The notes: generated from the sequence alone by a model not told the origin. DNA of 64,000 nucleotides from Candidatus Limimonas egerieequi (GCA_018064455.1 JAGHVH010000010.1:62001-126000), one strand, 5' to 3'; shown: positions 1 through 64,000, counted from the first letter of the stretch. A program made the numbers and translations.

Positions 1-22
1 TTAATGCGAAAGGATAAACACA

Positions 23-763
23 ATGCGAGGAGATTTAAACGATCAGTTCCAACGCGCACAGACCGCTATGGACGACGATAATTCTCAAAAGATAATTATC
101 GGTGTGGCTGCATTTATGGCCTTTGCTTTTATAGCAATGGTTGTTGCTGGAATTGTATTTTTTGTAAAAACTGTTGATAAGTTTGTTGAGGCAGAGCCAG
201 AGACGCATATCAATCGTGAGATTGTAACTCAGATGGACAGGCTCAATGATCAACTCTTTAATGGCGGTACAGGTTCAAGTTTATCAGGGGAGGGTCAATC
301 AACTTCTACCTTCCAATACGGTACTGTTGATGGTACAAGTTACTACAGTGAGCTCTCTGGTATTTCATTTAGAGCACCTTCTGATTGGAACTTTACAAGT
401 TATGCAGAAAACCTTGCTCCAACATCGCCAAAGGATTTGACTGCTTCAAGTGGCAATATGGCATCAAGTGTCATCATTCAGTATGAGAACATGAAGATGT
501 ATGGCTACAAGAGCATCGATGATGCTATTGCCTCTGTTACCAAGATTGCACAGGGTCAAAACAATCAGATTGTTGACAAGAACGCCAAGACAAAATGGGG
601 CGGAAACAAGTTCGAGGGCATTATTTACAAGAAGGAATTTGTTTCAGGCTATCCAACTTACTATGAGGTTGTATGTACCCAAATAGGTGATTATTGCCTC
701 AAGATAACTCTTTCGGCAAGTTCTGATTCTGATCTTTCAGTCCTTAGAAGTTACTTCAATTAA
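23..763 (+). CDS. hypothetical protein with one N-terminal TM segment and an extracytoplasmic domain
   Basis: 246-aa ORF; hydrophobic segment IIIGVAAFMAFAFIAMVVAGIVFFV; followed by a terminator. Confidence 0.65.
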   Translation: MRGDLNDQFQRAQTAMDDDNSQKIIIGVAAFMAFAFIAMVVAGIVFFVKTVDKFVEAEPETHINREIVTQMDRLNDQLFNGGTGSSLSGEGQSTSTFQYGTVDGTSYYSELSGISFRAPSDWNFTSYAENLAPTSPKDLTASSGNMASSVIIQYENMKMYGYKSIDDAIASVTKIAQGQNNQIVDKNAKTKWGGNKFEGIIYKKEFVSGYPTYYEVVCTQIGDYCLKITLSASSDSDLSVLRSYFN

Positions 764-766
764 TTG

Positions 767-804
767 AAGACCTCCGAGTGAATTATCACTCGGAGGTCTT
801 TTTT
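767..804. terminator. intrinsic terminator
   Basis: AAGACCTCCGAGTG..CACTCGGAGGTCTTTTTT. Confidence 0.8.
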
Positions 805-1393
805 AATCTTCATCTTTTGATTTCTTTTTCTTTTCCACTGGTTCTTCGCTTTTGAGGCTCTTGAAAATAGTGTCCGCAACGATAATGCCAGAGTTTGAAA
901 GGGCGGTGGCACGAGTTGCGATTATAGCACGACGGGCGCGCTCGTCGTCACTTGAAACGACAGAGATTTCCTTAAGCCTGTCTGCTGCTGCAATAAAGCT
1001 CTGCTCATAAGTCTCGATAAATGTATCAAGTAGCTCATTTATAGGCATAATCTCAAGCATAGACTTGATAAATGTATCGATAACTGGAATAGGAAGTGAC
1101 TGCTTCATAATGCAGATGATAATAAGGTGAGCTATGTGCTCCTTGCCATACTTCTTTTTAACAGGAGCAGGCATATATTCCTTTTTAACATAGTTGTTGA
1201 CCATAGACGATGTAATGATGGAGTCTTCATCTGAGCCTGTCGCTTTATCAAGATTTGCGCGACAGAGGTACTTGTCCATCAAAACAAGTACTTGGTCCAT
1301 ATAGAGGTCAAGTTCAGGAAGGTCGTTCCAACGTGGGAACTTGACGTCTGTAAGATTATCAAATACTGAATTTATATCAAAGTTTTCATTCAT
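803..1393 (-). CDS. DUF1836-like protein
   Basis: ORF; FPRWNDLPELDLYMDQV..SSMVNNYVKK pattern; start chosen among several ATGs. Confidence 0.6.
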   Translation of the reverse strand: MNENFDINSVFDNLTDVKFPRWNDLPELDLYMDQVLVLMDKYLCRANLDKATGSDEDSIITSSMVNNYVKKEYMPAPVKKKYGKEHIAHLIIICIMKQSLPIPVIDTFIKSMLEIMPINELLDTFIETYEQSFIAAADRLKEISVVSSDDERARRAIIATRATALSNSGIIVADTIFKSLKSEEPVEKKKKSKDED

Positions 1394-1537
1394 AAAATCA
1401 CCCAAAGACATTTTAACAGAGTGCAATCTAGTTTTCAATACGAGATTATCTATTTCAAGTGTTTTTTGCTTGTTTATGTCATATAAATATAGTAAAATGT
1501 ATGTGTTGTTATGCTAAATATAAAGGAGGCATCGGGT

Positions 1538-2344
1538 ATGTCAGAAGACAATAAAGCTTTTGATGTTGAATCAAAGGAACTTATCCCTGTTGAAACAACA
1601 CCAGTCCCAATTGGTCCACAGAAGACCAAAAAAGAAAAACGCGAAGAGAAACGCCGCGTTGGCAAGGTAATGTCAACTGGAGCATTTCTTGCTACATTCC
1701 TTTTACTTTTAATCCCTGGCGTTAATATTTTGCTCATCATACTTTGGGCTATTGGCGCTGCAAAGAATCGCAATAAAGTTAACCTTTCACGTGGCCTTAT
1801 CATTTTCTTCCTTATAGAAGTGCTTTTAACACTCGTAATTTTGGGCGTAGGCTACATAGTTGCTGATCAAAAATCTGATACAGTCCTTAAGTACCTTGAT
1901 AACAAATCAGGTGGTGTAATCTCTTACTTTGAGATTAAGGACTATAAGGATTTCAAAAAACTTTCAAAACTCTCTGATTACCTTGTTGAAAAGGAAAAGC
2001 CAGAGGAGAAAGAGCCGGTTGAGGAAGAAGAGGAAGTTGTAATTCCAAAGACATGCTATGCATACAATCCAGTAGGCATCGAGTCATTGGAGGACTTTGA
2101 AGCACTCTTTGAGGCTCAGTTTGCAGAGCCTTCTGAGGATGTCGATGAGGAAGAGATGGAGCAACCACTCTTTGAACTTTTAGAGGCTGCTAACGTTGAT
2201 GTAGAAAACTCAGAGTACATCTATATCATCCTTGATAACAAAAAAGAATCTAGCGTAATCATGTTTAATAAGGCTGGCCAGTTCCAGTCATTCCCAACAT
2301 CCTCACTTTCAGAGGCTTACGCATATGTAGGAGGTGCTAAATAA
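1538..2344 (+). CDS. hypothetical membrane protein with acidic C-terminal region
   Basis: GGAGG RBS upstream of ATG 1538; two TM segments; overlaps next gene. Confidence 0.65.
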   Translation: MSEDNKAFDVESKELIPVETTPVPIGPQKTKKEKREEKRRVGKVMSTGAFLATFLLLLIPGVNILLIILWAIGAAKNRNKVNLSRGLIIFFLIEVLLTLVILGVGYIVADQKSDTVLKYLDNKSGGVISYFEIKDYKDFKKLSKLSDYLVEKEKPEEKEPVEEEEEVVIPKTCYAYNPVGIESLEDFEALFEAQFAEPSEDVDEEEMEQPLFELLEAANVDVENSEYIYIILDNKKESSVIMFNKAGQFQSFPTSSLSEAYAYVGGAK

Positions 2345-3057
2345 TGGCTAAGAAGAAAACTGAAATTATTAATGAAGAAATAGTTGAAACTCCAGCTGTA
2401 GAGGAAGCACCTAAGAAAAAACGTGGTCGTCCAAGAAAGAATCCAGAACTCTCTAATGAGATAAAGGAAACAGCTGATAAGGTTGTAGAAGAAATAAAAG
2501 AAACAGCCGATGATGTTAAAGAAACTGCACAGGAGGCTGCTGAGGAAACTAAGTCAAAAGCGCAGGTCGCAGATCAAAAGCTTCCTGTGGATGGTTTTGA
2601 TCGTCGCGATAAGTCGGAAGCTTCGGTTGAAGCTGACCAACCTTTGAAAACAAAGGCAGATGTGTTCCAGGAGAAATGGAACTCAGCAAAGGATTTGACT
2701 GAGGAGTTTGAGAAAGAGGATATAGAAAAGAACAGCGCATATGCTGTACTTGGCTATTTTGGTATCCTTGTATTGATTCCAATTATCTTTGCTCCAAATT
2801 CAAAGTACGCTCGTTTCCATGCAAATCAAGCAGTAATTCTTTTCATTATGAATACTGTTTACTTGCTTGTTGCAGCAGGCGTTATCGCATTGCTTGCACT
2901 TGCTGGTAAGGTTGCTGCTATTATTGCAGGTCTTATCTTTGCATTGCTCTCACTTGTAATCTTTGTAATGTGGGCTAAGGGACTTTCAAATGCCGCAAGC
3001 GGCAGGGCAAAGAAACTTCCACTCATAGGTGAATATGAGATCATTGATGTAGATTAA
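2344..3057 (+). CDS. DUF4870/Tic20-like membrane protein with basic, Glu/Lys-rich N-terminus
   Basis: KKKRGRPRKNP motif; AYAVLGYFGILVLIPIIFAPNSKYARFHANQAVILF. Confidence 0.6.
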   Translation: MAKKKTEIINEEIVETPAVEEAPKKKRGRPRKNPELSNEIKETADKVVEEIKETADDVKETAQEAAEETKSKAQVADQKLPVDGFDRRDKSEASVEADQPLKTKADVFQEKWNSAKDLTEEFEKEDIEKNSAYAVLGYFGILVLIPIIFAPNSKYARFHANQAVILFIMNTVYLLVAAGVIALLALAGKVAAIIAGLIFALLSLVIFVMWAKGLSNAASGRAKKLPLIGEYEIIDVD

Positions 3058-3101
3058 ATAAAAAAGTAACGCACTGTATGGTTTTCATACAGTGCGTTTT
3101 T

Positions 3102-3632
3102 TTATTTCTTAAGTGATCTTATATATTTGAAGGTTTTTTCTTCGCCCTCGTTTGCGAGCATTGTGAGGAGCTCCTCAAGGAGTTTCCTTGTGTTTGGATG
3201 CATGGTCACGCGATAGTCGTGAGCGTTGAAGTAATTAAGTGGAATAGAATCGTTATAATTCTTGCCGTTATATACTTTGCTCGCTGCAACGCGGTCACAG
3301 AACATCTCAATTACATATTTTAAAGGCATCTCAACTGGTTGGATGGTGAGTGTTGCATCATCATTGTCAAACCAGTATTCATAGTGATGTTTACTGCGGC
3401 CTTTGTGGTGCAACCAGGCAGAGGAGTAGCCGCGAGCTTTGCGCTCGGCGACGTTTGGACTCCTCGTGCCCTGGTAATATTTCGCGCCGACAAGGAATTC
3501 GTAAGGTGAATACTTTGAAAGGTCGTGCAGCAACCCCTGCACAGGTATGCCGGCGCGGAAGCAGTTGAACATAACTATGTGTCTGTGCTTTGTAATTGTT
3601 TTAAAGTGTTTCCATGCATTTACTATATACAC
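3102..3632 (-). CDS. DUF5662-like protein
   Basis: GLLHDLSKYSPYEFLVGAKYYQG..AWLHHKGRSKHHYEYW. Confidence 0.7.
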   Translation of the reverse strand: MYIVNAWKHFKTITKHRHIVMFNCFRAGIPVQGLLHDLSKYSPYEFLVGAKYYQGTRSPNVAERKARGYSSAWLHHKGRSKHHYEYWFDNDDATLTIQPVEMPLKYVIEMFCDRVAASKVYNGKNYNDSIPLNYFNAHDYRVTMHPNTRKLLEELLTMLANEGEEKTFKYIRSLKK

Positions 3633-3651
3633 ATTAAAACCTTCTTCTTAA

Positions 3652-4710
3652 TTATCCGTTAGTCTGTGGATTTTGCATATCTATTACTTTGTAGCTTTCG
3701 CCGTTCTTGAGAACGTATACTATCTTATCAAAGTTGTCTGGATATGTTGTATTAGCAAGGATGAGTGTGTGCTTGAATGATACACGGCAGCTATAGAGGC
3801 TGTCAGAGTACTTCATAAGTGAGCCAACCTTCATATCGTCGTTCTTGTAACCGTTGTGGTTTTTAACGAACTGGATGAGGGTGGAGGCAACGTTCTTATA
3901 GAATGGTGTGCTTGTGTCTGTGTACTTTGCAAGTTCACCAAGTGAACCATCCTTTTGCATGTATGCGGCATAAGCAACAGCAGCATTCTGCGCGGTATCT
4001 TGAACAGCCTTTGCTACAGTCTTGTTAATTGTCTGTGCAACGCTGTATGTGCCACCATTTGCTGTAACCTCAACTTCTTTGCCGTTGTCTTTTGCAACGA
4101 CTTCTTGAGCCTCACAGAGCATTCCTTCAAGTGTGATTGTTTGAGGTGGTGTGAGAGTCTTTGCATCAACCTTTGGAAGCTCTGGAAGTTTACCGTCAAC
4201 TCTCAAGTCATCTGCAATTTCATTACCGTTGATTGTTACTTCAGTGTTCTTGTAAACGTTGATAACGATTGTTTTTAAAAGGTTCTTGGATACTTCAATA
4301 CTATCAACATCATAGCCTTTGCCAATCTTGTGCTTCTTGAGGAAGACGTTAAGAACTTTTACATCATCAGCTTTTATGATGTAAGCATCGTCAATTCCTT
4401 CTGGCTTGAGTGAACTGTGAGAAATTGTAATTTTCTTGCCATCGATACTGTCGTGGAGGAGAGAGTAGAAGTGTTCTTCTGTCTCATACTCTGAAAGTTC
4501 GATGTCATAGTCCTTTTTGAGCTTATCGTACTTTCCTGGTTTTACATACTCTGAAATTAATGAATTCACTATAGTTGTTGGCTGTGACTGTTCATATGAG
4601 CGGAGCCAACCAAAGAGAAAAATAGCACCAACAATTAAAGCGATAAAGAAAATGATAATAACAGAGAAGTAAATGGTATAGAATTTAGATCTTTTTTTCT
4701 TAGTACTCAT
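3652..4710 (-). CDS. hypothetical membrane-anchored protein
   Basis: 352-aa ORF with N-terminal TM; abuts next gene. Confidence 0.6.
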   Translation of the reverse strand: MSTKKKRSKFYTIYFSVIIIFFIALIVGAIFLFGWLRSYEQSQPTTIVNSLISEYVKPGKYDKLKKDYDIELSEYETEEHFYSLLHDSIDGKKITISHSSLKPEGIDDAYIIKADDVKVLNVFLKKHKIGKGYDVDSIEVSKNLLKTIVINVYKNTEVTINGNEIADDLRVDGKLPELPKVDAKTLTPPQTITLEGMLCEAQEVVAKDNGKEVEVTANGGTYSVAQTINKTVAKAVQDTAQNAAVAYAAYMQKDGSLGELAKYTDTSTPFYKNVASTLIQFVKNHNGYKNDDMKVGSLMKYSDSLYSCRVSFKHTLILANTTYPDNFDKIVYVLKNGESYKVIDMQNPQTNG

Positions 4711-4712
4711 AA

Positions 4713-5963
4713 TTATTCTCCTGTTACGATGAAGTATGTTGGTATTCTACGTGGGTTAGTGAATGCTTTGTACTTGTTAACAAGACCTTTTGCTTGATAT
4801 TCATCAAGACCTGACTTGTCGATATTATAGACATCGAAGTAGTTCCTGTAATAGAGCATACTTGATGAGCCACCGTCAAGTGAACCGGCTGCAACAGCAC
4901 CGTATTCAACCATGAGGTCAATCATATCGTTTCTTGTTGCGCCAACGCTATCTGTTGAACGACCGTCAGTAACAATCATAATTACTGTACCGTCCTTGCG
5001 CTGACCAATAGCGGTCTTTTGCGCAATACCAAGGTTGTCGTTTGCGTAGTTGAGTTTAACATCGTCGCCGTCACGCTCGATGATGACGTTGCCTGTCATA
5101 AAGCAGCAACCGTCACGTACGCCGAGCTCTTCTGCTTTTTTCTGTGTTAAACCTTCACGTACAACAAGTTTGTTATCCTTGTCAAAACCGATGAATGTAC
5201 GGTCTGTACCTGATTGCCATACACATTTACCGTCAGAATAGGTGATACCCATTGGGGTAGCACCAGTACCTGATCCGCCTGGATCTGAGAATTCACCAGC
5301 GTTGATAGCGGCTACGCAGTTGTATTTTGCAGCCATGTCAAAGATGCGCATTCCCTCAGTTGCAGTAGCAAAGTTGTCAGATGAAACACCAAGTTTAACA
5401 CGGGATGGGTCCTTGATGAGGAGGATGTATGCTTTGAAGTTTGCTTCCTGACGGAAGATAAGTTTCATACCATCTTTGGCATCAGCCCATTCGTTTTCAG
5501 ACTCGTCAACAACGATGTCGTCAACGCTAACTGTGTCTGTGTCAATTGCCTTTGATGCTGCTTCAATAGCTGCAATCTCATCCTTTGACATAAAGAGTCC
5601 TGGAACCCATTTTGTTGCGCTTGCCTGCTTTGCAGATAATACGCAGATGTTTCTAACTGTTGGGCTTGGACCATAGACAATGATGAGGCAAGCAGTTGCT
5701 ACTGTGATGACTATCATTAATATGAAGGTCAAAATGCAAAGGAAGAAACGTCCGACATAATTTGGCTTTTTTGCCTTTGCGGTTGTAGGCTTTTCCTGCT
5801 TTGGCTTCTTTTGCTTTTTAGGTTTCTCTATTACTGGCTCTTCGTCATAGTCATTTTCATCGTCTGCATAATAAGAAACCTGTTGCTTTTGAGGTACACG
5901 CTTTTCTGGAACGTAGTCATCCTCATCGACGAGATACTTTTGATAATCGTCTAAATTACTCAT
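4713..5963 (-). CDS. phosphodiester glycosidase (NAGPA-like) family protein
   Basis: AAINAGEFSDPGGSGTGATPMGITYSDGK...GSLDGGSSSMLYY; N-terminal TM. Confidence 0.75.
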   Translation of the reverse strand: MSNLDDYQKYLVDEDDYVPEKRVPQKQQVSYYADDENDYDEEPVIEKPKKQKKPKQEKPTTAKAKKPNYVGRFFLCILTFILMIVITVATACLIIVYGPSPTVRNICVLSAKQASATKWVPGLFMSKDEIAAIEAASKAIDTDTVSVDDIVVDESENEWADAKDGMKLIFRQEANFKAYILLIKDPSRVKLGVSSDNFATATEGMRIFDMAAKYNCVAAINAGEFSDPGGSGTGATPMGITYSDGKCVWQSGTDRTFIGFDKDNKLVVREGLTQKKAEELGVRDGCCFMTGNVIIERDGDDVKLNYANDNLGIAQKTAIGQRKDGTVIMIVTDGRSTDSVGATRNDMIDLMVEYGAVAAGSLDGGSSSMLYYRNYFDVYNIDKSGLDEYQAKGLVNKYKAFTNPRRIPTYFIVTGE

Positions 5964-7071
5964 CGTTTTCATCCTCACTATCTTTAATGGAGTCATTGCT
6001 TGCAGGTGCTGATGTGAAAACCCATACGCGCTGAACACGGTAGTTTACAAGGAAGATTATCGCATCGACAATAATCTTGATTAAGGTTTCAATCGCTGCA
6101 AGTTTTGGCAAGAAGTAAACAATCAGTGTTACAAGACTTGCCGAGATACACATCTGTGGAATAGCTAGTGCGTAATACTTAATAAGTGTGTGATCTTTTT
6201 TCTTCTCTTCTGGGTCTTCGTAGTCAAAGACTTTTCGCTTGTTCAAATTGTAATTGAGAAGGGAAGAGAAAAGTCGAGCGATGCCGGTTGCAAGGAAGGT
6301 CATTTGTGTGACTGGTAGGAACGCGAACACTTTGCAGAGCAAGTGGAAGAGCGCTACGTCAACGATAAATGAGATTGCCGAACTTGCAACGTAGGCAAGT
6401 ATAAATTTATAAACGAGGAATGAGTCCTGAACAGTTCTGAAATGGGACGCATGGTTCTCCTCGATATATACGGTTTGAATTGGTACTTCAAGTATCTCAA
6501 CGCCACGCTGCTTAAACTTAAGTAGCATATTTGTCTCGTATTCAAAGCGGTCACCTTCAATTGTGAGGAGGCTTGGAATAAGTGCTGTTGAGAAAGCTCT
6601 AAGGCCTGTTTGAGTATCGGATATCTTGATACCACAGAGCTTGTGGAATACGAAGAGGGTGATGTTGTTACCAATCTTGCTACGAAGTGGAACGTTGTCC
6701 TCTTTGAAGCAACGGGCGCCAAGAACAACGGCGTTCGTGTTATTGCCAAGCGCCTCGACGCACTTCTTTGCGTCCTCTGGCGCATGCTGGCCATCACCAT
6801 CAACTGTTACCATATATTTGATATTTTTAGTTGTTTCCTCAATATACTTAAACGCCGTCTTGAGTGCGGCGCCCTTGCCGAGATTAGTCTCGTGATGAAG
6901 GACAACTGTATCGTTTGCTTTTTCAGGAAAATATTGCTGATGTTCATCGTCGCTGCCGTCATCAACAATGATGAAGGCGCGAAATCCTGCTTCTTTGAGT
7001 CCAGCGATTGTTTCTTTTAAATGTTCGTCTGGATTGAGAGAAGGGATAATAACAACAGTGGATTTTAGCAT
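5956..7071 (-). CDS. glycosyltransferase family 2 fused to GtrA-like membrane domain
   Basis: VVIIPSLNPDEHLKETIAGL..VTVDGDGQH; C-terminal multi-TM region. Confidence 0.8.
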   Translation of the reverse strand: MLKSTVVIIPSLNPDEHLKETIAGLKEAGFRAFIIVDDGSDDEHQQYFPEKANDTVVLHHETNLGKGAALKTAFKYIEETTKNIKYMVTVDGDGQHAPEDAKKCVEALGNNTNAVVLGARCFKEDNVPLRSKIGNNITLFVFHKLCGIKISDTQTGLRAFSTALIPSLLTIEGDRFEYETNMLLKFKQRGVEILEVPIQTVYIEENHASHFRTVQDSFLVYKFILAYVASSAISFIVDVALFHLLCKVFAFLPVTQMTFLATGIARLFSSLLNYNLNKRKVFDYEDPEEKKKDHTLIKYYALAIPQMCISASLVTLIVYFLPKLAAIETLIKIIVDAIIFLVNYRVQRVWVFTSAPASNDSIKDSEDENDE

Positions 7072-7072
7072 A

Positions 7073-7978
7073 CTATTTCTCTTCCTTTTTTCTTTCAAGT
7101 TTTGAGATTACCTTAAGGATTGCTGACCCGAGGGATGTATTAGATACTGGTGGGTCCTCTTTCCAGTTGTGTCTTGTTGGAATCATTAGTTTTGCGAATT
7201 TATTTTCACCATGTGATTTGAGATATGGAATCAAGAATGCCAAGAAAACTAATACACCAAGTGTTGCAACAAGCATATCTTTCATTGTGTCGTAAATGCC
7301 AATATCAAGATATCCATTAATTGGTAACTCCTCCAAAGTACCGTCGGAGTGCTTGATTATTGTGCCAACAATGTCATCAACCTTGATTGGTATATTGCTG
7401 TGCGTATCATCGAGCATTACTGATTGGAAATGATCAACAACGTGGTCCTTTTGCATGTCCTTACCAAGACACTGGTCGGCAAAGAATTCGAAATACTCCC
7501 AAAGCATTCCAAAGAACAGGGTGGATGACACGGTGCTAAAGCAGAGGTATCCAGTTGAGAGTTTAAAGGTCTGATCCTCTTTGTTAAATACATTTACAAG
7601 TGAGAAACAGAAACCTGCGAATAGAAAACCATAGAGTGTGTGAAGCATGGTGTCCCAACCAGGGTATCTCGTGTAGAATGAGAATACTTCACCAAAAATG
7701 TTGGCACCACAAATGAATGCTAAAACAAATGATAAGAAGAGTGGTGGCAACTTAGTATTTGTGAACCTTTCAAAGTAAGGTGGGAGTAGGAACATTATGA
7801 GTGATAGGAAACACTGCCAGATATGTTCGTACTTGTGTGCCACAAATAAATAAATTATGAGAGCAATGATGCCAAGTCGAAGGATGGTATAAAGATAAAA
7901 TGGGACCTTATCCTTGCCATATTGCTCAGTCAACAATTTGTTAAAACCGAGTGCTTTATTCAAACAATACATCTCCAC
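7073..7978 (-). CDS. hypothetical multi-TM protein
   Basis: 301-aa ORF with repeated hydrophobic segments; WDTMLHTLYGFLFAGF. Confidence 0.55.
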   Translation of the reverse strand: MEMYCLNKALGFNKLLTEQYGKDKVPFYLYTILRLGIIALIIYLFVAHKYEHIWQCFLSLIMFLLPPYFERFTNTKLPPLFLSFVLAFICGANIFGEVFSFYTRYPGWDTMLHTLYGFLFAGFCFSLVNVFNKEDQTFKLSTGYLCFSTVSSTLFFGMLWEYFEFFADQCLGKDMQKDHVVDHFQSVMLDDTHSNIPIKVDDIVGTIIKHSDGTLEELPINGYLDIGIYDTMKDMLVATLGVLVFLAFLIPYLKSHGENKFAKLMIPTRHNWKEDPPVSNTSLGSAILKVISKLERKKEEK

Positions 7979-8161
7979 ATATATTATTAAATACTATAAA
8001 ATTATACTACATATTGTGGTTTAATACAATTACAATAATATTACATTTTACTTAAATATTATCGTCATTTTGCACAGTTTTGTTCATAAAATATTTCATT
8101 TTAAATTATACGTATATATGTTAAAATATAAGTGCTTTATTTCATAAAGGGAGGTAATTTT

Positions 8162-9334
8162 ATGAAAAAGACTAACGATTATCCTGTTATACTTGTTCAC
8201 GGATTCCTTTGCTGGGGTTCTGAGTCCAAGATTAACCAGTTTATGCCATGCTTCGGTATGTGGACTGGCAACGGCCGTGACGCCATCATGGAGGAGGGCG
8301 TTAAGTGTTTTACACCACACGTAGGTCCTTTCACAAGCATGTGGGACCGCGCTTGCATACTCTATGCTTATATTAAGGGCGGTCGTGTTGACTTTGGTAA
8401 GGTTCACTCTGAAAAAATGGGTCATGACCGCTATGGTGACACATTCCCAGGTTGTGTTCCAAATTGGGGCGAGCTTGACGAGGCTGGCAAGATTCAGAAG
8501 ATCAACCTCATCGGTCACAGCTTTGGTACACCAACAATACGTACTCTTATCCACCTTCTTGCAGAAGGCGATCCTGATGAAGTAGCAGGAACAGATCCAT
8601 CAGACCTTTCTGATCTCTTCAAGGGTGGCAAGGCTAAGTGGGTTCACTCTTGCGTAACTCTTGCTGGTACACATAACGGTGTAACACTTCCAGATGCAGG
8701 TCGTCCACTTGTTAAGCCTATGGCTACAATGCTTTACAAGATTGGTAACGCAACATCTGGCACATGGTTCTCAAGATTCTATGACTTCCGTCTTGAGTGG
8801 TTTGGCTTCACAAGCAAAGACAAACACATCACTCTTGAGGAAGGTAAAGAAAAGATTAAGCATCTTGTAAATCTCGAAGAAGACAACATCTACTACGAGC
8901 TTTCAACAACTGGTGCAAAGAAGTGCCTTGATAAGACTAAGGTTTATGATAACATCTATTACTTCTCATACTATGGCCGCAGAACAAGACGTAAGTTTGG
9001 TATTGAGTATCCATCAAAGGATATTTGGCTTCCACTTCGTCTCTTCAGCCCATTTGAGTGCCTCTATAGCGATGCTAATCACAAGGGCGAGTACTGGCAG
9101 GCTAACGATGGTATCGTTAACGTAGGTGCAGCTCATCATCCAGATGGTCAGCCATTCGTTGAGTGGGCTGATATCAAGAGCTTTGACCAGATTAAGCCAG
9201 GTATTTGGCATTCAATGCCAGTAGAGTGGAAAGACCATACATCTTACATGGGTGTTGGCGAAACTCACGAAGGTTATCAGAAGTTCTTTAAGGATATCCT
9301 TGATAGAATTACTGATCTTCCAGTAATCGAATAA
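8162..9334 (+). CDS. triacylglycerol lipase-like alpha/beta hydrolase
   Basis: PVILVHGFLCWG; NLIGHSFGTPT (GxSxG-type); GGGAGG RBS. Confidence 0.8.
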   Translation: MKKTNDYPVILVHGFLCWGSESKINQFMPCFGMWTGNGRDAIMEEGVKCFTPHVGPFTSMWDRACILYAYIKGGRVDFGKVHSEKMGHDRYGDTFPGCVPNWGELDEAGKIQKINLIGHSFGTPTIRTLIHLLAEGDPDEVAGTDPSDLSDLFKGGKAKWVHSCVTLAGTHNGVTLPDAGRPLVKPMATMLYKIGNATSGTWFSRFYDFRLEWFGFTSKDKHITLEEGKEKIKHLVNLEEDNIYYELSTTGAKKCLDKTKVYDNIYYFSYYGRRTRRKFGIEYPSKDIWLPLRLFSPFECLYSDANHKGEYWQANDGIVNVGAAHHPDGQPFVEWADIKSFDQIKPGIWHSMPVEWKDHTSYMGVGETHEGYQKFFKDILDRITDLPVIE

Positions 9335-9389
9335 TTTTTGATTTATTGACCGCTTGTGTTTTACAAGCGGTCAACTTTTAAGAGGATAT

Positions 9390-11744
9390 ATGGAAAGAAT
9401 ACTTTTAAATGACAACTGGGTTTTCTATCGTGAGGATAGCCCAGAAAACAAAGAAACAGTAAGGCTGCCACATGCCAATGTGACGACACCATTTAACTAT
9501 TTTGATGATGCTGATTATCAGTTTGTCAGCGTCTATGAAAACACTTTCACAAAAACAAAAGAACAAGAGGATAAACTCTTGTTCCTAACTTTTGAGGGTG
9601 CTGCGCATAGGGCAGAGGTATATGTAAATGGCACTCTTGTCACAACTCATCAAAATGGTTATACTGCGTTCTCTTGTGAGGTTTCAAAGTATTCAAAATT
9701 AGGCAAGAATGATATCAAGGTTGTCCTTGATTCGCGTGAGAGCCTAAACGTTCCACCATTCGGTCATGTGATTGATTATATGACATATGGTGGCCTTTAT
9801 CGTGAGGCTTATATTGACGTCAAGGACAAGAACTATATTGATGACGTCTTTGTAAAGACGATTTCTGCCACAGGCGACAAAAAGGTTCTGGAGTTTGAAT
9901 TCGACATTAAGGGAGAACTCAAAGACAGCACAATTGAGGTTACGGTCTTGGATGGCAGAAAAGTGGTCGCAAAGACGGATAAGACAGGTGCGCTTAAGCA
10001 CATGTCACTTCGCCTTGAGTCATTTAATCTCAAGGTGTGGGATATTGACTCACCAAAGATGTACACTGCCAAAGCGACACTTAAAACACCAACAACCACA
10101 GACACATATGAAACTCGCTTTGGTGTAAGGGAAGCAGTTTTCAAAAGAGATGGCTTCTATCTTAATGGCAAAAAGATAAAAATACGTGGCCTTAATCGCC
10201 ACCAATCCTATCCTTACGTTGGTTATGCAATGCCACAATCAATGCAAGAGGAGGATGCCAAGGTTCTTAAATATGAGCTTGGCCTCAATGCAGTTCGTAC
10301 TAGCCACTATCCACAGTCTAAGTATTTTCTTGATGCCTGTGATGACCTTGGATTCCTTGTATTTACTGAGTCACCAGGTTGGCAGTACATAGGAAACAAG
10401 GAGTGGAAAGAGCAACATCTCAAAAATGTTGAAGAGATGGTGCGTCAGTATCGAAATCATCCAAGTATCATCCTTTGGGGTGTTCGTGTAAACGAGAGCC
10501 AGGATGATGAGTGGCTCTATACTAGGGCTAATGAAATTGCACACAGACTTGATAGCACGAGACAGACATCAGGTGTTAGATACCTTCAGATGAGTCAGAT
10601 GCTTGAGGATGTCTATGCATTTAATGATTTCTCACATACAGGAAACAATGGTGGACTTCAGCCAAAGGCTATCGTCACACCAAAGTTTACAAAACCATAT
10701 TTAGTTTCTGAATATAACGGTCATATGTATCCAACCAAAGCCTATGATGATGAGATTCACAGGCTTTCACATGCGCTGAGGCACACAAGAGTTCTCAGCG
10801 ACATGTATGCCGAAAGCAATGGTATATCCGGTTGCTTTGGTTGGTGTATGGCTGACTATAATACACACAAGGATTTTGGTAGTGGAGACCGTATCTGCTA
10901 TCACGGTGTCCTTGATATGTTCCGTAATCCAAAGCTTGCGGCATCAGTCTATGAGAGCCAGAGTGATGACCATCCGGTCCTCACTGTATCAAGCTCGATG
11001 GACATCGGCGAGCATCCAGCCGGAAGTCTTGGCGACGTCTATGTTTTCACAAACGCTGACTCTGTCAGCCTTTACAAAAACGACGTCTTTATCCGCAACT
11101 TCCGCCCAGACACCGCCGATTTCCCAAATCTTCCTCATCCACCAATCAAGATTGATGACCTTATTGGTTGTCTTCTTGAAAAGAATGAGGGTATCTCTAA
11201 AAAGTCCTCAGATGCCATCAAGAAGGGCGTTCATGGCTATATGACTGACAGTTATAAGGGCGTGTTAAAGCCTGATATCATTGCTGGTATGGGCCTTGCG
11301 ATGGTGCGCGATAGGATTGGAATCAAAAAAGGAATAGACATTGCATACAAGTATGTAATGGGATGGGGCAGTGATGTCACAATCTATCGCTTTGATGCAA
11401 TCAAAAACAACAAGGTTGTAAAGAGCGTAACAATGGCTCCTGCAAACAAGGTGAACCTTGTTGTAACTCCAAACAAAACAACATTAAAAGAGAACACAAC
11501 ATACGATGTTGCCAAAGTTCAAATCAAAGCAGTAAGTGAGTACCAAAACATCCTTACATACTACGATGAACCAGTGACACTTAAGGCGGAAGGCCCAATT
11601 GAAATCATTGGACCAAAGCTTTTAAGCCTTAGGGGCGGTCAAACTGCAACATATGTTAAAACAACAGGAAAAACTGGCGCTGCAAAACTGATTATTGAAT
11701 CAGAGCGCAGCCCGGCAATTACAATAAATTTCAAGGTGAACTAA
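9390..11744 (+). CDS. glycoside hydrolase family 2 (beta-galactosidase-like)
   Basis: KIRGLNRHQSYPYVGYAMP..LGLNAVRTSHYPQSKYFLDACDDLGFLVF..NHPSIILWGVRVNES. Confidence 0.85.
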   Translation: MERILLNDNWVFYREDSPENKETVRLPHANVTTPFNYFDDADYQFVSVYENTFTKTKEQEDKLLFLTFEGAAHRAEVYVNGTLVTTHQNGYTAFSCEVSKYSKLGKNDIKVVLDSRESLNVPPFGHVIDYMTYGGLYREAYIDVKDKNYIDDVFVKTISATGDKKVLEFEFDIKGELKDSTIEVTVLDGRKVVAKTDKTGALKHMSLRLESFNLKVWDIDSPKMYTAKATLKTPTTTDTYETRFGVREAVFKRDGFYLNGKKIKIRGLNRHQSYPYVGYAMPQSMQEEDAKVLKYELGLNAVRTSHYPQSKYFLDACDDLGFLVFTESPGWQYIGNKEWKEQHLKNVEEMVRQYRNHPSIILWGVRVNESQDDEWLYTRANEIAHRLDSTRQTSGVRYLQMSQMLEDVYAFNDFSHTGNNGGLQPKAIVTPKFTKPYLVSEYNGHMYPTKAYDDEIHRLSHALRHTRVLSDMYAESNGISGCFGWCMADYNTHKDFGSGDRICYHGVLDMFRNPKLAASVYESQSDDHPVLTVSSSMDIGEHPAGSLGDVYVFTNADSVSLYKNDVFIRNFRPDTADFPNLPHPPIKIDDLIGCLLEKNEGISKKSSDAIKKGVHGYMTDSYKGVLKPDIIAGMGLAMVRDRIGIKKGIDIAYKYVMGWGSDVTIYRFDAIKNNKVVKSVTMAPANKVNLVVTPNKTTLKENTTYDVAKVQIKAVSEYQNILTYYDEPVTLKAEGPIEIIGPKLLSLRGGQTATYVKTTGKTGAAKLIIESERSPAITINFKVN

Positions 11745-12830
11745 GTGAGTAAAGAATTAGTACTGAAAGCATTCGAAAAGGTGTATGGTGATAGTAAAAA
11801 CGTAAGTGTTTACTTCGCTCCAGGCAGAGTGAATTTAATAGGTGAACACATAGACTACAATGGTGGTCTTGTTCTCCCATGCGCACTCACAATTGGTACT
11901 TATGCAGCTGTCCGTAAAAGAGAGGACAACAGTATTAATTTTTACTCAGAAAACTTTCCAAATAACCACGATTTTGAGAAGTATCCACGTGCTGTCATCA
12001 AATCACTTGAATTAACTCCAAACCAAGGTTTTGATGTCGCATATTATGGTGACATTCCTAATCAAAGTGGTCTCTCGTCATCAGCCTCAATCGAAGTAGT
12101 TACAGCATTTTTCTTAAATGATTTATACGACTTAAACCTTGACAACATCACAATTGCCAAGCTCTGCCAGAGGGCGGAAAATGAATTTGTTGGTGTCAAC
12201 TGTGGCATCATGGATCAGTTTGCAATTGCAATGGGTAAAAAGGATAATGCTATATATCTCAACACCGAGACACTTGATTACACTTACGTTCCAATCGACT
12301 TAAAAGATCACAAACTCATAATCGCAAACACTAATAAGAAACGCACCCTTGCTGATTCAAAATATAATGAAAGACGACAGGAGTGCGATGAGGCAGCCAA
12401 AATGCTTGGCGTAGATTACCTCTGCCAACTTGATAGGGTTCTACCTCTTGATGATGAAATTCTCCAAAAACGTGCAAAGCACGTAATAACAGAGAATAAG
12501 AGAACTAAGGATGCAACAATCTGGCTCAAAAACGGTGACCTTAAAGTTTTTGGAAAACTTATGAATGAGTCACATGATTCACTAAGAGATGACTATGAAG
12601 TAACAGGCGTTGAACTCGACACATTGGTCGATAGCGCACGTGCCCAATTAGGCGTCTTAGGCTCCCGTATGACTGGCGCTGGCTTTGGTGGCTGCACTGT
12701 TAGCATCGTTAAAGAAAATGCCATAGATACGTTCATAGAGAACGTAGGAAATGCCTATAAATCAAAAACTGGTCTCACCGCAGATTTCTATGTTGTAGAA
12801 ATAGGAGATGGACCAGTAAAACTACAATAA
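11745..12830 (+). CDS. galK: galactokinase
   Basis: APGRVNLIGEHIDYNGG; GLSSSASIEV; GAGFGGC. Confidence 0.92.
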   Translation: MSKELVLKAFEKVYGDSKNVSVYFAPGRVNLIGEHIDYNGGLVLPCALTIGTYAAVRKREDNSINFYSENFPNNHDFEKYPRAVIKSLELTPNQGFDVAYYGDIPNQSGLSSSASIEVVTAFFLNDLYDLNLDNITIAKLCQRAENEFVGVNCGIMDQFAIAMGKKDNAIYLNTETLDYTYVPIDLKDHKLIIANTNKKRTLADSKYNERRQECDEAAKMLGVDYLCQLDRVLPLDDEILQKRAKHVITENKRTKDATIWLKNGDLKVFGKLMNESHDSLRDDYEVTGVELDTLVDSARAQLGVLGSRMTGAGFGGCTVSIVKENAIDTFIENVGNAYKSKTGLTADFYVVEIGDGPVKLQ

Positions 12831-12893
12831 TTCCCTTGACATTTAAATACCATAAATATATAATATCCAAGTGGCCAAAGGGTCATTTTGTGT

Positions 12894-12970
12894 GGACCAT
12901 TAGCTCAGTTGGTTAGAGCAACCGGCTCATAACCGGTTGGTCCGGGGTTCGAGTCCCTGATGGTCCACCA
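12894..12970 (+). tRNA. tRNA with CAT anticodon (Met, or Ile2 if modified)
   Basis: GGACCAT/ATGGTCC acceptor, CTCATAA anticodon loop, T-arm GGTTCGAGTCC, encoded ACCA. Confidence 0.93.
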
Positions 12971-12986
12971 AATAAAATAAACATAT

Positions 12987-13062
12987 AGGGGTATAGCTCA
13001 GTTGGTAGAGCAGCGGTCTCCAAAACCGCGTGCCGAGGGTTCGAGTCCTTCTGCCCCTGCCA
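12987..13062 (+). tRNA. tRNA-Trp (CCA)
   Basis: AGGGGTA/TGCCCCT acceptor, CTCCAAA anticodon loop, GCCA 3' end. Confidence 0.93.
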
Positions 13063-13193
13063 AAGTAAGAGGAACAGTGAAAACTGTTCCTCTTTTTTAT
13101 TCAAATTGTATAAATTTCGCAAAGAAAATTCTAATTGAAAAAATCACAATATCTTGTATAATAAAAAACAATAAACATCAAGGAGTTGATATT

Positions 13194-13889
13194 GTGTTTA
13201 GATATGTTCATGCACCAACAGTAGGTATAGGTGTAGAGGAAGCTATCAAAGTTTTAAATGAATATGGTGTAATGGAAGAGCGTGAAAATCAGGACTGGAA
13301 AGATACAACAAAAGAGATTCAGCTCTGTCTTGATATAGATGATCCAACAGCGGAACCAGCAATTTCACGTTGCATTATGGGTGACCTTCGCGCACTCGCA
13401 AGCTATGACCACGAGATCCTTGATGGTACAGCGGACGATAGAGGATGGAAGTACACATACCATCAGCTTTACAGTCGTTTCTATGACCAGTGCCGTGATG
13501 AACTCAAGAGAAACATCCACACACGTCGTGCTTGTATCGCTCTTGGTCAGGGTGACATCAACTTCTCTGAGGATCCACCTTGCCTTCAGATGCTTATGTT
13601 TAACTATGTACAGGGCAAACTTGAGATGACAATCGTCTTCCGCTCAAATGACGGTGTTAAGGCGTTCCCAATGAACATCCACGCTATTTCTCTTATCCAA
13701 CAGAGGATGGCAAAGGACCTTGATGTTCCAGTAGGACCTCTTCATTACATAGCAAATAATTTCCATTGCTACAGCCGTGACTATGATGTTATCAAGGCTT
13801 ATGTTCACACATTTGAGACAGCGAACGAAAAGCGTCGTTTCTTCTCAATGGATCAGGTAATGGAATACTACAACGGTGAGAAAGAATAA
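13194..13889 (+). CDS. thymidylate synthase-superfamily-like protein (divergent)
   Basis: EDPPCLQMLMFNYVQGKLEMTIVFRSNDGVKAFPMNIHAISLI resembles TS PPCH..QF / RSxD..xG.PFN region; GTG start with AGGAG RBS. Confidence 0.55.
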   Translation: MFRYVHAPTVGIGVEEAIKVLNEYGVMEERENQDWKDTTKEIQLCLDIDDPTAEPAISRCIMGDLRALASYDHEILDGTADDRGWKYTYHQLYSRFYDQCRDELKRNIHTRRACIALGQGDINFSEDPPCLQMLMFNYVQGKLEMTIVFRSNDGVKAFPMNIHAISLIQQRMAKDLDVPVGPLHYIANNFHCYSRDYDVIKAYVHTFETANEKRRFFSMDQVMEYYNGEKE

Positions 13890-15280
13890 TGAATATTCGC
13901 AAGTATTTCGGTGATAAAGCGTTTTATAAATACGTTTTGGGCTTATCAGTTCCGATAATGATTCAAAACTTTATAACCAACTTTGTCAGCATGCTTGATA
14001 ACTTAATGGTAGGAAATCTTGGCACCGCTCAGATGAGCGGTGTCTCTGTTTCCAACCAGTTACTTTTTGTCTTCCAACTTACCGTGTTTGGACTGGTGTC
14101 CGGCGCGGGTATCTTTGGAGCTCAGTATGCTGGCAACAAGGATGTGCAGGGACTTCGCAATACGTTTAAGTTTAAAATTATTGCGAGTCTTATCTTCACA
14201 TTCTGTTTTTGTTGGGTGTATGCTGTTGCCAATGAGGCGCTCATAGGGCTCTACCTCAAGGGTGATGGCGATCCGACGCTCGCCGTCGAGACGGTCAAGA
14301 ACGCCAAAGCATATTTGATAATTATGCTTGTTGGCCTTTATCCAACTGCCGTCTCGCAGGCGTACGCAAGCTCGCTACGCGAGGTAGGCCAGACCAAGGT
14401 GCCTATGTATGCAAGCCTTGCTGCGGTTGTGTTCAACGTGGTGTTTGACTACATCCTAATCTATGGTAAATTTGGCGCACCAAGGCTTGAGGTCAGAGGC
14501 GCCGCTATTGCGACGGTACTCGCGAGGTTTTTAGAACTTGCGATCCTTATCATTTGGAGCAATAGGAACAAAGCAAAAGACCTGTATGCATTTATACAAG
14601 GTGCTTGGAAACCAAGCAAGATTCCACTTGAACTTGTCAAGAATATCATCATCAAGGGTACACCACTCATGCTTAACGAGGCCCTCTGGTCAGCAGGTAT
14701 TACAAGGCTTGCACAGTGCTACTCAATGCGTGATTTGAACGTTGTACCGGCAATGAGTATCTCTACTACTTATTTCAATCTCTTCTCGGTACTCTTCGTA
14801 TCAATGGGCGTTGCAATAGGTATTATCATAGGTCAAAAACTCGGTGCAAATGATACGGATGATATTATGCTTGTCACATGGCGACTGATATTGTTCTCGC
14901 TTATAATGAGCCTTATTTGTGCAATCCTTTTCATCTTGTGTTCACTGTTCATTCCAAACCTCTATGCGACAACAAGGGAAGTACGCCATATGGCGACAAT
15001 CTTTATGATAATTTCAGCATCTGGAATGCTTGGTGATTCGGTTTGCAACTCGACTTATTTCACAATACGTTCAGGTGGAAACACACTCATAACTTTCCTT
15101 ATGGATTCAGGCTTTGTATGGTGTGTTTGTGTTGCAACTGCGACTATACTTATCAACTTTACAACACTTTCTGTATATTTGATATATTTTATAATCCAGC
15201 TTTGTAATTACCTCAAAGCAGCAATAGGATTTACGCTTGTAAAAAAAGGTATCTGGATTAACAACATTATACAAGAATAA
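13889..15280 (+). CDS. MATE family efflux protein
   Basis: VPIMIQNFITNFVSMLDNLMVGNLGTAQMSGVSVSNQ; ~12 TM. Confidence 0.88.
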   Translation: MNIRKYFGDKAFYKYVLGLSVPIMIQNFITNFVSMLDNLMVGNLGTAQMSGVSVSNQLLFVFQLTVFGLVSGAGIFGAQYAGNKDVQGLRNTFKFKIIASLIFTFCFCWVYAVANEALIGLYLKGDGDPTLAVETVKNAKAYLIIMLVGLYPTAVSQAYASSLREVGQTKVPMYASLAAVVFNVVFDYILIYGKFGAPRLEVRGAAIATVLARFLELAILIIWSNRNKAKDLYAFIQGAWKPSKIPLELVKNIIIKGTPLMLNEALWSAGITRLAQCYSMRDLNVVPAMSISTTYFNLFSVLFVSMGVAIGIIIGQKLGANDTDDIMLVTWRLILFSLIMSLICAILFILCSLFIPNLYATTREVRHMATIFMIISASGMLGDSVCNSTYFTIRSGGNTLITFLMDSGFVWCVCVATATILINFTTLSVYLIYFIIQLCNYLKAAIGFTLVKKGIWINNIIQE

Positions 15281-15328
15281 CGTTGAATTTTAGCGGCCTA
15301 CATGTTATTATATGTAGGTCGTAAATTT

Positions 15329-15404
15329 GCTGATATGGCACAGGAGGCAGCGCACTTCCTTGGTAAGGAAGAGGTCACCGGTTCGAATCCGGTTATCAGC
15401 TCCA
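15329..15404 (+). tRNA. tRNA-Thr (GGT)
   Basis: GCTGATA/TATCAGC acceptor, CTTCC-TTGGTAA-GGAAG anticodon arm, TCCA 3' end. Confidence 0.92.
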
Positions 15405-15470
15405 TAAAACCCTAGACAAATCACTTGTCTAGGGTTTTTGTTTGTTTTATAATAGGTATGGGTGATATAT

Positions 15471-15902
15471 ATGAATTTTAAATATGTAAGAATACAGGGC
15501 AAAGAGAGAGCTCCAAAGACAAATTATGCTAAGGGCATATTCTCTATGTGCTGGAGCTTAATCGGCCAGGATATTATGGATGAAGAGGACACAAGTCTTT
15601 ATTTGGAAATTGATAAGTGGTTCTCTGAAATTTTGCCATATCCACCAATTTGTAATTCAGAGGCAAAGGTTATCTGTTATTTCAAAACTGAGAATACAGA
15701 TATGATGATGAAACTCATCACACCTGCAATGTGGCTTCTTGAGAAATACAATCATCCTTACTATGTTGTATATACTAACTTCCCAGGCGAAATTGTTTAT
15801 GAGGATGAATTCCAAGTTGTTGTAAAAGTAGACGACAGTGTAATTATCGAAGAAAACTACCACCCAGGCATGCCTGAGGGTGCGCTTTTAGGAGAAGGAT
15901 AA
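15471..15902 (+). CDS. hypothetical protein
   Basis: ORF overlapping start of GH2 gene. Confidence 0.55.
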   Translation: MNFKYVRIQGKERAPKTNYAKGIFSMCWSLIGQDIMDEEDTSLYLEIDKWFSEILPYPPICNSEAKVICYFKTENTDMMMKLITPAMWLLEKYNHPYYVVYTNFPGEIVYEDEFQVVVKVDDSVIIEENYHPGMPEGALLGEG

Positions 15903-17617
15903 TGGGTAAACAGTTAGAGTCTAGATTTTTTAAAGACGTAACAAACAAGCCACTACAGGAATATCCAAGACCACAACTTAAAAGAGATAGTTATATGAAT
16001 TTGAACGGCCTTTGGCAGTACGCCATAAGGCCTATAGATGTCGAATTCGATGGCAAGTATGATGGAGACATCCTTGTACCGTTTTCGCCTGAAGCAATGC
16101 TTTCAGGCGTCAATAGAACGGTTACGCCGGATGATCTCCTTTACTATAATCTCGAATTCGAAGTAGAGGATAGTTTTATCAGCGACAAAACTATCCTTCA
16201 TTTTACGGCCGTGGACTATGCTTGTAATGTCATCCTAAATGGTCAAGGAGTAGGCTCCCATACGGGAGGCTTCTATCCATTTGACCTTGACATTACCGCT
16301 GCCGTACGGCCGGGCACCAACGTCCTCCAGGTTGAGGTCGCAGACCCATCAAACCAAGGCGTTGGCGCAAAGGGCAAACAAAATGAGAGTCCAAATACAA
16401 TCTGGTATACACCACAGTCAGGTATTTGGGGCACAGTATGGATGGAGTCAGTATCAGATGACTACATCAGTGATCTCAAAATTACGACAGATATCGACAA
16501 CGATACAGTAACAATTATTCCAACTACAACTGCCAAGGATTTCACCATTGAAATCTATGACAGTGGAAAACAGATAATTAAAACAAAAGAAACAACAATA
16601 AAACTCACAGACTATGAACTCTGGTCACCAGAGAATCCAAAGCTCTATGACGTAATTATCAAAACTAAAAATGACAAAGTAGAGTCATACTTTGGAATGC
16701 GTAAGTTTGGCATTGGTACGGATGAGAACAATATTAAAAGACTGTTCCTCAATAACAAGCCATACTTCCACAATGGTGTTTTGGATCAGGGATATTGGTC
16801 AGATGGTATGCTCACACCACCAACTGATGAAGCATTGCTCTATGATATCAAGATGCTCAAAGATATGGGCTTTAACATGATTAGAAAGCACATCAAGATT
16901 GAGCCACTTCGTTGGTACTATTACTGTGACAAGATTGGAATGCTCGTATGGCAGGATATGGTCAATGGTGGTAACGGCAGTTATAACCCATTCTGCATTG
17001 CTATAATTCCATTCTTTAACATCAACGTAAATGACACTAAGCACTACAAGTTCTTCGGCCGTGAAAGCTTAGACGGTAGGGCAGAGTATGAGCGTGATCT
17101 TGAACGCACAATAAACCTTCTTAAGAATCAAACATCCATTGCAATGTGGGTCCCATTCAATGAGGGATGGGGACAGTTCGATTCCAAGAGGATTACAAAT
17201 AAAATCAAAGAGATGGACCCAACAAGAACGGTAGATTCATCATCTGGTTGGCACGACAACGGAAATGACTTTGTTTCAAAGCACATCTATTTCTACCCAA
17301 TCTATGTACCACGTGATGAGCGTTGCTATCTTCTTTCTGAGTTCGGTGGCTATTCCAAGCCAACACCTGGTCACATGTATACCAAAGCACTCTTTGGCTA
17401 TCACATGTACCCAACCAAAGGAATGCTTCAAAGAGCATACAAAAAGCTCTTTGAAAAGCGCATAATTGCTAACATCCCAAAGGGACTGTCAGCAACTGTT
17501 TACACTCAAGTCTCCGACATTGAGGGCGAGATTAACGGTCTCATTACATACGACCGCAAGGTCGAGAAATTCGACCGCGCTTTCCTCAAAGAAATAAATA
17601 GTCGTGTCCATTTTTGA
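15902..17617 (+). CDS. glycoside hydrolase family 2 protein
   Basis: YMNLNGLWQYAI; LKDMGFNMIRKHIKIEPLRWYYYCDKIGMLVWQDM; WVPFNEGWGQ. Confidence 0.85.
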   Translation: MGKQLESRFFKDVTNKPLQEYPRPQLKRDSYMNLNGLWQYAIRPIDVEFDGKYDGDILVPFSPEAMLSGVNRTVTPDDLLYYNLEFEVEDSFISDKTILHFTAVDYACNVILNGQGVGSHTGGFYPFDLDITAAVRPGTNVLQVEVADPSNQGVGAKGKQNESPNTIWYTPQSGIWGTVWMESVSDDYISDLKITTDIDNDTVTIIPTTTAKDFTIEIYDSGKQIIKTKETTIKLTDYELWSPENPKLYDVIIKTKNDKVESYFGMRKFGIGTDENNIKRLFLNNKPYFHNGVLDQGYWSDGMLTPPTDEALLYDIKMLKDMGFNMIRKHIKIEPLRWYYYCDKIGMLVWQDMVNGGNGSYNPFCIAIIPFFNINVNDTKHYKFFGRESLDGRAEYERDLERTINLLKNQTSIAMWVPFNEGWGQFDSKRITNKIKEMDPTRTVDSSSGWHDNGNDFVSKHIYFYPIYVPRDERCYLLSEFGGYSKPTPGHMYTKALFGYHMYPTKGMLQRAYKKLFEKRIIANIPKGLSATVYTQVSDIEGEINGLITYDRKVEKFDRAFLKEINSRVHF

Positions 17618-17660
17618 CACTCATTCGTATAAAAGAATAAAACCTTTAAGGAGGAACAAT

Positions 17661-18302
17661 ATGAAAAAGTTAGTTTCTATTCTTATCGCAATGATTATCA
17701 TTGCAACAATCGCAATTATCCCAGCGTCCGCAAAATTAGCTGATGGTATCGTAGACGAGAACGGTAAAGCCATCATTACTCTTGATAATACTAAAATCAA
17801 GTTTGTTGCTGGTGGCAACAAGGATCTCGAAGGCTGCAAAGTTGTAATTGAAACTATTTACAGAGATGAAAACCCGGCAGCATATGATAAAATTCAAAAT
17901 ACACTTGATGAACACATCGGAAAAGCTTTGTATTTCATTAAAATTGGCGTTTATACAGAAGATGGTCGTGAATTACAACTTAAAGAACCATTCTCAATTG
18001 AAATCCCACTCGAAGAAGACGTTGATTATGTAAGTTCAGAAGCTGACGTTGTAATTCCATGTGAAAAATTCACAAATGAAGAAGACGTTCAATGTGTACG
18101 ACTTGGCCTTAGAGACACTGCACCAATCGCAGTTGTAAGTAATGTAGAGCCAATGGAAAAGCCAGATGTTGCTGGCACAGCAATTAACAAGGCACCAACT
18201 AATACATGGCTCTATGTTGCAATTGCAGAGCTTGTTGTAATTATCGCTCTTGTAGTAGCATTTGTCGTTAAGACACGTAAACCAGAAACCAAGGCAGAAT
18301 AA
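17661..18302 (+). CDS. secreted, C-terminally membrane-anchored protein
   Basis: signal peptide MKKLVSILIAMIIIATIAIIPASA; C-terminal TM + KTRKPETK; GGAGG RBS. Confidence 0.7.
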   Translation: MKKLVSILIAMIIIATIAIIPASAKLADGIVDENGKAIITLDNTKIKFVAGGNKDLEGCKVVIETIYRDENPAAYDKIQNTLDEHIGKALYFIKIGVYTEDGRELQLKEPFSIEIPLEEDVDYVSSEADVVIPCEKFTNEEDVQCVRLGLRDTAPIAVVSNVEPMEKPDVAGTAINKAPTNTWLYVAIAELVVIIALVVAFVVKTRKPETKAE

Positions 18303-18319
18303 CCAGGGAAGGTGTTTTA

Positions 18320-19438
18320 ATGAAAAGAATCCTATGCGTACTCATCGCCATCCTAATGATGCTGTCACTTACAGTTCCAGCATTTGCAGCAGATGAAGTT
18401 AAAGCAATTTCTACTAGTGAAGATTTAGTTAAATTGTTGATATTAGGTGGTAAAGGTAAAATAGAAAATGATATACGTATATCAACCAGAGAAATTCTTG
18501 AATTAATTAAGAGAACAGAGGAAGAAATTAATCCAAAAGCTGAAATCGACTTAAATGGAAATACTCTAATAATTGAAGCATTGGAAGAACCTTTAACTCT
18601 TGAAAATGTCGTATGGAGTTTTAAGAATGGTACTTTGGAAACTCGAGAAGATTTTTATCATAAAAATAACGTTAAATTTAGTGATGCCATATTAACACTT
18701 GATAAAGTACAATCACCATCTTTAAATATCTTTTCAGATGATTCCAATATAACCTTGTTTTTGACAAATGGATCATTTGTTACTGCTACCAGTAATAAAC
18801 CATTTAGTTTTTGTTACCATACTTCTCTTTGCTATCTTGCTAGAAATGATAAAAGTAAAGATATGCTTATTGATTTAGATGGTGGAATAATTAATCTTGC
18901 AAGTTTTATAAATGTAACTTTTAAAGATGGTTATGTAGATCTCGACTCAGTTATTCCACAAAAAAGTAAGACAAAGTTTTTGGGTTGGAATGACTGTAGA
19001 GCAGAATGGACTACAGAATTTACAATTACATTTGATCCAGGCCAAGGCACTTGTGATACTCAAACGCTTAAAACGCTTGATAATAGCAAACTAGAGCGAC
19101 TCCCAATTGCTTCAAAGGATGGATATTGCTTTGTTGGTTGGTTTGAAGAAGGTAGTAACCAAAAAGTGACTGTAGATACTGTTTTTGAAAAGGATACTAC
19201 ACTTCATGCAAAACTTATTGCAAAGGAAGAACAGATTAAAAATATTGAAAAGCCAATGAAAGACCTTGGCTTTAACGAGGTAGATGTTCAAAAGGTAATT
19301 TCATTGTTCTCTTCCAACAAGGTTGCAGGTTCCGCTATCGTATCTGAACCTGTTTGGGGTGTTGTAATAGCAGCACTTGTTGTTGGTGCATTTGCTGGCG
19401 GAACAGCGTTTGGTAGTAAAAGAAATAAGAAAGATTAA
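18320..19438 (+). CDS. secreted surface protein with InlB B-repeat-like module
   Basis: signal peptide; FTITFDPGQGTCDTQ..GYCFVGWFEEG..TLHAKL; C-terminal TM with GSKRNKKD. Confidence 0.7.
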   Translation: MKRILCVLIAILMMLSLTVPAFAADEVKAISTSEDLVKLLILGGKGKIENDIRISTREILELIKRTEEEINPKAEIDLNGNTLIIEALEEPLTLENVVWSFKNGTLETREDFYHKNNVKFSDAILTLDKVQSPSLNIFSDDSNITLFLTNGSFVTATSNKPFSFCYHTSLCYLARNDKSKDMLIDLDGGIINLASFINVTFKDGYVDLDSVIPQKSKTKFLGWNDCRAEWTTEFTITFDPGQGTCDTQTLKTLDNSKLERLPIASKDGYCFVGWFEEGSNQKVTVDTVFEKDTTLHAKLIAKEEQIKNIEKPMKDLGFNEVDVQKVISLFSSNKVAGSAIVSEPVWGVVIAALVVGAFAGGTAFGSKRNKKD

Positions 19439-19443
19439 GAGTA

Positions 19444-19878
19444 ATGTATAAGATTTTATTTGTTTGTCACGGCAATATCTGTAGGTCGCCGTGTGCTGAG
19501 TTTGTAATGAAGGAGCTCGTGCGACAGGCAAACAGACAGGACGAGTTCGAGATTGCCTCTGCTGCTACTAGCACAGAGGAGCTCGGAAACCCTGTATATC
19601 CGCCAATGCGAGAGCTCCTAAATAAAAAGGGCATAAGTACCGCTGGTAAATATGCCCGTCAGATGACCAAAGCGGATTATGATTACTACGACAGCATAAT
19701 CCTCATGGATCACTATAACCTTAGAAACATAATGTACATCATAGGAGAAGACACCGACCACAAGGTCCGTCTTCTCCTTGATAGGGATGTCTCTGACCCT
19801 TGGTATACAAGGGACTTTACCAAGGCGTACAACGACATCCTAGAAGGTTGCACAGCACTTTTGGAGGAAATTCTATGA
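19444..19878 (+). CDS. low-molecular-weight protein tyrosine phosphatase
   Basis: ILFVCHGNICRSPCAEFV (CX5R P-loop); DPWY. Confidence 0.9.
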   Translation: MYKILFVCHGNICRSPCAEFVMKELVRQANRQDEFEIASAATSTEELGNPVYPPMRELLNKKGISTAGKYARQMTKADYDYYDSIILMDHYNLRNIMYIIGEDTDHKVRLLLDRDVSDPWYTRDFTKAYNDILEGCTALLEEIL

Positions 19879-20597
19879 AAAAATTTATTGTTATGATTTT
19901 TGCACTTGCAACAATCCTTGCACTCACAGTTATCCCAGCATCAGCGTTCAGTATGGAGAAACCTTTTGAACTTGATAAGAGCGGTGAGACATGGTTTAAA
20001 CTCGAGAACAAAGAAACAAATACAACGACATATTATAAGTTTGAATATGACGGAGACAAAATTGAAGAAGGCACACAAGTTATACTTTGGAACTATGATA
20101 AAGCTGCGAGTGCAATTGATAAAGAAATAATAGAAGGCATAGGTTCAGACAGTGAAAAAGAACTTTTTGAACAACTTAACAAGGTTACCTTAATATCATT
20201 CCTTCCACCAACTTCATCAAATTTTGACGTTCCTGTTAAAATATATGTACAGAACGATGGTGTAAACAAGTTGTTCTATGTTGATACATCATCGGCTTCT
20301 CAGTCAGAAATAGACGATATTAATTTCCATAATTTTACATATCCAGCAAAGGAAAATGATGTTAAACTTACTGCTCCAGATGGAAATGAATACTCTTTCT
20401 CAATGATGGAAACAAATTTTGAAACAAACTATTTGTTCTTTAGTCCAAATAATCCTGTTCCACCACATGAAACTAATGGTGCAGGTTCAACATTTATGAA
20501 CTCATCAGCTTGGTTTATCATATCAATTGCAGAACTTGTTGCAGTAGTTGCACTTTCAGTAGTACTTGTTACTAAGAGCAAAAAAGTAAAGAGTTAA
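19875..20597 (+). CDS. secreted anchored protein (paralog of 20937-21704)
   Basis: MKKFIVMIFALATILALTVIPASA signal; C-terminal TFMNSSAWF + TM; ATGA overlap with phosphatase gene. Confidence 0.7.
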   Translation: MKKFIVMIFALATILALTVIPASAFSMEKPFELDKSGETWFKLENKETNTTTYYKFEYDGDKIEEGTQVILWNYDKAASAIDKEIIEGIGSDSEKELFEQLNKVTLISFLPPTSSNFDVPVKIYVQNDGVNKLFYVDTSSASQSEIDDINFHNFTYPAKENDVKLTAPDGNEYSFSMMETNFETNYLFFSPNNPVPPHETNGAGSTFMNSSAWFIISIAELVAVVALSVVLVTKSKKVKS

Positions 20598-20675
20598 CTA
20601 CCAACTAAATATTCATTAGCCTTTTTACTTCCTTCATCGTATAAATAAGTGAGATCCTTAAAAGGAGGGATTACG

Positions 20676-20915
20676 ATGAAGGAAGCTATTATTATTTTAG
20701 CAGTACTTTTGATTATTGAAATTTTGACACTTGTAGCTGTCATTTGTCCAGCAAGCCCAGCAGCTGACGCAATGCTTGCTTCATCTAATGCAGTTGCCGG
20801 CTCTATGCTGACGCACCAGAGCCTATCAGCAATAATTCTCATACTACTCGTAATTACTTTCATTGTTGAGACCGTAATTATCATAAAGGTAGTTAAGAAC
20901 GAAAGAAAAAAGTAA
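20676..20915 (+). CDS. small two-TM protein
   Basis: 79-aa ORF, GGAGG RBS, two hydrophobic segments. Confidence 0.6.
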   Translation: MKEAIIILAVLLIIEILTLVAVICPASPAADAMLASSNAVAGSMLTHQSLSAIILILLVITFIVETVIIIKVVKNERKK

Positions 20916-20936
20916 AACAAATTTCGGAGGGAACTT

Positions 20937-21704
20937 ATGAAAAAAATAATTGCTACAATTTTTGCGTTAGCGACTATTCTTGCACTAACAATTATCCCGG
21001 CATCAGCTACTTATAGTCAATATAACGTTCCATTGAATCCAGATTCAAACGGTAGAATGTGGGTAGACGTAACTAACAGTTCTGGTAACCATATCCTTTA
21101 TGTAATGATTGAAATGGATCCTAACGATATTCCAGAAGGCGCCGAATATGACGTTACTTATACAGATAGAAGCAACAACTTTATTTCTGGTCCAGTTTTG
21201 GATTCTTTAGGTGAAATGTTGGGTCTTTATATTAATGATTCGGTTCAATTCGAAGTTACGGATTCATCAAATAAAACTCTTATAAAAGATGCTACTTTCT
21301 ATGTTGAGGCAGCTGATAGGAAAAATGCTTATGCGATAAATACAGTTGCATTTACACAAATGCCAGATGAAGAACGCCAAGCGTCAACTTATGCTAATGT
21401 TACAACGAAAATTAGTAAGGTTAAACTTAAAGGTCCTGATAAAAAGGACAGACAGTATTATAAAGTAAGTCAAGATAATGCATGCTTCACAGTAATATCA
21501 TCTCCGGACAATGTGGAATTTCCAGTTTCACCTGGTAATACAAATTTTTCAGGGACAGAATTTAATAATAATGCTAAAGGCAGTTATGGTGGCGCAATAG
21601 TTGGCTCTACATTTATGAACTTACCAGTGTGGTTTGCAGCATCAACAGTTCTTGCACTTGCAGTAGTTTTCTATGTAAGTTATAAGAAGAAAAAGAAGAA
21701 ATAA
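20937..21704 (+). CDS. secreted anchored protein (paralog of 19875-20597)
   Basis: MKKIIATIFALATILALTIIPASA; STFMNLPVWF + TM + KKKKKK. Confidence 0.7.
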   Translation: MKKIIATIFALATILALTIIPASATYSQYNVPLNPDSNGRMWVDVTNSSGNHILYVMIEMDPNDIPEGAEYDVTYTDRSNNFISGPVLDSLGEMLGLYINDSVQFEVTDSSNKTLIKDATFYVEAADRKNAYAINTVAFTQMPDEERQASTYANVTTKISKVKLKGPDKKDRQYYKVSQDNACFTVISSPDNVEFPVSPGNTNFSGTEFNNNAKGSYGGAIVGSTFMNLPVWFAASTVLALAVVFYVSYKKKKKK

Positions 21705-21714
21705 TAATCATCAA

Positions 21715-21740
21715 GAAAGCCAGGCAGTTGCCTGGCTTTC
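21715..21740. terminator. CCAGGC-type terminator 1
   Basis: GAAAGCCAGGCAGTTGCCTGGCTTTC. Confidence 0.85.
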
Positions 21741-21770
21741 TTTGCTTCATCACAAAAAATCGCTATACAT

Positions 21771-21820
21771 TACCGTTCGTACCGAATTTTTAACCACTCG
21801 TAAATAATTCGAGATTTTTT
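21771..21820 (+). repeat. divergent copy of the short array repeat
   Basis: ACCGTTCGTACCGAATTTTTAACCACTCGTAAATAATTCGAGATTTTTT aligns to ACCGCTCGTCAGTAATTTCTAACCGTTCGTAGGAAATGCGTCCGTTTTT. Confidence 0.55.
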
Positions 21821-21911
21821 GATATTTCTGTGTATTATTGACTTTAGCAGTAGAAATAATTATACTATTTGTAGGAAAAGTAGGGTAATTCCTACCAAAG
21901 GAGGAATCCAT

Positions 21912-22163
21912 ATGATTATTGAAAGTGCAAAGGTAATGTCCAAGGGTCAAATAACTTTGCCAAAAGAAATTAGAGAGGCATTAGGTGTCAGCACTGGTGA
22001 CCGTGTTACAATAATTTGTGATGGGTCACAAGCACACATGATGAATTCTTCTGTATATGCTTTAAAATTTCTTCAAGATGAATTAAAAGGTCTTGCAGAT
22101 GAAAAAGGATTAACAGAGGATGATATTATGGATCTTGTTGCTGAGATAAGGAATAAACGTTGA
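21912..22163 (+). CDS. AbrB/SpoVT-type antitoxin
   Basis: SAKVMSKGQITLPKEIREALGVSTGDRVTI. Confidence 0.85.
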   Translation: MIIESAKVMSKGQITLPKEIREALGVSTGDRVTIICDGSQAHMMNSSVYALKFLQDELKGLADEKGLTEDDIMDLVAEIRNKR

Positions 22164-22201
22164 AGGTCTTTATTGATACAAACGTAATTTATAAATCCTA
22201 A
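22160..22201 (+). pseudogene. PIN-domain (VapC-like) toxin N-terminal stub
   Basis: TTG start overlapping antitoxin stop; reads (M)KVFIDTNVIYKS*, the PIN N-terminal signature, then stops. Confidence 0.6.
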
Positions 22202-22231
22202 ATTTGAAAGTGTTGGTAGATAGGGGATTTT

Positions 22232-22253
22232 AAGCCAGGCAGAAGCCTGGCTT
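22232..22253. terminator. CCAGGC-type terminator 2
   Basis: AAGCCAGGCAGAAGCCTGGCTT. Confidence 0.8.
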
Positions 22254-22258
22254 TGTTT

Positions 22259-22529
22259 GTATCTGGCGGTCAATCCGCGCTCACACAGTAAAAGGTACCG
22301 CTGCGTAATTGGTAGCGCAGTCTGTTCGCATGTCAAGGCACGCAAGCTCTAAAGGCCTTGACAAAGCTCACAGCCAGCGCTACGGGCTAGATATCACCAG
22401 CAAAGGTAAACTTTGCTGGGCGCAAGTAACAACTATGTGTGGAGGCGAGTGGGATGGCCGCTCGTCAGTAATTTCTAACCGTTCGTAGGAAATGCGTCCG
22501 TTTTTGCTCTGTTTTGGGATATATAAGTA
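22259..22529 (+). repeat. long array repeat, copy A
   Basis: ~270 bp, nearly identical to 26257-26525 and 27697-27965. Confidence 0.95.
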
Positions 22530-22580
22530 TAAAGATTTATTGACGCGCCCTATATAATAGGGTATACTGTAGGTGAAATA

Positions 22581-22673
22581 ATGTATAGATTGTTTGTAAT
22601 GACAAAAGAATTTGATACTAAAGAAGAACGAGCTGCAATTAAGGAAGTAGTAAAATTGTTGAAGAATAATTGA
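22581..22673 (+). pseudogene. RelE/HigB-like toxin C-terminal remnant (30 aa)
   Basis: MYRLFVMTKEFDTKEERAAIKEVVKLLKNN resembles C-terminus of HigB/RelE partners of XRE antitoxins; TTGACG-N17-TATACT promoter precedes. Confidence 0.5.
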
Positions 22674-22682
22674 GGTGATCAT

Positions 22683-23000
22683 ATGTCAGATTTATATAAG
22701 AGTTTATTGCAAGGCTTAAATGAAGCTGTTGAACATGAAAAAGGCACATTGACACTTAAAACTGCAGCAGTTGAAATAAATCCTGTAGAGGAGTTTACGG
22801 CTAAAGAAGTTAAAACTATCAGAAACAACCTCAATATGTCTCAGTCTGTTTTTGCGGTTCTCATGGGCGTGTCTAATAAAACGGTAGAGGCATGGGAAGC
22901 TGGAACAAATAAACCTACTGGTTCTGCCAGAAGATTGCTTGGAATGTTGAAAGAGGATAGTAATATACCTCAAAAATACAATATTGTTGTTTTAAAGTAA
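22683..23000 (+). CDS. XRE-family HTH antitoxin/regulator (HigA/NadS-like)
   Basis: IRNNLNMSQSVFAVLMGVSNKTVEAWEAGTNKPTGSARRLL. Confidence 0.85.
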   Translation: MSDLYKSLLQGLNEAVEHEKGTLTLKTAAVEINPVEEFTAKEVKTIRNNLNMSQSVFAVLMGVSNKTVEAWEAGTNKPTGSARRLLGMLKEDSNIPQKYNIVVLK

Positions 23001-23043
23001 GAACAACTGATTATAAATGTTTTGTTTGGAGACATAGATAAAT

Positions 23044-23808
23044 TTGAAAAGAATGAATAATAATAAATTAAAAATAGTAAATGGAGATGTAATTAAATAT
23101 ATTGCAATCATTCCAATGTTGTTAGGACACACAATCAGTTCTTTAGTTGAGCATGATATTCTTGAATCCAATACATTTTTGATTGTGCTTCAGGCATTAG
23201 CAATTTTTGCAGCTCCTATCTTCTTTTTTTCGATAACGGAAGGGTACAAATATACACGTTCAAAAAAGAAATACGCATTGCGATTGTTGATATTCGCAAT
23301 TATCACGCAGATTCCTTTTGCACTCAATTCTTTTGGAACATTGTTTACTGTAGAAGCAATACTAAATTTGAATGTCTTCTTTACTTTGCTTGCTGGTTTA
23401 ATTTCAATTATAGTGTGGGAAAGCAAATATCCAGCTGTAGCACGTATTATAGGAATTATTATTATAGATGGATTGACTGTATTATTTGGTAGCGAATGGA
23501 TGATATTTGGTGTACCGATAATCCTGGGACTGCATATATTTAGTGAGAAACCGAGAGTACGTTTTATTTGGTTTGCGATGTGTATTCTTTTGTCTCAGTA
23601 TATCTGTTGGGGAATGAATTTATATACATTTATTAGTCCAGGTTTCATTTCAGGAACAATAGCAGCAATCATAAGTTATTTGTTCATAACTACATTTTAC
23701 AATGGGCAAAGAGGAAAGCATCCTGTATTTTCAAAATGGTTCTTCTATATTGTTTATCCGTTGCATTTTGTGCTGATATATTTGATTATAATAATGATTA
23801 CGGCGTAG
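23044..23808 (+). CDS. TraX-like membrane protein
   Basis: DVIKYIAIIPMLLGHTIS..YPLHFVLIYLI; multi-TM. Confidence 0.7.
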   Translation: MKRMNNNKLKIVNGDVIKYIAIIPMLLGHTISSLVEHDILESNTFLIVLQALAIFAAPIFFFSITEGYKYTRSKKKYALRLLIFAIITQIPFALNSFGTLFTVEAILNLNVFFTLLAGLISIIVWESKYPAVARIIGIIIIDGLTVLFGSEWMIFGVPIILGLHIFSEKPRVRFIWFAMCILLSQYICWGMNLYTFISPGFISGTIAAIISYLFITTFYNGQRGKHPVFSKWFFYIVYPLHFVLIYLIIIMITA

Positions 23809-23890
23809 ATTTTGTAATGCAACAGTCCGTTTCTTTTATCCAAAGCAAAATCATTGTATAATCAAGTCATCAAAACGTGCGGAGGATAAA

Positions 23891-24502
23891 ATGGAGATAA
23901 AAGATATACTTAAAACCCTAAGAGAAAAGAATAACCTTACACAGGAACAACTAGCTGACAAAGTAATGGTCACAAGACAGGCTGTAAGCCGCTGGGAGAA
24001 CGGTGAAACACAACCTAATACAGAAACCTTAAAACTACTTTCAAAGCTATTTGACGTGTCCATAAACACACTCCTGGGCGATGACCAATTAATATGTAAA
24101 TGTTGTGGCACACCGCTTGATGAAATATCTCTAAATAATGATTACTGCGAAGACTGTTATGACTATTTTACTAAGTATCAACAGTTTTCAGATGAAGGTC
24201 AATTTGAGGCATTTGTAAAACAGTTAATTAATGAAATCAATGATTTAAAGATTGATGGCATGCCAACCGTAACTGGCCTTAATCCATTACCAGGTAAATT
24301 TGTGAACCTATCATACAGGCTTCCAAGTGGTGAGTATGTCAAGTTCCTTGATGACAATGCAACCTACCTAGGTAACCAACTTGAATCCCTTTTTGATCCA
24401 AACGTTTGCTTTGGCGTTCTTGCAAGCCTTGGTTTCATTATGGTTTGCAGCTACGGTGAACAAGGCTCAAATCCAGAACTCATTATCTACAAGCAAAGAT
24501 AA
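23891..24502 (+). CDS. XRE-family regulator with zinc-ribbon-like and C-terminal domain
   Basis: LREKNNLTQEQLADKVMVTRQAVSRWENGETQPN; CKCCG..CEDC. Confidence 0.8.
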   Translation: MEIKDILKTLREKNNLTQEQLADKVMVTRQAVSRWENGETQPNTETLKLLSKLFDVSINTLLGDDQLICKCCGTPLDEISLNNDYCEDCYDYFTKYQQFSDEGQFEAFVKQLINEINDLKIDGMPTVTGLNPLPGKFVNLSYRLPSGEYVKFLDDNATYLGNQLESLFDPNVCFGVLASLGFIMVCSYGEQGSNPELIIYKQR

Positions 24503-24508
24503 TTATTA

Positions 24509-24539
24509 AAAGCCAGGCTACAATACAAAGCCTGGCTTT
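24509..24539. terminator. CCAGGC-type terminator 3
   Basis: AAAGCCAGGCTACAATACAAAGCCTGGCTTT. Confidence 0.8.
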
Positions 24540-24543
24540 CGTT

Positions 24544-24960
24544 CTATACAACCATTATTAATGTTCCAACACCAATTAGAATACAACCTATCAGAGACTT
24601 CGCAGTGAATTCCTCATGAAGGAATACAAAAGCAAGTATGAGTGTTATTACTACTGAAAGCTTGTCTATTGGTACAACCTTGGATGCATCACCCATTTGA
24701 AGTGCTTTATAGTAACAAAGCCATGATGCGCCAGTAGCAAGACCAGAAAGTATTAAAAATAGCCAGCTCTTTTTACTGATATCTGTCATTCCACTCTGTG
24801 CATTGGTAATGAACACCATTCCCCATGCCATAGCAACGACTACAACAGTCCTAATTGCCGTTGCCAGATTGGAATCAACTCCTTCTATACCTACTTTTGC
24901 AAGTATCGATGTAAGCGCTGCGAACACTGCTGAAAGCAATGCAAATATAAACCACGTCAT
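24544..24960 (-). CDS. EamA/EmrE-like small transporter
   Basis: 138 aa, ~5 TM, FALLSAVFAALTSILAKVGIEGVDSNLATAIRT. Confidence 0.8.
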   Translation of the reverse strand: MTWFIFALLSAVFAALTSILAKVGIEGVDSNLATAIRTVVVVAMAWGMVFITNAQSGMTDISKKSWLFLILSGLATGASWLCYYKALQMGDASKVVPIDKLSVVITLILAFVFLHEEFTAKSLIGCILIGVGTLIMVV

Positions 24961-25033
24961 AATGCACTCCTAAGATATACTTTAATTTATAATCATTATA
25001 CTTTAAACTTAACATTGATGCATTAAAAACTTT

Positions 25034-25074
25034 GTAGCCATTTTTTAAAATGCTTCGTATAAAGAGATGTAAGA
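25034..25074 (+). promoter_or_regulatory. GG-peptide promoter 1
   Basis: TAGCCA-N17-TATAAA then AGATGTAAGA. Confidence 0.75.
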
Positions 25075-25097
25075 CAAATCAAAAGGAGGAAAAAACA

Positions 25098-25259
25098 ATG
25101 TCAGAACTTAGAGATGAACTTTTACAGGAAACAACAGGTGGTTGCCCAGAAGAGCGTACAGTATTAGGTGGTATGCCAAAGATTAATCCAGATGAGAAAT
25201 ATGTATTAACACATAATATGCCTCAAAAGTCAGATGATGAAAAATACGTAATGAAGTAA
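25098..25259 (+). CDS. double-glycine leader peptide (53 aa)
   Basis: MSELRDELLQETTGG|CPEERTVLGGMPK...; AGGAGG RBS. Confidence 0.7.
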   Translation: MSELRDELLQETTGGCPEERTVLGGMPKINPDEKYVLTHNMPQKSDDEKYVMK

Positions 25260-25275
25260 TCTTCTTTTAGCAGAC

Positions 25276-25299
25276 AAAGCCAGGCGGTTGCCTGGCTTT
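25276..25299. terminator. CCAGGC-type terminator 4
   Basis: AAAGCCAGGCGGTTGCCTGGCTTT. Confidence 0.85.
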
Positions 25300-25358
25300 T
25301 GTTATCCTTATTGACTTATACGTATTAAAGGCGCATAATGAGTGTGGATGGTGATCAA

Positions 25359-25751
25359 ATGAAACAAACTTACCCAATAGTGATTAAGAAAACTTCTAGT
25401 GGATATGTTGTCTATATTCCAGACTTTGATATCAATACTGAGGGTGCTGATATTACAGAAGCAATAGAAATGGCAAGGGATGCTATAGGAATTATGGGTA
25501 TCGATATGGAAGATGATAAAAAGAAACTTCCAGAACCAACAGCCTTTGATAGAATTAAACTTAAAAGCAATGAGTTCATCACTCTTGTTGATGTTGATTT
25601 CTATGAGTACAGACGTAAGAATGAAACTAAGGTAGTTAAGAAAAATTGTACTTTGCCAAGTTGGTTATGCTATGAAGCAGAGAAAGCTAATATTAATTTC
25701 TCTCAACTATTGCAAAATGCAATTAAAGAAGAACTTAAAATAGCAACATAG
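25359..25751 (+). CDS. HicB-like antitoxin, no adjacent HicA
   Basis: YPIVIKKTSSGYVVYIPDFDINTEGADITEAIEMARDAIG..LPSWLCYEAEKANINFSQLLQNAIKEEL. Confidence 0.75.
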   Translation: MKQTYPIVIKKTSSGYVVYIPDFDINTEGADITEAIEMARDAIGIMGIDMEDDKKKLPEPTAFDRIKLKSNEFITLVDVDFYEYRRKNETKVVKKNCTLPSWLCYEAEKANINFSQLLQNAIKEELKIAT

Positions 25752-25754
25752 TTT

Positions 25755-25779
25755 AAGAGCCAGGCTTCCGCCTGGCTTA
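25755..25779. terminator. CCAGGC-type terminator 5
   Basis: AGCCAGGCTTCCGCCTGGCT. Confidence 0.8.
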
Positions 25780-25786
25780 TTATTTT

Positions 25787-25860
25787 GACCGCTCGTCAGT
25801 AATTTCTAACCGTTCGTAGAAAATGCGTCCGTTTTTGCTCCGTTTTGGGATATATAAGTA
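25787..25860 (+). repeat. short array repeat, copy D
   Basis: GACCGCTCGTCAGTAATTTCTAACCGTTCGTAGAAAATGCGTCCGTTTTTGCTCCGTTTTGGGATATATAAGTA. Confidence 0.95.
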
Positions 25861-25905
25861 AAGGGCTTTTTTATCCCAACATAACATATTATTCTATTGA
25901 TGTTT

Positions 25906-25932
25906 GATAGCAAGTATGCTATCATATCGATA
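25906..25932. promoter_or_regulatory. putative operator of the XRE gene
   Basis: GATAGCA-N4-TGCTATC followed by TATCGATA. Confidence 0.5.
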
Positions 25933-25950
25933 GATAAAGGAGTGAAAAAA

Positions 25951-26226
25951 ATGATCAAGTGGAATGAATATATTAATGATGCTAAAGAAGATTGCCCATG
26001 GCTTAAAGAAGATATTGAACAAGCTGAAGTGTGGGCTGCACTAATAACTCAGATTATTAAGCGAAGAGAGGAACTGGGAATATCTCAGCGTGAACTTGCC
26101 CAAATATGTGAACTTCCTCAATCATCTATTGCTAGGATGGAAGCATTTACTAATATTCCAAAAGTAAGTACAGTTATGAAAGTCATTAAACCTTTAGGAT
26201 TAAAGTTGCAGTTAGTTAATACATAA
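25951..26226 (+). CDS. XRE-family HTH antitoxin-like protein, no toxin partner
   Basis: RREELGISQRELAQICELPQSSIARMEAFTNIPKVSTVMKVIKPLGLKL. Confidence 0.8.
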   Translation: MIKWNEYINDAKEDCPWLKEDIEQAEVWAALITQIIKRREELGISQRELAQICELPQSSIARMEAFTNIPKVSTVMKVIKPLGLKLQLVNT

Positions 26227-26231
26227 ATGTT

Positions 26232-26250
26232 AAGCCAGGCGGCCTGGCTT
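26232..26250. terminator. CCAGGC-type terminator 6
   Basis: AAGCCAGGCGGCCTGGCTT. Confidence 0.75.
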
Positions 26251-26256
26251 ATTTTT

Positions 26257-26525
26257 GTATCTGGCGGTCAATCCGTGCTCACACAGTAAAAGGAATCGCT
26301 GCGTAATTGGCAGCGCAGTCTGCTCGCATGTCAAGGCACGCAAGCTCTGAAGGCCTTGACAAAGCTCTCAGCCAGCGCTACGGGCTAGATATCACCAGCA
26401 AAGGTAAACTTTGCTTGGCGCAAGTAACAACTATGTGTGGAGGCGAGTGGGATGACCGCTCGTCAGTAATTTCTAACCGTTTGTAGGAAATGCGTCCGTT
26501 TTTGCTTAATTTTGGGATATATATA
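26257..26525 (+). repeat. long array repeat, copy B
   Basis: near-identical to copies A and C. Confidence 0.95.
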
Positions 26526-26610
26526 GGAAATGATTTTACTCTTGCTGAGTAAATGAATTGACAAAATGTTATATATAACATATTATTAACTTTAGAAAGA
26601 AGGGCTGAAT

Positions 26611-26901
26611 ATGTCAAAAACAATACCGTTTGAAGTTTTAGAGCAACAACTATTACAAAATGAGTCCTTTAAAAATGAATACTCAAACACTCAAGCTGAA
26701 TATGAAGCAATGCGTGAAGTTATGAAGGCAAGAATTGAATGTGATCTTACTCAGAAGGAATTGTCACAGTTGAGTGGTGTTACTCAAGCTGATATTAGTA
26801 GAATTGAAAATGGCAACTTTAATCCTACAATTAAAATGTTGCAACGTCTTGCAGCGGGAATGAATAGGCATATCGAGTTAAAGTTTGTGCCAAATACGTA
26901 A
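26611..26901 (+). CDS. XRE-family antitoxin (HigA-like), no toxin partner
   Basis: ARIECDLTQKELSQLSGVTQADISRIENGNFNPTIKMLQRLAAGM; upstream TTGACA and TGTTATATATAACA palindrome. Confidence 0.85.
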   Translation: MSKTIPFEVLEQQLLQNESFKNEYSNTQAEYEAMREVMKARIECDLTQKELSQLSGVTQADISRIENGNFNPTIKMLQRLAAGMNRHIELKFVPNT

Positions 26902-26902
26902 T

Positions 26903-26927
26903 AAAAGCCAGGCAGCGCCTGGCTTTT
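26903..26927. terminator. CCAGGC-type terminator 7
   Basis: AAAAGCCAGGCAGCGCCTGGCTTTT. Confidence 0.85.
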
Positions 26928-26933
26928 TATTTT

Positions 26934-27007
26934 GACCGCTCGTCAGTAATTTCTAACCGTTCGTAGGAAATGCGTCCGTTTTTGCTCCGTTTTGGGATAT
27001 ATAAGTA
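26934..27007 (+). repeat. short array repeat, copy E
   Basis: GACCGCTCGTCAGTAATTTCTAACCGTTCGTAGGAAATGCGTCCGTTTTTGCTCCGTTTTGGGATATATAAGTA. Confidence 0.95.
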
Positions 27008-27021
27008 GGAAATGTTATGAA

Positions 27022-27041
27022 TGCAACTAAATTTAGTTGCA
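27022..27041. promoter_or_regulatory. putative HicAB operator
   Basis: perfect 20-bp palindrome TGCAACTAAATTTAGTTGCA. Confidence 0.65.
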
Positions 27042-27076
27042 AATTTCCGAATATATGATATACTTAAGGAGAAAAA

Positions 27077-27328
27077 ATGAGTCAGAAAGTAAAATTAATA
27101 AGTAAGTTAAAAACAGTTCCTAAAGACTTTACTTATGATGATGCCAAAGCTCTTTTAGAATGGTTGGGTTATAAGGAATCTAATAAAGGAAAAACAAGTG
27201 GTTCTAGAGTGTCTTTCGTTAAAGATAATTCGTTGATAATCCTCCATAAGCCGCATCCACGAAAAGAGCTACTTGTTGTACAAGTTAAAGAGTTGATTAG
27301 AACATTAGAACAGGAGGGGCTCATATGA
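27077..27328 (+). CDS. hicA: HicA toxin
   Basis: KDFTYDDAKALLEWLGYKESNKGKTSGSRVSFVKDNSLIILHKPHPRKEL. Confidence 0.88.
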   Translation: MSQKVKLISKLKTVPKDFTYDDAKALLEWLGYKESNKGKTSGSRVSFVKDNSLIILHKPHPRKELLVVQVKELIRTLEQEGLI

Positions 27329-27657
27329 ATAACACTATGATATATAAGGGCTATATTGGCAGCGTTGAATTTTCAGAAGAAGATTGCCTTTTCTATGGCT
27401 CTTTGCAAGGAATTAAAAGCTTAGTAGATTATGATGGTGCAACAGCTAAAGAGTTAATTGAAGATTTTCATAATGCGGTTGATAATTATCTAGAAGTTTG
27501 CACGGCGGAAGGTATTGAGCCAGAGCGCCCATATAAGGGTAGTTTTAATATTAGAATTTCTCCTGATCTTCACAAGAAGGCTGCTATTTATGCAATTAAC
27601 CACAATGTTAGTTTAAACAGTGTTGTTGAACAAGCATTGCAAAAAGCATTAGTATAA
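27325..27657 (+). CDS. hicB: HicB antitoxin
   Basis: YKGYIGSVEFSEEDCLFYGSLQGI..FNIRISPDLHKKAAIYAINHNVSLNSVVEQAL; overlaps hicA. Confidence 0.88.
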   Translation: MNNTMIYKGYIGSVEFSEEDCLFYGSLQGIKSLVDYDGATAKELIEDFHNAVDNYLEVCTAEGIEPERPYKGSFNIRISPDLHKKAAIYAINHNVSLNSVVEQALQKALV

Positions 27658-27668
27658 TGTAGAACTTT

Positions 27669-27690
27669 AAGCCAGGCAGTTGCCTGGCTT
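27669..27690. terminator. CCAGGC-type terminator 8
   Basis: AAGCCAGGCAGTTGCCTGGCTT. Confidence 0.8.
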
Positions 27691-27696
27691 ATTTTT

Positions 27697-27965
27697 GTAT
27701 CTGGCGGTCAATCCGCGCTCACACAGCAAAAGGAATCGCTGCGTAATTGGTAGCGCAGTCTGCTCGCATGTCAAGGCACGCTATGCTCTGAAGGCCTTGA
27801 CATTGCTCTCAGCCAGCGCTACTGGCTAGACATCACCAGCAAAGGTGAACTTTGCTGGGCGCAAGTAACAACTATGTGAGAAGGTGAGTGGGATGACCGC
27901 TCGTCAGTAATTTCTAACCGTTCGTAGAAAATGCGTCCGTTTTTACCTGATTTTGGGATATATAA
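27697..27965 (+). repeat. long array repeat, copy C
   Basis: near-identical to copies A and B. Confidence 0.95.
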
Positions 27966-28007
27966 ATGAGGGATGTGCCTCAATATATCCTAATTGGAGG
28001 TGAAATT

Positions 28008-28307
28008 TTGGGCGAAATTCAATTTGAGTGGGATGAGGAAAAGGAACAATTAAATATTGAAAAGCATGGAATTGATTTTACGACCGCTGTGCTTGTGTTT
28101 AAAGATGCTATGTATCTAGAACTGTTTGATGAGGATCATAGTACTGAAGAAGAAAGATTTAATATTATTGGAATGGTTGAAGAAGTTCTTTTTGTAGTGT
28201 ATACTGAAAGAGCTAGTAAGATAAGGATCATTTCCGCTAGGTTGGCAAATAAAAATGAAAGGGAGATGTATTTTGATAGTTTCTTATACTTTAAAGGAAG
28301 GCACTGA
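28008..28307 (+). CDS. brnT: BrnT-family toxin
   Basis: FEWDEEKEQLNIEKHGIDFTTAVLVFKD..RIISARLANKNEREMY; TTG start with GGAGG RBS. Confidence 0.85.
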   Translation: MGEIQFEWDEEKEQLNIEKHGIDFTTAVLVFKDAMYLELFDEDHSTEEERFNIIGMVEEVLFVVYTERASKIRIISARLANKNEREMYFDSFLYFKGRH

Positions 28308-28458
28308 AATTACTGAAGAGCAAAAAGAAATGATACGAAAGGCTAAGCAAATGCCTATCGTATATGATGAAGATTCTCCTGAAATGGATGAAAAGATGAA
28401 GAAGGCTTTTAAGGAAGCAGTTAAAGAACGTAATAGAAGAATATCAAATATGGCATAA
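28273..28458 (+). CDS. BrnA-like antitoxin
   Basis: small acidic/basic ORF overlapping brnT: IVYDEDSPEMDEKMKKAFKEAVKERNR. Confidence 0.65.
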   Translation: MIVSYTLKEGTEITEEQKEMIRKAKQMPIVYDEDSPEMDEKMKKAFKEAVKERNRRISNMA

Positions 28459-28471
28459 ATGTAGTATGAAT

Positions 28472-28498
28472 GGCAGGCTGTAAAGCCTGCCTTTTTTT
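28472..28498. terminator. variant array terminator
   Basis: GGCAGGCTGTAAAGCCTGCCTTTTTTT. Confidence 0.8.
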
Positions 28499-28500
28499 GT

Positions 28501-28523
28501 TTGATTTTAGGATATATAAATAG
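28501..28523 (+). repeat. 3'-end fragment of the array repeat
   Basis: TTGATTTTAGGATATATAAATAG resembles repeat end TTGGGATATATAAGTA. Confidence 0.4.
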
Positions 28524-28583
28524 GGGATCCAAAAATAAGCATTGACAATATAGGTTTAAACCTATATAATCGGAGGCGAGAAA

Positions 28584-28751
28584 ATGAACTTCGAAGTAGA
28601 GTTCTTTGAAAAAAACGGTAAATGTCCTGTGGCTGAGTTTATCCTATGGTTTTACAAAAAGACGCAAAAGACACCCTCTAAGCAAATAGAATTAGCAAAA
28701 TCGTATATGAAAGAGTACTACAGTGAGGTGAAAAATAATGAAGTCGGATGA
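28584..28751 (+). pseudogene. Gp49/HigB-like toxin with apparent central deletion (55 aa left)
   Basis: MNFEVEFFEKNGKCPVAEFI (N-terminal signature) joined directly to LWFYKKTQKTPSKQIELAKSYMKEYY (C-terminal signature); GGAGG RBS; overlaps antitoxin gene. Confidence 0.7.
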
Positions 28752-29016
28752 ATTTTTTGAAAAACTTATGGAAGATCCTCAATATAGAGAAGAATATGAA
28801 AAAATGCAACCTGAAACGGAGCTTGTTAAAGCTTTACTTAAAGCAAGAAAGGATGCACGTTTAACTCAGGCTGAGTTATCAGAAAAATCTGGTGTTGCAC
28901 AAGCCGATATTAGCAAAATAGAAAGTGGTAAAGGTAATCCAACTCTCAAGATGATTATTCGTCTTGCTGAAGCGATGAATAGCCATGTTGAATTAAAAAT
29001 AATTCCAAATTCATAA
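28738..29016 (+). CDS. XRE-family antitoxin (HigA-like)
   Basis: ARKDARLTQAELSEKSGVAQADISKIESGKGNPTLKMIIRLAEAM. Confidence 0.87.
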   Translation: MKSDEFFEKLMEDPQYREEYEKMQPETELVKALLKARKDARLTQAELSEKSGVAQADISKIESGKGNPTLKMIIRLAEAMNSHVELKIIPNS

Positions 29017-29020
29017 TTGT

Positions 29021-29045
29021 AAGCCAGGCAACGCCTGGCTTTTTA
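29021..29045. terminator. CCAGGC-type terminator 9
   Basis: AAGCCAGGCAACGCCTGGCTTTTT. Confidence 0.85.
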
Positions 29046-29049
29046 TTTT

Positions 29050-29071
29050 GACCGTTCGTCAGTAATTCTAA
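29050..29071 (+). repeat. truncated array repeat, copy F
   Basis: GACCGTTCGTCAGTAATTCTAAC. Confidence 0.7.
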
Positions 29072-29101
29072 CTTTTATAAATTAAGTGCAGTAGTGTAAA
29101 T

Positions 29102-29209
29102 ATGGATATAAGAATTATTTGGTATTACGATTGTGATAAAATAATTTTGGCTGATATAGGTCATCATAAAATAATTGACTTGGGAATATTTAAAGCCTAT
29201 AATAGTTAG
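29102..29209 (+). pseudogene. RelE/ParE-like toxin C-terminal remnant (35 aa)
   Basis: MDIRIIWYYDCDKIILADIGHHKIIDLGIFKAYNS resembles the terminal beta-strands of RelE-fold toxins. Confidence 0.45.
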
Positions 29210-29240
29210 AAAGTAGGAATTTCTTACAAGAGGTGATATT

Positions 29241-29483
29241 ATGCTTGTAGAACTTAGATCAAAATCTCAAATTACAATACCAAAACAAATAGTTAATAAG
29301 CTTGATCTCCATGAAGGGGATCAATTTGAAGTAATTGAAAAGGATGGCATTATAAATTTAGTTCCTGTTACTGTGTATCCTAAGGATTATATTGAACAAT
29401 TGGAAGCTGAAGTTAAACAGTTAAAGAAGGATATTAGAAAAGGAAAAATTAGTACATCCTCATCAATTGATGAGATATTATGA
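29241..29483 (+). CDS. AbrB/SpoVT-type antitoxin
   Basis: VELRSKSQITIPKQIVNKLDLHEGDQFEVIEKDGIINLVPV. Confidence 0.85.
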   Translation: MLVELRSKSQITIPKQIVNKLDLHEGDQFEVIEKDGIINLVPVTVYPKDYIEQLEAEVKQLKKDIRKGKISTSSSIDEIL

Positions 29484-29485
29484 GT

Positions 29486-29510
29486 AAAAGCCAGGCGATT
29501 GTCTGGCTTA
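29486..29510. terminator. CCAGGC-type terminator 10
   Basis: AAAAGCCAGGCGATTGTCTGGCTTA. Confidence 0.75.
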
Positions 29511-29520
29511 AATTTTTTAT

Positions 29521-29560
29521 TAGCCATTTTCCAAACTCTTTCGTATAATGAGATGTAAGA
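29521..29560 (+). promoter_or_regulatory. GG-peptide promoter 2
   Basis: TAGCCA-N17-TATAAT then AGATGTAAGA. Confidence 0.78.
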
Positions 29561-29595
29561 TGATTCACAAGACAAAATTTTAGGAGGAAATAACA

Positions 29596-29757
29596 ATGGC
29601 AGAACTTAAAGATAAAGATTTACAGCAGGTAGACGGCGGTTTCGAATTTAATGTTCCTGATAGTAAAAAAGAGTATGAACCTCATTTTTATGATGATAAG
29701 CCACTTACACCAGAAGAACTCCTTGATGTTACAGCTGGTACAGATGACAAAAGATAA
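29596..29757 (+). CDS. double-glycine leader peptide (53 aa)
   Basis: MAELKDKDLQQVDGG|FEFNVPDSKKEYEPHFYDDKPLTPEELLDVTAGTDDKR; AGGAGG RBS; below the ORF-track size cutoff. Confidence 0.78.
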   Translation: MAELKDKDLQQVDGGFEFNVPDSKKEYEPHFYDDKPLTPEELLDVTAGTDDKR

Positions 29758-29774
29758 AACATCATTAACAAGTT

Positions 29775-29805
29775 AAGCCCAGTGCGTACTGCACTGGGCT
29801 TTTTC
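29775..29805. terminator. intrinsic terminator
   Basis: AAGCCCAGTGC..GCACTGGGCTTTTT. Confidence 0.85.
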
Positions 29806-29891
29806 ATTAGTCCATCTAATCGGACATTACCATATCTATAATCCGAATTAAAAGGGGATGCATAATCCTCAATTTATTAGGAGGACTAAAT

Positions 29892-30239
29892 ATGGGAATT
29901 AAAGCGCCATGGGAAAAAGATGGATATACTATGAGTGTAAATAATCTGGCTGATTTGGCGTGTGAAATTTTAAGTGATTTGCCAAACAACTATGAATTAT
30001 CTACAAGTGAACTAATTGAATTGTCTGATGATTTGCGCATGAATGAGTATGATATCAATGAATTACATACCCTTATTCTTGCAAAGGCAAAAGAAAATGA
30101 CCTTAAATTAGACTTTTCAAAATATGAAGGTATGATAGTTGGTTTGCCACATGATGTACCATACAAAGTTTTGAACAATAATCCTGATTGGGATGGTAAA
30201 CCAATAGGACGCACATATACAACCCACTATATTGAATGA
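29892..30239 (+). CDS. hypothetical protein
   Basis: 115-aa ORF with AGGAGG RBS. Confidence 0.6.
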   Translation: MGIKAPWEKDGYTMSVNNLADLACEILSDLPNNYELSTSELIELSDDLRMNEYDINELHTLILAKAKENDLKLDFSKYEGMIVGLPHDVPYKVLNNNPDWDGKPIGRTYTTHYIE

Positions 30240-30305
30240 GTATTGATGAAGTAAGTAAAATATAAAAAAATAAGGACTAGATGAACAATCTAGTCCTTAA
30301 CTCGT

Positions 30306-30488
30306 TTAATCATCAATTACCAATATTGGCTTTCCGTTTTTACCGTGTTCTAATATTGGTGATGGATAATTTGGAGTTCCTACTATTTTACTATCATTAT
30401 AACCGCATACACCACCAACGTTAGATTCTTCATTTGAACCGATACCACCGTTTACCTGTTCAAGTTCTTTTTCCTTTATCTCTGCCAT
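30306..30488 (-). CDS. double-glycine leader peptide (60 aa)
   Basis: MAEIKEKELEQVNGG|IGSNEESNVGGVCGYNDSKIVGTPNYPSPILEHGKNGKPILVIDD. Confidence 0.75.
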   Translation of the reverse strand: MAEIKEKELEQVNGGIGSNEESNVGGVCGYNDSKIVGTPNYPSPILEHGKNGKPILVIDD

Positions 30489-30508
30489 TTTTTTATCCTC
30501 CTTATCTT

Positions 30509-30548
30509 TCTTACATCTTATTATACGAAGAAGAAATGATAATGGCTA
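30509..30548 (-). promoter_or_regulatory. GG-peptide promoter 3
   Basis: minus strand TAGCCA-N17-TATAAT then AGATGTAAGA. Confidence 0.78.
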
Positions 30549-30614
30549 CAAATAAGTGTTGTACGTTTAAATGTATGATATAATTACTGTATTCTCATAA
30601 TAAGGTAATTGCTT

Positions 30615-31103
30615 ATGACAACTTTTGATTTGATATTTAAATATACTTTGATTTTTTCACTAGCTGCACTGGTAGTTGGATTCATTGTCTATATCATCAA
30701 ACATCAGATAACAACAAAAATAGATTGTACTACTGTTCAAGTTACTGATGAAATGGATGGCCATGACTTTGAATACTGGTGTGCTGATTTATTGAAAAGA
30801 AGTGGATTTAGTGATGTAGTAGTAACCTCTGCAAGCGGTGATCAAGGTGGAGATATACTTGCTACATACAATGATTTGCTTTATGTATTTCAATGTAAGC
30901 GTGTATCCAAGAAGGTTGGTAATCATGCAGTGCAAGAAGTTGTATCGGCTAGGATTTATTATGAAGCAGATGTTGCTGTAGTAATAACGAATAATGCATT
31001 TACGCCTAGTGCGATAGAACTTGCTGAGTCGGCTGATGTTGACCTTTGGGATCAAGATGTGCTGGAGAATTTGCTGTATAAAGTTGTGAATCATGTTGTT
31101 TGA
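30615..31103 (+). CDS. membrane-anchored Mrr-like restriction endonuclease
   Basis: N-terminal TM; MDGHDFEYWCADLLKRSGFSDVVVTSASGDQGGDILATYNDLLYVFQCKR (D-x..-QxK). Confidence 0.85.
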   Translation: MTTFDLIFKYTLIFSLAALVVGFIVYIIKHQITTKIDCTTVQVTDEMDGHDFEYWCADLLKRSGFSDVVVTSASGDQGGDILATYNDLLYVFQCKRVSKKVGNHAVQEVVSARIYYEADVAVVITNNAFTPSAIELAESADVDLWDQDVLENLLYKVVNHVV

Positions 31104-31214
31104 TTGGATGTATTAAATGAGCCCGTCGCTTTACTACTGCGACGGGCTTTTCCTTTGGGTCATTTATCGGACACCACTGGTGATAAGATAATAGTGCGGT
31201 GGTAGAACTTTTGG

Positions 31215-31262
31215 TGACCATTCGTAAGATTATTCGTTGCCACTCGTAGTGGACGAACGGTC
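31215..31262 (+). repeat. divergent array-repeat-like sequence upstream of hsdM
   Basis: GACCATTCGTAAGATTATTCGTTGCCACTCGTAGTGGACGAACGGTC. Confidence 0.4.
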
Positions 31263-31317
31263 AAATTTATAGTACAATAGGTAACATATTATAGTATTTT
31301 TATTAGGAGATACGCAA

Positions 31318-33063
31318 ATGACGGATTTAGAATTGAAAGAATTAAAGGATAATTTATGGCATGCTGCAGATATGCTTCGTGCTGGAGCACACCTTGCTGC
31401 TAATAAATATGGTCAGCCAATTCTTGGACTGATTTTTCTTCGTTATGCGGATATTCTTTATAAACATCATAAAGGTGAAATTGATACCGAATATAATAAA
31501 CTAAAAGGCGGACGAATGGAAAAGTCGTATAAGGAAATTGCAATTGAAAAATGCGGTTTCTTTTTGCCTGAGTGTGCCTATTATGACTTTATTAACAATT
31601 CTCCTGATGATGCTAACAAGGCAACACTTGTTAAAAAGGCAATGGAAGCAATAGAGGATGAAAATCCAAAAATGGCGAATGTTTTACCAAAAGAGGTATA
31701 TGCTCAACTCGTTCCGGAAGAGGAACCAGAACTTCTTTCCAAAATTATTCGAGTATTTAAAGATATTCCTGAGGACTGCACTGTTGACATTTTTGGTGAG
31801 ATTTATGAATACTTCCTTGGAAATTTTGCTTTAAGTGAAGGCAAAGATGGCGGAACATTTTACACACCAGCAACCGTTGTTCAATATATGGTTGAAGTCT
31901 TAAATCCTCAGCCTGGTGATAAGAAGTTTTTAGATCCTGCCTGTGGTTCTGGCGGTATGTTTGTTCAAGCGGCTAGATATATGCATCGTCATAATGCAAA
32001 TGATGATGAGCGAATGAACTTTCGTTGTTATGGTGTGGAAAAAGAGCCTGATACAGTAAAACTAGCAAAAATGAATCTTCTTCTTAACAACGTGCGCGGA
32101 GAGATTACAGAGGCTAATTCTTTTTATTCTGACCCATATAATGCATTTGGTCAATTTGATTATGTTATGGCAAATCCACCGTTTAATGTTGATGAGGTTG
32201 TTGTCGACAAAGTGATTAGCGATGCACGTTTTAATACTTATGGTGTGCCAAGAAATGCAACCAAAACTACAAAAAAGGCATCCGATAAAAAAGAAACTGT
32301 ACCTAACGCAAATTATTTGTGGATTGGTTATTTTGCGACGGCTTTGAATGATAATGGTAAAGCTGCGTTAGTTATGGCAAATTCTGCATCAGATGCAGGA
32401 AAAAGTGAATATGAAATCCGTAAGAAGATGATTGAGGAAGGCATTATCTCTCAAATGGTGACATTACCATCAAATATGTTTACATCGGTTACACTTCCTG
32501 CAACGTTATGGTTTTTCGATAAAGCGAAGACAACTAGAGATAAAAAGGATGAAATTCTTTTTGTTGATGCGCGTAATGTTTATACAAAAATTCCGCATGA
32601 TCGTGCTCACCGGAAGTTTAGTGACGAGCAAATTAAAAATCTTGGCATCATTACACGCCTTTATAATGGCAATACGGATGCATTTTTTGCGTTGATTGAT
32701 GAATACCAAAAAGAATTATTAATTGCTCCTGAAACTAGTAGTGATGATAATGTTAAAACAAAAGCTTACTGGCAAGAGCAAATTGATTGGTTGTTGGAAC
32801 GTTTTCCTGATGGAAGATATCAAGATGTTGTTGGACTTTGTAAAGTCGCAAAACTTGATGGTGAGGATGGTATTGTGGATCAAGATTATTCACTAAATGT
32901 AGGACGTTACGTTGGTGTAATGGTTGAAGATGATGGTATGACCGAGGATGAGTTTAAGGAAACTATGGTTAATCTTGGAGAAGATTTTGAAATGCTAAAT
33001 GCCGAAGCAAAGTCACTTGTAGGACAGATTTCAGACAATTTGAAAAAACTGTTTGAGGTGTAA
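31318..33063 (+). CDS. hsdM: type I restriction-modification DNA methyltransferase
   Basis: FYTPATVVQYMVEVLNP; LDPACGSGGMFVQ; YVMANPPFNV (NPPF). Confidence 0.95.
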   Translation: MTDLELKELKDNLWHAADMLRAGAHLAANKYGQPILGLIFLRYADILYKHHKGEIDTEYNKLKGGRMEKSYKEIAIEKCGFFLPECAYYDFINNSPDDANKATLVKKAMEAIEDENPKMANVLPKEVYAQLVPEEEPELLSKIIRVFKDIPEDCTVDIFGEIYEYFLGNFALSEGKDGGTFYTPATVVQYMVEVLNPQPGDKKFLDPACGSGGMFVQAARYMHRHNANDDERMNFRCYGVEKEPDTVKLAKMNLLLNNVRGEITEANSFYSDPYNAFGQFDYVMANPPFNVDEVVVDKVISDARFNTYGVPRNATKTTKKASDKKETVPNANYLWIGYFATALNDNGKAALVMANSASDAGKSEYEIRKKMIEEGIISQMVTLPSNMFTSVTLPATLWFFDKAKTTRDKKDEILFVDARNVYTKIPHDRAHRKFSDEQIKNLGIITRLYNGNTDAFFALIDEYQKELLIAPETSSDDNVKTKAYWQEQIDWLLERFPDGRYQDVVGLCKVAKLDGEDGIVDQDYSLNVGRYVGVMVEDDGMTEDEFKETMVNLGEDFEMLNAEAKSLVGQISDNLKKLFEV

Positions 33064-33064
33064 A

Positions 33065-34303
33065 ATGAAACGAAATTATAAAAGTATATCCGAAATAGGA
33101 ATGGTTATTACTGGAAAAACACCTTCTACAAATAATGATTCATTTTTTGAAGGACCTTTTCCATTTATTACTCCATCAGATATCCATACATATGATGAAA
33201 AATATCTTATGTCTACCGAACGCACTTTATCAGAATCTGGAGCTAATATTTTAAAGAGCAATAAATTGCCCCCAAATAGTATTTGTTTTGTTTGTATTGG
33301 ATCTACTATTGGAAAGATGTGTAAAACAAATCAAGTATCATATACAAACCAACAGATAAATTCAATTGTTCCAAAATCATCATATGATAGCGATTATATA
33401 TTTTATTATCTTCGATATGTAAAAAGTTATTTTCAATTGGTAGGAGGAGGTACTGGATCTGGTAAAGGTATAGTAAATAAATCACTTTTTTCTAAAACAA
33501 AGATTGAAGTTATTGAAGACAAAAAGAAACAATTTGAAGTTGCTTCAATTCTTTCTACGTTTGATGCTCTAATTGAAGTTAACAATAAACGTATCAAGAT
33601 TTTAGAACAAATGGCAGAAAACTTATATAAAGAGTGGTTTGTACGTTTTCGTTTTCCAGGCAATGAAAATACTCGGTTCGAAAATGGCTTTCCGAGTTGT
33701 TGGGAAGAAAAAAGACTTTGTGATTTCGGAATTACTTTGGATTCTGGTTCAAGACCTTCTGGTGGTATCGATGATAGCATTGTTGATGGAATTGCGTCAC
33801 TAGGTGCTGAAGCAGTTAATGGCTTGGCTGAGTTTGATTATTCTAATGTAAAGATGATCTCAAAAGAATATTACACTAAAATGAACCGCGGAAAGAGTAC
33901 TGGAAATGATATTCTTGTGTATAAGGATGGAGCATATATTGGTAAAATTACAATGTTTAGAAATGATTTTCCGTTTAAGGAATTTGCTGTAAATGAGCAT
34001 GTGTTTTTGCTGAGCGCCACTGACAATGAATATCAAAATTATTTGTATTTTACGCTTCATTTACCTGAATATTTTATATTGATGCAAAATTTGAATCGAA
34101 ATGCAGCACAACCCGGGTTGAGCAAACTTGATATATATAAAATAAAAATCACCATTCCTGATAAGAAAACGATTTTGCTATTTAACTCTTTTGTGGAACC
34201 AATAATTGATGAGATATTTAATATTGCAAAACAAAATCGAATTCTTGCTAAACAAAGAGATTTATTACTTCCGCGTTTAATGAGTGGAAGATTGGAGGTG
34301 TAA
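33065..34303 (+). CDS. hsdS: type I restriction-modification specificity subunit
   Basis: two TRD halves; conserved helical regions KKKQFEVASILSTFDALIEVNNKRIKILEQMAENLYKEWFVRFRFPG, LLLPRLMSGRLEV. Confidence 0.93.
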   Translation: MKRNYKSISEIGMVITGKTPSTNNDSFFEGPFPFITPSDIHTYDEKYLMSTERTLSESGANILKSNKLPPNSICFVCIGSTIGKMCKTNQVSYTNQQINSIVPKSSYDSDYIFYYLRYVKSYFQLVGGGTGSGKGIVNKSLFSKTKIEVIEDKKKQFEVASILSTFDALIEVNNKRIKILEQMAENLYKEWFVRFRFPGNENTRFENGFPSCWEEKRLCDFGITLDSGSRPSGGIDDSIVDGIASLGAEAVNGLAEFDYSNVKMISKEYYTKMNRGKSTGNDILVYKDGAYIGKITMFRNDFPFKEFAVNEHVFLLSATDNEYQNYLYFTLHLPEYFILMQNLNRNAAQPGLSKLDIYKIKITIPDKKTILLFNSFVEPIIDEIFNIAKQNRILAKQRDLLLPRLMSGRLEV

Positions 34304-34305
34304 TT

Positions 34306-34917
34306 ATGCCTCTCTTACAGAACGGAGTATATGTAGAAAATAGCGATAAGCCATATGAGTTAGAAACAGTATATTATTTGAATTTTCATATTTTAAGTGC
34401 GTTGTTTTCTATTGAACGCTTATACTCCTTTGAGACAAACGAAATATGGAATAATAAGGTTCAGTACTATCATTATTATGCGGATCATTTATTGTTTTGC
34501 GTTGGACAAATAGCAAATCGTTTTGTTGATGGAAACAGTAAAAAATCACTGTTAGAACGAAAACGTATAAATCGAGGAAATTTTAATTTTACTGATGAAA
34601 AATATCCCATATTATCAAATAAGAGTGCTAGAAATGTTATAGAACATATTGATGAGCGAAATCAAAAAATCATTGCGAACAAGCAAGGAGTGGGAGGTTT
34701 CAATATAATTGATGATGCTACCTCGCTGGAATTAACAAAGACTTTAAGAGAAAGAACTGATTCTCATCCATATACGCTTGACTTGATTAAAAAAGAATTG
34801 TTAATTAGAGATAACGAAAGTGATTTAGTAATTAACATAGATTATCTTAAACAGGAATTAGAGTTATTACATAAGAGCGTTATATATTTTGAGCAAATAA
34901 TAACTGACTTGTTTTAA
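34306..34917 (+). CDS. unknown protein with HEPN-like RNxxxH motif
   Basis: 203-aa ORF in RM operon; SARNVIEHIDERNQK. Confidence 0.6.
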   Translation: MPLLQNGVYVENSDKPYELETVYYLNFHILSALFSIERLYSFETNEIWNNKVQYYHYYADHLLFCVGQIANRFVDGNSKKSLLERKRINRGNFNFTDEKYPILSNKSARNVIEHIDERNQKIIANKQGVGGFNIIDDATSLELTKTLRERTDSHPYTLDLIKKELLIRDNESDLVINIDYLKQELELLHKSVIYFEQIITDLF

Positions 34918-34942
34918 CCAAATATTGAAAGGTAATTTGCAT

Positions 34943-36136
34943 ATGTCAGAAAAATCAGAGCTACTATTAAATTTGTCTGTTTTGACGGATTTTCGCAACA
35001 CGATTAACTCTTCTCCAATTTTTGTGAATTCTGAGAAGCATTGTCATCGTTATAACCTAATTTGCACTGTTATGGATCGAATTGATAGCGCGGTTAAAGT
35101 ATTAAATGAATATGGTGAACAGCCAAAATCTGAGGAAAGTTTTATTATGTTCCTTGTTTATGCTTGCATGTTAAAGGATGGAATTTATAAGCTTTACGAA
35201 AATGTGTTTCATAAAAAACCGCCATGTGTAGATTCGAGTAGGTACCTATCAAATGTTTGCAAGTATTCTGAAGCAGTTTTTCAAAATGATGATTGTCCTA
35301 CGGATGATGTGTTGTTTGAATACTTACGTGCAATGGCTTTTGCTCATCCTTATGACACTAATCATCGGAATCGTCGTTCGTTTCTAGATACTGGCGAGAA
35401 TCATTGCTGTCCATGGGTAATTGTGAGCACACCTCCAATTCTAAAGATTAAGAATCCTGTAGGAATACGAATATATTCTAACAAAAAAGAAGATGGAATG
35501 ACGGATGTATATATATCTTTTGATGATTTAAAAGCATACGTAAAAAGTAGATATGACTTACTCGCAAATTTAAATAATTGGGCAATTCTTGCGGTTCAAG
35601 AACAGAATAGTGAATGGATTAAAAGCAAAATCAACCGTAATCTTTCACCAATTGAAATATTAATAGAGATAGATAATATTTTGGAAGAACGATTTGATGA
35701 AAACTATGGTATAAAAACCGCAATCATTGATTTGAATTGTACTTTATCATTGGAAGAAAATAATAGGTCAGTAGAACAATATCGTAATGCGATAGTCTCT
35801 ATTGTTCCAGAACTATGCGATGCCATAGATTGTTTAGATCATGAACAAATTGATAAATTGATTGGTAAAGTTGTATATAGTTGCCCTAAAACAATGCATA
35901 AAATGGGTTATTATCAATTAGAAAAAATTTTTAGTTATTTATATGTAAGAAGTACCGAAATAGACCCTTTGTCTAATGAATCTTGGGGATTAAAACAAGC
36001 ACATGCTTTTTCACAAGGATTTGCTAAAGAGTGGGTAACAATTGATGTAAACACAATGTCATACGATGAAATTAAACTGTTAGTTAGAACAGCGTGCTAT
36101 TTAGAAAATATGAGGCAATCGGGTGAGAAGGAATAA
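34943..36136 (+). CDS. unknown protein in RM operon
   Basis: ORF; YLRAMAFAHPYDTNHRNRRSFLDTGENHCCPWVIV; overlaps downstream gene. Confidence 0.6.
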   Translation: MSEKSELLLNLSVLTDFRNTINSSPIFVNSEKHCHRYNLICTVMDRIDSAVKVLNEYGEQPKSEESFIMFLVYACMLKDGIYKLYENVFHKKPPCVDSSRYLSNVCKYSEAVFQNDDCPTDDVLFEYLRAMAFAHPYDTNHRNRRSFLDTGENHCCPWVIVSTPPILKIKNPVGIRIYSNKKEDGMTDVYISFDDLKAYVKSRYDLLANLNNWAILAVQEQNSEWIKSKINRNLSPIEILIEIDNILEERFDENYGIKTAIIDLNCTLSLEENNRSVEQYRNAIVSIVPELCDAIDCLDHEQIDKLIGKVVYSCPKTMHKMGYYQLEKIFSYLYVRSTEIDPLSNESWGLKQAHAFSQGFAKEWVTIDVNTMSYDEIKLLVRTACYLENMRQSGEKE

Positions 36137-36663
36137 TGCTACTTGACGGATATTGGAAAAAGGATTTGAAATCCATTATTAAGCAATTAGAATTCTGGAG
36201 CAAAAGACCTTTTTTGTTTTCTCAAAGATTTGCTGAACATCAAATCAATAAAGGGGTACTTTGTTCTGCAGTAATTATTAGGAAAATTATTGAAGATGAA
36301 AAAGATGTTAAACCTTTTTTTGATGAATGCAGTGAATCTGAGAAATATTTGAAGACTTTATTTTATGATGTTCCAGTAGTTAAATATAATCATGTGGGTG
36401 ATGGTGATTTATTTATCAATTCAAAAGTAATTATTGAAGATTACGATACAAAAAATGCTGAAAAGGAAACGGTTCATTTATCTATGGTTTGCAACCAACT
36501 CATTCACTCTTATGTATGGAGCTTGATATATTGCTATAATGGTAAGAGAATTTTTGGATTTATGGTTGCTTCTGATAATTTAAAGGAAAAAGAAGCATTA
36601 TTTATAAAAATAGATGATTGGATTAATGTAATTCATTTTGTAATAGATAACGCTATCATTTGA
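36136..36663 (+). CDS. unknown protein in RM operon
   Basis: 175-aa ORF; VCNQLIHSYVWSLIYCYNGKRIFGFMVASD. Confidence 0.6.
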   Translation: MLLDGYWKKDLKSIIKQLEFWSKRPFLFSQRFAEHQINKGVLCSAVIIRKIIEDEKDVKPFFDECSESEKYLKTLFYDVPVVKYNHVGDGDLFINSKVIIEDYDTKNAEKETVHLSMVCNQLIHSYVWSLIYCYNGKRIFGFMVASDNLKEKEALFIKIDDWINVIHFVIDNAII

Positions 36664-36677
36664 AAAGGGGGTTCAAA

Positions 36678-39600
36678 ATGCGTAGCTTTATTTCAGAGGA
36701 CAATATTGAACAGGCGATACTTGATAAGCTTTCAGTTGAACCTTTTAGATATGATATTATCCATTGTGACGCAGATCCCACAAAGCGCGATGTGCTTCCA
36801 GATGGGACTGGACGTGACAATAAAAAACAATGTGTTCTTCCAAAGGTGTTAAAGACATCTCTTGCGCGTATTAACCCAACAATTTCAGAAGATAAAATTG
36901 ATTCTGCCGTAAAGGAACTTTCTCGTGATTTCACTGGTTCTGATATGACGGCTACTAATTATTTACTTTACAATCAAATTCGCAATGGTATAAAGATTAG
37001 TCTTCGTAGAAATGGAAAAGAAGATTTTGATTTTATCAAGCTAGTCGATTTTGAGCACCCTGAAAACAATACTTTTACCGCTGTTTCTCAAATGTGGATA
37101 CAGGGTAAGGTATATTATCGTCGTCCTGATGTACTAATTTTTGTTAATGGTATGCCGATGGTGTTTATTGAGTTGAAAAATAGCACTGTTAAAGTAAAAG
37201 TTGCATACGACGACAATCTTACAAATTACAAGAAGGATATTCCTAATTTATTCGCATTTAATCAAATGTGCGTATTATCTAATGGCATTGAAACAAAAAT
37301 TGGTGCTTTTAATGCTAGTTATGATTACTTTTTTGAATGGTTAAAAGTACATTCTGAAAAAGAAAGTTTAAATCGTGAATACCTTAGGCAAGTTGATATG
37401 GCGAAAAACAGTTCTATCCGTTTGTTCGTTGATGGTCTTCTTGATAAATCACGACTAATTGACTATATAGAAAACTTTATTATGTTCCAAAATCAGTCAA
37501 TTAAAATTCTTGCAAAGAACCACCAGTTTCATGGTGTTAATAACTTAATGAAATCTGTAAACAACCGACAAGAATTAGGTGGCAAATTAGGTGTGTTTTG
37601 GCATACACAAGGTTCTGGAAAATCTTATTCAATGGTTTTTTTTGCACGGAAGGTTAAACGTAAGGTAGAGGGCAATTTTTCATTCCTTATTGTTACTGAC
37701 CGTGAGGACTTAGATGACCAAATCCATAAAAACTTTGTTCGCACGGAAGTTATTGGTCCAAAAGATGAATGTCAGCCAAAGAATGGTGAACAATTACGTC
37801 AGTTTTTGCAGACAAACAAAGGCTTTATATTCACTTTGATACATAAATTCCGCTATAACAAAGGAGAAAAGTACCCAGTTCTTTCTACGCGTGATGATAT
37901 TTTCGTTCTTGTGGATGAAGCACATCGCACACAGTATAAGGATCTTGCGGAAAACATGAGAACGGCGCTTCCAAATGCAAACTATATTGCTTTTACTGGC
38001 ACTCCATTGCTTGGCTCAAAGCGTCTTACAAATCAGTGGTTTGGTAATTATATTTCTGAATATAATTTTGCACAGTCGATTGAGGATGGCTCTACGGTGC
38101 CACTGTTTTATTCTCGTCGCGTACCTGAGGTTGGTCTTGAAAACGATTTTCTTGATGATGATGTTGTTGATATTATCGAGGATGAAAATTTAAATGAAGA
38201 AGAAACTCGACTTCTCGAAAACTCTGCGTCACGAATCCTTGAAGTAATTAAGCGCGAAAATCGTTTGGACAAAATTGCTCAGGATATAGCTCATCATTTT
38301 CCACGTCGTGGTTTTCTTGGAAAAGGACTTGTGGTGTCTGTAGATAAATACACGGCTGTTCGTATGTATGACAAAGTTCAATATTATTGGGCAATTGAAA
38401 AAACTGCTATTATGCAAGAACGCAATGCTGCAAAAACAAAAGCTGAACGTGATAAGTTTACTAATATTTTGAATTATATGAATAGCGTTGATATGGCAGT
38501 TGTTATTTCTGAAGATGCCGATGAGGTTGAAAAATTTCAAAAGCAGGGGCTTGATATTACTACACATCGACAAAAGATGAACTATATTTCTCCTGAAGGC
38601 AAAGATATTGAAGATAGATTTAAAGATCCAAATGATTCGCTTCAACTTGTCTTTGTATGCGCTATGTGGCTGACTGGATTTGATGTTCCAAATCTTTCTA
38701 CACTTTATTTGGATAAACCAATGAAAGGTCACACGTTAATGCAAGCTATTGCTCGTGCCAATCGTGTGTTCCCAGAGAAATCGTGCGGTATTGTTGTTGA
38801 TTACGTAAATGTATTTAAGTATATGCAAAAAGCACTTACGGAATATGCAACGGGCGATGATGGAACTGAGTTCCCAGCAAAGGATATAGACAAATTAATT
38901 GGATATATTGATGCTACAATCGATGAAGCAGATACCTTTCTAAAAGGTATTGGTATTGATATCGGTGAAATTATTGAAGAGTCTTCAACATTAGACCGTC
39001 TTGATGAAATAAGATCTGCATATGATAAGATTGTTGCTCATGAAGAGGATGAGGATAGGTTCAAAGTTATTTTGAATACACTTATAAATCTTTATGATGC
39101 ATCAAAGCCTGAAATATTTGAAAAGAATTGGACTAATGAAAAATTCCCACCACTTATTTACTTGCACGGTCTATTCTATAAGAAGATTGATGACGAAAAA
39201 ATTGCGCGTGCAAGGCTTAAAATGGCGCAGGTGCTTGATACGTCAGTTACTTCTTCTGATGCAGATGATGAAAGTGAGTATGTAATACATCAAGGAAAGG
39301 TTCTTGATCTTTCAAAAATTAATGTTGATGAACTTAGGCAAGAGATTAAGGTTGCAAAGTATAAAGCAATTGAAATTGATGATTTGAAAGATTTTATTGA
39401 AAAAGTTCTTGAGCAAATGATTAATCGTAACTGTACTCGCAAAAAGTTTTCTGAACGATATAAAAATATTATTGATCGATATAATGCTGGTGGTTCAGAG
39501 AATGAAGATTATTATGAGCAACTTGTTAAACTAATTGAAGAGTTGAAAAATGAAGATAAACGTGCGGAAACAGAGGGCTTAACTGAAGAAGAACTTGAAA

Positions 39601-39893
39601 TTTACGATCTTTTAGTTGCTGGAAAGAAACTAACTAGTGAAGAGGAACAAAAAGTAAAACTATCAGCTAAGCATTTGTTTAAAAAACTCTCTGAAAATAA
39701 AAAAGAATTACTTGTTGTTGATTGGTATAAAGATGATCAACCAAGAGCAAAGGTAAAAACGGCAATAGAAACATCGTTAAATGATGATTTGCCAGAAAGT
39801 TATGACAAAGACTTTTTTGCTGTTAAGATTGATCTTTTGATGATGCACTTTATTGATATGGCTGTTCAAGGATATGGTTGGATTGCAGCATAA
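36678..39893 (+). CDS. hsdR: type I restriction enzyme R subunit
   Basis: FIELKNSTVK; FWHTQGSGKSYSMVFF; VDEAHRTQY; GTPLL; MQAIARANRVFP. Confidence 0.95.
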   Translation: MRSFISEDNIEQAILDKLSVEPFRYDIIHCDADPTKRDVLPDGTGRDNKKQCVLPKVLKTSLARINPTISEDKIDSAVKELSRDFTGSDMTATNYLLYNQIRNGIKISLRRNGKEDFDFIKLVDFEHPENNTFTAVSQMWIQGKVYYRRPDVLIFVNGMPMVFIELKNSTVKVKVAYDDNLTNYKKDIPNLFAFNQMCVLSNGIETKIGAFNASYDYFFEWLKVHSEKESLNREYLRQVDMAKNSSIRLFVDGLLDKSRLIDYIENFIMFQNQSIKILAKNHQFHGVNNLMKSVNNRQELGGKLGVFWHTQGSGKSYSMVFFARKVKRKVEGNFSFLIVTDREDLDDQIHKNFVRTEVIGPKDECQPKNGEQLRQFLQTNKGFIFTLIHKFRYNKGEKYPVLSTRDDIFVLVDEAHRTQYKDLAENMRTALPNANYIAFTGTPLLGSKRLTNQWFGNYISEYNFAQSIEDGSTVPLFYSRRVPEVGLENDFLDDDVVDIIEDENLNEEETRLLENSASRILEVIKRENRLDKIAQDIAHHFPRRGFLGKGLVVSVDKYTAVRMYDKVQYYWAIEKTAIMQERNAAKTKAERDKFTNILNYMNSVDMAVVISEDADEVEKFQKQGLDITTHRQKMNYISPEGKDIEDRFKDPNDSLQLVFVCAMWLTGFDVPNLSTLYLDKPMKGHTLMQAIARANRVFPEKSCGIVVDYVNVFKYMQKALTEYATGDDGTEFPAKDIDKLIGYIDATIDEADTFLKGIGIDIGEIIEESSTLDRLDEIRSAYDKIVAHEEDEDRFKVILNTLINLYDASKPEIFEKNWTNEKFPPLIYLHGLFYKKIDDEKIARARLKMAQVLDTSVTSSDADDESEYVIHQGKVLDLSKINVDELRQEIKVAKYKAIEIDDLKDFIEKVLEQMINRNCTRKKFSERYKNIIDRYNAGGSENEDYYEQLVKLIEELKNEDKRAETEGLTEEELEIYDLLVAGKKLTSEEEQKVKLSAKHLFKKLSENKKELLVVDWYKDDQPRAKVKTAIETSLNDDLPESYDKDFFAVKIDLLMMHFIDMAVQGYGWIAA

Positions 39894-39899
39894 AACAAA

Positions 39900-39937
39900 A
39901 GCGCTCGCAGGGGACTCAAATACCTGCGAGCGCTTTG
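39900..39937. terminator. intrinsic terminator
   Basis: GCGCTCGCAGG..CCTGCGAGCGC. Confidence 0.8.
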
Positions 39938-39977
39938 TTATGCTTTACAGAGGAAATGTAAAGCTATAAGCGGTTAA

Positions 39978-41916
<1,939 letters not shown>

Positions 41917-42047
41917 CTTGTGCGCCTCCGTTTGTTTTTTGATTTTTTTATTAACTTATATATTATACAAAAGTTTTGAAAAAAGTAAACTTGTATATTA
42001 TAATTGTGGTGTTATTTATTTCTTTTTTAAATTTTTTGAGGTTTTGT

Positions 42048-43385
42048 ATGTTAGTACGTATTCGTAAGTTCTTGGCATCTGACATATTTCTGATATTGAT
42101 GGCAATAATTGCGGCTGTAATTATCTGTGTGGATCAAATGCTTGGTACACCAGTGTATTACGGTCTGTCTATATATTTTGGATTCTTGTGCTTCTTTGTA
42201 CTTGCATTGTCCGATGACATGCTCTCTATGCTAGGTCCAGCACTTTTGATGTTATCATTTGTTATCCAGTACAAAAACAGCTTTGACGCGTATATGGAGT
42301 ACCTGTGGGGCATACCTGTAGTTGTTATATGTGTCATATTGCATATTGTCTTAGGTCATAAGTCTTTTGTTGGGCTTAAGATTTCTTCATTGGCTCTGTT
42401 TAAGCCTATTTCTTTTACTTCTGTAGCACTGTTTTTGGGCGGTGTTGGAAGTTTATCTTTGACATCGTATTTCTCAACATTATCTGTTGTTTATATGATT
42501 TTGTTGGGACCAGCTGTATTGCTTCTTTATTGGTACTTTAGTAGTAGGTTTGCTAGTTCTGATTCTTTTTCTTTTCTTCGACTTGCAAAGATTATGGTAG
42601 TGGTATCTTGTTTCTTGATATTTGCTATCTTTGAGTACTATGGAGAGCATTGGGCTAAGTTTATTGCTTCTCCTAATGTATTGCCATTCCAGTGGAGAAA
42701 TAATGCATGTACATTGCTTATGATTGCAATGCCGTTTGGATTCTATCTTTCTAAAGAGAAGTCTCTGTGGTATTTCTTGGTGCCTGTAATGACGTGTGTG
42801 GCATTTGTTTTGTCAGGATCACGTGGTGGATTGCTGTTTGGACTTTTGGAATTCTTGATACTTGTTATCTACTACAGTGTGGTTGATAGTAGGCATAGGT
42901 GGGTGTATCTTTCGGTTTTAGGTATAGGTTTAGTTTTAGGTGTAGTTGTACTTATTAAGTATTCATCACTTGTTTCTTATACATTATCAAGGTTCACATC
43001 TTCCAAGGAGAACTTTAGAAGAATTGGTCTTTGGAAACGTTCTGTTTCGGACTTCTTGTCGAATCCTGTGACTGGTAGGGGAATAGGTTACATGGGTAAT
43101 CGTGATTTCCATCCGTCTCAGGTAGGACAACTTTGCTGGTATCACTCATCAATTCCACAGGTAATTGGTAGCATGGGTATCGTTGGTATCTTGGCTTATG
43201 GATATCAACTTGTTTGTAGAGTTAAAGTTTTAAGGGGGCTAGGTTCAGCTGGTGCTTGTGCACTGCTGTCACTTGTTGGACTTGAACTGATGTCACTGGT
43301 AAATCCGGGAATTTTTACACCGGCATATCTCATAATTATCACAGTCGTGATGGCTTGTGCTGAAAGGGCTTCGTCTAATAATTGA
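42048..43385 (+). CDS. O-antigen ligase-like membrane protein
   Basis: multi-TM; VLSGSRGGLLFGLLEFLIL; GRGIGYMGNRDF..CWYHSSIPQVIGSMG. Confidence 0.75.
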   Translation: MLVRIRKFLASDIFLILMAIIAAVIICVDQMLGTPVYYGLSIYFGFLCFFVLALSDDMLSMLGPALLMLSFVIQYKNSFDAYMEYLWGIPVVVICVILHIVLGHKSFVGLKISSLALFKPISFTSVALFLGGVGSLSLTSYFSTLSVVYMILLGPAVLLLYWYFSSRFASSDSFSFLRLAKIMVVVSCFLIFAIFEYYGEHWAKFIASPNVLPFQWRNNACTLLMIAMPFGFYLSKEKSLWYFLVPVMTCVAFVLSGSRGGLLFGLLEFLILVIYYSVVDSRHRWVYLSVLGIGLVLGVVVLIKYSSLVSYTLSRFTSSKENFRRIGLWKRSVSDFLSNPVTGRGIGYMGNRDFHPSQVGQLCWYHSSIPQVIGSMGIVGILAYGYQLVCRVKVLRGLGSAGACALLSLVGLELMSLVNPGIFTPAYLIIITVVMACAERASSNN

Positions 43386-43444
43386 CGAAGCTCTTTTTAT
43401 ATGGTATTATTTTATATGAATTGGTTCATAAAAGAGGTAAAATT

Positions 43445-43972
43445 ATGCCAAAAGTAATTAAAGATTTAGATAAAAAGATAATCGAAGTGGCTACAAAACA
43501 GCTGTTTGAAAAGGGCTATGCCAAGATGACTATGAGGTCGATTTCGGATGAGTGTGGAATAGCTGTTGGTACACTTTACAATTACTATAAATCAAAAGAC
43601 GTTATCGTAGCTGATGTAATGCTTGTTGACTGGAGTGCAATGATTAAATCGGTTTCTAGTTCATGCTTGTCTGCCACATCTATTCATGATGCTTTTAAGT
43701 TTCTCTATGATGGCGTAATATCATTCTCTGATAAATACACACCTGTATGGCACGAGTATGGAAATGAAGTTTCAATTAGGCAGAAGATGCCAGATAAATT
43801 TGACCTTCTTACTTCTCAGCTTGCCGGTATTTTGAATGAGGTCCTTGTCCGTTGTCATGATGAAAAGGACGAGTTCATAAGTGTATTCCTTGCAGAGGTT
43901 ATACTCAATGCTGCAACAAAGCACGGACTTGAATACTCTGATGTATCACGTGTGTTGCATCGTATGTTTTAG
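43445..43972 (+). CDS. TetR/AcrR-family regulator
   Basis: ATKQLFEKGYAKMTMRSISDECGIAVGTLYNYYKSKD. Confidence 0.88.
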   Translation: MPKVIKDLDKKIIEVATKQLFEKGYAKMTMRSISDECGIAVGTLYNYYKSKDVIVADVMLVDWSAMIKSVSSSCLSATSIHDAFKFLYDGVISFSDKYTPVWHEYGNEVSIRQKMPDKFDLLTSQLAGILNEVLVRCHDEKDEFISVFLAEVILNAATKHGLEYSDVSRVLHRMF

Positions 43973-44013
43973 TAGCAAATGTCTTAATATATATTTTTCG
44001 GGGGTATTTTTAA

Positions 44014-44922
44014 ATGAAAGTCGTACTCGCAGGTGCTTTTGGTAAACTTGGCTCTGACATTCTTCGCGCACTTGTAGCAGAAGGTCATGATGTTACTGCT
44101 GCAGACCTTGTTATTCGCGAACTTGAGGGTCTCGATCCAAATGCCTACAAAACAAGACAGATTGATATCACAGATCCAGAAAACATTGCTGGCCTCTGTG
44201 ACGGCGCTGATGTTGTAATTACAACATGCGGACTTACTGGCGCTTCAACAAAGGTAAACAACTATGATATCGATTTCCTTGGCAACTTGAACCTTGTAAA
44301 CGAAGCTAAAAAGGCTAATGTAAACCATTTCGTTTACATCTCAGTAATCAATGCTGACAAGGGTGACGGTATTCCAATGGTTAACTCTAAGTATCTCTTA
44401 GAGGCAGAACTTAAGGCTTCTGGCCTTACATACGTTATCCATCGTCCAACAGGTTACTTCTATGACATCGCACACGTATTCTGGCCAATGATCTTAAAGG
44501 GCGAGATTCAGCTCCTTAAGGGCACACCAAAGAAGGCTAACGTTATCGATACTATGGACTTTGCTAAGTTCATCGTTGAGACAATGTGCGAAGAGAACAA
44601 GATGTACAACGTTGGTGGTACAGAGACATACACATACCAAGAAATTGGTCAGATGTTCTGGGAAGCAGCTGGTAACACAGGTGATGTTCCAATTAAGTAT
44701 GCTCCAGCATGGATGTTCTCAATGCTTGCTATGCTTCCAAAGATTAAGGCACAGGGCAAGTCTGATATTATGAAGTTCTCTAAGTTCACTCTTTCTAACG
44801 ACTGCTATGGTGATCATGAAGTACCTGGTCTCTCATTCAAGCAGTACATTATGGAAAAATCATACGCAAAGCGTATTGAAGATGAACTTGCAGCAAAGGC
44901 AGCTGCAGAAGCTAAAAAGTAA
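44014..44922 (+). CDS. NmrA/SDR-type NAD(P)-binding protein
   Basis: MKVVLAGAFGKLGSDILRALVAEGHDVTAADL. Confidence 0.85.
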   Translation: MKVVLAGAFGKLGSDILRALVAEGHDVTAADLVIRELEGLDPNAYKTRQIDITDPENIAGLCDGADVVITTCGLTGASTKVNNYDIDFLGNLNLVNEAKKANVNHFVYISVINADKGDGIPMVNSKYLLEAELKASGLTYVIHRPTGYFYDIAHVFWPMILKGEIQLLKGTPKKANVIDTMDFAKFIVETMCEENKMYNVGGTETYTYQEIGQMFWEAAGNTGDVPIKYAPAWMFSMLAMLPKIKAQGKSDIMKFSKFTLSNDCYGDHEVPGLSFKQYIMEKSYAKRIEDELAAKAAAEAKK

Positions 44923-44945
44923 TTTTTAATAAGGGAGAATTTAAT

Positions 44946-45833
44946 ATGTATTATTGGGCTTTATTTGCAGCAGCTCTTGTTTTCTGTTGCATAGGTTTTA
45001 AAGAATTCGTATGGTTCATGTCTGTTGGCTACGGACTCTCTGTTTGTGGCATTGGACTTGCAAACCTTGTAATTATTCTTATTCAATTGTTCACAGGTGC
45101 TCCTATCCTTGGTGTTGCACCAATGACTGGTCTTGCTTACTGGGTAACACTTGCACAGTGCGTATTGTTCATTGGTTATGGTATCCGTCTTGGCGGTTTC
45201 CTTCTTATCCGTGAACTTAAGAACGCAGCTTACAAGAAGACTCTTCAGGAAGCATCAGGCGCTGAGCCTCCAATCTTTGTAAAGGCTGTTATGTGGCTTT
45301 TGATGGGCGCTCTTTACCTTGCTCAGACATCAGGTCTTAACTATCGTATCCACAACACATCTGACGCTGTTATCCTTCCAATCGTTGGTCTTGTTATTTC
45401 ACTTATCGGTGTTATCACAGAGGCTACTGCTGACAAGCAGAAGGGTGCACAGAAGAAGGCTGATCCTAACATGGTAGCTACAAAGGGTCTCTACAAGTTT
45501 GTACGTTGCCCTAACTACTTTGGTGAGGTAACTTTCTGGACTGGTACATTTATCTCTGGTATTTCTTCATATCAGGGCGCTGGTCAGTGGATTGTTGCAA
45601 TTATCGGTTACATCGCAATCGTTTACATCATGTTCAACGGTTGTCAGAGACTTGATAAGCGTCAGTCAAAGAGACTCTGTGGTAATCCAGAGTTTGAAAA
45701 GTACGCTACAACAACACCAATCCTTATTCCATTCATTCCTTGGTTCTATCACGTTGATCCAGCAACAATGAAGAAGGAAATTGCTATGGATCACGCTAAG
45801 AAGCTCGCTAAAGAGCAGGAGAAGAAGGCTTAA
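44946..45833 (+). CDS. DUF1295/steroid 5-alpha-reductase-like membrane protein
   Basis: GLYKFVRCPNYFGEVTFWTGTFISG; C-terminal PILIPFIPWF; multi-TM. Confidence 0.75.
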   Translation: MYYWALFAAALVFCCIGFKEFVWFMSVGYGLSVCGIGLANLVIILIQLFTGAPILGVAPMTGLAYWVTLAQCVLFIGYGIRLGGFLLIRELKNAAYKKTLQEASGAEPPIFVKAVMWLLMGALYLAQTSGLNYRIHNTSDAVILPIVGLVISLIGVITEATADKQKGAQKKADPNMVATKGLYKFVRCPNYFGEVTFWTGTFISGISSYQGAGQWIVAIIGYIAIVYIMFNGCQRLDKRQSKRLCGNPEFEKYATTTPILIPFIPWFYHVDPATMKKEIAMDHAKKLAKEQEKKA

Positions 45834-45835
45834 TT

Positions 45836-46486
45836 ATGGATTTTATTAGTTTAGCTCAGCCAACACTTACTGCTGACTATTCTGTACTTATGGCAATAGT
45901 TGACTTTTTGCCAGTACTTTTCTATTTTCTTGCAGCTTGGCTCGTAACAAAGGATTTGTATCCACACGTTGGTAAAACAACTTATGCTTTACTTTCTGCT
46001 GGATGCTACATGGTATTCATTGGTGGTGCGTTTAAGGCGCTTTGGAAGCTCCTTTTCTGCTTCGGCATTAACTATCCAGTGCTTTTCACATCTTTCTTCC
46101 CAATGCAAGGCCCAGGCTTCTGCCTTTACTTTGCAGGCCTTATCATGGCTTTCAAGGGAATCAAGAAAGATGGAGCAGCACTTAACGCTGTTACTGCCAC
46201 AACAATGATCGCTTCAACACCGCTCCTTGCTCTCCAATCAATTGGTAGCATAGGCAGCCTTGTTGCACTCGCTGTTATGGGCTTTAAGAGAAAATCAGCT
46301 ATTGCAGGTATTTACTTTATATTGTCACTTATCTTCTTGCTTGGCATGGTTGGACTTTCAATTGCTATTGATAGTTCACTCGGTTGGGCAAACTGGCTTG
46401 AACAGGGTGTAAACACTGTTGGCCAAGTATTTTTCTTCCTTGGCGCACTCAAGATGCACAAGGTAGGATACAAAGCAGGAGCTTAA
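45836..46486 (+). CDS. hypothetical multi-TM protein
   Basis: 216 aa, ~6 TM, translationally spaced in operon. Confidence 0.6.
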   Translation: MDFISLAQPTLTADYSVLMAIVDFLPVLFYFLAAWLVTKDLYPHVGKTTYALLSAGCYMVFIGGAFKALWKLLFCFGINYPVLFTSFFPMQGPGFCLYFAGLIMAFKGIKKDGAALNAVTATTMIASTPLLALQSIGSIGSLVALAVMGFKRKSAIAGIYFILSLIFLLGMVGLSIAIDSSLGWANWLEQGVNTVGQVFFFLGALKMHKVGYKAGA

Positions 46487-46487
46487 A

Positions 46488-47150
46488 ATGATTGACGTAT
46501 TAGATATTGTTAAAAAGTATTTTGAAGTAACACCTTGCGACGTACCAGATGAATTTGCTTCAATGAAGACTTCAAAGATGAAGACAGCTATTGAGCAGTA
46601 TGATATTGCTGGTCTTGGTAACATGACAATGCAGCATGCATCTGGTATGATGGGCCTTATGAAGATGGAAATGGTTTGTATCACACCACTTGAGCGTGAT
46701 ATGCCACTTTTCTCACTTGATATTATTGATGTACTTGGTAACTACACAGTACTCACTGAGTTCTATGACGTTACGTTAGAGAATAGGGCAGACCTCAATG
46801 AAATATTCCTTGGAATTAAAGATGGCTATTCATCAATTCCTGATGGTACTGCTGAATCCAAGTGGTATGATGATATCAGATGGCCTTCATCTGTTTGCAA
46901 AAAGGGCAAGAAAAAGAAAATCGCAACTCAGTGCGATGACCTTATGAGAGAATATCTTGAATTCTATGTAAGCTACGCTTCCAAGATGGATCTTGTACTT
47001 GATAAAGAGGCAAAGAGATTGGCTTCTGATTCATATGTACAAGGACTTCTTGATAACGGTGGCCCTTCAACAGATGTTTTCGTTGATATGCTCGGCAAGG
47101 AAAAAACAACTGAATATTTCAAAAAGTACATCTTTGGTACTGAGAAATAA
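46488..47150 (+). CDS. hypothetical protein, possibly distant ferredoxin-dependent bilin reductase-like
   Basis: ERDMPLFSLDIIDVLGN; AESKWYDDIRWPSSVC; C-terminal YVQGLLDNGGPSTDVFVDMLGKEKTTEYFKKYIFG. Confidence 0.55.
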   Translation: MIDVLDIVKKYFEVTPCDVPDEFASMKTSKMKTAIEQYDIAGLGNMTMQHASGMMGLMKMEMVCITPLERDMPLFSLDIIDVLGNYTVLTEFYDVTLENRADLNEIFLGIKDGYSSIPDGTAESKWYDDIRWPSSVCKKGKKKKIATQCDDLMREYLEFYVSYASKMDLVLDKEAKRLASDSYVQGLLDNGGPSTDVFVDMLGKEKTTEYFKKYIFGTEK

Positions 47151-47193
47151 AATTAGACCTCCAGCTTTTATTTGCTGGAGGTCTTTGTTTATC

Positions 47194-48468
47194 TTATTCT
47201 TCTTCGTTTTCTTGTACTTTTTCCTGTTCAATTAGGACTTTTTCTACACGACGTTCTTCTGTTTCAAGGATAGTTACTTTGATGTTTTCATAGGTGAATA
47301 CTTCTTCTGGTTCTGGGTAGTGTTCGAGCATTTCGATACACCAACCACCAACAGTTTCACTCTCAAACTCGCTCTCTGGAAGTTCAAGCTCTTCAAAGAG
47401 GTCGTCAAGGATCATGTCACCATCAACTTCAAAGTCATCATCGTGTTCGATGAGTTCCTCTTCAACTTCATCGCTTTCGTCCCAAATCTCACCAACAAGT
47501 TCCTCAAGTACGTCCTCAAGCGTTACTATGCCGTGTGTGCCACCGTATTCGTTGGTGACAATAGCAAGGTGCTGCTTATTCTTCTTAAGCTCACGAAGGA
47601 CGTCAGGGAGTTTCATTGTCTTGTAGACAAAGCATGGTTCCATGAGAAGGTTTTTGAGGTTCAATTTGTCGCCATCGGCGAGCGAACGTAAAACGTGGTT
47701 TATGTGGAGCACGCCGATGATGTTGTCGATATCATCCTCATAGACAGGGATTCGAGTGAAGGAAGTTTCGCGAATGAATTTGCGAATTTCCTTCTCGTCA
47801 TCGTCTATGTCTATGGCTTCCATATCGACACGTGAAGTCATTACATCTGATGCAGATGTATCTGTGAAATCAATGGTTGCTTGGATAAGTTCTGAACTAT
47901 CACTTGAGAGGACACCTTCGTCCTCAGCAGTTTCGATAATTGACTGGAACTCCTCAACTGCTTCTTCCTCATCATCTTCTTCATCCTTTTCAGGACCTGT
48001 AATTAAGTTTACAAGTTTTACAGTGATGAAAACAATTGGGTAGAGGATAGTCATAAGGACTTTGATAGGGAGCGAATGACGCATTGCTATCGTGTTAGGC
48101 TTCTTCTTGGATGTAATCTTTGGAATTGTTTCACCAAAGATGATTACAAGAATTGTAATTACTAGTGTACCAAGCCAGTTGAAACTATCTGCTTTTTCCT
48201 TAAGTGTTAGATTTAAGAGTACAACCATAAGTGATGATGCTGCGATATTAACAAGGTTGTTACCTATGAGAATTGTGGAAAGCGCATCATCAAAACGTTT
48301 CGTGATTGCGAGAGCGCGCTTAGCGCTCATTTTACCGTTGTCTGCCTCATGCTCTAGTCTAACTTCATTTGCCGCTGAAAAACTCATTTCAGAGGACGAG
48401 AAGAAGTTTGAGAGAGCGATGCAGATGATGATTCCGATTGAAACGAGGATTATTGGTAATATGCTCAT
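47194..48468 (-). CDS. CNNM/CorC (hemolysin C) family protein
   Basis: FFSSSEMSFSAANEVRLEHE; CBS region; EYGGTHGIVTLEDVLEELVGEIWDE. Confidence 0.9.
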   Translation of the reverse strand: MSILPIILVSIGIIICIALSNFFSSSEMSFSAANEVRLEHEADNGKMSAKRALAITKRFDDALSTILIGNNLVNIAASSLMVVLLNLTLKEKADSFNWLGTLVITILVIIFGETIPKITSKKKPNTIAMRHSLPIKVLMTILYPIVFITVKLVNLITGPEKDEEDDEEEAVEEFQSIIETAEDEGVLSSDSSELIQATIDFTDTSASDVMTSRVDMEAIDIDDDEKEIRKFIRETSFTRIPVYEDDIDNIIGVLHINHVLRSLADGDKLNLKNLLMEPCFVYKTMKLPDVLRELKKNKQHLAIVTNEYGGTHGIVTLEDVLEELVGEIWDESDEVEEELIEHDDDFEVDGDMILDDLFEELELPESEFESETVGGWCIEMLEHYPEPEEVFTYENIKVTILETEERRVEKVLIEQEKVQENEEE

Positions 48469-49466
48469 GCTTCATCACCATCCTCTTCGTCATATATTTC
48501 GCCGACGAGTTCTTCGAGGATATCCTCAATTGTCACAACACCCAAGGTGCCGCCAAATTCGTCTTTGACGATGGCGAGCGTCACCTTGTTCTGTGACATT
48601 CTCTCAAGGAGTCCATCGATTTCCTCGTCCTTGTCGGCGAAGAAAGGCTTATCCATGATACGTTTTATCTGTGGATATTTATTTGTCTTAAGATATTGCT
48701 TTAAATAACGTCTGATTGAAAGGACACCGATTATATCATCCTTGTCTCCGTCATATACTGGAAGACGTGAATGCGTTGAATCACTGATGTCGTTGAATAT
48801 TTCCTCTGGTTCTTTGCTAAGGTTAACGCCTTGGATATTTACTCTTGGAGTTGCAATTGATTCAACCTTGGTGCCTTCAAACTGTAAAGCAGAGGAGAGA
48901 AGGTCACTTTGCTCCTCATCAATAACGCCACTTTCCTCAAGGTCCTCTATGATGTCATAGAGTTCGTCCTCAGTGACTGTTATTTCTTTTTCAGCTTTTG
49001 TAAGTTTGCTGGCAAGGTTGCCAATGCCGGAAAGTGCCTTGGATAATGGGCTTAATATCTTCATTAAAATAAGTAAAGGCCCTGAGCATATCAGAACAGA
49101 AGATTCACTGTTCTTCTTTGCAAAACTTTTTGGTAACATCTCTCCAACGAAGAATACAACAAGCGTTGTGATGATGGTACTAATAGATACCGCACTAAGC
49201 CCCCATATTCTCGTAACAAAGATGGTTACGATAGAGGCAATAGAGATATGTACGATATTGGTACATATAAGTAGGGTAGTGATAGCTTTATCAAAGTTGT
49301 CAAGCGCAAATAAAACACGCTCAGCACGCTGATCACCACGCTCAAGTCTCATTTTGATTCGATTTCTCGAAACACTTGAGAGTGCGGTCTCGGTTATTGC
49401 AAAGAATGCTGCAAGACCTAGTAAAATTATGATTAATATTAATGACCCTCGACTGTCACCGTCCAT
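48465..49466 (-). CDS. CNNM/CorC (hemolysin C) family protein, second copy
   Basis: FFAITETALSSVSRNRIKMRLERGD; DEFGGTLGVVTIEDILEELVGEIYDEE. Confidence 0.9.
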   Translation of the reverse strand: MDGDSRGSLILIIILLGLAAFFAITETALSSVSRNRIKMRLERGDQRAERVLFALDNFDKAITTLLICTNIVHISIASIVTIFVTRIWGLSAVSISTIITTLVVFFVGEMLPKSFAKKNSESSVLICSGPLLILMKILSPLSKALSGIGNLASKLTKAEKEITVTEDELYDIIEDLEESGVIDEEQSDLLSSALQFEGTKVESIATPRVNIQGVNLSKEPEEIFNDISDSTHSRLPVYDGDKDDIIGVLSIRRYLKQYLKTNKYPQIKRIMDKPFFADKDEEIDGLLERMSQNKVTLAIVKDEFGGTLGVVTIEDILEELVGEIYDEEDGDEA

Positions 49467-49589
49467 TTAGGATCAAACGCTCCTTTCGTAGCTAAAGTAT
49501 TAGTAAATAGTATATATTATTAAATAATAGTTGTCAAATAATATAGGATGACTTACAATAGGATGGAATTTTATTAGGGGAGGTGCAGT

Positions 49590-50558
49590 ATGAAAAGTTT
49601 TGAAATTGATAGCAATTCTGCTGGTGTCAGACTTGATAAGTTTGTAACTAAGAACTTGCCACTATTGCCACAGTCATTGCTTTACAAATATATTCGTACT
49701 AAACGAATTAAAGTAAACGGTAAACGAGCTGAGATTTCAACAAGGCTTAACGTTGGCGACATCGTTGATATGTATATAAACGATGAGTTCTTTGAAAAGC
49801 CTGATCCACACTATGACTTTTTACATGCATCTCTTGATTTAACTATACTGTATGAGGATTCAAATATTTTGATTCTTGATAAAAAGGTCGGACTTTTGTC
49901 GCATCCTGATGATAACGAGTATGTTGATACATTGATTTCACGTGTTAAGCATTACCTTTATGAGAAGGGCGAATATGATCCAGAGTCGCCGACAGTGTTT
50001 ACGCCGGCGCTTATCAATAGGATTGATAGAAACACTGGCGGTATCGTCATGGCGGCGAAGAATGCCGAGACACTGCGCATAATGAACCAAAAGGTCAAGG
50101 ATAGGGAACTACATAAGTATTACCTATGCGCAGTTTACGGCAACTTGCCATCAACATCTGGTTTGCTTGTTGATTATCTGATTAAGGATGAATCAAAAAA
50201 TCAGGTTCGTGTCTATGAAAAACAGGTTCCTGGTTCTAAGGAAATTAGAACCGCATACACTGTTGTGAAAACAGGAAAGGCAAAGGGAGTTCCTGTTTCC
50301 CTTTGCGAGGTCGAGCTTTTGACTGGCCGTACACATCAGATTCGCGCGCATATGGCCTACATAGGCTGCCCGCTCATCGGTGATGGTAAATACGGCTCAA
50401 ACGCTCGTAACAAGGAACTGGGCTACAAGAAGCAGTTCCTTTACAGTTACAAACTCTCATTTGACTTCACAACTGACGCTGGTATCCTGTCATACCTTGA
50501 CGGTATGACTTTTGAAGCACCAGACGTCTGGTTCGCAACAGAGTTTCCTAACTTTTAA
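49590..50558 (+). CDS. RluA-family pseudouridine synthase
   Basis: S4-like N-terminus; INRIDRNTGGIVMAAKN; LLTGRTHQIRAHMAYIGCPLIGDGKYG. Confidence 0.93.
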   Translation: MKSFEIDSNSAGVRLDKFVTKNLPLLPQSLLYKYIRTKRIKVNGKRAEISTRLNVGDIVDMYINDEFFEKPDPHYDFLHASLDLTILYEDSNILILDKKVGLLSHPDDNEYVDTLISRVKHYLYEKGEYDPESPTVFTPALINRIDRNTGGIVMAAKNAETLRIMNQKVKDRELHKYYLCAVYGNLPSTSGLLVDYLIKDESKNQVRVYEKQVPGSKEIRTAYTVVKTGKAKGVPVSLCEVELLTGRTHQIRAHMAYIGCPLIGDGKYGSNARNKELGYKKQFLYSYKLSFDFTTDAGILSYLDGMTFEAPDVWFATEFPNF

Positions 50559-50609
50559 TAAAAATATAAGCGGCTCACGTTTGTGAGCCGCTTTCTTATT
50601 GCTATTAGT

Positions 50610-50807
50610 TTACATCAAAAGAAGCATTGCATATGAGCCAAGGATTGAGCGAGCAAGCTGGCTTGCAAAGAGCTTATCAATAAGCTTTGGGAATGGTCCA
50701 AACTTCAAGATAGGGCAGATAGTGTAAAGGATGTTGCGAACGAAGTCAAAGAGTACTTCGCTGAACTTCTTTTCATTACTTGTATATGTATATTCTTTAT
50801 TTTCCAT
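50610..50807 (-). CDS. small hypothetical protein
   Basis: 65-aa ORF with GGAGG RBS. Confidence 0.45.
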   Translation of the reverse strand: MENKEYTYTSNEKKFSEVLFDFVRNILYTICPILKFGPFPKLIDKLFASQLARSILGSYAMLLLM

Positions 50808-50821
50808 TTTTATACCTCCAA

Positions 50822-52081
50822 TTAATACTGACCGTAAACGTGTACGAATTCGTTTACTGCTGCGAGGTTTCTGATGTCTACATCGCCAGGAGCCAAGAGT
50901 ACCTTGTCTGTAGCGAAGAGGTAACCACCGTCAACACCAAGCTCGTCAACGAGCTTCTTTGCGTAGTCAACGCACTCAGACTTAGATGATTCACGAAGCA
51001 TAGCGAGAGGCATACCACCCATGATAGAGTGCTTTGTGCCAAAGAGCTTCTTGCATTCGAAGATATCATCGTTTTCAACAACGAATGTAACTGAGTGTGC
51101 TGGAACACGTTCATTGAGTAATTCGAGTTTTCTCTGGCCCCACTGACCTTCAAGAACTGTAAACATATGGCCACCATGATTCTGGATGTAAGTAGCAATG
51201 TCTACAAAGTCATCGAGGTAGATTTCCTCAAACTGCTGATCGTTGAGGAATGGAGGCATATGACATGGATTGAGAATCCATGGGAATGGCTTAAGCTTTG
51301 GCTCGCCACCCTTAACTACTGCATTGATGCCGTAGTCAACGAGCCAAGGAAGATCCTTGATGTGTGGTGGCATTGTCATCATAAGGTGAGTCATCTTGAT
51401 AAGGTCATAGCAGTATTCTGCTGCTGCGTCCTTAGCCTTGATAAAGTCATCTTTATTACGACGAAGGTCAATTGTTGTGCCCTTGAATCCACGAAGGAAG
51501 TCAAAGAAGAGGTCTGTTGGCATCTCAGCTGAACCACCAACTACTACAGGCATACCAAGGAACTTTTCGAAATAGAAGTAACCGAGTACAAGTGAGCCTG
51601 CAAACTCAAGGAATGGTGGGAGAGAGCTATAGAATGACTTGAGCTGTTGCTCGTTAGTTACGTCAAAGTGAGGGAACTTACGAGGAAGGAACTCATCAAG
51701 AATCCACATTACTGGATCTTCAGCAATCTTCTTGTAGTCCTCTGGAGTCATTGGACAATCTTCTTTATGCTGGAGTGTGTATCCATCGTCTGATGCGAAG
51801 AATACTTCACTACCGAGTGTTCTACCAAGCTTGATTGAGTGAGTAAGGCTTGGAACATAAGCACAGTCAAAGTAGATATCTTTGTAAATAGCACCGTAAC
51901 CCTTAACGTGCTTTAACATATGGCCCTCTGTTTCGCCGATAGTAACACCTGCATAAGCGAGAGCATAGCTCTCGATAAATGAGCATACAGGGATTCTGTC
52001 TGGCACTTTGTTGTCAGCTGCATCAAGCATACGCTGAACTTTTGTAGCGTATTCTTGCTTGTTTTTCTTAAAATCAACCAT
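50822..52081 (-). CDS. uroporphyrinogen decarboxylase (URO-D)-superfamily protein
   Basis: VPDRIPVCSFIESYALAYAGVT..MLRESSKSECVDYAKKLVDELGVDGGYLFATDKVLLAPGD. Confidence 0.8.
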   Translation of the reverse strand: MVDFKKNKQEYATKVQRMLDAADNKVPDRIPVCSFIESYALAYAGVTIGETEGHMLKHVKGYGAIYKDIYFDCAYVPSLTHSIKLGRTLGSEVFFASDDGYTLQHKEDCPMTPEDYKKIAEDPVMWILDEFLPRKFPHFDVTNEQQLKSFYSSLPPFLEFAGSLVLGYFYFEKFLGMPVVVGGSAEMPTDLFFDFLRGFKGTTIDLRRNKDDFIKAKDAAAEYCYDLIKMTHLMMTMPPHIKDLPWLVDYGINAVVKGGEPKLKPFPWILNPCHMPPFLNDQQFEEIYLDDFVDIATYIQNHGGHMFTVLEGQWGQRKLELLNERVPAHSVTFVVENDDIFECKKLFGTKHSIMGGMPLAMLRESSKSECVDYAKKLVDELGVDGGYLFATDKVLLAPGDVDIRNLAAVNEFVHVYGQY

Positions 52082-52163
52082 AACAAATTCTCCTCATATA
52101 TTTACCGAAATTTTTTAACCAATATTCATTTTAAATTTTAATACGTGTATAGTCAACTAATTA

Positions 52164-53396
52164 TTAGTAAATTCCATATGAATGAACAAATTCGTTAACA
52201 GCCATGAGGTTTTCGATTTTTGCATCTGATGGGGCAATAAGTACTTTGTCAGTTGAGAATACAAAGCGACCATCTGGTGCAAGTTCATCTATCATTTTCT
52301 TTGCATGGTCGATACATTCACGCTTTGTTGAGTCACGAAGCATTGCCTGAGGCATACCACCCATAACTGAGTTGTTCTTGGCAACTTTCTTAATTTCTGC
52401 AATACGCTCAGTAGGGCAGATGAATGTAACAGAATTGTCAGGGAGTTCCTCAAGTCGTGCAATGTTTGGACCCCAGTCACCCTCACAGAATGTGAGCATG
52501 TGACCGCCGTTTTCATGGAGATACTCAACCATTGCTTTGTATGTTGGCCAATAGAGTTTATCAAACTGCTTTGGATTAAGGAATGGAGGCATGTGGCATG
52601 GATTGAACATCCATGGGAATGCTTCAAACTTATATTCCTTACGTCTGATTACACCGTTTACAAGGTTTTTAGCCATCCATGGCATACCAGCTGTTGCTGA
52701 ACCAAACATCATATGAGTCATACGCATCAAATCCATGCAGTAATCGAGAAGGGCGTTAATTGCCTTCTCAACATCATCCTCATGACGACGTATGTCAGTG
52801 ATTGTTGGCTTGAAACCACGAAGGTAGTCAAAGAGCATATCTGCTGGCATTTCAGCAGATCCACCAACAACGAATGGGTAATCAATTACCTTGGTGCAGT
52901 AAGTGCTAGCGAGCATCATAGTAAGTGCAAACTTAAGGAAAGGTTTAAGTGAGCCTATGAATGCCTTTTGCTGTTTGTCGTTGCTTTGGTTGTAAGCAGG
53001 ATACTTGCGAGGCAAGAACTCATCAATAATCCACATAACAGGATCCTTTGCAAGTCCTTCATAATCCTCTTCAGTCATAGGGCAGTATTCTTTGTGTTGT
53101 ACTGTTACTCCGTCGTCCGATACGAAGAATACGTCAGAACCAAGTCCCCATGAAAGTTCAAGAGCGTGCGACATCTGAGGTGTGAATACGCAATCAAAAT
53201 AAGCATCTTTGTAAATCTTGGCATATGAGGTGATATGCTTTGCGATACTCTTGTTTGCTTCATTTACAGTTGTACCTGCATATGCAAATGCATATGTTTC
53301 CATAAGGCCACAGATAGGTACTCTATCTGGAATAATGCCAGATGCGACGTCAGTCATTCTTTTACGACGCTCTTCATAGAGCTGTTTGTTGAGCAT
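52164..53396 (-). CDS. URO-D-superfamily protein, paralog of 50822-52081
   Basis: IPDRVPICGLMETYAFAYAGTT..MLRDSTKRECIDHAKKMIDELAPDGRFVFSTDKVLIAPSD. Confidence 0.8.
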   Translation of the reverse strand: MLNKQLYEERRKRMTDVASGIIPDRVPICGLMETYAFAYAGTTVNEANKSIAKHITSYAKIYKDAYFDCVFTPQMSHALELSWGLGSDVFFVSDDGVTVQHKEYCPMTEEDYEGLAKDPVMWIIDEFLPRKYPAYNQSNDKQQKAFIGSLKPFLKFALTMMLASTYCTKVIDYPFVVGGSAEMPADMLFDYLRGFKPTITDIRRHEDDVEKAINALLDYCMDLMRMTHMMFGSATAGMPWMAKNLVNGVIRRKEYKFEAFPWMFNPCHMPPFLNPKQFDKLYWPTYKAMVEYLHENGGHMLTFCEGDWGPNIARLEELPDNSVTFICPTERIAEIKKVAKNNSVMGGMPQAMLRDSTKRECIDHAKKMIDELAPDGRFVFSTDKVLIAPSDAKIENLMAVNEFVHSYGIY

Positions 53397-53597
53397 TATT
53401 TTACCTCCTTTATTAATTTTTCTGTAACTTAATACTCCACAAATAATTGTAGATTTATGTACGCGTATAGAATATATTTAATAATGGAGGACTTCTGTGA
53501 ATAGCGAACATATATCAAACTTGTAATATGGCTAAACAATCTTGTGTTTTTTGGGGAAAGTGATATAATCATTTCGCAAATTGAATAGAAACATTAT

Positions 53598-53775
53598 GTT
53601 GAGCGCAAGGCTGTCCATAGGGGGCAGGCGCGAAAATTAGGTAATACCGGTTGGAGTCCGGAGCAGTTCCCGCTACTGTAAGTGCAGGAGTGTATATGAC
53701 GCGGCGTGAGTCGGCCATTGGAGTAATCTGAGAAGGTAGTCGTATATACGTTTTATGGCACGAGCCAGGATGTCG
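53598..53775 (+). ncRNA. cobalamin riboswitch
   Basis: hallmarks GCGCGAAAATTAGGTAATACCGGTTGGAGTCCGG, AGCAGTTCCCGCTACTGTAAGTG, CGAGCCAGGATG. Confidence 0.88.
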
Positions 53776-53839
53776 ATAATGTTTAACTAACTTTTGTTGC
53801 GGGAGTGCGACGGGTTGGTTTTTAAGTCACGTAAAAACG

Positions 53840-53873
53840 GTCGTGGTAGATGTATTTCTACCACGACTTTTTG
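53840..53873 (+). terminator. intrinsic terminator between riboswitch and ecfT
   Basis: GTCGTGGTAGA-N6-TCTACCACGAC-TTTTTG. Confidence 0.85.
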
Positions 53874-53898
53874 TTTTGCAATTTTTTATGAAGGAGGT

Positions 53899-54765
53899 AT
53901 GGATATGGGCGAAAACTGCAGGTTCGGTTCACTGAACCCAATAATTAACTTTGTGTTCTTTATTGGCGCAATTGTCTTTGGCATGTTGTTCCAGCATCCA
54001 TATTTCCTTATAGCATCTGTTGTGCTATCTATATTGCTTCTTGTTTCAATCAAGGGACGTGACTCTATTAAGTTGTTACTATTGATGATTCCAGTATTTT
54101 TGCTGATTACTCTCATCAATGCGCTTATTAACAACTATGGATCGACAATTCTGTTCTATTACTTTGGTAGGGAATTTACTTTCGAAGGACTGTTCTTCGG
54201 TATTATCTTTGCTGCAATGATGGTAGCAATGCTCGTGTGGTTCTCTTCGTATAACAAACTTATGACTTCAGATAAGTTTGTATATATTTTTGGACCAATA
54301 ATACCGTCGATATCTTTGATACTTACATTAATCCTTCGATTTATACCGAATTATCAGAGGAAAGCGCGCCAGATATCGACGGCGCGAGCTTGTATAGGAC
54401 AGGAGAGCCGAGTTGATGTGCTGTCATCGCTCACAACGTGGGCGTTTGAAAGCGGCATCACAACGGCCGACAGTATGAGAGCTCGCGGATACGGCGGAAA
54501 GCGCCGTACGAACTATTCGATTTATCGATTTGGTTTTAAAGATGTACTAATTCTTGTGTACTTTGTAGTACTTATTGTTGTGCTTAGTTTTTGCTATGCA
54601 AAAGGTGGCATGAGTTCTGAAGTAGTACCGTCAATTGTGATGTCGGATATCAGCAATCCATATACTCTTGTTGGATTGATTGCTTATATTTTGTTTTTAT
54701 CATTCCCACTTATTCTCAATGTAAAGGAGGCGCTAAAATGGCAGATTTTGAGATCAAGAATCTAA
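53899..54765 (+). CDS. ECF transporter T component
   Basis: multi-TM; TADSMRARGYGGKRRTNY (Ala-Arg-Gly motif). Confidence 0.88.
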   Translation: MDMGENCRFGSLNPIINFVFFIGAIVFGMLFQHPYFLIASVVLSILLLVSIKGRDSIKLLLLMIPVFLLITLINALINNYGSTILFYYFGREFTFEGLFFGIIFAAMMVAMLVWFSSYNKLMTSDKFVYIFGPIIPSISLILTLILRFIPNYQRKARQISTARACIGQESRVDVLSSLTTWAFESGITTADSMRARGYGGKRRTNYSIYRFGFKDVLILVYFVVLIVVLSFCYAKGGMSSEVVPSIVMSDISNPYTLVGLIAYILFLSFPLILNVKEALKWQILRSRI

Positions 54766-56375
54766 GTTTCTCGTATGCAACAAATCCTGAAAAGAGAGTC
54801 CTTGATAATATCAATCTTACAATCGAACACGGTGAGTATATTACTGTCTGTGGCAAGAGCGGTAGCGGTAAGTCAACACTTCTTCGCCACCTCAAAACGG
54901 TTTTGGCGCCAGCTGGTGAGAGAGTAGGAATTATTAAGTTTAATGGCAAGGAACTTTCTGATATTTCAACTTATGAGCAGGCAAGTTTTATAGGCTTTGT
55001 AATGCAGAACCCAGATGATCAGATAGTAACTGACAAGGTTTGGCATGAACTTGCATTTGGACTTGAAAACCTTGGTTGTGACAAGAGCACAATAAGGCTT
55101 CGTGTTGCAGAGATGGCGTCCTACTTTGGAATACAGAATTGGTTTGATAAGGATACATCCGACCTGTCGGGCGGACAGAAACAGCTCCTTAATCTTGCGT
55201 CCATCATGGCAATGCAGCCATCAGTTTTGATTCTCGATGAGCCTACATCTCAACTCGACCCAATCGCTGCGGCTGACTTCCTTAACACAGTACGCAAGAT
55301 TAACTTGGAGCTTGGCACAACTATTATCATCACAGAGCACAGGCTTGAGGACATCCTCTATGCATCTGACAGAGTTGTCTTGATGCAAGAGGGAAAGATA
55401 CTTGCTTGTGATGAACCTCACAAGATAGGTGAGTATTTAAAGAGCACTGATAACGAGATGTTTGCTGCTATGCCAACACCTGTACAGGTGTATCACGGCA
55501 TTGACTCGGCAGTTACTTCTTCTCAAGCGTGTCCTTTGACTGTTCGTGAGGGTGCGGAATTCCTTACATCAATAATTGGTTATACAGACAAACTGATTCC
55601 TTCTCTTGAAAAGGCTGAGGATATCTATGATGAAAAGGCAGCAAAGAAAGATGCTGTAATCAGTCTTTCTGACGTTTGGTTTAGGTATGAAAGACAGGGA
55701 AGAGATATCTTAAAAGGCGTTGATTTAAACGTTCCAAAGGGTAAACTCTTTGCTATCGTTGGTGGCAATGGTACTGGTAAATCAACTACACTCAAAGCTA
55801 TTTGTAATGTAGTAAAACCATATCGTGGTAAGGTTCGTGTAAATGGACACTGTTCAATGCTTCCACAGGACCCAGCAAGCCTCTTTGTAAAAGAGACAGT
55901 AAAGGATGAGCTCCTTGAGATGACGCACGATAACGAGCGTATAGAGAGCGTTGCAAAGACGTGTGATATTGAGCATCTCTTTGCTAGTCATCCTTTTGAT
56001 ATTTCAGGCGGTGAGCAACAGCGTGTTGCTCTTGCAAAAGTACTTCTTTGTGAGCCAGAGATAATACTTCTTGACGAGCCAACTAAGGGCCTCGATAACT
56101 TCTTTAAAATCAAGTTTGCAGGCATTTTAAAGGAACTGACTTCATTAGGAGTAACAATTGTTATGGTATCCCACGACGTAGAGTTCTGTGCAAGGTATGC
56201 TGATATTTGTTCAATGTTCTTTGATGGAAACATTGTTACAACTAATGCCCCTTGTAAGTTCTTCTCTGAAAACAGTTTCTATACAACTGCTGCAAACAGA
56301 ATGTCACGACACTTATTCTTGAACGCTATTAATGTAGAGGATGTAATTGAGCTATGCGCAAAAAATCTCTCATAA
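54738..56375 (+). CDS. ECF transporter duplicated ATPase (two ABC domains)
   Basis: two Walker A (GKSGSGKSTLL, GGNGTGKSTTL), two signatures (LSGGQ, ISGGEQQ). Confidence 0.93.
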   Translation: MADFEIKNLSFSYATNPEKRVLDNINLTIEHGEYITVCGKSGSGKSTLLRHLKTVLAPAGERVGIIKFNGKELSDISTYEQASFIGFVMQNPDDQIVTDKVWHELAFGLENLGCDKSTIRLRVAEMASYFGIQNWFDKDTSDLSGGQKQLLNLASIMAMQPSVLILDEPTSQLDPIAAADFLNTVRKINLELGTTIIITEHRLEDILYASDRVVLMQEGKILACDEPHKIGEYLKSTDNEMFAAMPTPVQVYHGIDSAVTSSQACPLTVREGAEFLTSIIGYTDKLIPSLEKAEDIYDEKAAKKDAVISLSDVWFRYERQGRDILKGVDLNVPKGKLFAIVGGNGTGKSTTLKAICNVVKPYRGKVRVNGHCSMLPQDPASLFVKETVKDELLEMTHDNERIESVAKTCDIEHLFASHPFDISGGEQQRVALAKVLLCEPEIILLDEPTKGLDNFFKIKFAGILKELTSLGVTIVMVSHDVEFCARYADICSMFFDGNIVTTNAPCKFFSENSFYTTAANRMSRHLFLNAINVEDVIELCAKNLS

Positions 56376-57046
56376 TTGACATAGTATGCATAGTGATAGT
56401 GCTAGGGCTTATGGTAATTTCTTTGAAATTCAAAGTACATTACCTGCTTACTGGCTCCATTATGGTACTGACGGCAATGCTGCCACTCTTTGTCGGCTTT
56501 GAAAACAAGCGACCAGGAGCGCGCGAACTTGTCGTTATCGCGATAATGTCAGCACTGACCATTGCGTCACGTCTTATATTTATGGCGACGCCTATGGTCA
56601 AACCAGTTATTGCATTCATTATGATTGCTGGATTTGCATTTGGTTCTTCTACTGGGTTTATGGTCGGCGCGCTGTCGGCACTTGTTTCCAATTTCTTTTT
56701 CTCACAAGGTCCGTGGACCTTGTGGCAGATGCTGGGATGGGGCGTAGCCGGTATTATTGCTGGCCTTCTGTCAAAGGCCAAACTAATCGACGGCACCAAG
56801 CGTATCCCAGCAACAATACTAGGTTTTGTTATAACCCTAGTGATTGTTGGACCAATACTTGATACAAGTTCAGTCTTTTGGATGATAAGCAACCCAACAC
56901 TCAAAAAGGTCATTCCTTTGTACCTTGCAGGAGTAGTGCCAAACCTTTCGATGGCAATTTCTACTGCAGTAACATTGTTCATTCTCTCTGGACCAATACT
57001 TAAAAAGTTGGCCAGAGTGAAGATAAAATATGCTATTAATTTTTAG
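56354..57046 (+). CDS. ECF transporter S component, likely cobalamin (CbrT-like)
   Basis: 6 TM; NFFFSQGPWTLWQMLGWGVAGIIAGLL; downstream of B12 riboswitch and ecfT-ecfA. Confidence 0.78.
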   Translation: MRKKSLIIDIVCIVIVLGLMVISLKFKVHYLLTGSIMVLTAMLPLFVGFENKRPGARELVVIAIMSALTIASRLIFMATPMVKPVIAFIMIAGFAFGSSTGFMVGALSALVSNFFFSQGPWTLWQMLGWGVAGIIAGLLSKAKLIDGTKRIPATILGFVITLVIVGPILDTSSVFWMISNPTLKKVIPLYLAGVVPNLSMAISTAVTLFILSGPILKKLARVKIKYAINF

Positions 57047-57058
57047 GAGGATAAATCT

Positions 57059-57457
57059 ATGAAAAAACTTATCGCAATCGTACTTTCACTCGTAATGGTA
57101 TTTGCTTTTGCTGCATGTGCTCAGGCACCGGTACAGAAGGCAGATGACACAACAAAGGCTGCAGCACCTGCTGGTGACCTCAAGTTTGACTTTACTGTTA
57201 AAGACATTGATGGCAATGAGCAGAAGACAGAAGTAGCATTTAGTGATGGCGACACAGTTGCAGATGCACTTGTAGCTGCTGGTATCGTTGAGTACAGTGA
57301 AGATGGTCTTTACAACACAGTTTCAGGTATCACTTATGACTGGAACGAGACACAGACATATTGGGCACTTTACATCGGTGACGAAATGGCTTCAGAAGGC
57401 ATCAACACAATTAAGGCAGAAGCTGGCGCAGCATATTCATTTGTTGCTACAAAATAA
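57059..57457 (+). CDS. DUF4430-domain lipoprotein
   Basis: lipobox AFAAC; DTVADALVAAGIVEYSEDGLYNTVSGITYDWNETQTYWALYIGDEMASEGI. Confidence 0.8.
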   Translation: MKKLIAIVLSLVMVFAFAACAQAPVQKADDTTKAAAPAGDLKFDFTVKDIDGNEQKTEVAFSDGDTVADALVAAGIVEYSEDGLYNTVSGITYDWNETQTYWALYIGDEMASEGINTIKAEAGAAYSFVATK

Positions 57458-57549
57458 AGCTTTGACAAATGGACCCCTGTGAGTTGTTCACAGGGGTTCT
57501 TTGTGTTATTATATGGTTTGTTAATTAACTCTAAGAGGAGGTGTGCTCT

Positions 57550-59514
57550 TTGGACAAGTTCGTATTACATTCGAAATTCAAGCCAACAGGTGATCAGCCT
57601 GAGGCAATAGACAAGCTTGTTGATGGTATCAACAAGGGATACAAGGAGCAGACACTCCTTGGTGTTACTGGTTCTGGTAAGACATTTACAATGGCAAATA
57701 TTATTGAGCGTGTAAACAAGCCGACGCTTGTTTTAGCTCATAACAAGACATTGGCAGCGCAACTCTGCTCAGAGTTCCGTGAGATGTTCCCAGAAAATGC
57801 TGTTGAGTACTTTGTTTCATACTATGATTACTATCAACCAGAGGCGTATGTGCCAACAACAGACACATATATCGAAAAGGATTCATCAATCAATGATGAG
57901 ATAGACAGGCTCCGTCACTCAGCAACATTCTCACTGTCTGAGAGACGTGATGTAATTATCGTTGCATCTGTTTCTTGTATCTATTCGATTGGTGACCCTG
58001 ATACATACAAGAATATGATGATTTCTCTGCGACCAGGCATGGAGAAATCACGCGACGACTTGATGCGCAAGCTCGTAGAACTTCAGTACGAGCGTAACGA
58101 CATCAACTTCATTCGTGACAAGTTCCGCGTGCGCGGAGATACAGTTGAGATATTCCCATCAGGATATAGTGAACTTGCAATTCGTGTTGAGTTCTTTGGT
58201 GATGAGATTGATCAAATTTCTGAAATTAATCCGTTGACTGGTGACGTTAAAACACGTCTTTCACATGTTGCAATTTATCCAGCATCACACTATGTAGTTG
58301 ATGCTGATACGCGCGAAGATGCAATACATGATATTATGCAGGAGTGCTTTGAGCGCGTTGCATATTTTGAAAACGAAGGCAAACTTATTGAAGCACAGCG
58401 TATCAAACAGCGCACTGAGTACGATATGGAGATGCTTCGTGAGACAGGCTTCTGCACTGGTATTGAGAACTACTCACGCGTTCTCTCACGCCGTGCACCT
58501 GGCTCAACACCATATACACTCCTTGACTTCTTCCCAGATGATTTCTTACTCTTTGTAGATGAGGCACACGTAACATTGCCACAGGTTCGTGGCATGTTTG
58601 GAGGAGATAGGGCAAGGAAGGAAAACTTGGTTGAGTTTGGTTTCAGACTTCCGTCTGCATTTGATAATAGACCACTCAATTTTAATGAGTTCTATTCTCA
58701 TATAAATCAGGTTGTATTTGTATCAGCTACTCCTGGTGACTTTGAGCGTGAGAAATCTGCTCAGATTGTAGAACAGCTCATAAGACCAACTGGCCTCTTG
58801 GACCCAATGGTTACAGTAAAGCCAGTTGAAGGTCAAATTGATGACCTTATATCTCAAATCAATATTCGCACAGAGCGTGGGGAGAGAGTCCTTGTTACAA
58901 CTCTTACCAAGAAGATGGCAGAGGACCTCACAACGTACTTTGAAAACTATGGTATTCGTGTGCGCTATATGCACCATGACATTGATACCATCGAACGCAT
59001 GCAAATCATCCGTGATTTGCGTCTCGGTGAGTTCGATGTACTTGTTGGCATTAACTTGCTGCGCGAAGGCCTCGACATACCAGAGGTTTCACTCGTTGCC
59101 ATCCTTGACGCTGACAAGGAAGGCTTCCTTCGTTCTGAAACCTCACTGGTACAGACGATAGGCCGCGCTGCACGTAATGCGGGCGGTGAAGTCATCATGT
59201 ATGCTGACAGCGTCACACCGTCTATGGAACGTGCTCTGTCCGAGACGTTCCGTCGCCGTGAGATTCAGCAGCGCTACAATGAGGAGCATGGCATTGTACC
59301 TAAAACAATTATTAAAGATGTACGAGATGTCATAGAGATAACATCCAAGGTAGAGAAGGAGAAGTCTAAGTCTGGTAAGCGTATGACTAAGGCTGAAAAA
59401 ACAGCTGCAATCAATGAACTTACCCGTGCAATGCGCGCAGCAGCGCGTGTTCTGGACTTTGAACTCGCAGCTCATTACAGGGATGAAATCAAGGCACTCG
59501 AAGAAGAGCGTTAA
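57550..59514 (+). CDS. uvrB: excinuclease ABC subunit B
   Basis: [37 protein letters not shown]; start TTG 9 bp after AGGAGG. Confidence 0.97.
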
Positions 59515-59559
59515 GTTGTTATAACAAGGTTGTTATAACCATTTAGAATATTTACACAA

Positions 59560-59603
59560 AATACCTTATATAACATTTGGCAAAATTTGTTATATAAGGT
59601 ATT
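59560..59603. other. 16-bp perfect inverted repeat, 12-nt loop
   Basis: AATACCTTATATAACA..TGTTATATAAGGTATT. Confidence 0.85.
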
Positions 59604-59664
59604 ACTTTTTCGTAGGGCATTGTTGTATAATGTTCACGTATTCTTAATAAAAGGAGTCCTAACA

Positions 59665-60864
59665 ATGGATCAATATGAGAGAAGAGTAGGAACAGTATCA
59701 CGTGGCATTCGTTGCCCAATCATTCGTGAGGGTGACAATCTTGCTGAAATCGTAGCTACTTCTGTATTAGAGGCAGCTCAGTTTGAGGGCTTTGAGCTCC
59801 ATGACCGTGATGTTATTTCAATGACAGAGTCAATCGTTGCTCGTTCACAGGGTAACTATGCATCAGTTGATAATATCGCTGCTGATGTTAAGGCAAAGCT
59901 TGGTGGAGAAACAGTAGGTGTTATCTTCCCAATCCTTTCACGTAACCGTTTTGCTATCTGCCTCCGTGGTATAGCTCGTGGTTGCAAGAAGGTTGTATTA
60001 ATGCTTTCTTATCCATCTGATGAAGTTGGTAACAGCCTTGTTTCACTCGACAAGATTGACGAAGCTGGCATTAACCCATATTCAGATGTACTGTCTTTAG
60101 AGAAGTACAGAGAACTCTTTGGCGAGAACAAGCATGAGTTCACAGGCGTTGACTATGTTGCATACTATTCAGACCTCTGCAAAGAAGAGGGCGCTGAAGT
60201 AGAAGTAGTTTTCGCAAACCAGGCAAAGACTATCCTTGATTATACAGACTGCGTAATTAACTGCGACATCCACACAAGAGCTCGTACAAAGAGAATTCTC
60301 AAGGACGCTGGCGCAAAGGTTGTTTGCGGTCTTGATGATATCATGAACGCTCCAGTAGATGGCAGCGGTTGCAATGAAAAGTACGGTCTTCTTGGCTCTA
60401 ACAAGTCAACAGAGGACAAGATTAAGCTCTTCCCAAGAGAGTGCAAGGACCTTGTACTTGATGTACAGGATCGTATTCTCAAGGCAACAGGCAAGCACGT
60501 TGAAGTAATGGTTTATGGCGACGGCGCATTCAAGGATCCACAGGGTAAGATTTGGGAACTTGCTGACCCAGTTGTATCACCAGCATTCACAGATGGCCTT
60601 ATTGGTACACCTAACGAGCTTAAGCTTAAGTATCTTGCTGATAACGATTATAAGGATCTCTCAGGTGAGGAGCTCAAGAAGGCTATCTCAGAGAGCATTA
60701 AGTCAAAGGGTGACAACCTTGTTGGCAACATGGCATCTCAGGGTACAACACCTCGTCAGCTCACTGACCTTATTGGTTCACTTTGTGACCTTACATCTGG
60801 TTCAGGTGATAAGGGTACACCTGTAGTTCTTGTACAGGGCTATTTCGACAACTACACAAACTAA
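59665..60864 (+). CDS. coenzyme F420-0:L-glutamate ligase (CofE)-like family protein
   Basis: RRVGTVSRGIRCPIIREGDNLAEIV..DVISMTESIVARSQGNY. Confidence 0.8.
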   Translation: MDQYERRVGTVSRGIRCPIIREGDNLAEIVATSVLEAAQFEGFELHDRDVISMTESIVARSQGNYASVDNIAADVKAKLGGETVGVIFPILSRNRFAICLRGIARGCKKVVLMLSYPSDEVGNSLVSLDKIDEAGINPYSDVLSLEKYRELFGENKHEFTGVDYVAYYSDLCKEEGAEVEVVFANQAKTILDYTDCVINCDIHTRARTKRILKDAGAKVVCGLDDIMNAPVDGSGCNEKYGLLGSNKSTEDKIKLFPRECKDLVLDVQDRILKATGKHVEVMVYGDGAFKDPQGKIWELADPVVSPAFTDGLIGTPNELKLKYLADNDYKDLSGEELKKAISESIKSKGDNLVGNMASQGTTPRQLTDLIGSLCDLTSGSGDKGTPVVLVQGYFDNYTN

Positions 60865-60883
60865 TTGTAGGAGAACTTTTATT

Positions 60884-61876
60884 ATGATGGATATGACTTC
60901 TAACGTTCGTCCAGCTGACCTTGACCGCATCACAACTGAAGCTCAGGCTAATGCGTTCATCGATGAGCAGGTTGAACTTATTCGCAATCAAGTAGGTGAC
61001 GGCAAAGTGCTTCTTGCACTTTCAGGTGGCGTTGACTCATCTGTTGTTGCTGCACTTCTTATAAAGGCAATCGGCAAGCAGCTCGTTTGCGTACACGTAA
61101 ACCATGGTCTTCTTAGAAAGGGCGAGCCAGAGCAGGTTGTAGAAGTATTCAAGAATCAGATGGATGCAAACCTCATCTATGTTGATGCAGTAGACAGATT
61201 CCTTGATAAACTTGCTGGTGTTGATGATCCAGAGACAAAGCGCAAGATTATCGGTAAGGAATTCATCGATGTATTTGCTGAGGAAGCATCAAAACTTGAA
61301 GGCGTTAAATTCCTTGGTCAGGGCACAATCTATCCTGACATTTTGGAATCAAATGGCGTTAAGGCTCACCACAATGTTGGTGGACTTCCACCAGAGCTTG
61401 ACTTTGAGCTCGTAGAGCCAGTTAAGTTCCTTTACAAGGACGAAGTACGTATCGTTGGTAAGGTACTTGGTCTTCCTGATGGTATGGTTTATCGTCAGCC
61501 ATTCCCAGGTCCTGGTCTTGGCGTTCGTTGCGTAGGTGCAATCACACGTGACAGACTTGAGGCACTTCGTGAGGCTGATGCAATTGTTCGTGAAGAGATA
61601 GAAAAACTTCCAGAGACACCATGGCAGTATTTCTGTGCTATTCCTGACATCCAGTCAACAGGTATCAAGTATGTTGACGGTGTTGGCCAGCGCTATATGG
61701 GCTGGGCAGTTGTAATCCGTGCTGTAAACACAACAGACGCTGTTGTAGTTACAGTTCCAGAGATTCCATTTGAGACACTTTGCGCTATGCGTGATCGCAT
61801 CGTTAAGATTCCAGGCGTTAACCGTGTACTTTGGGATATCTCAGAAAAGCCAGTCGCTACAATCGAGTGGGAATAA
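60884..61876 (+). CDS. GMP synthase ATP-PPase subunit (no glutaminase domain)
   Basis: LLALSGGVDSSVVAALL; KFLGQGTIYPDILES; QPFPGPGLGVRC; C-terminal KPVATIEWE. Confidence 0.92.
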   Translation: MMDMTSNVRPADLDRITTEAQANAFIDEQVELIRNQVGDGKVLLALSGGVDSSVVAALLIKAIGKQLVCVHVNHGLLRKGEPEQVVEVFKNQMDANLIYVDAVDRFLDKLAGVDDPETKRKIIGKEFIDVFAEEASKLEGVKFLGQGTIYPDILESNGVKAHHNVGGLPPELDFELVEPVKFLYKDEVRIVGKVLGLPDGMVYRQPFPGPGLGVRCVGAITRDRLEALREADAIVREEIEKLPETPWQYFCAIPDIQSTGIKYVDGVGQRYMGWAVVIRAVNTTDAVVVTVPEIPFETLCAMRDRIVKIPGVNRVLWDISEKPVATIEWE

Positions 61877-61888
61877 TAGGTGATATTA

Positions 61889-62119
61889 ATGGCTGAAAAA
61901 TGGTATCCAATGATAAATAGTGAAACTTGTGTTGATTGCAACACTTGCGCAGATTTTTGTCACAAAAGTGTATTTGACAAGTCTAAATCAGGAGCAGAAA
62001 AGGTTGTATATCCAGTTGGTTGTGTTGATACATGCCATGGATGTGGTGACCTATGCCCAGTAGGTGCAATAACTTACTTTGGTGATAACACAGGTTGGAT
62101 TCCAAAAGCATTGAAATAA
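61889..62119 (+). CDS. 4Fe-4S ferredoxin-like protein
   Basis: CVDCNTCADFCHKSVF; CHGCGDLCPVGAI. Confidence 0.85.
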   Translation: MAEKWYPMINSETCVDCNTCADFCHKSVFDKSKSGAEKVVYPVGCVDTCHGCGDLCPVGAITYFGDNTGWIPKALK

Positions 62120-62168
62120 TTTATTTAATATTTTGATTTACATAGTACTTTAAAGGGGTGAGACATAA

Positions 62169-62444
62169 ATGATAAATGGCGATCCTAATGCTTTTATCGA
62201 TAAAGCATATAGTGCGCAAGAAATTTTTTATAAATTTAGAGAAGAAGAGTATATGCTTCAAGGTTATACTGCAGATGGTCAATCCCACATCGAGATTCAA
62301 CGTCATCTTCCTTTCTCTCCAAATTTAATTTGGTCGTTTGAAGGTTCTTCAATGCAAGAATGCGTTAGCGCATTCGAAATAGAACCACTCTTTGACGGTA
62401 AGACATTTTGGCAAGCTGAAGAAGATATTGAATGGCTAGATTAA
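62169..62444 (+). CDS. hypothetical protein
   Basis: 91-aa ORF with GGGGTGAG RBS. Confidence 0.5.
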   Translation: MINGDPNAFIDKAYSAQEIFYKFREEEYMLQGYTADGQSHIEIQRHLPFSPNLIWSFEGSSMQECVSAFEIEPLFDGKTFWQAEEDIEWLD

Positions 62445-62563
62445 AAAATACCCTTTAAAACGTATTAGAGACTACTTCTTGTAGTCTCTAATTTTCTTTA
62501 TTTTTGTTTGTCAATTAAAAATGTTTGTAGTATAATTCTTGAGTCTAGGAAAAAGGAGTAGTT

Positions 62564-64000
62564 ATGGCTCAAAAAGATATAGTTATCAAGGGTGCTCGTG
62601 AGCACAATTTGCAAAATGTGGATTTGACTATTCCACGCGATAAGATGGTAGTATTTACTGGACTTTCGGGCTCCGGTAAGTCTTCTCTTGCCTTTGATAC
62701 TATCTATGCTGAGGGTCAGCGTAGATATATGGAGAGTTTGTCATCGTACGCTCGTCAATTTTTAGGACTTATGGAGAAGCCGAAAGTCGATCAGATTGAT
62801 GGACTTAGTCCAGCTATTTCTATTGACCAGAAAACTACTTCTAAGAACCCTAGGTCAACCGTTGGTACTGTAACAGAAATATATGACTATATCAGGCTTT
62901 TATATGCAAGAATTGGTGTTCCTCATTGCCCAGTATGTGGCAAGGAGATTAAGGCACAGTCGATTGACCAAATAGTTGATCAAGTGCTGGCTATTGAGTC
63001 CGGAACTAAGATTCAGATTGTAGCCCCAATTGCACGCGGCAAGAAGGGTGAGTATGTTCACGAGCTTGAAAATGCTAAAAAGCAGGGCTTTGTTCGTGCA
63101 TTTATTGATGGTGAAGTTCGTGACCTCTCAGAGGATATCAAGCTTGCTAAGACTGTAAAACACAATATTGGAATTATTGTTGATAGACTTGTTGTTAAGG
63201 ATGGCATTAGAACAAGGCTCGCTGACTCGATAGAGACAGCGACTGGCCTTGCTGATGGCATGCTTATGGTAGACGTCATTGATGGAAAACCACTAGAGTT
63301 TTCAATGACGTTTGCATGCCCAGAGCATGGCGTATCTGTGACAGAACTCCAGCCAAGAATGTTCAGCTTTAATAACCCTTACGGCGCTTGTACGCGCTGC
63401 TCAGGCCTTGGAGAATACACTGCAATTGATGAGGACTTACTCATCAAAGACAAGTCTTTGACTGTCAGAGAGGGTGCTATACAAGCGCCAGGATGGACCA
63501 AGGTTGAGGGCGGAACAATGGCCGAAATGTTCTATGACGGTATTGCACGCCACTATGGGTTCTCTATTGATGTACCAGTACGTGATATGAAGAAGGAGGA
63601 TCTTGACAAGATTCTCTATGGTACTAATGGGGACAGGATTCACTACATTCATGAGGGTAAGCACAGCCACTCTGAATGGGATGGAAAATTTGAAGGAATT
63701 ATTCCAAATCTGTTACGTAAATACTCAGAGACCAACTCAGAATGGTCACGTCGTCAGATAGAGGAGTTTATGACTGTTCACGCATGTGATGACTGTCATG
63801 GTAAACGACTCAATCCGATATCGCTTGCTGTAACTGTAGGCGGCCTTAATATTGATGAACTTACTCACTTGTCTATTAAGGATGAGCTCAAGTTTTTCAA
63901 TGAACTGGAGCTTACAGAGAGGGAAGCGACAATTGCTGAACTTATACTCAAAGAGATTAAATCAAGACTTACATTCCTTTGTTCTGTTGGTCTTGATTAC
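62564..64000 (+). CDS. uvrA: excinuclease ABC subunit A (runs off window)
   Basis: [62 protein letters not shown]; open to end. Confidence 0.95.

Follow-up and report, generated by a model that had tools for sequence, protein, structure and literature searches.

An ECF-type promoter shared by scattered double-glycine leader peptide genes in Candidatus Limimonas egerieequi and its probable link to a sigma factor of the exporter operon

Double-glycine leader peptide genes and their common promoter

The stretch of DNA analysed here (the window; 64,000 nucleotides of contig C9 of Candidatus Limimonas egerieequi, GCA_018064455.1 JAGHVH010000010.1:62001-126000) contains three short genes for peptides with a double-glycine (GG) leader. 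The three open reading frames were found where the initial annotation had placed them, each with an ATG, a strong AGGAGG-type ribosome site and a stop codon, and each is preceded by a copy of the same promoter. Two weaker probable sites lie ahead of genes for other proteins in the window. Promoters are given with their weight-matrix (PWM) scores:

17600..17642, plus strand: weaker probable promoter site, TGTCCAT-N14-TCGTATAA, PWM 24.6
17661..18302, plus strand: 213-aa protein with a signal peptide and a C-terminal membrane segment, probable regulon member
18320..19438, plus strand: secreted surface protein of 372 aa, containing a Listeria-Bacteroides repeat
20612..20654, plus strand: weaker probable promoter site, TAGCCTT-N14-TCGTATAA, PWM 21.8
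20676..20915, plus strand: 79-aa two-transmembrane protein, probable regulon member
20937..21704, plus strand: 255-aa secreted/membrane protein, directly downstream of the 79-aa gene
25034..25074, plus strand: ECF-type promoter of peptide 1, TAGCCAT-N14-TCGTATAA and then AGATGTAAGA, PWM 57.8
25098..25259, plus strand: GG-leader peptide 1, 53 aa, core starting CPEERTVLGGMPK
29521..29560, plus strand: ECF-type promoter of peptide 2, PWM 53.8
29596..29757, plus strand: GG-leader peptide 2, 53 aa, core FEFNVPDSKK...
30306..30488, minus strand: GG-leader peptide 3, 60 aa, core IGSNEESNVGG...
30509..30548, minus strand: ECF-type promoter of peptide 3, PWM 52.7

Shuffled windows gave 0.4 matches scoring above 9 per 64 kb, the best of which scored 10.8. 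The 372-aa gene is possibly co-transcribed with the 213-aa gene upstream of it, whose product had no Pfam match. The domain of the 372-aa protein was also seen in the regulon gene at C3:49518, and the EERTVLG motif in the core of peptide 1 recurs in the peptide encoded at C3:59988.

The leaders of the three window peptides carry L or I at -12, L at -7 and V or T at -4, followed by GG. Their promoter had been described as TAGCCA-N17-TATAAT/A with TTCG ahead of the -10 and AGATGTAAGA behind it, and this arrangement is exact at all three genes. The hexamers are present, but an ECF promoter is the better reading of them: TATAAT/A is the inside of CGTATAA, and the block of a -35 AGCCAT, 14 bases and a -10 CGTATAA has, judged from its sequence, an ECF-type architecture. 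When searching the genome for AGCCAT-N14-CGTATAA, we found 10 exact copies, compared to about 0.07 expected by composition, and no copy of the reversed pattern that served as a control. The pattern TTCGTATAAWNAGATGTAAGA, with up to three mismatches, had eight matches in the 1.7 Mb genome (three in the window, the other five between 53 and 61 kb of contig C3), all of them ahead of short GG-leader open reading frames.

We also considered the 10-mer AGATGTAAGA as a stand-alone regulatory site and rejected it. Searched alone in the window, with mismatches allowed, it was found 87 times against 87.35 expected, which is chance level, and it is missing from the promoters at C30, C3:49546 and C3:76536, which have the -35 and CGTATAA at the fixed spacing. 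Because of these two observations it was assigned to the initially transcribed region. We also dismissed a conserved 5′ hairpin there, as it was clear in four of five transcripts of the Lachnospiraceae genome G148 but not in the source genome itself.

Of the 10 exact sites, eight belong to GG peptides: three are in the window, four are on C3 and one is on C30. The ninth lies ahead of a gene for a 64-aa protein at C3:76596 and the tenth ahead of the gene at C3:49518, which encodes a secreted protein of 415 aa containing a Listeria-Bacteroides repeat; housekeeping genes have no exact copies. A leader profile combined with an ORF scan of the genome gave 14 GG peptides, spread over several contigs of this gut-type Clostridia genome. 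Nine have the promoter (eight exact and one, at C3:61460, with ATCCAT, a single -35 mismatch), four come immediately after another peptide gene and one sits at the edge of a contig. Wherever the upstream DNA is visible, a GG peptide has either a promoter of its own or a place just behind a peptide that does. Among the 15 leaders listed, GG is present in all and V at -4 in 12, and those long enough to score have L or I at -12 and L at -7. Besides GG peptides, the regulon as predicted from its promoters takes in the 64-aa gene and surface proteins. The co-regulation proposed for the three window genes is thus supported by genome-wide motif scans, but the set of genes is far larger than three, and those in the window are very probably outlying members of this GG-leader peptide regulon.

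The exporter operon and its sigma factor

The initial annotation had noted that no exporter was nearby and had expected one elsewhere, in the form of a C39-peptidase ABC transporter. The former is correct within the window, and for the latter exactly one candidate was found, on contig C3. Of the two outcomes that were to count against the initial proposal, a genome lacking such a transporter and a motif shared with housekeeping genes, neither was observed for the exact motif copies and this genome. The genome's sole C39 peptidase (C3:71776-72168, E 3e-33) belongs to an NHLM-type operon at C3:71.3-76.5 kb, in which a HlyD stub is followed by ABC1 (with the C39 domain), ABC2 and a sigma factor gene. 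ABC1 scored 900 bits with TIGR03796 (cut-off 853.3) and could be aligned end to end with solved chains of a bacteriocin transporter (PCAT) and of ComA, while ABC2 scored 716.2 bits with TIGR03797 (cut-off 709.4). The HlyD partner is a stub of 138 aa rather than a full-length protein, matching TIGR03794 with 31.6 bits against a cut-off of 156.2 and covering positions 1-52 of the 421 in the profile. None of the NHLP/Nif11 leader models of NCBIfam matched the window peptides.

The last gene of the operon, whose ATG overlaps the stop codon of ABC2, encodes a protein of 158 aa with sigma2 and sigma4 domains only (PF04542, PF04545/PF08281; TIGR02937, 106 bits versus a cut-off of 42.9), which, along with a length near the 160-200 aa or so expected of this class, identify it at the domain level as an ECF sigma factor. 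The next gene is that of the 64-aa protein, and it is this gene that an exact promoter copy precedes; the exporter operon itself has no copy of this promoter. Five further genes with a sigma70 region 2 are present in the source genome, one of them the primary sigma factor.

We consider it highly probable that the one ECF sigma factor of the exporter operon drives the dispersed GG-peptide regulon, whose products would be exported by ABC1/ABC2. RNA polymerase with this dedicated sigma factor would transcribe all GG-peptide genes, with region 2 reading TCGTATAA and region 4 reading TAGCCAT. The peptides would be made with a leader of 15-18 residues, which would dock via L-12, L-7 and V-4 on the C39 domain of ABC1; ABC1 would then cut after GG, and ABC1/ABC2 would export the core. 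Binding of the promoter by the sigma factor, processing of the peptides by the exporter and the roles of the cores are what we infer from sequence. Since sigma factor and exporter share one operon, export capacity and cargo transcription would both be set by that operon.

Distribution of sigma factor and promoter among relatives

We surveyed 148 genomes of relatives, counting the sigma factor at an identity of at least 59%. It was found only in the source genome, G009 (96%) and G083 (61%), with remote matches elsewhere. Exact sites numbered 10 in the source genome, eight in G009 (three of which precede neither a GG peptide nor the 64-aa gene) and 0 to 2 in the others. G010, a genome of the same genus that is 96% complete, harbours the exporter with a different gene after ABC2, has neither the sigma factor nor the sites, and its sole GG peptide is without the motif. 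As the exporter is present there without sigma factor and sites, the promoter tracks the sigma factor and not the exporter. In two other congeners, G003 and G005, one or two motif-bearing sites each were found ahead of a leader peptide or surface protein; no sigma factor was found in these incomplete assemblies (55% and 79%, respectively).

In G083, which belongs to a second genus, the two regulon promoters read RGCGAT-N14-CGTATAA, with the -10 unchanged and the -35 changed. Its sigma factor is identical to that of the source genome at 33 of 35 positions of region 2.2-2.4, at 28 of 55 in region 4 and at 14 of 31 in the helix-turn-helix end. In the source genome, G009 and G083 a promoter copy directly follows the sigma gene. 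Promoter identity, the restriction to the regulon and the operon can be read from the sequences. So can the fact that promoter and sigma factor co-occur and co-vary, which is best explained if the conserved -35/-10 promoter is the target of this ECF sigma factor.

These data also bear on two other readings of the promoter. The TATAAT/TATAAA inside the -10, and the presence of AGATGTAAGA in most GG-peptide promoters of the genus, would suit a housekeeping sigma-A promoter with an extended -10, the peptides being co-regulated by a classical regulator on AGATGTAAGA. We regard this as quite improbable, since the promoters at C3:49546, C3:76536 and C30 keep the -35 and CGTATAA at fixed spacing without AGATGTAAGA, the sites are gone in sigma-less congeners that are certain to have sigma-A, and the -35 changes along with sigma region 4. 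The additional sigma70 region 2 genes leave room for another ECF-like sigma factor (on C35, C27 or C42) as the reader of the promoter, with the exporter-linked one a bystander. However, it is the exporter-linked sigma factor, the only one that was tracked, that fits the distribution of sites across relatives, and its gene is the one directly followed by a promoter copy in three genomes, which makes a different sigma factor very improbable.

A more distant sigma factor (53%) is encoded in G148 (Lachnospiraceae RUG13328), where TAGCC-N15-17-TCGTATA has six sites compared to one in the control: three ahead of GG peptides, two ahead of secreted proteins and one ahead of the sigma operon itself. 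Judging from these sites, a third lineage carries an equivalent regulon. A loose motif, GCCNT-N14/15-CGTATA, was tried in six distant genomes and discarded, as it was not above the reversed control. The stricter form was above control in G148 only; it was absent in G151 and G153 and not above control in G149, G150 and G152. Outside this sigma subgroup, conservation of the promoter type does not exceed background. When scanning public genomes, we found NHLM genes beside the sigma gene, within the stretch examined, in seven of 80 sigma-like loci, all of them among the 15 closest; at three further close loci ABC1 is located elsewhere in the same genome.

The 64-aa partner protein and the role of the peptides

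Homologues of the protein of about 64 aa are encoded beside the sigma gene in the source genome, G009 and G083 and at the loci L102 (two), L103, L105 (two), L106 and L107, several of them just upstream and overlapping or abutting the sigma gene. No credible match was found in Pfam, NCBIfam or the PDB, and by its sequence the protein represents an undescribed family. The predicted structure is helical, with a pLDDT of 66 and a pTM of 0.43, which is too weak for a fold search. In the last conserved segment, LSxxDLxLVxAA, L is found at -12, L or M at -7 and V or I at -4, with AA where the cargo has GG, and in eight of nine distinct homologues this leader-like segment lines up in register with the leaders of the cargo. 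The conserved N-terminal 30 residues should be unneeded for export, as cargo leaders have 15-18 residues.

The C39 enzyme LahT docks its leaders by exactly -4, -7 and -12, and cleavage is known to occur at GG, GA or GS (PMC6363468), so a sigma partner that is docking-competent and poorly cleaved is conceivable. We suggest tentatively, as a rather doubtful possibility, that the 64-aa protein is an export-coupled regulator of the sigma factor, for instance an anti-sigma factor. Through a leader mimic with AA the exporter could bind or remove it and so release the sigma factor. If true, cargo genes would be on only with a working exporter, and peptide export would have a checkpoint resembling that of FlgM. 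A docking-competent sigma partner and just one more cargo are about equally likely readings of the protein.

The peptides had also been taken for possible bacteriocin-like effectors, a proposal that fares poorly here. The cores of the 12 GG peptides analysed are all hydrophilic, with net charges of 0 to -8. Two window peptides scored 14.6 and 14.5 with bacteriocin_sig (cut-off 15.7) and 14.5 and 15.5 with TIGR03949 (cut-off 21.5), whereas peptide 1 matched no bacteriocin model, and no immunity or modification gene was seen beside the peptides, immunity genes being checked by eye. The acidic and hydrophilic nature of the cores speaks against ordinary pore-forming bacteriocins, and a role at the producer's surface or as signals appears to fit better.

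It is nevertheless possible, although unlikely, that the cargo consists of class II bacteriocins of the ordinary, unmodified kind, and that the exporter is the secretion system dedicated to them. GG leaders, the weak leader-level matches to the bacteriocin_sig and cerein models and the naming of ABC1/ABC2 as bacteriocin exporters all point that way; the scores below curated cut-offs, the charge of the cores, the lack of a visible immunity gene and the surface proteins under the common promoter do not. We give about an even chance to self-signals or cell-surface/matrix peptides that act on the producer. Such a role is consistent with the acidic hydrophilic cores, with the co-regulated secreted repeat-containing surface proteins, with a GG peptide with an SH3-like core (by eye) and the secreted proteins in the G148 regulon, and with two GG peptides with a LysM-like core (by eye) at L107. 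On the other hand, the diversity of the cores would be unusual for one quorum signal, and no receptor was identified.

GG peptides, a C39/NHLM exporter and an ECF sigma factor are ordinary parts. Clostridia of the gut and rumen commonly encode NHLM exporters and GG-leader peptides, but scattered short precursors escape gene callers and cluster-based mining. In the open-access literature searched we found no description of an exporter-operon sigma factor that defines a dispersed cargo regulon; searches for an ECF sigma factor with NHLM, or for a nitrile hydratase leader peptide with a sigma factor, returned nothing there, which is not proof of absence. The exporter-operon sigma factor and its promoter offer a direct handle for listing all cargo genes of an exporter, wherever they are placed, and the conserved leader-mimic partner makes a coupling of export capacity to cargo transcription testable.

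In the flagellar FlgM/FliA checkpoint, an anti-sigma factor is removed through the exporter. If the 64-aa partner were an anti-sigma factor removed via the exporter, the same logic would apply here, without homology. Precursor genes of NHLM/NHLP systems (TIGR03794/03796/03797) may sit far from the exporter (Haft et al. 2010, PMC2887384), and the word "sigma" is absent from that paper. The present system is alike in having ABC1 with C39 and ABC2 over curated cut-offs and precursors distant from the exporter; unlike them, it has a HlyD stub, short leaders of 15-18 aa that are not NHLP/Nif11, and an ECF sigma factor that ends the operon. With AMS/PCAT transporters (LahT, ComA, PCAT1) it shares the L-12/L-7/V-4 and GG pattern, whereas the two-subunit NHLM arrangement, the dispersed cargo and the sigma factor from the exporter operon set it apart. 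UviA drives the bacteriocin BCN5, and the -35 of the UviA/TcdR group is TTTACA (PMC4031146). Here, too, an alternative sigma factor of Clostridia would be devoted to secreted peptides or proteins; its -35, however, is TAGCCAT, so that its promoter sets it apart from that group, and it is encoded in the exporter operon and would serve many scattered peptide genes.

Toxin–antitoxin cassettes and defence genes around the GG peptides

Two of the three GG-leader peptide genes of the window (peptides 1 and 2) are scattered among small toxin-antitoxin cassettes, and the third adjoins defence genes:

window 22250-29070, small toxin-antitoxin cassette array (HicA/HicB, BrnT, several HTH_3, MazE-type)
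window 30615-33063, protein with an Mrr-type restriction endonuclease domain and type I modification-like gene, adjoining peptide 3

The spacers between the cassettes contain a 92-nt repeat (5 copies) and a 283-nt repeat (3 copies), and the cassettes are also separated by terminators (AAGCCAGGC..GCCTGGCTT). Because peptides 1 and 2 are interspersed in this array and flanked by the same type of terminator, the array may be an integron-like or other cassette platform. The inter-cassette repeat was also found inside a translated ORF (L011:4395-4580) on contig C3, which carries the exporter operon and further GG peptides; therefore, both peptide-bearing contigs harbour it. The region beside peptide 3, in which the modification gene was judged HsdM-like by eye, is a variable region rich in defence genes.

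A core shared between peptide genes

An identical C-terminal core, GGPLNPAID-KDIPTDEETWLG, is present in C3:55593 and in L071:94 of the relative G009. As the leader and N-terminal core parts joined to it differ between the two, this suggests that peptide genes recombine with one another.

Transcript starts and LysM-like peptides in other genomes

Four regulon genes of Lachnospiraceae RUG13328 (L239, L240 and L241) have strong, mutually different 5′ hairpins at the transcript start (e.g. GGGC..GCCC), with energies below those of shuffles; such hairpins were not consistently present in Candidatus Limimonas egerieequi. In another genome, the following lies immediately downstream of a sigma/NHLM locus:

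L107:10090-10703, two 75-aa ORFs with a GG leader and a LysM-like core

Both leaders have 14 residues (MTL..DLNNVSGG), and the LysM-like domain was recognised by eye. We read these ORFs as putative wall-binding small cargo of a C39 exporter.
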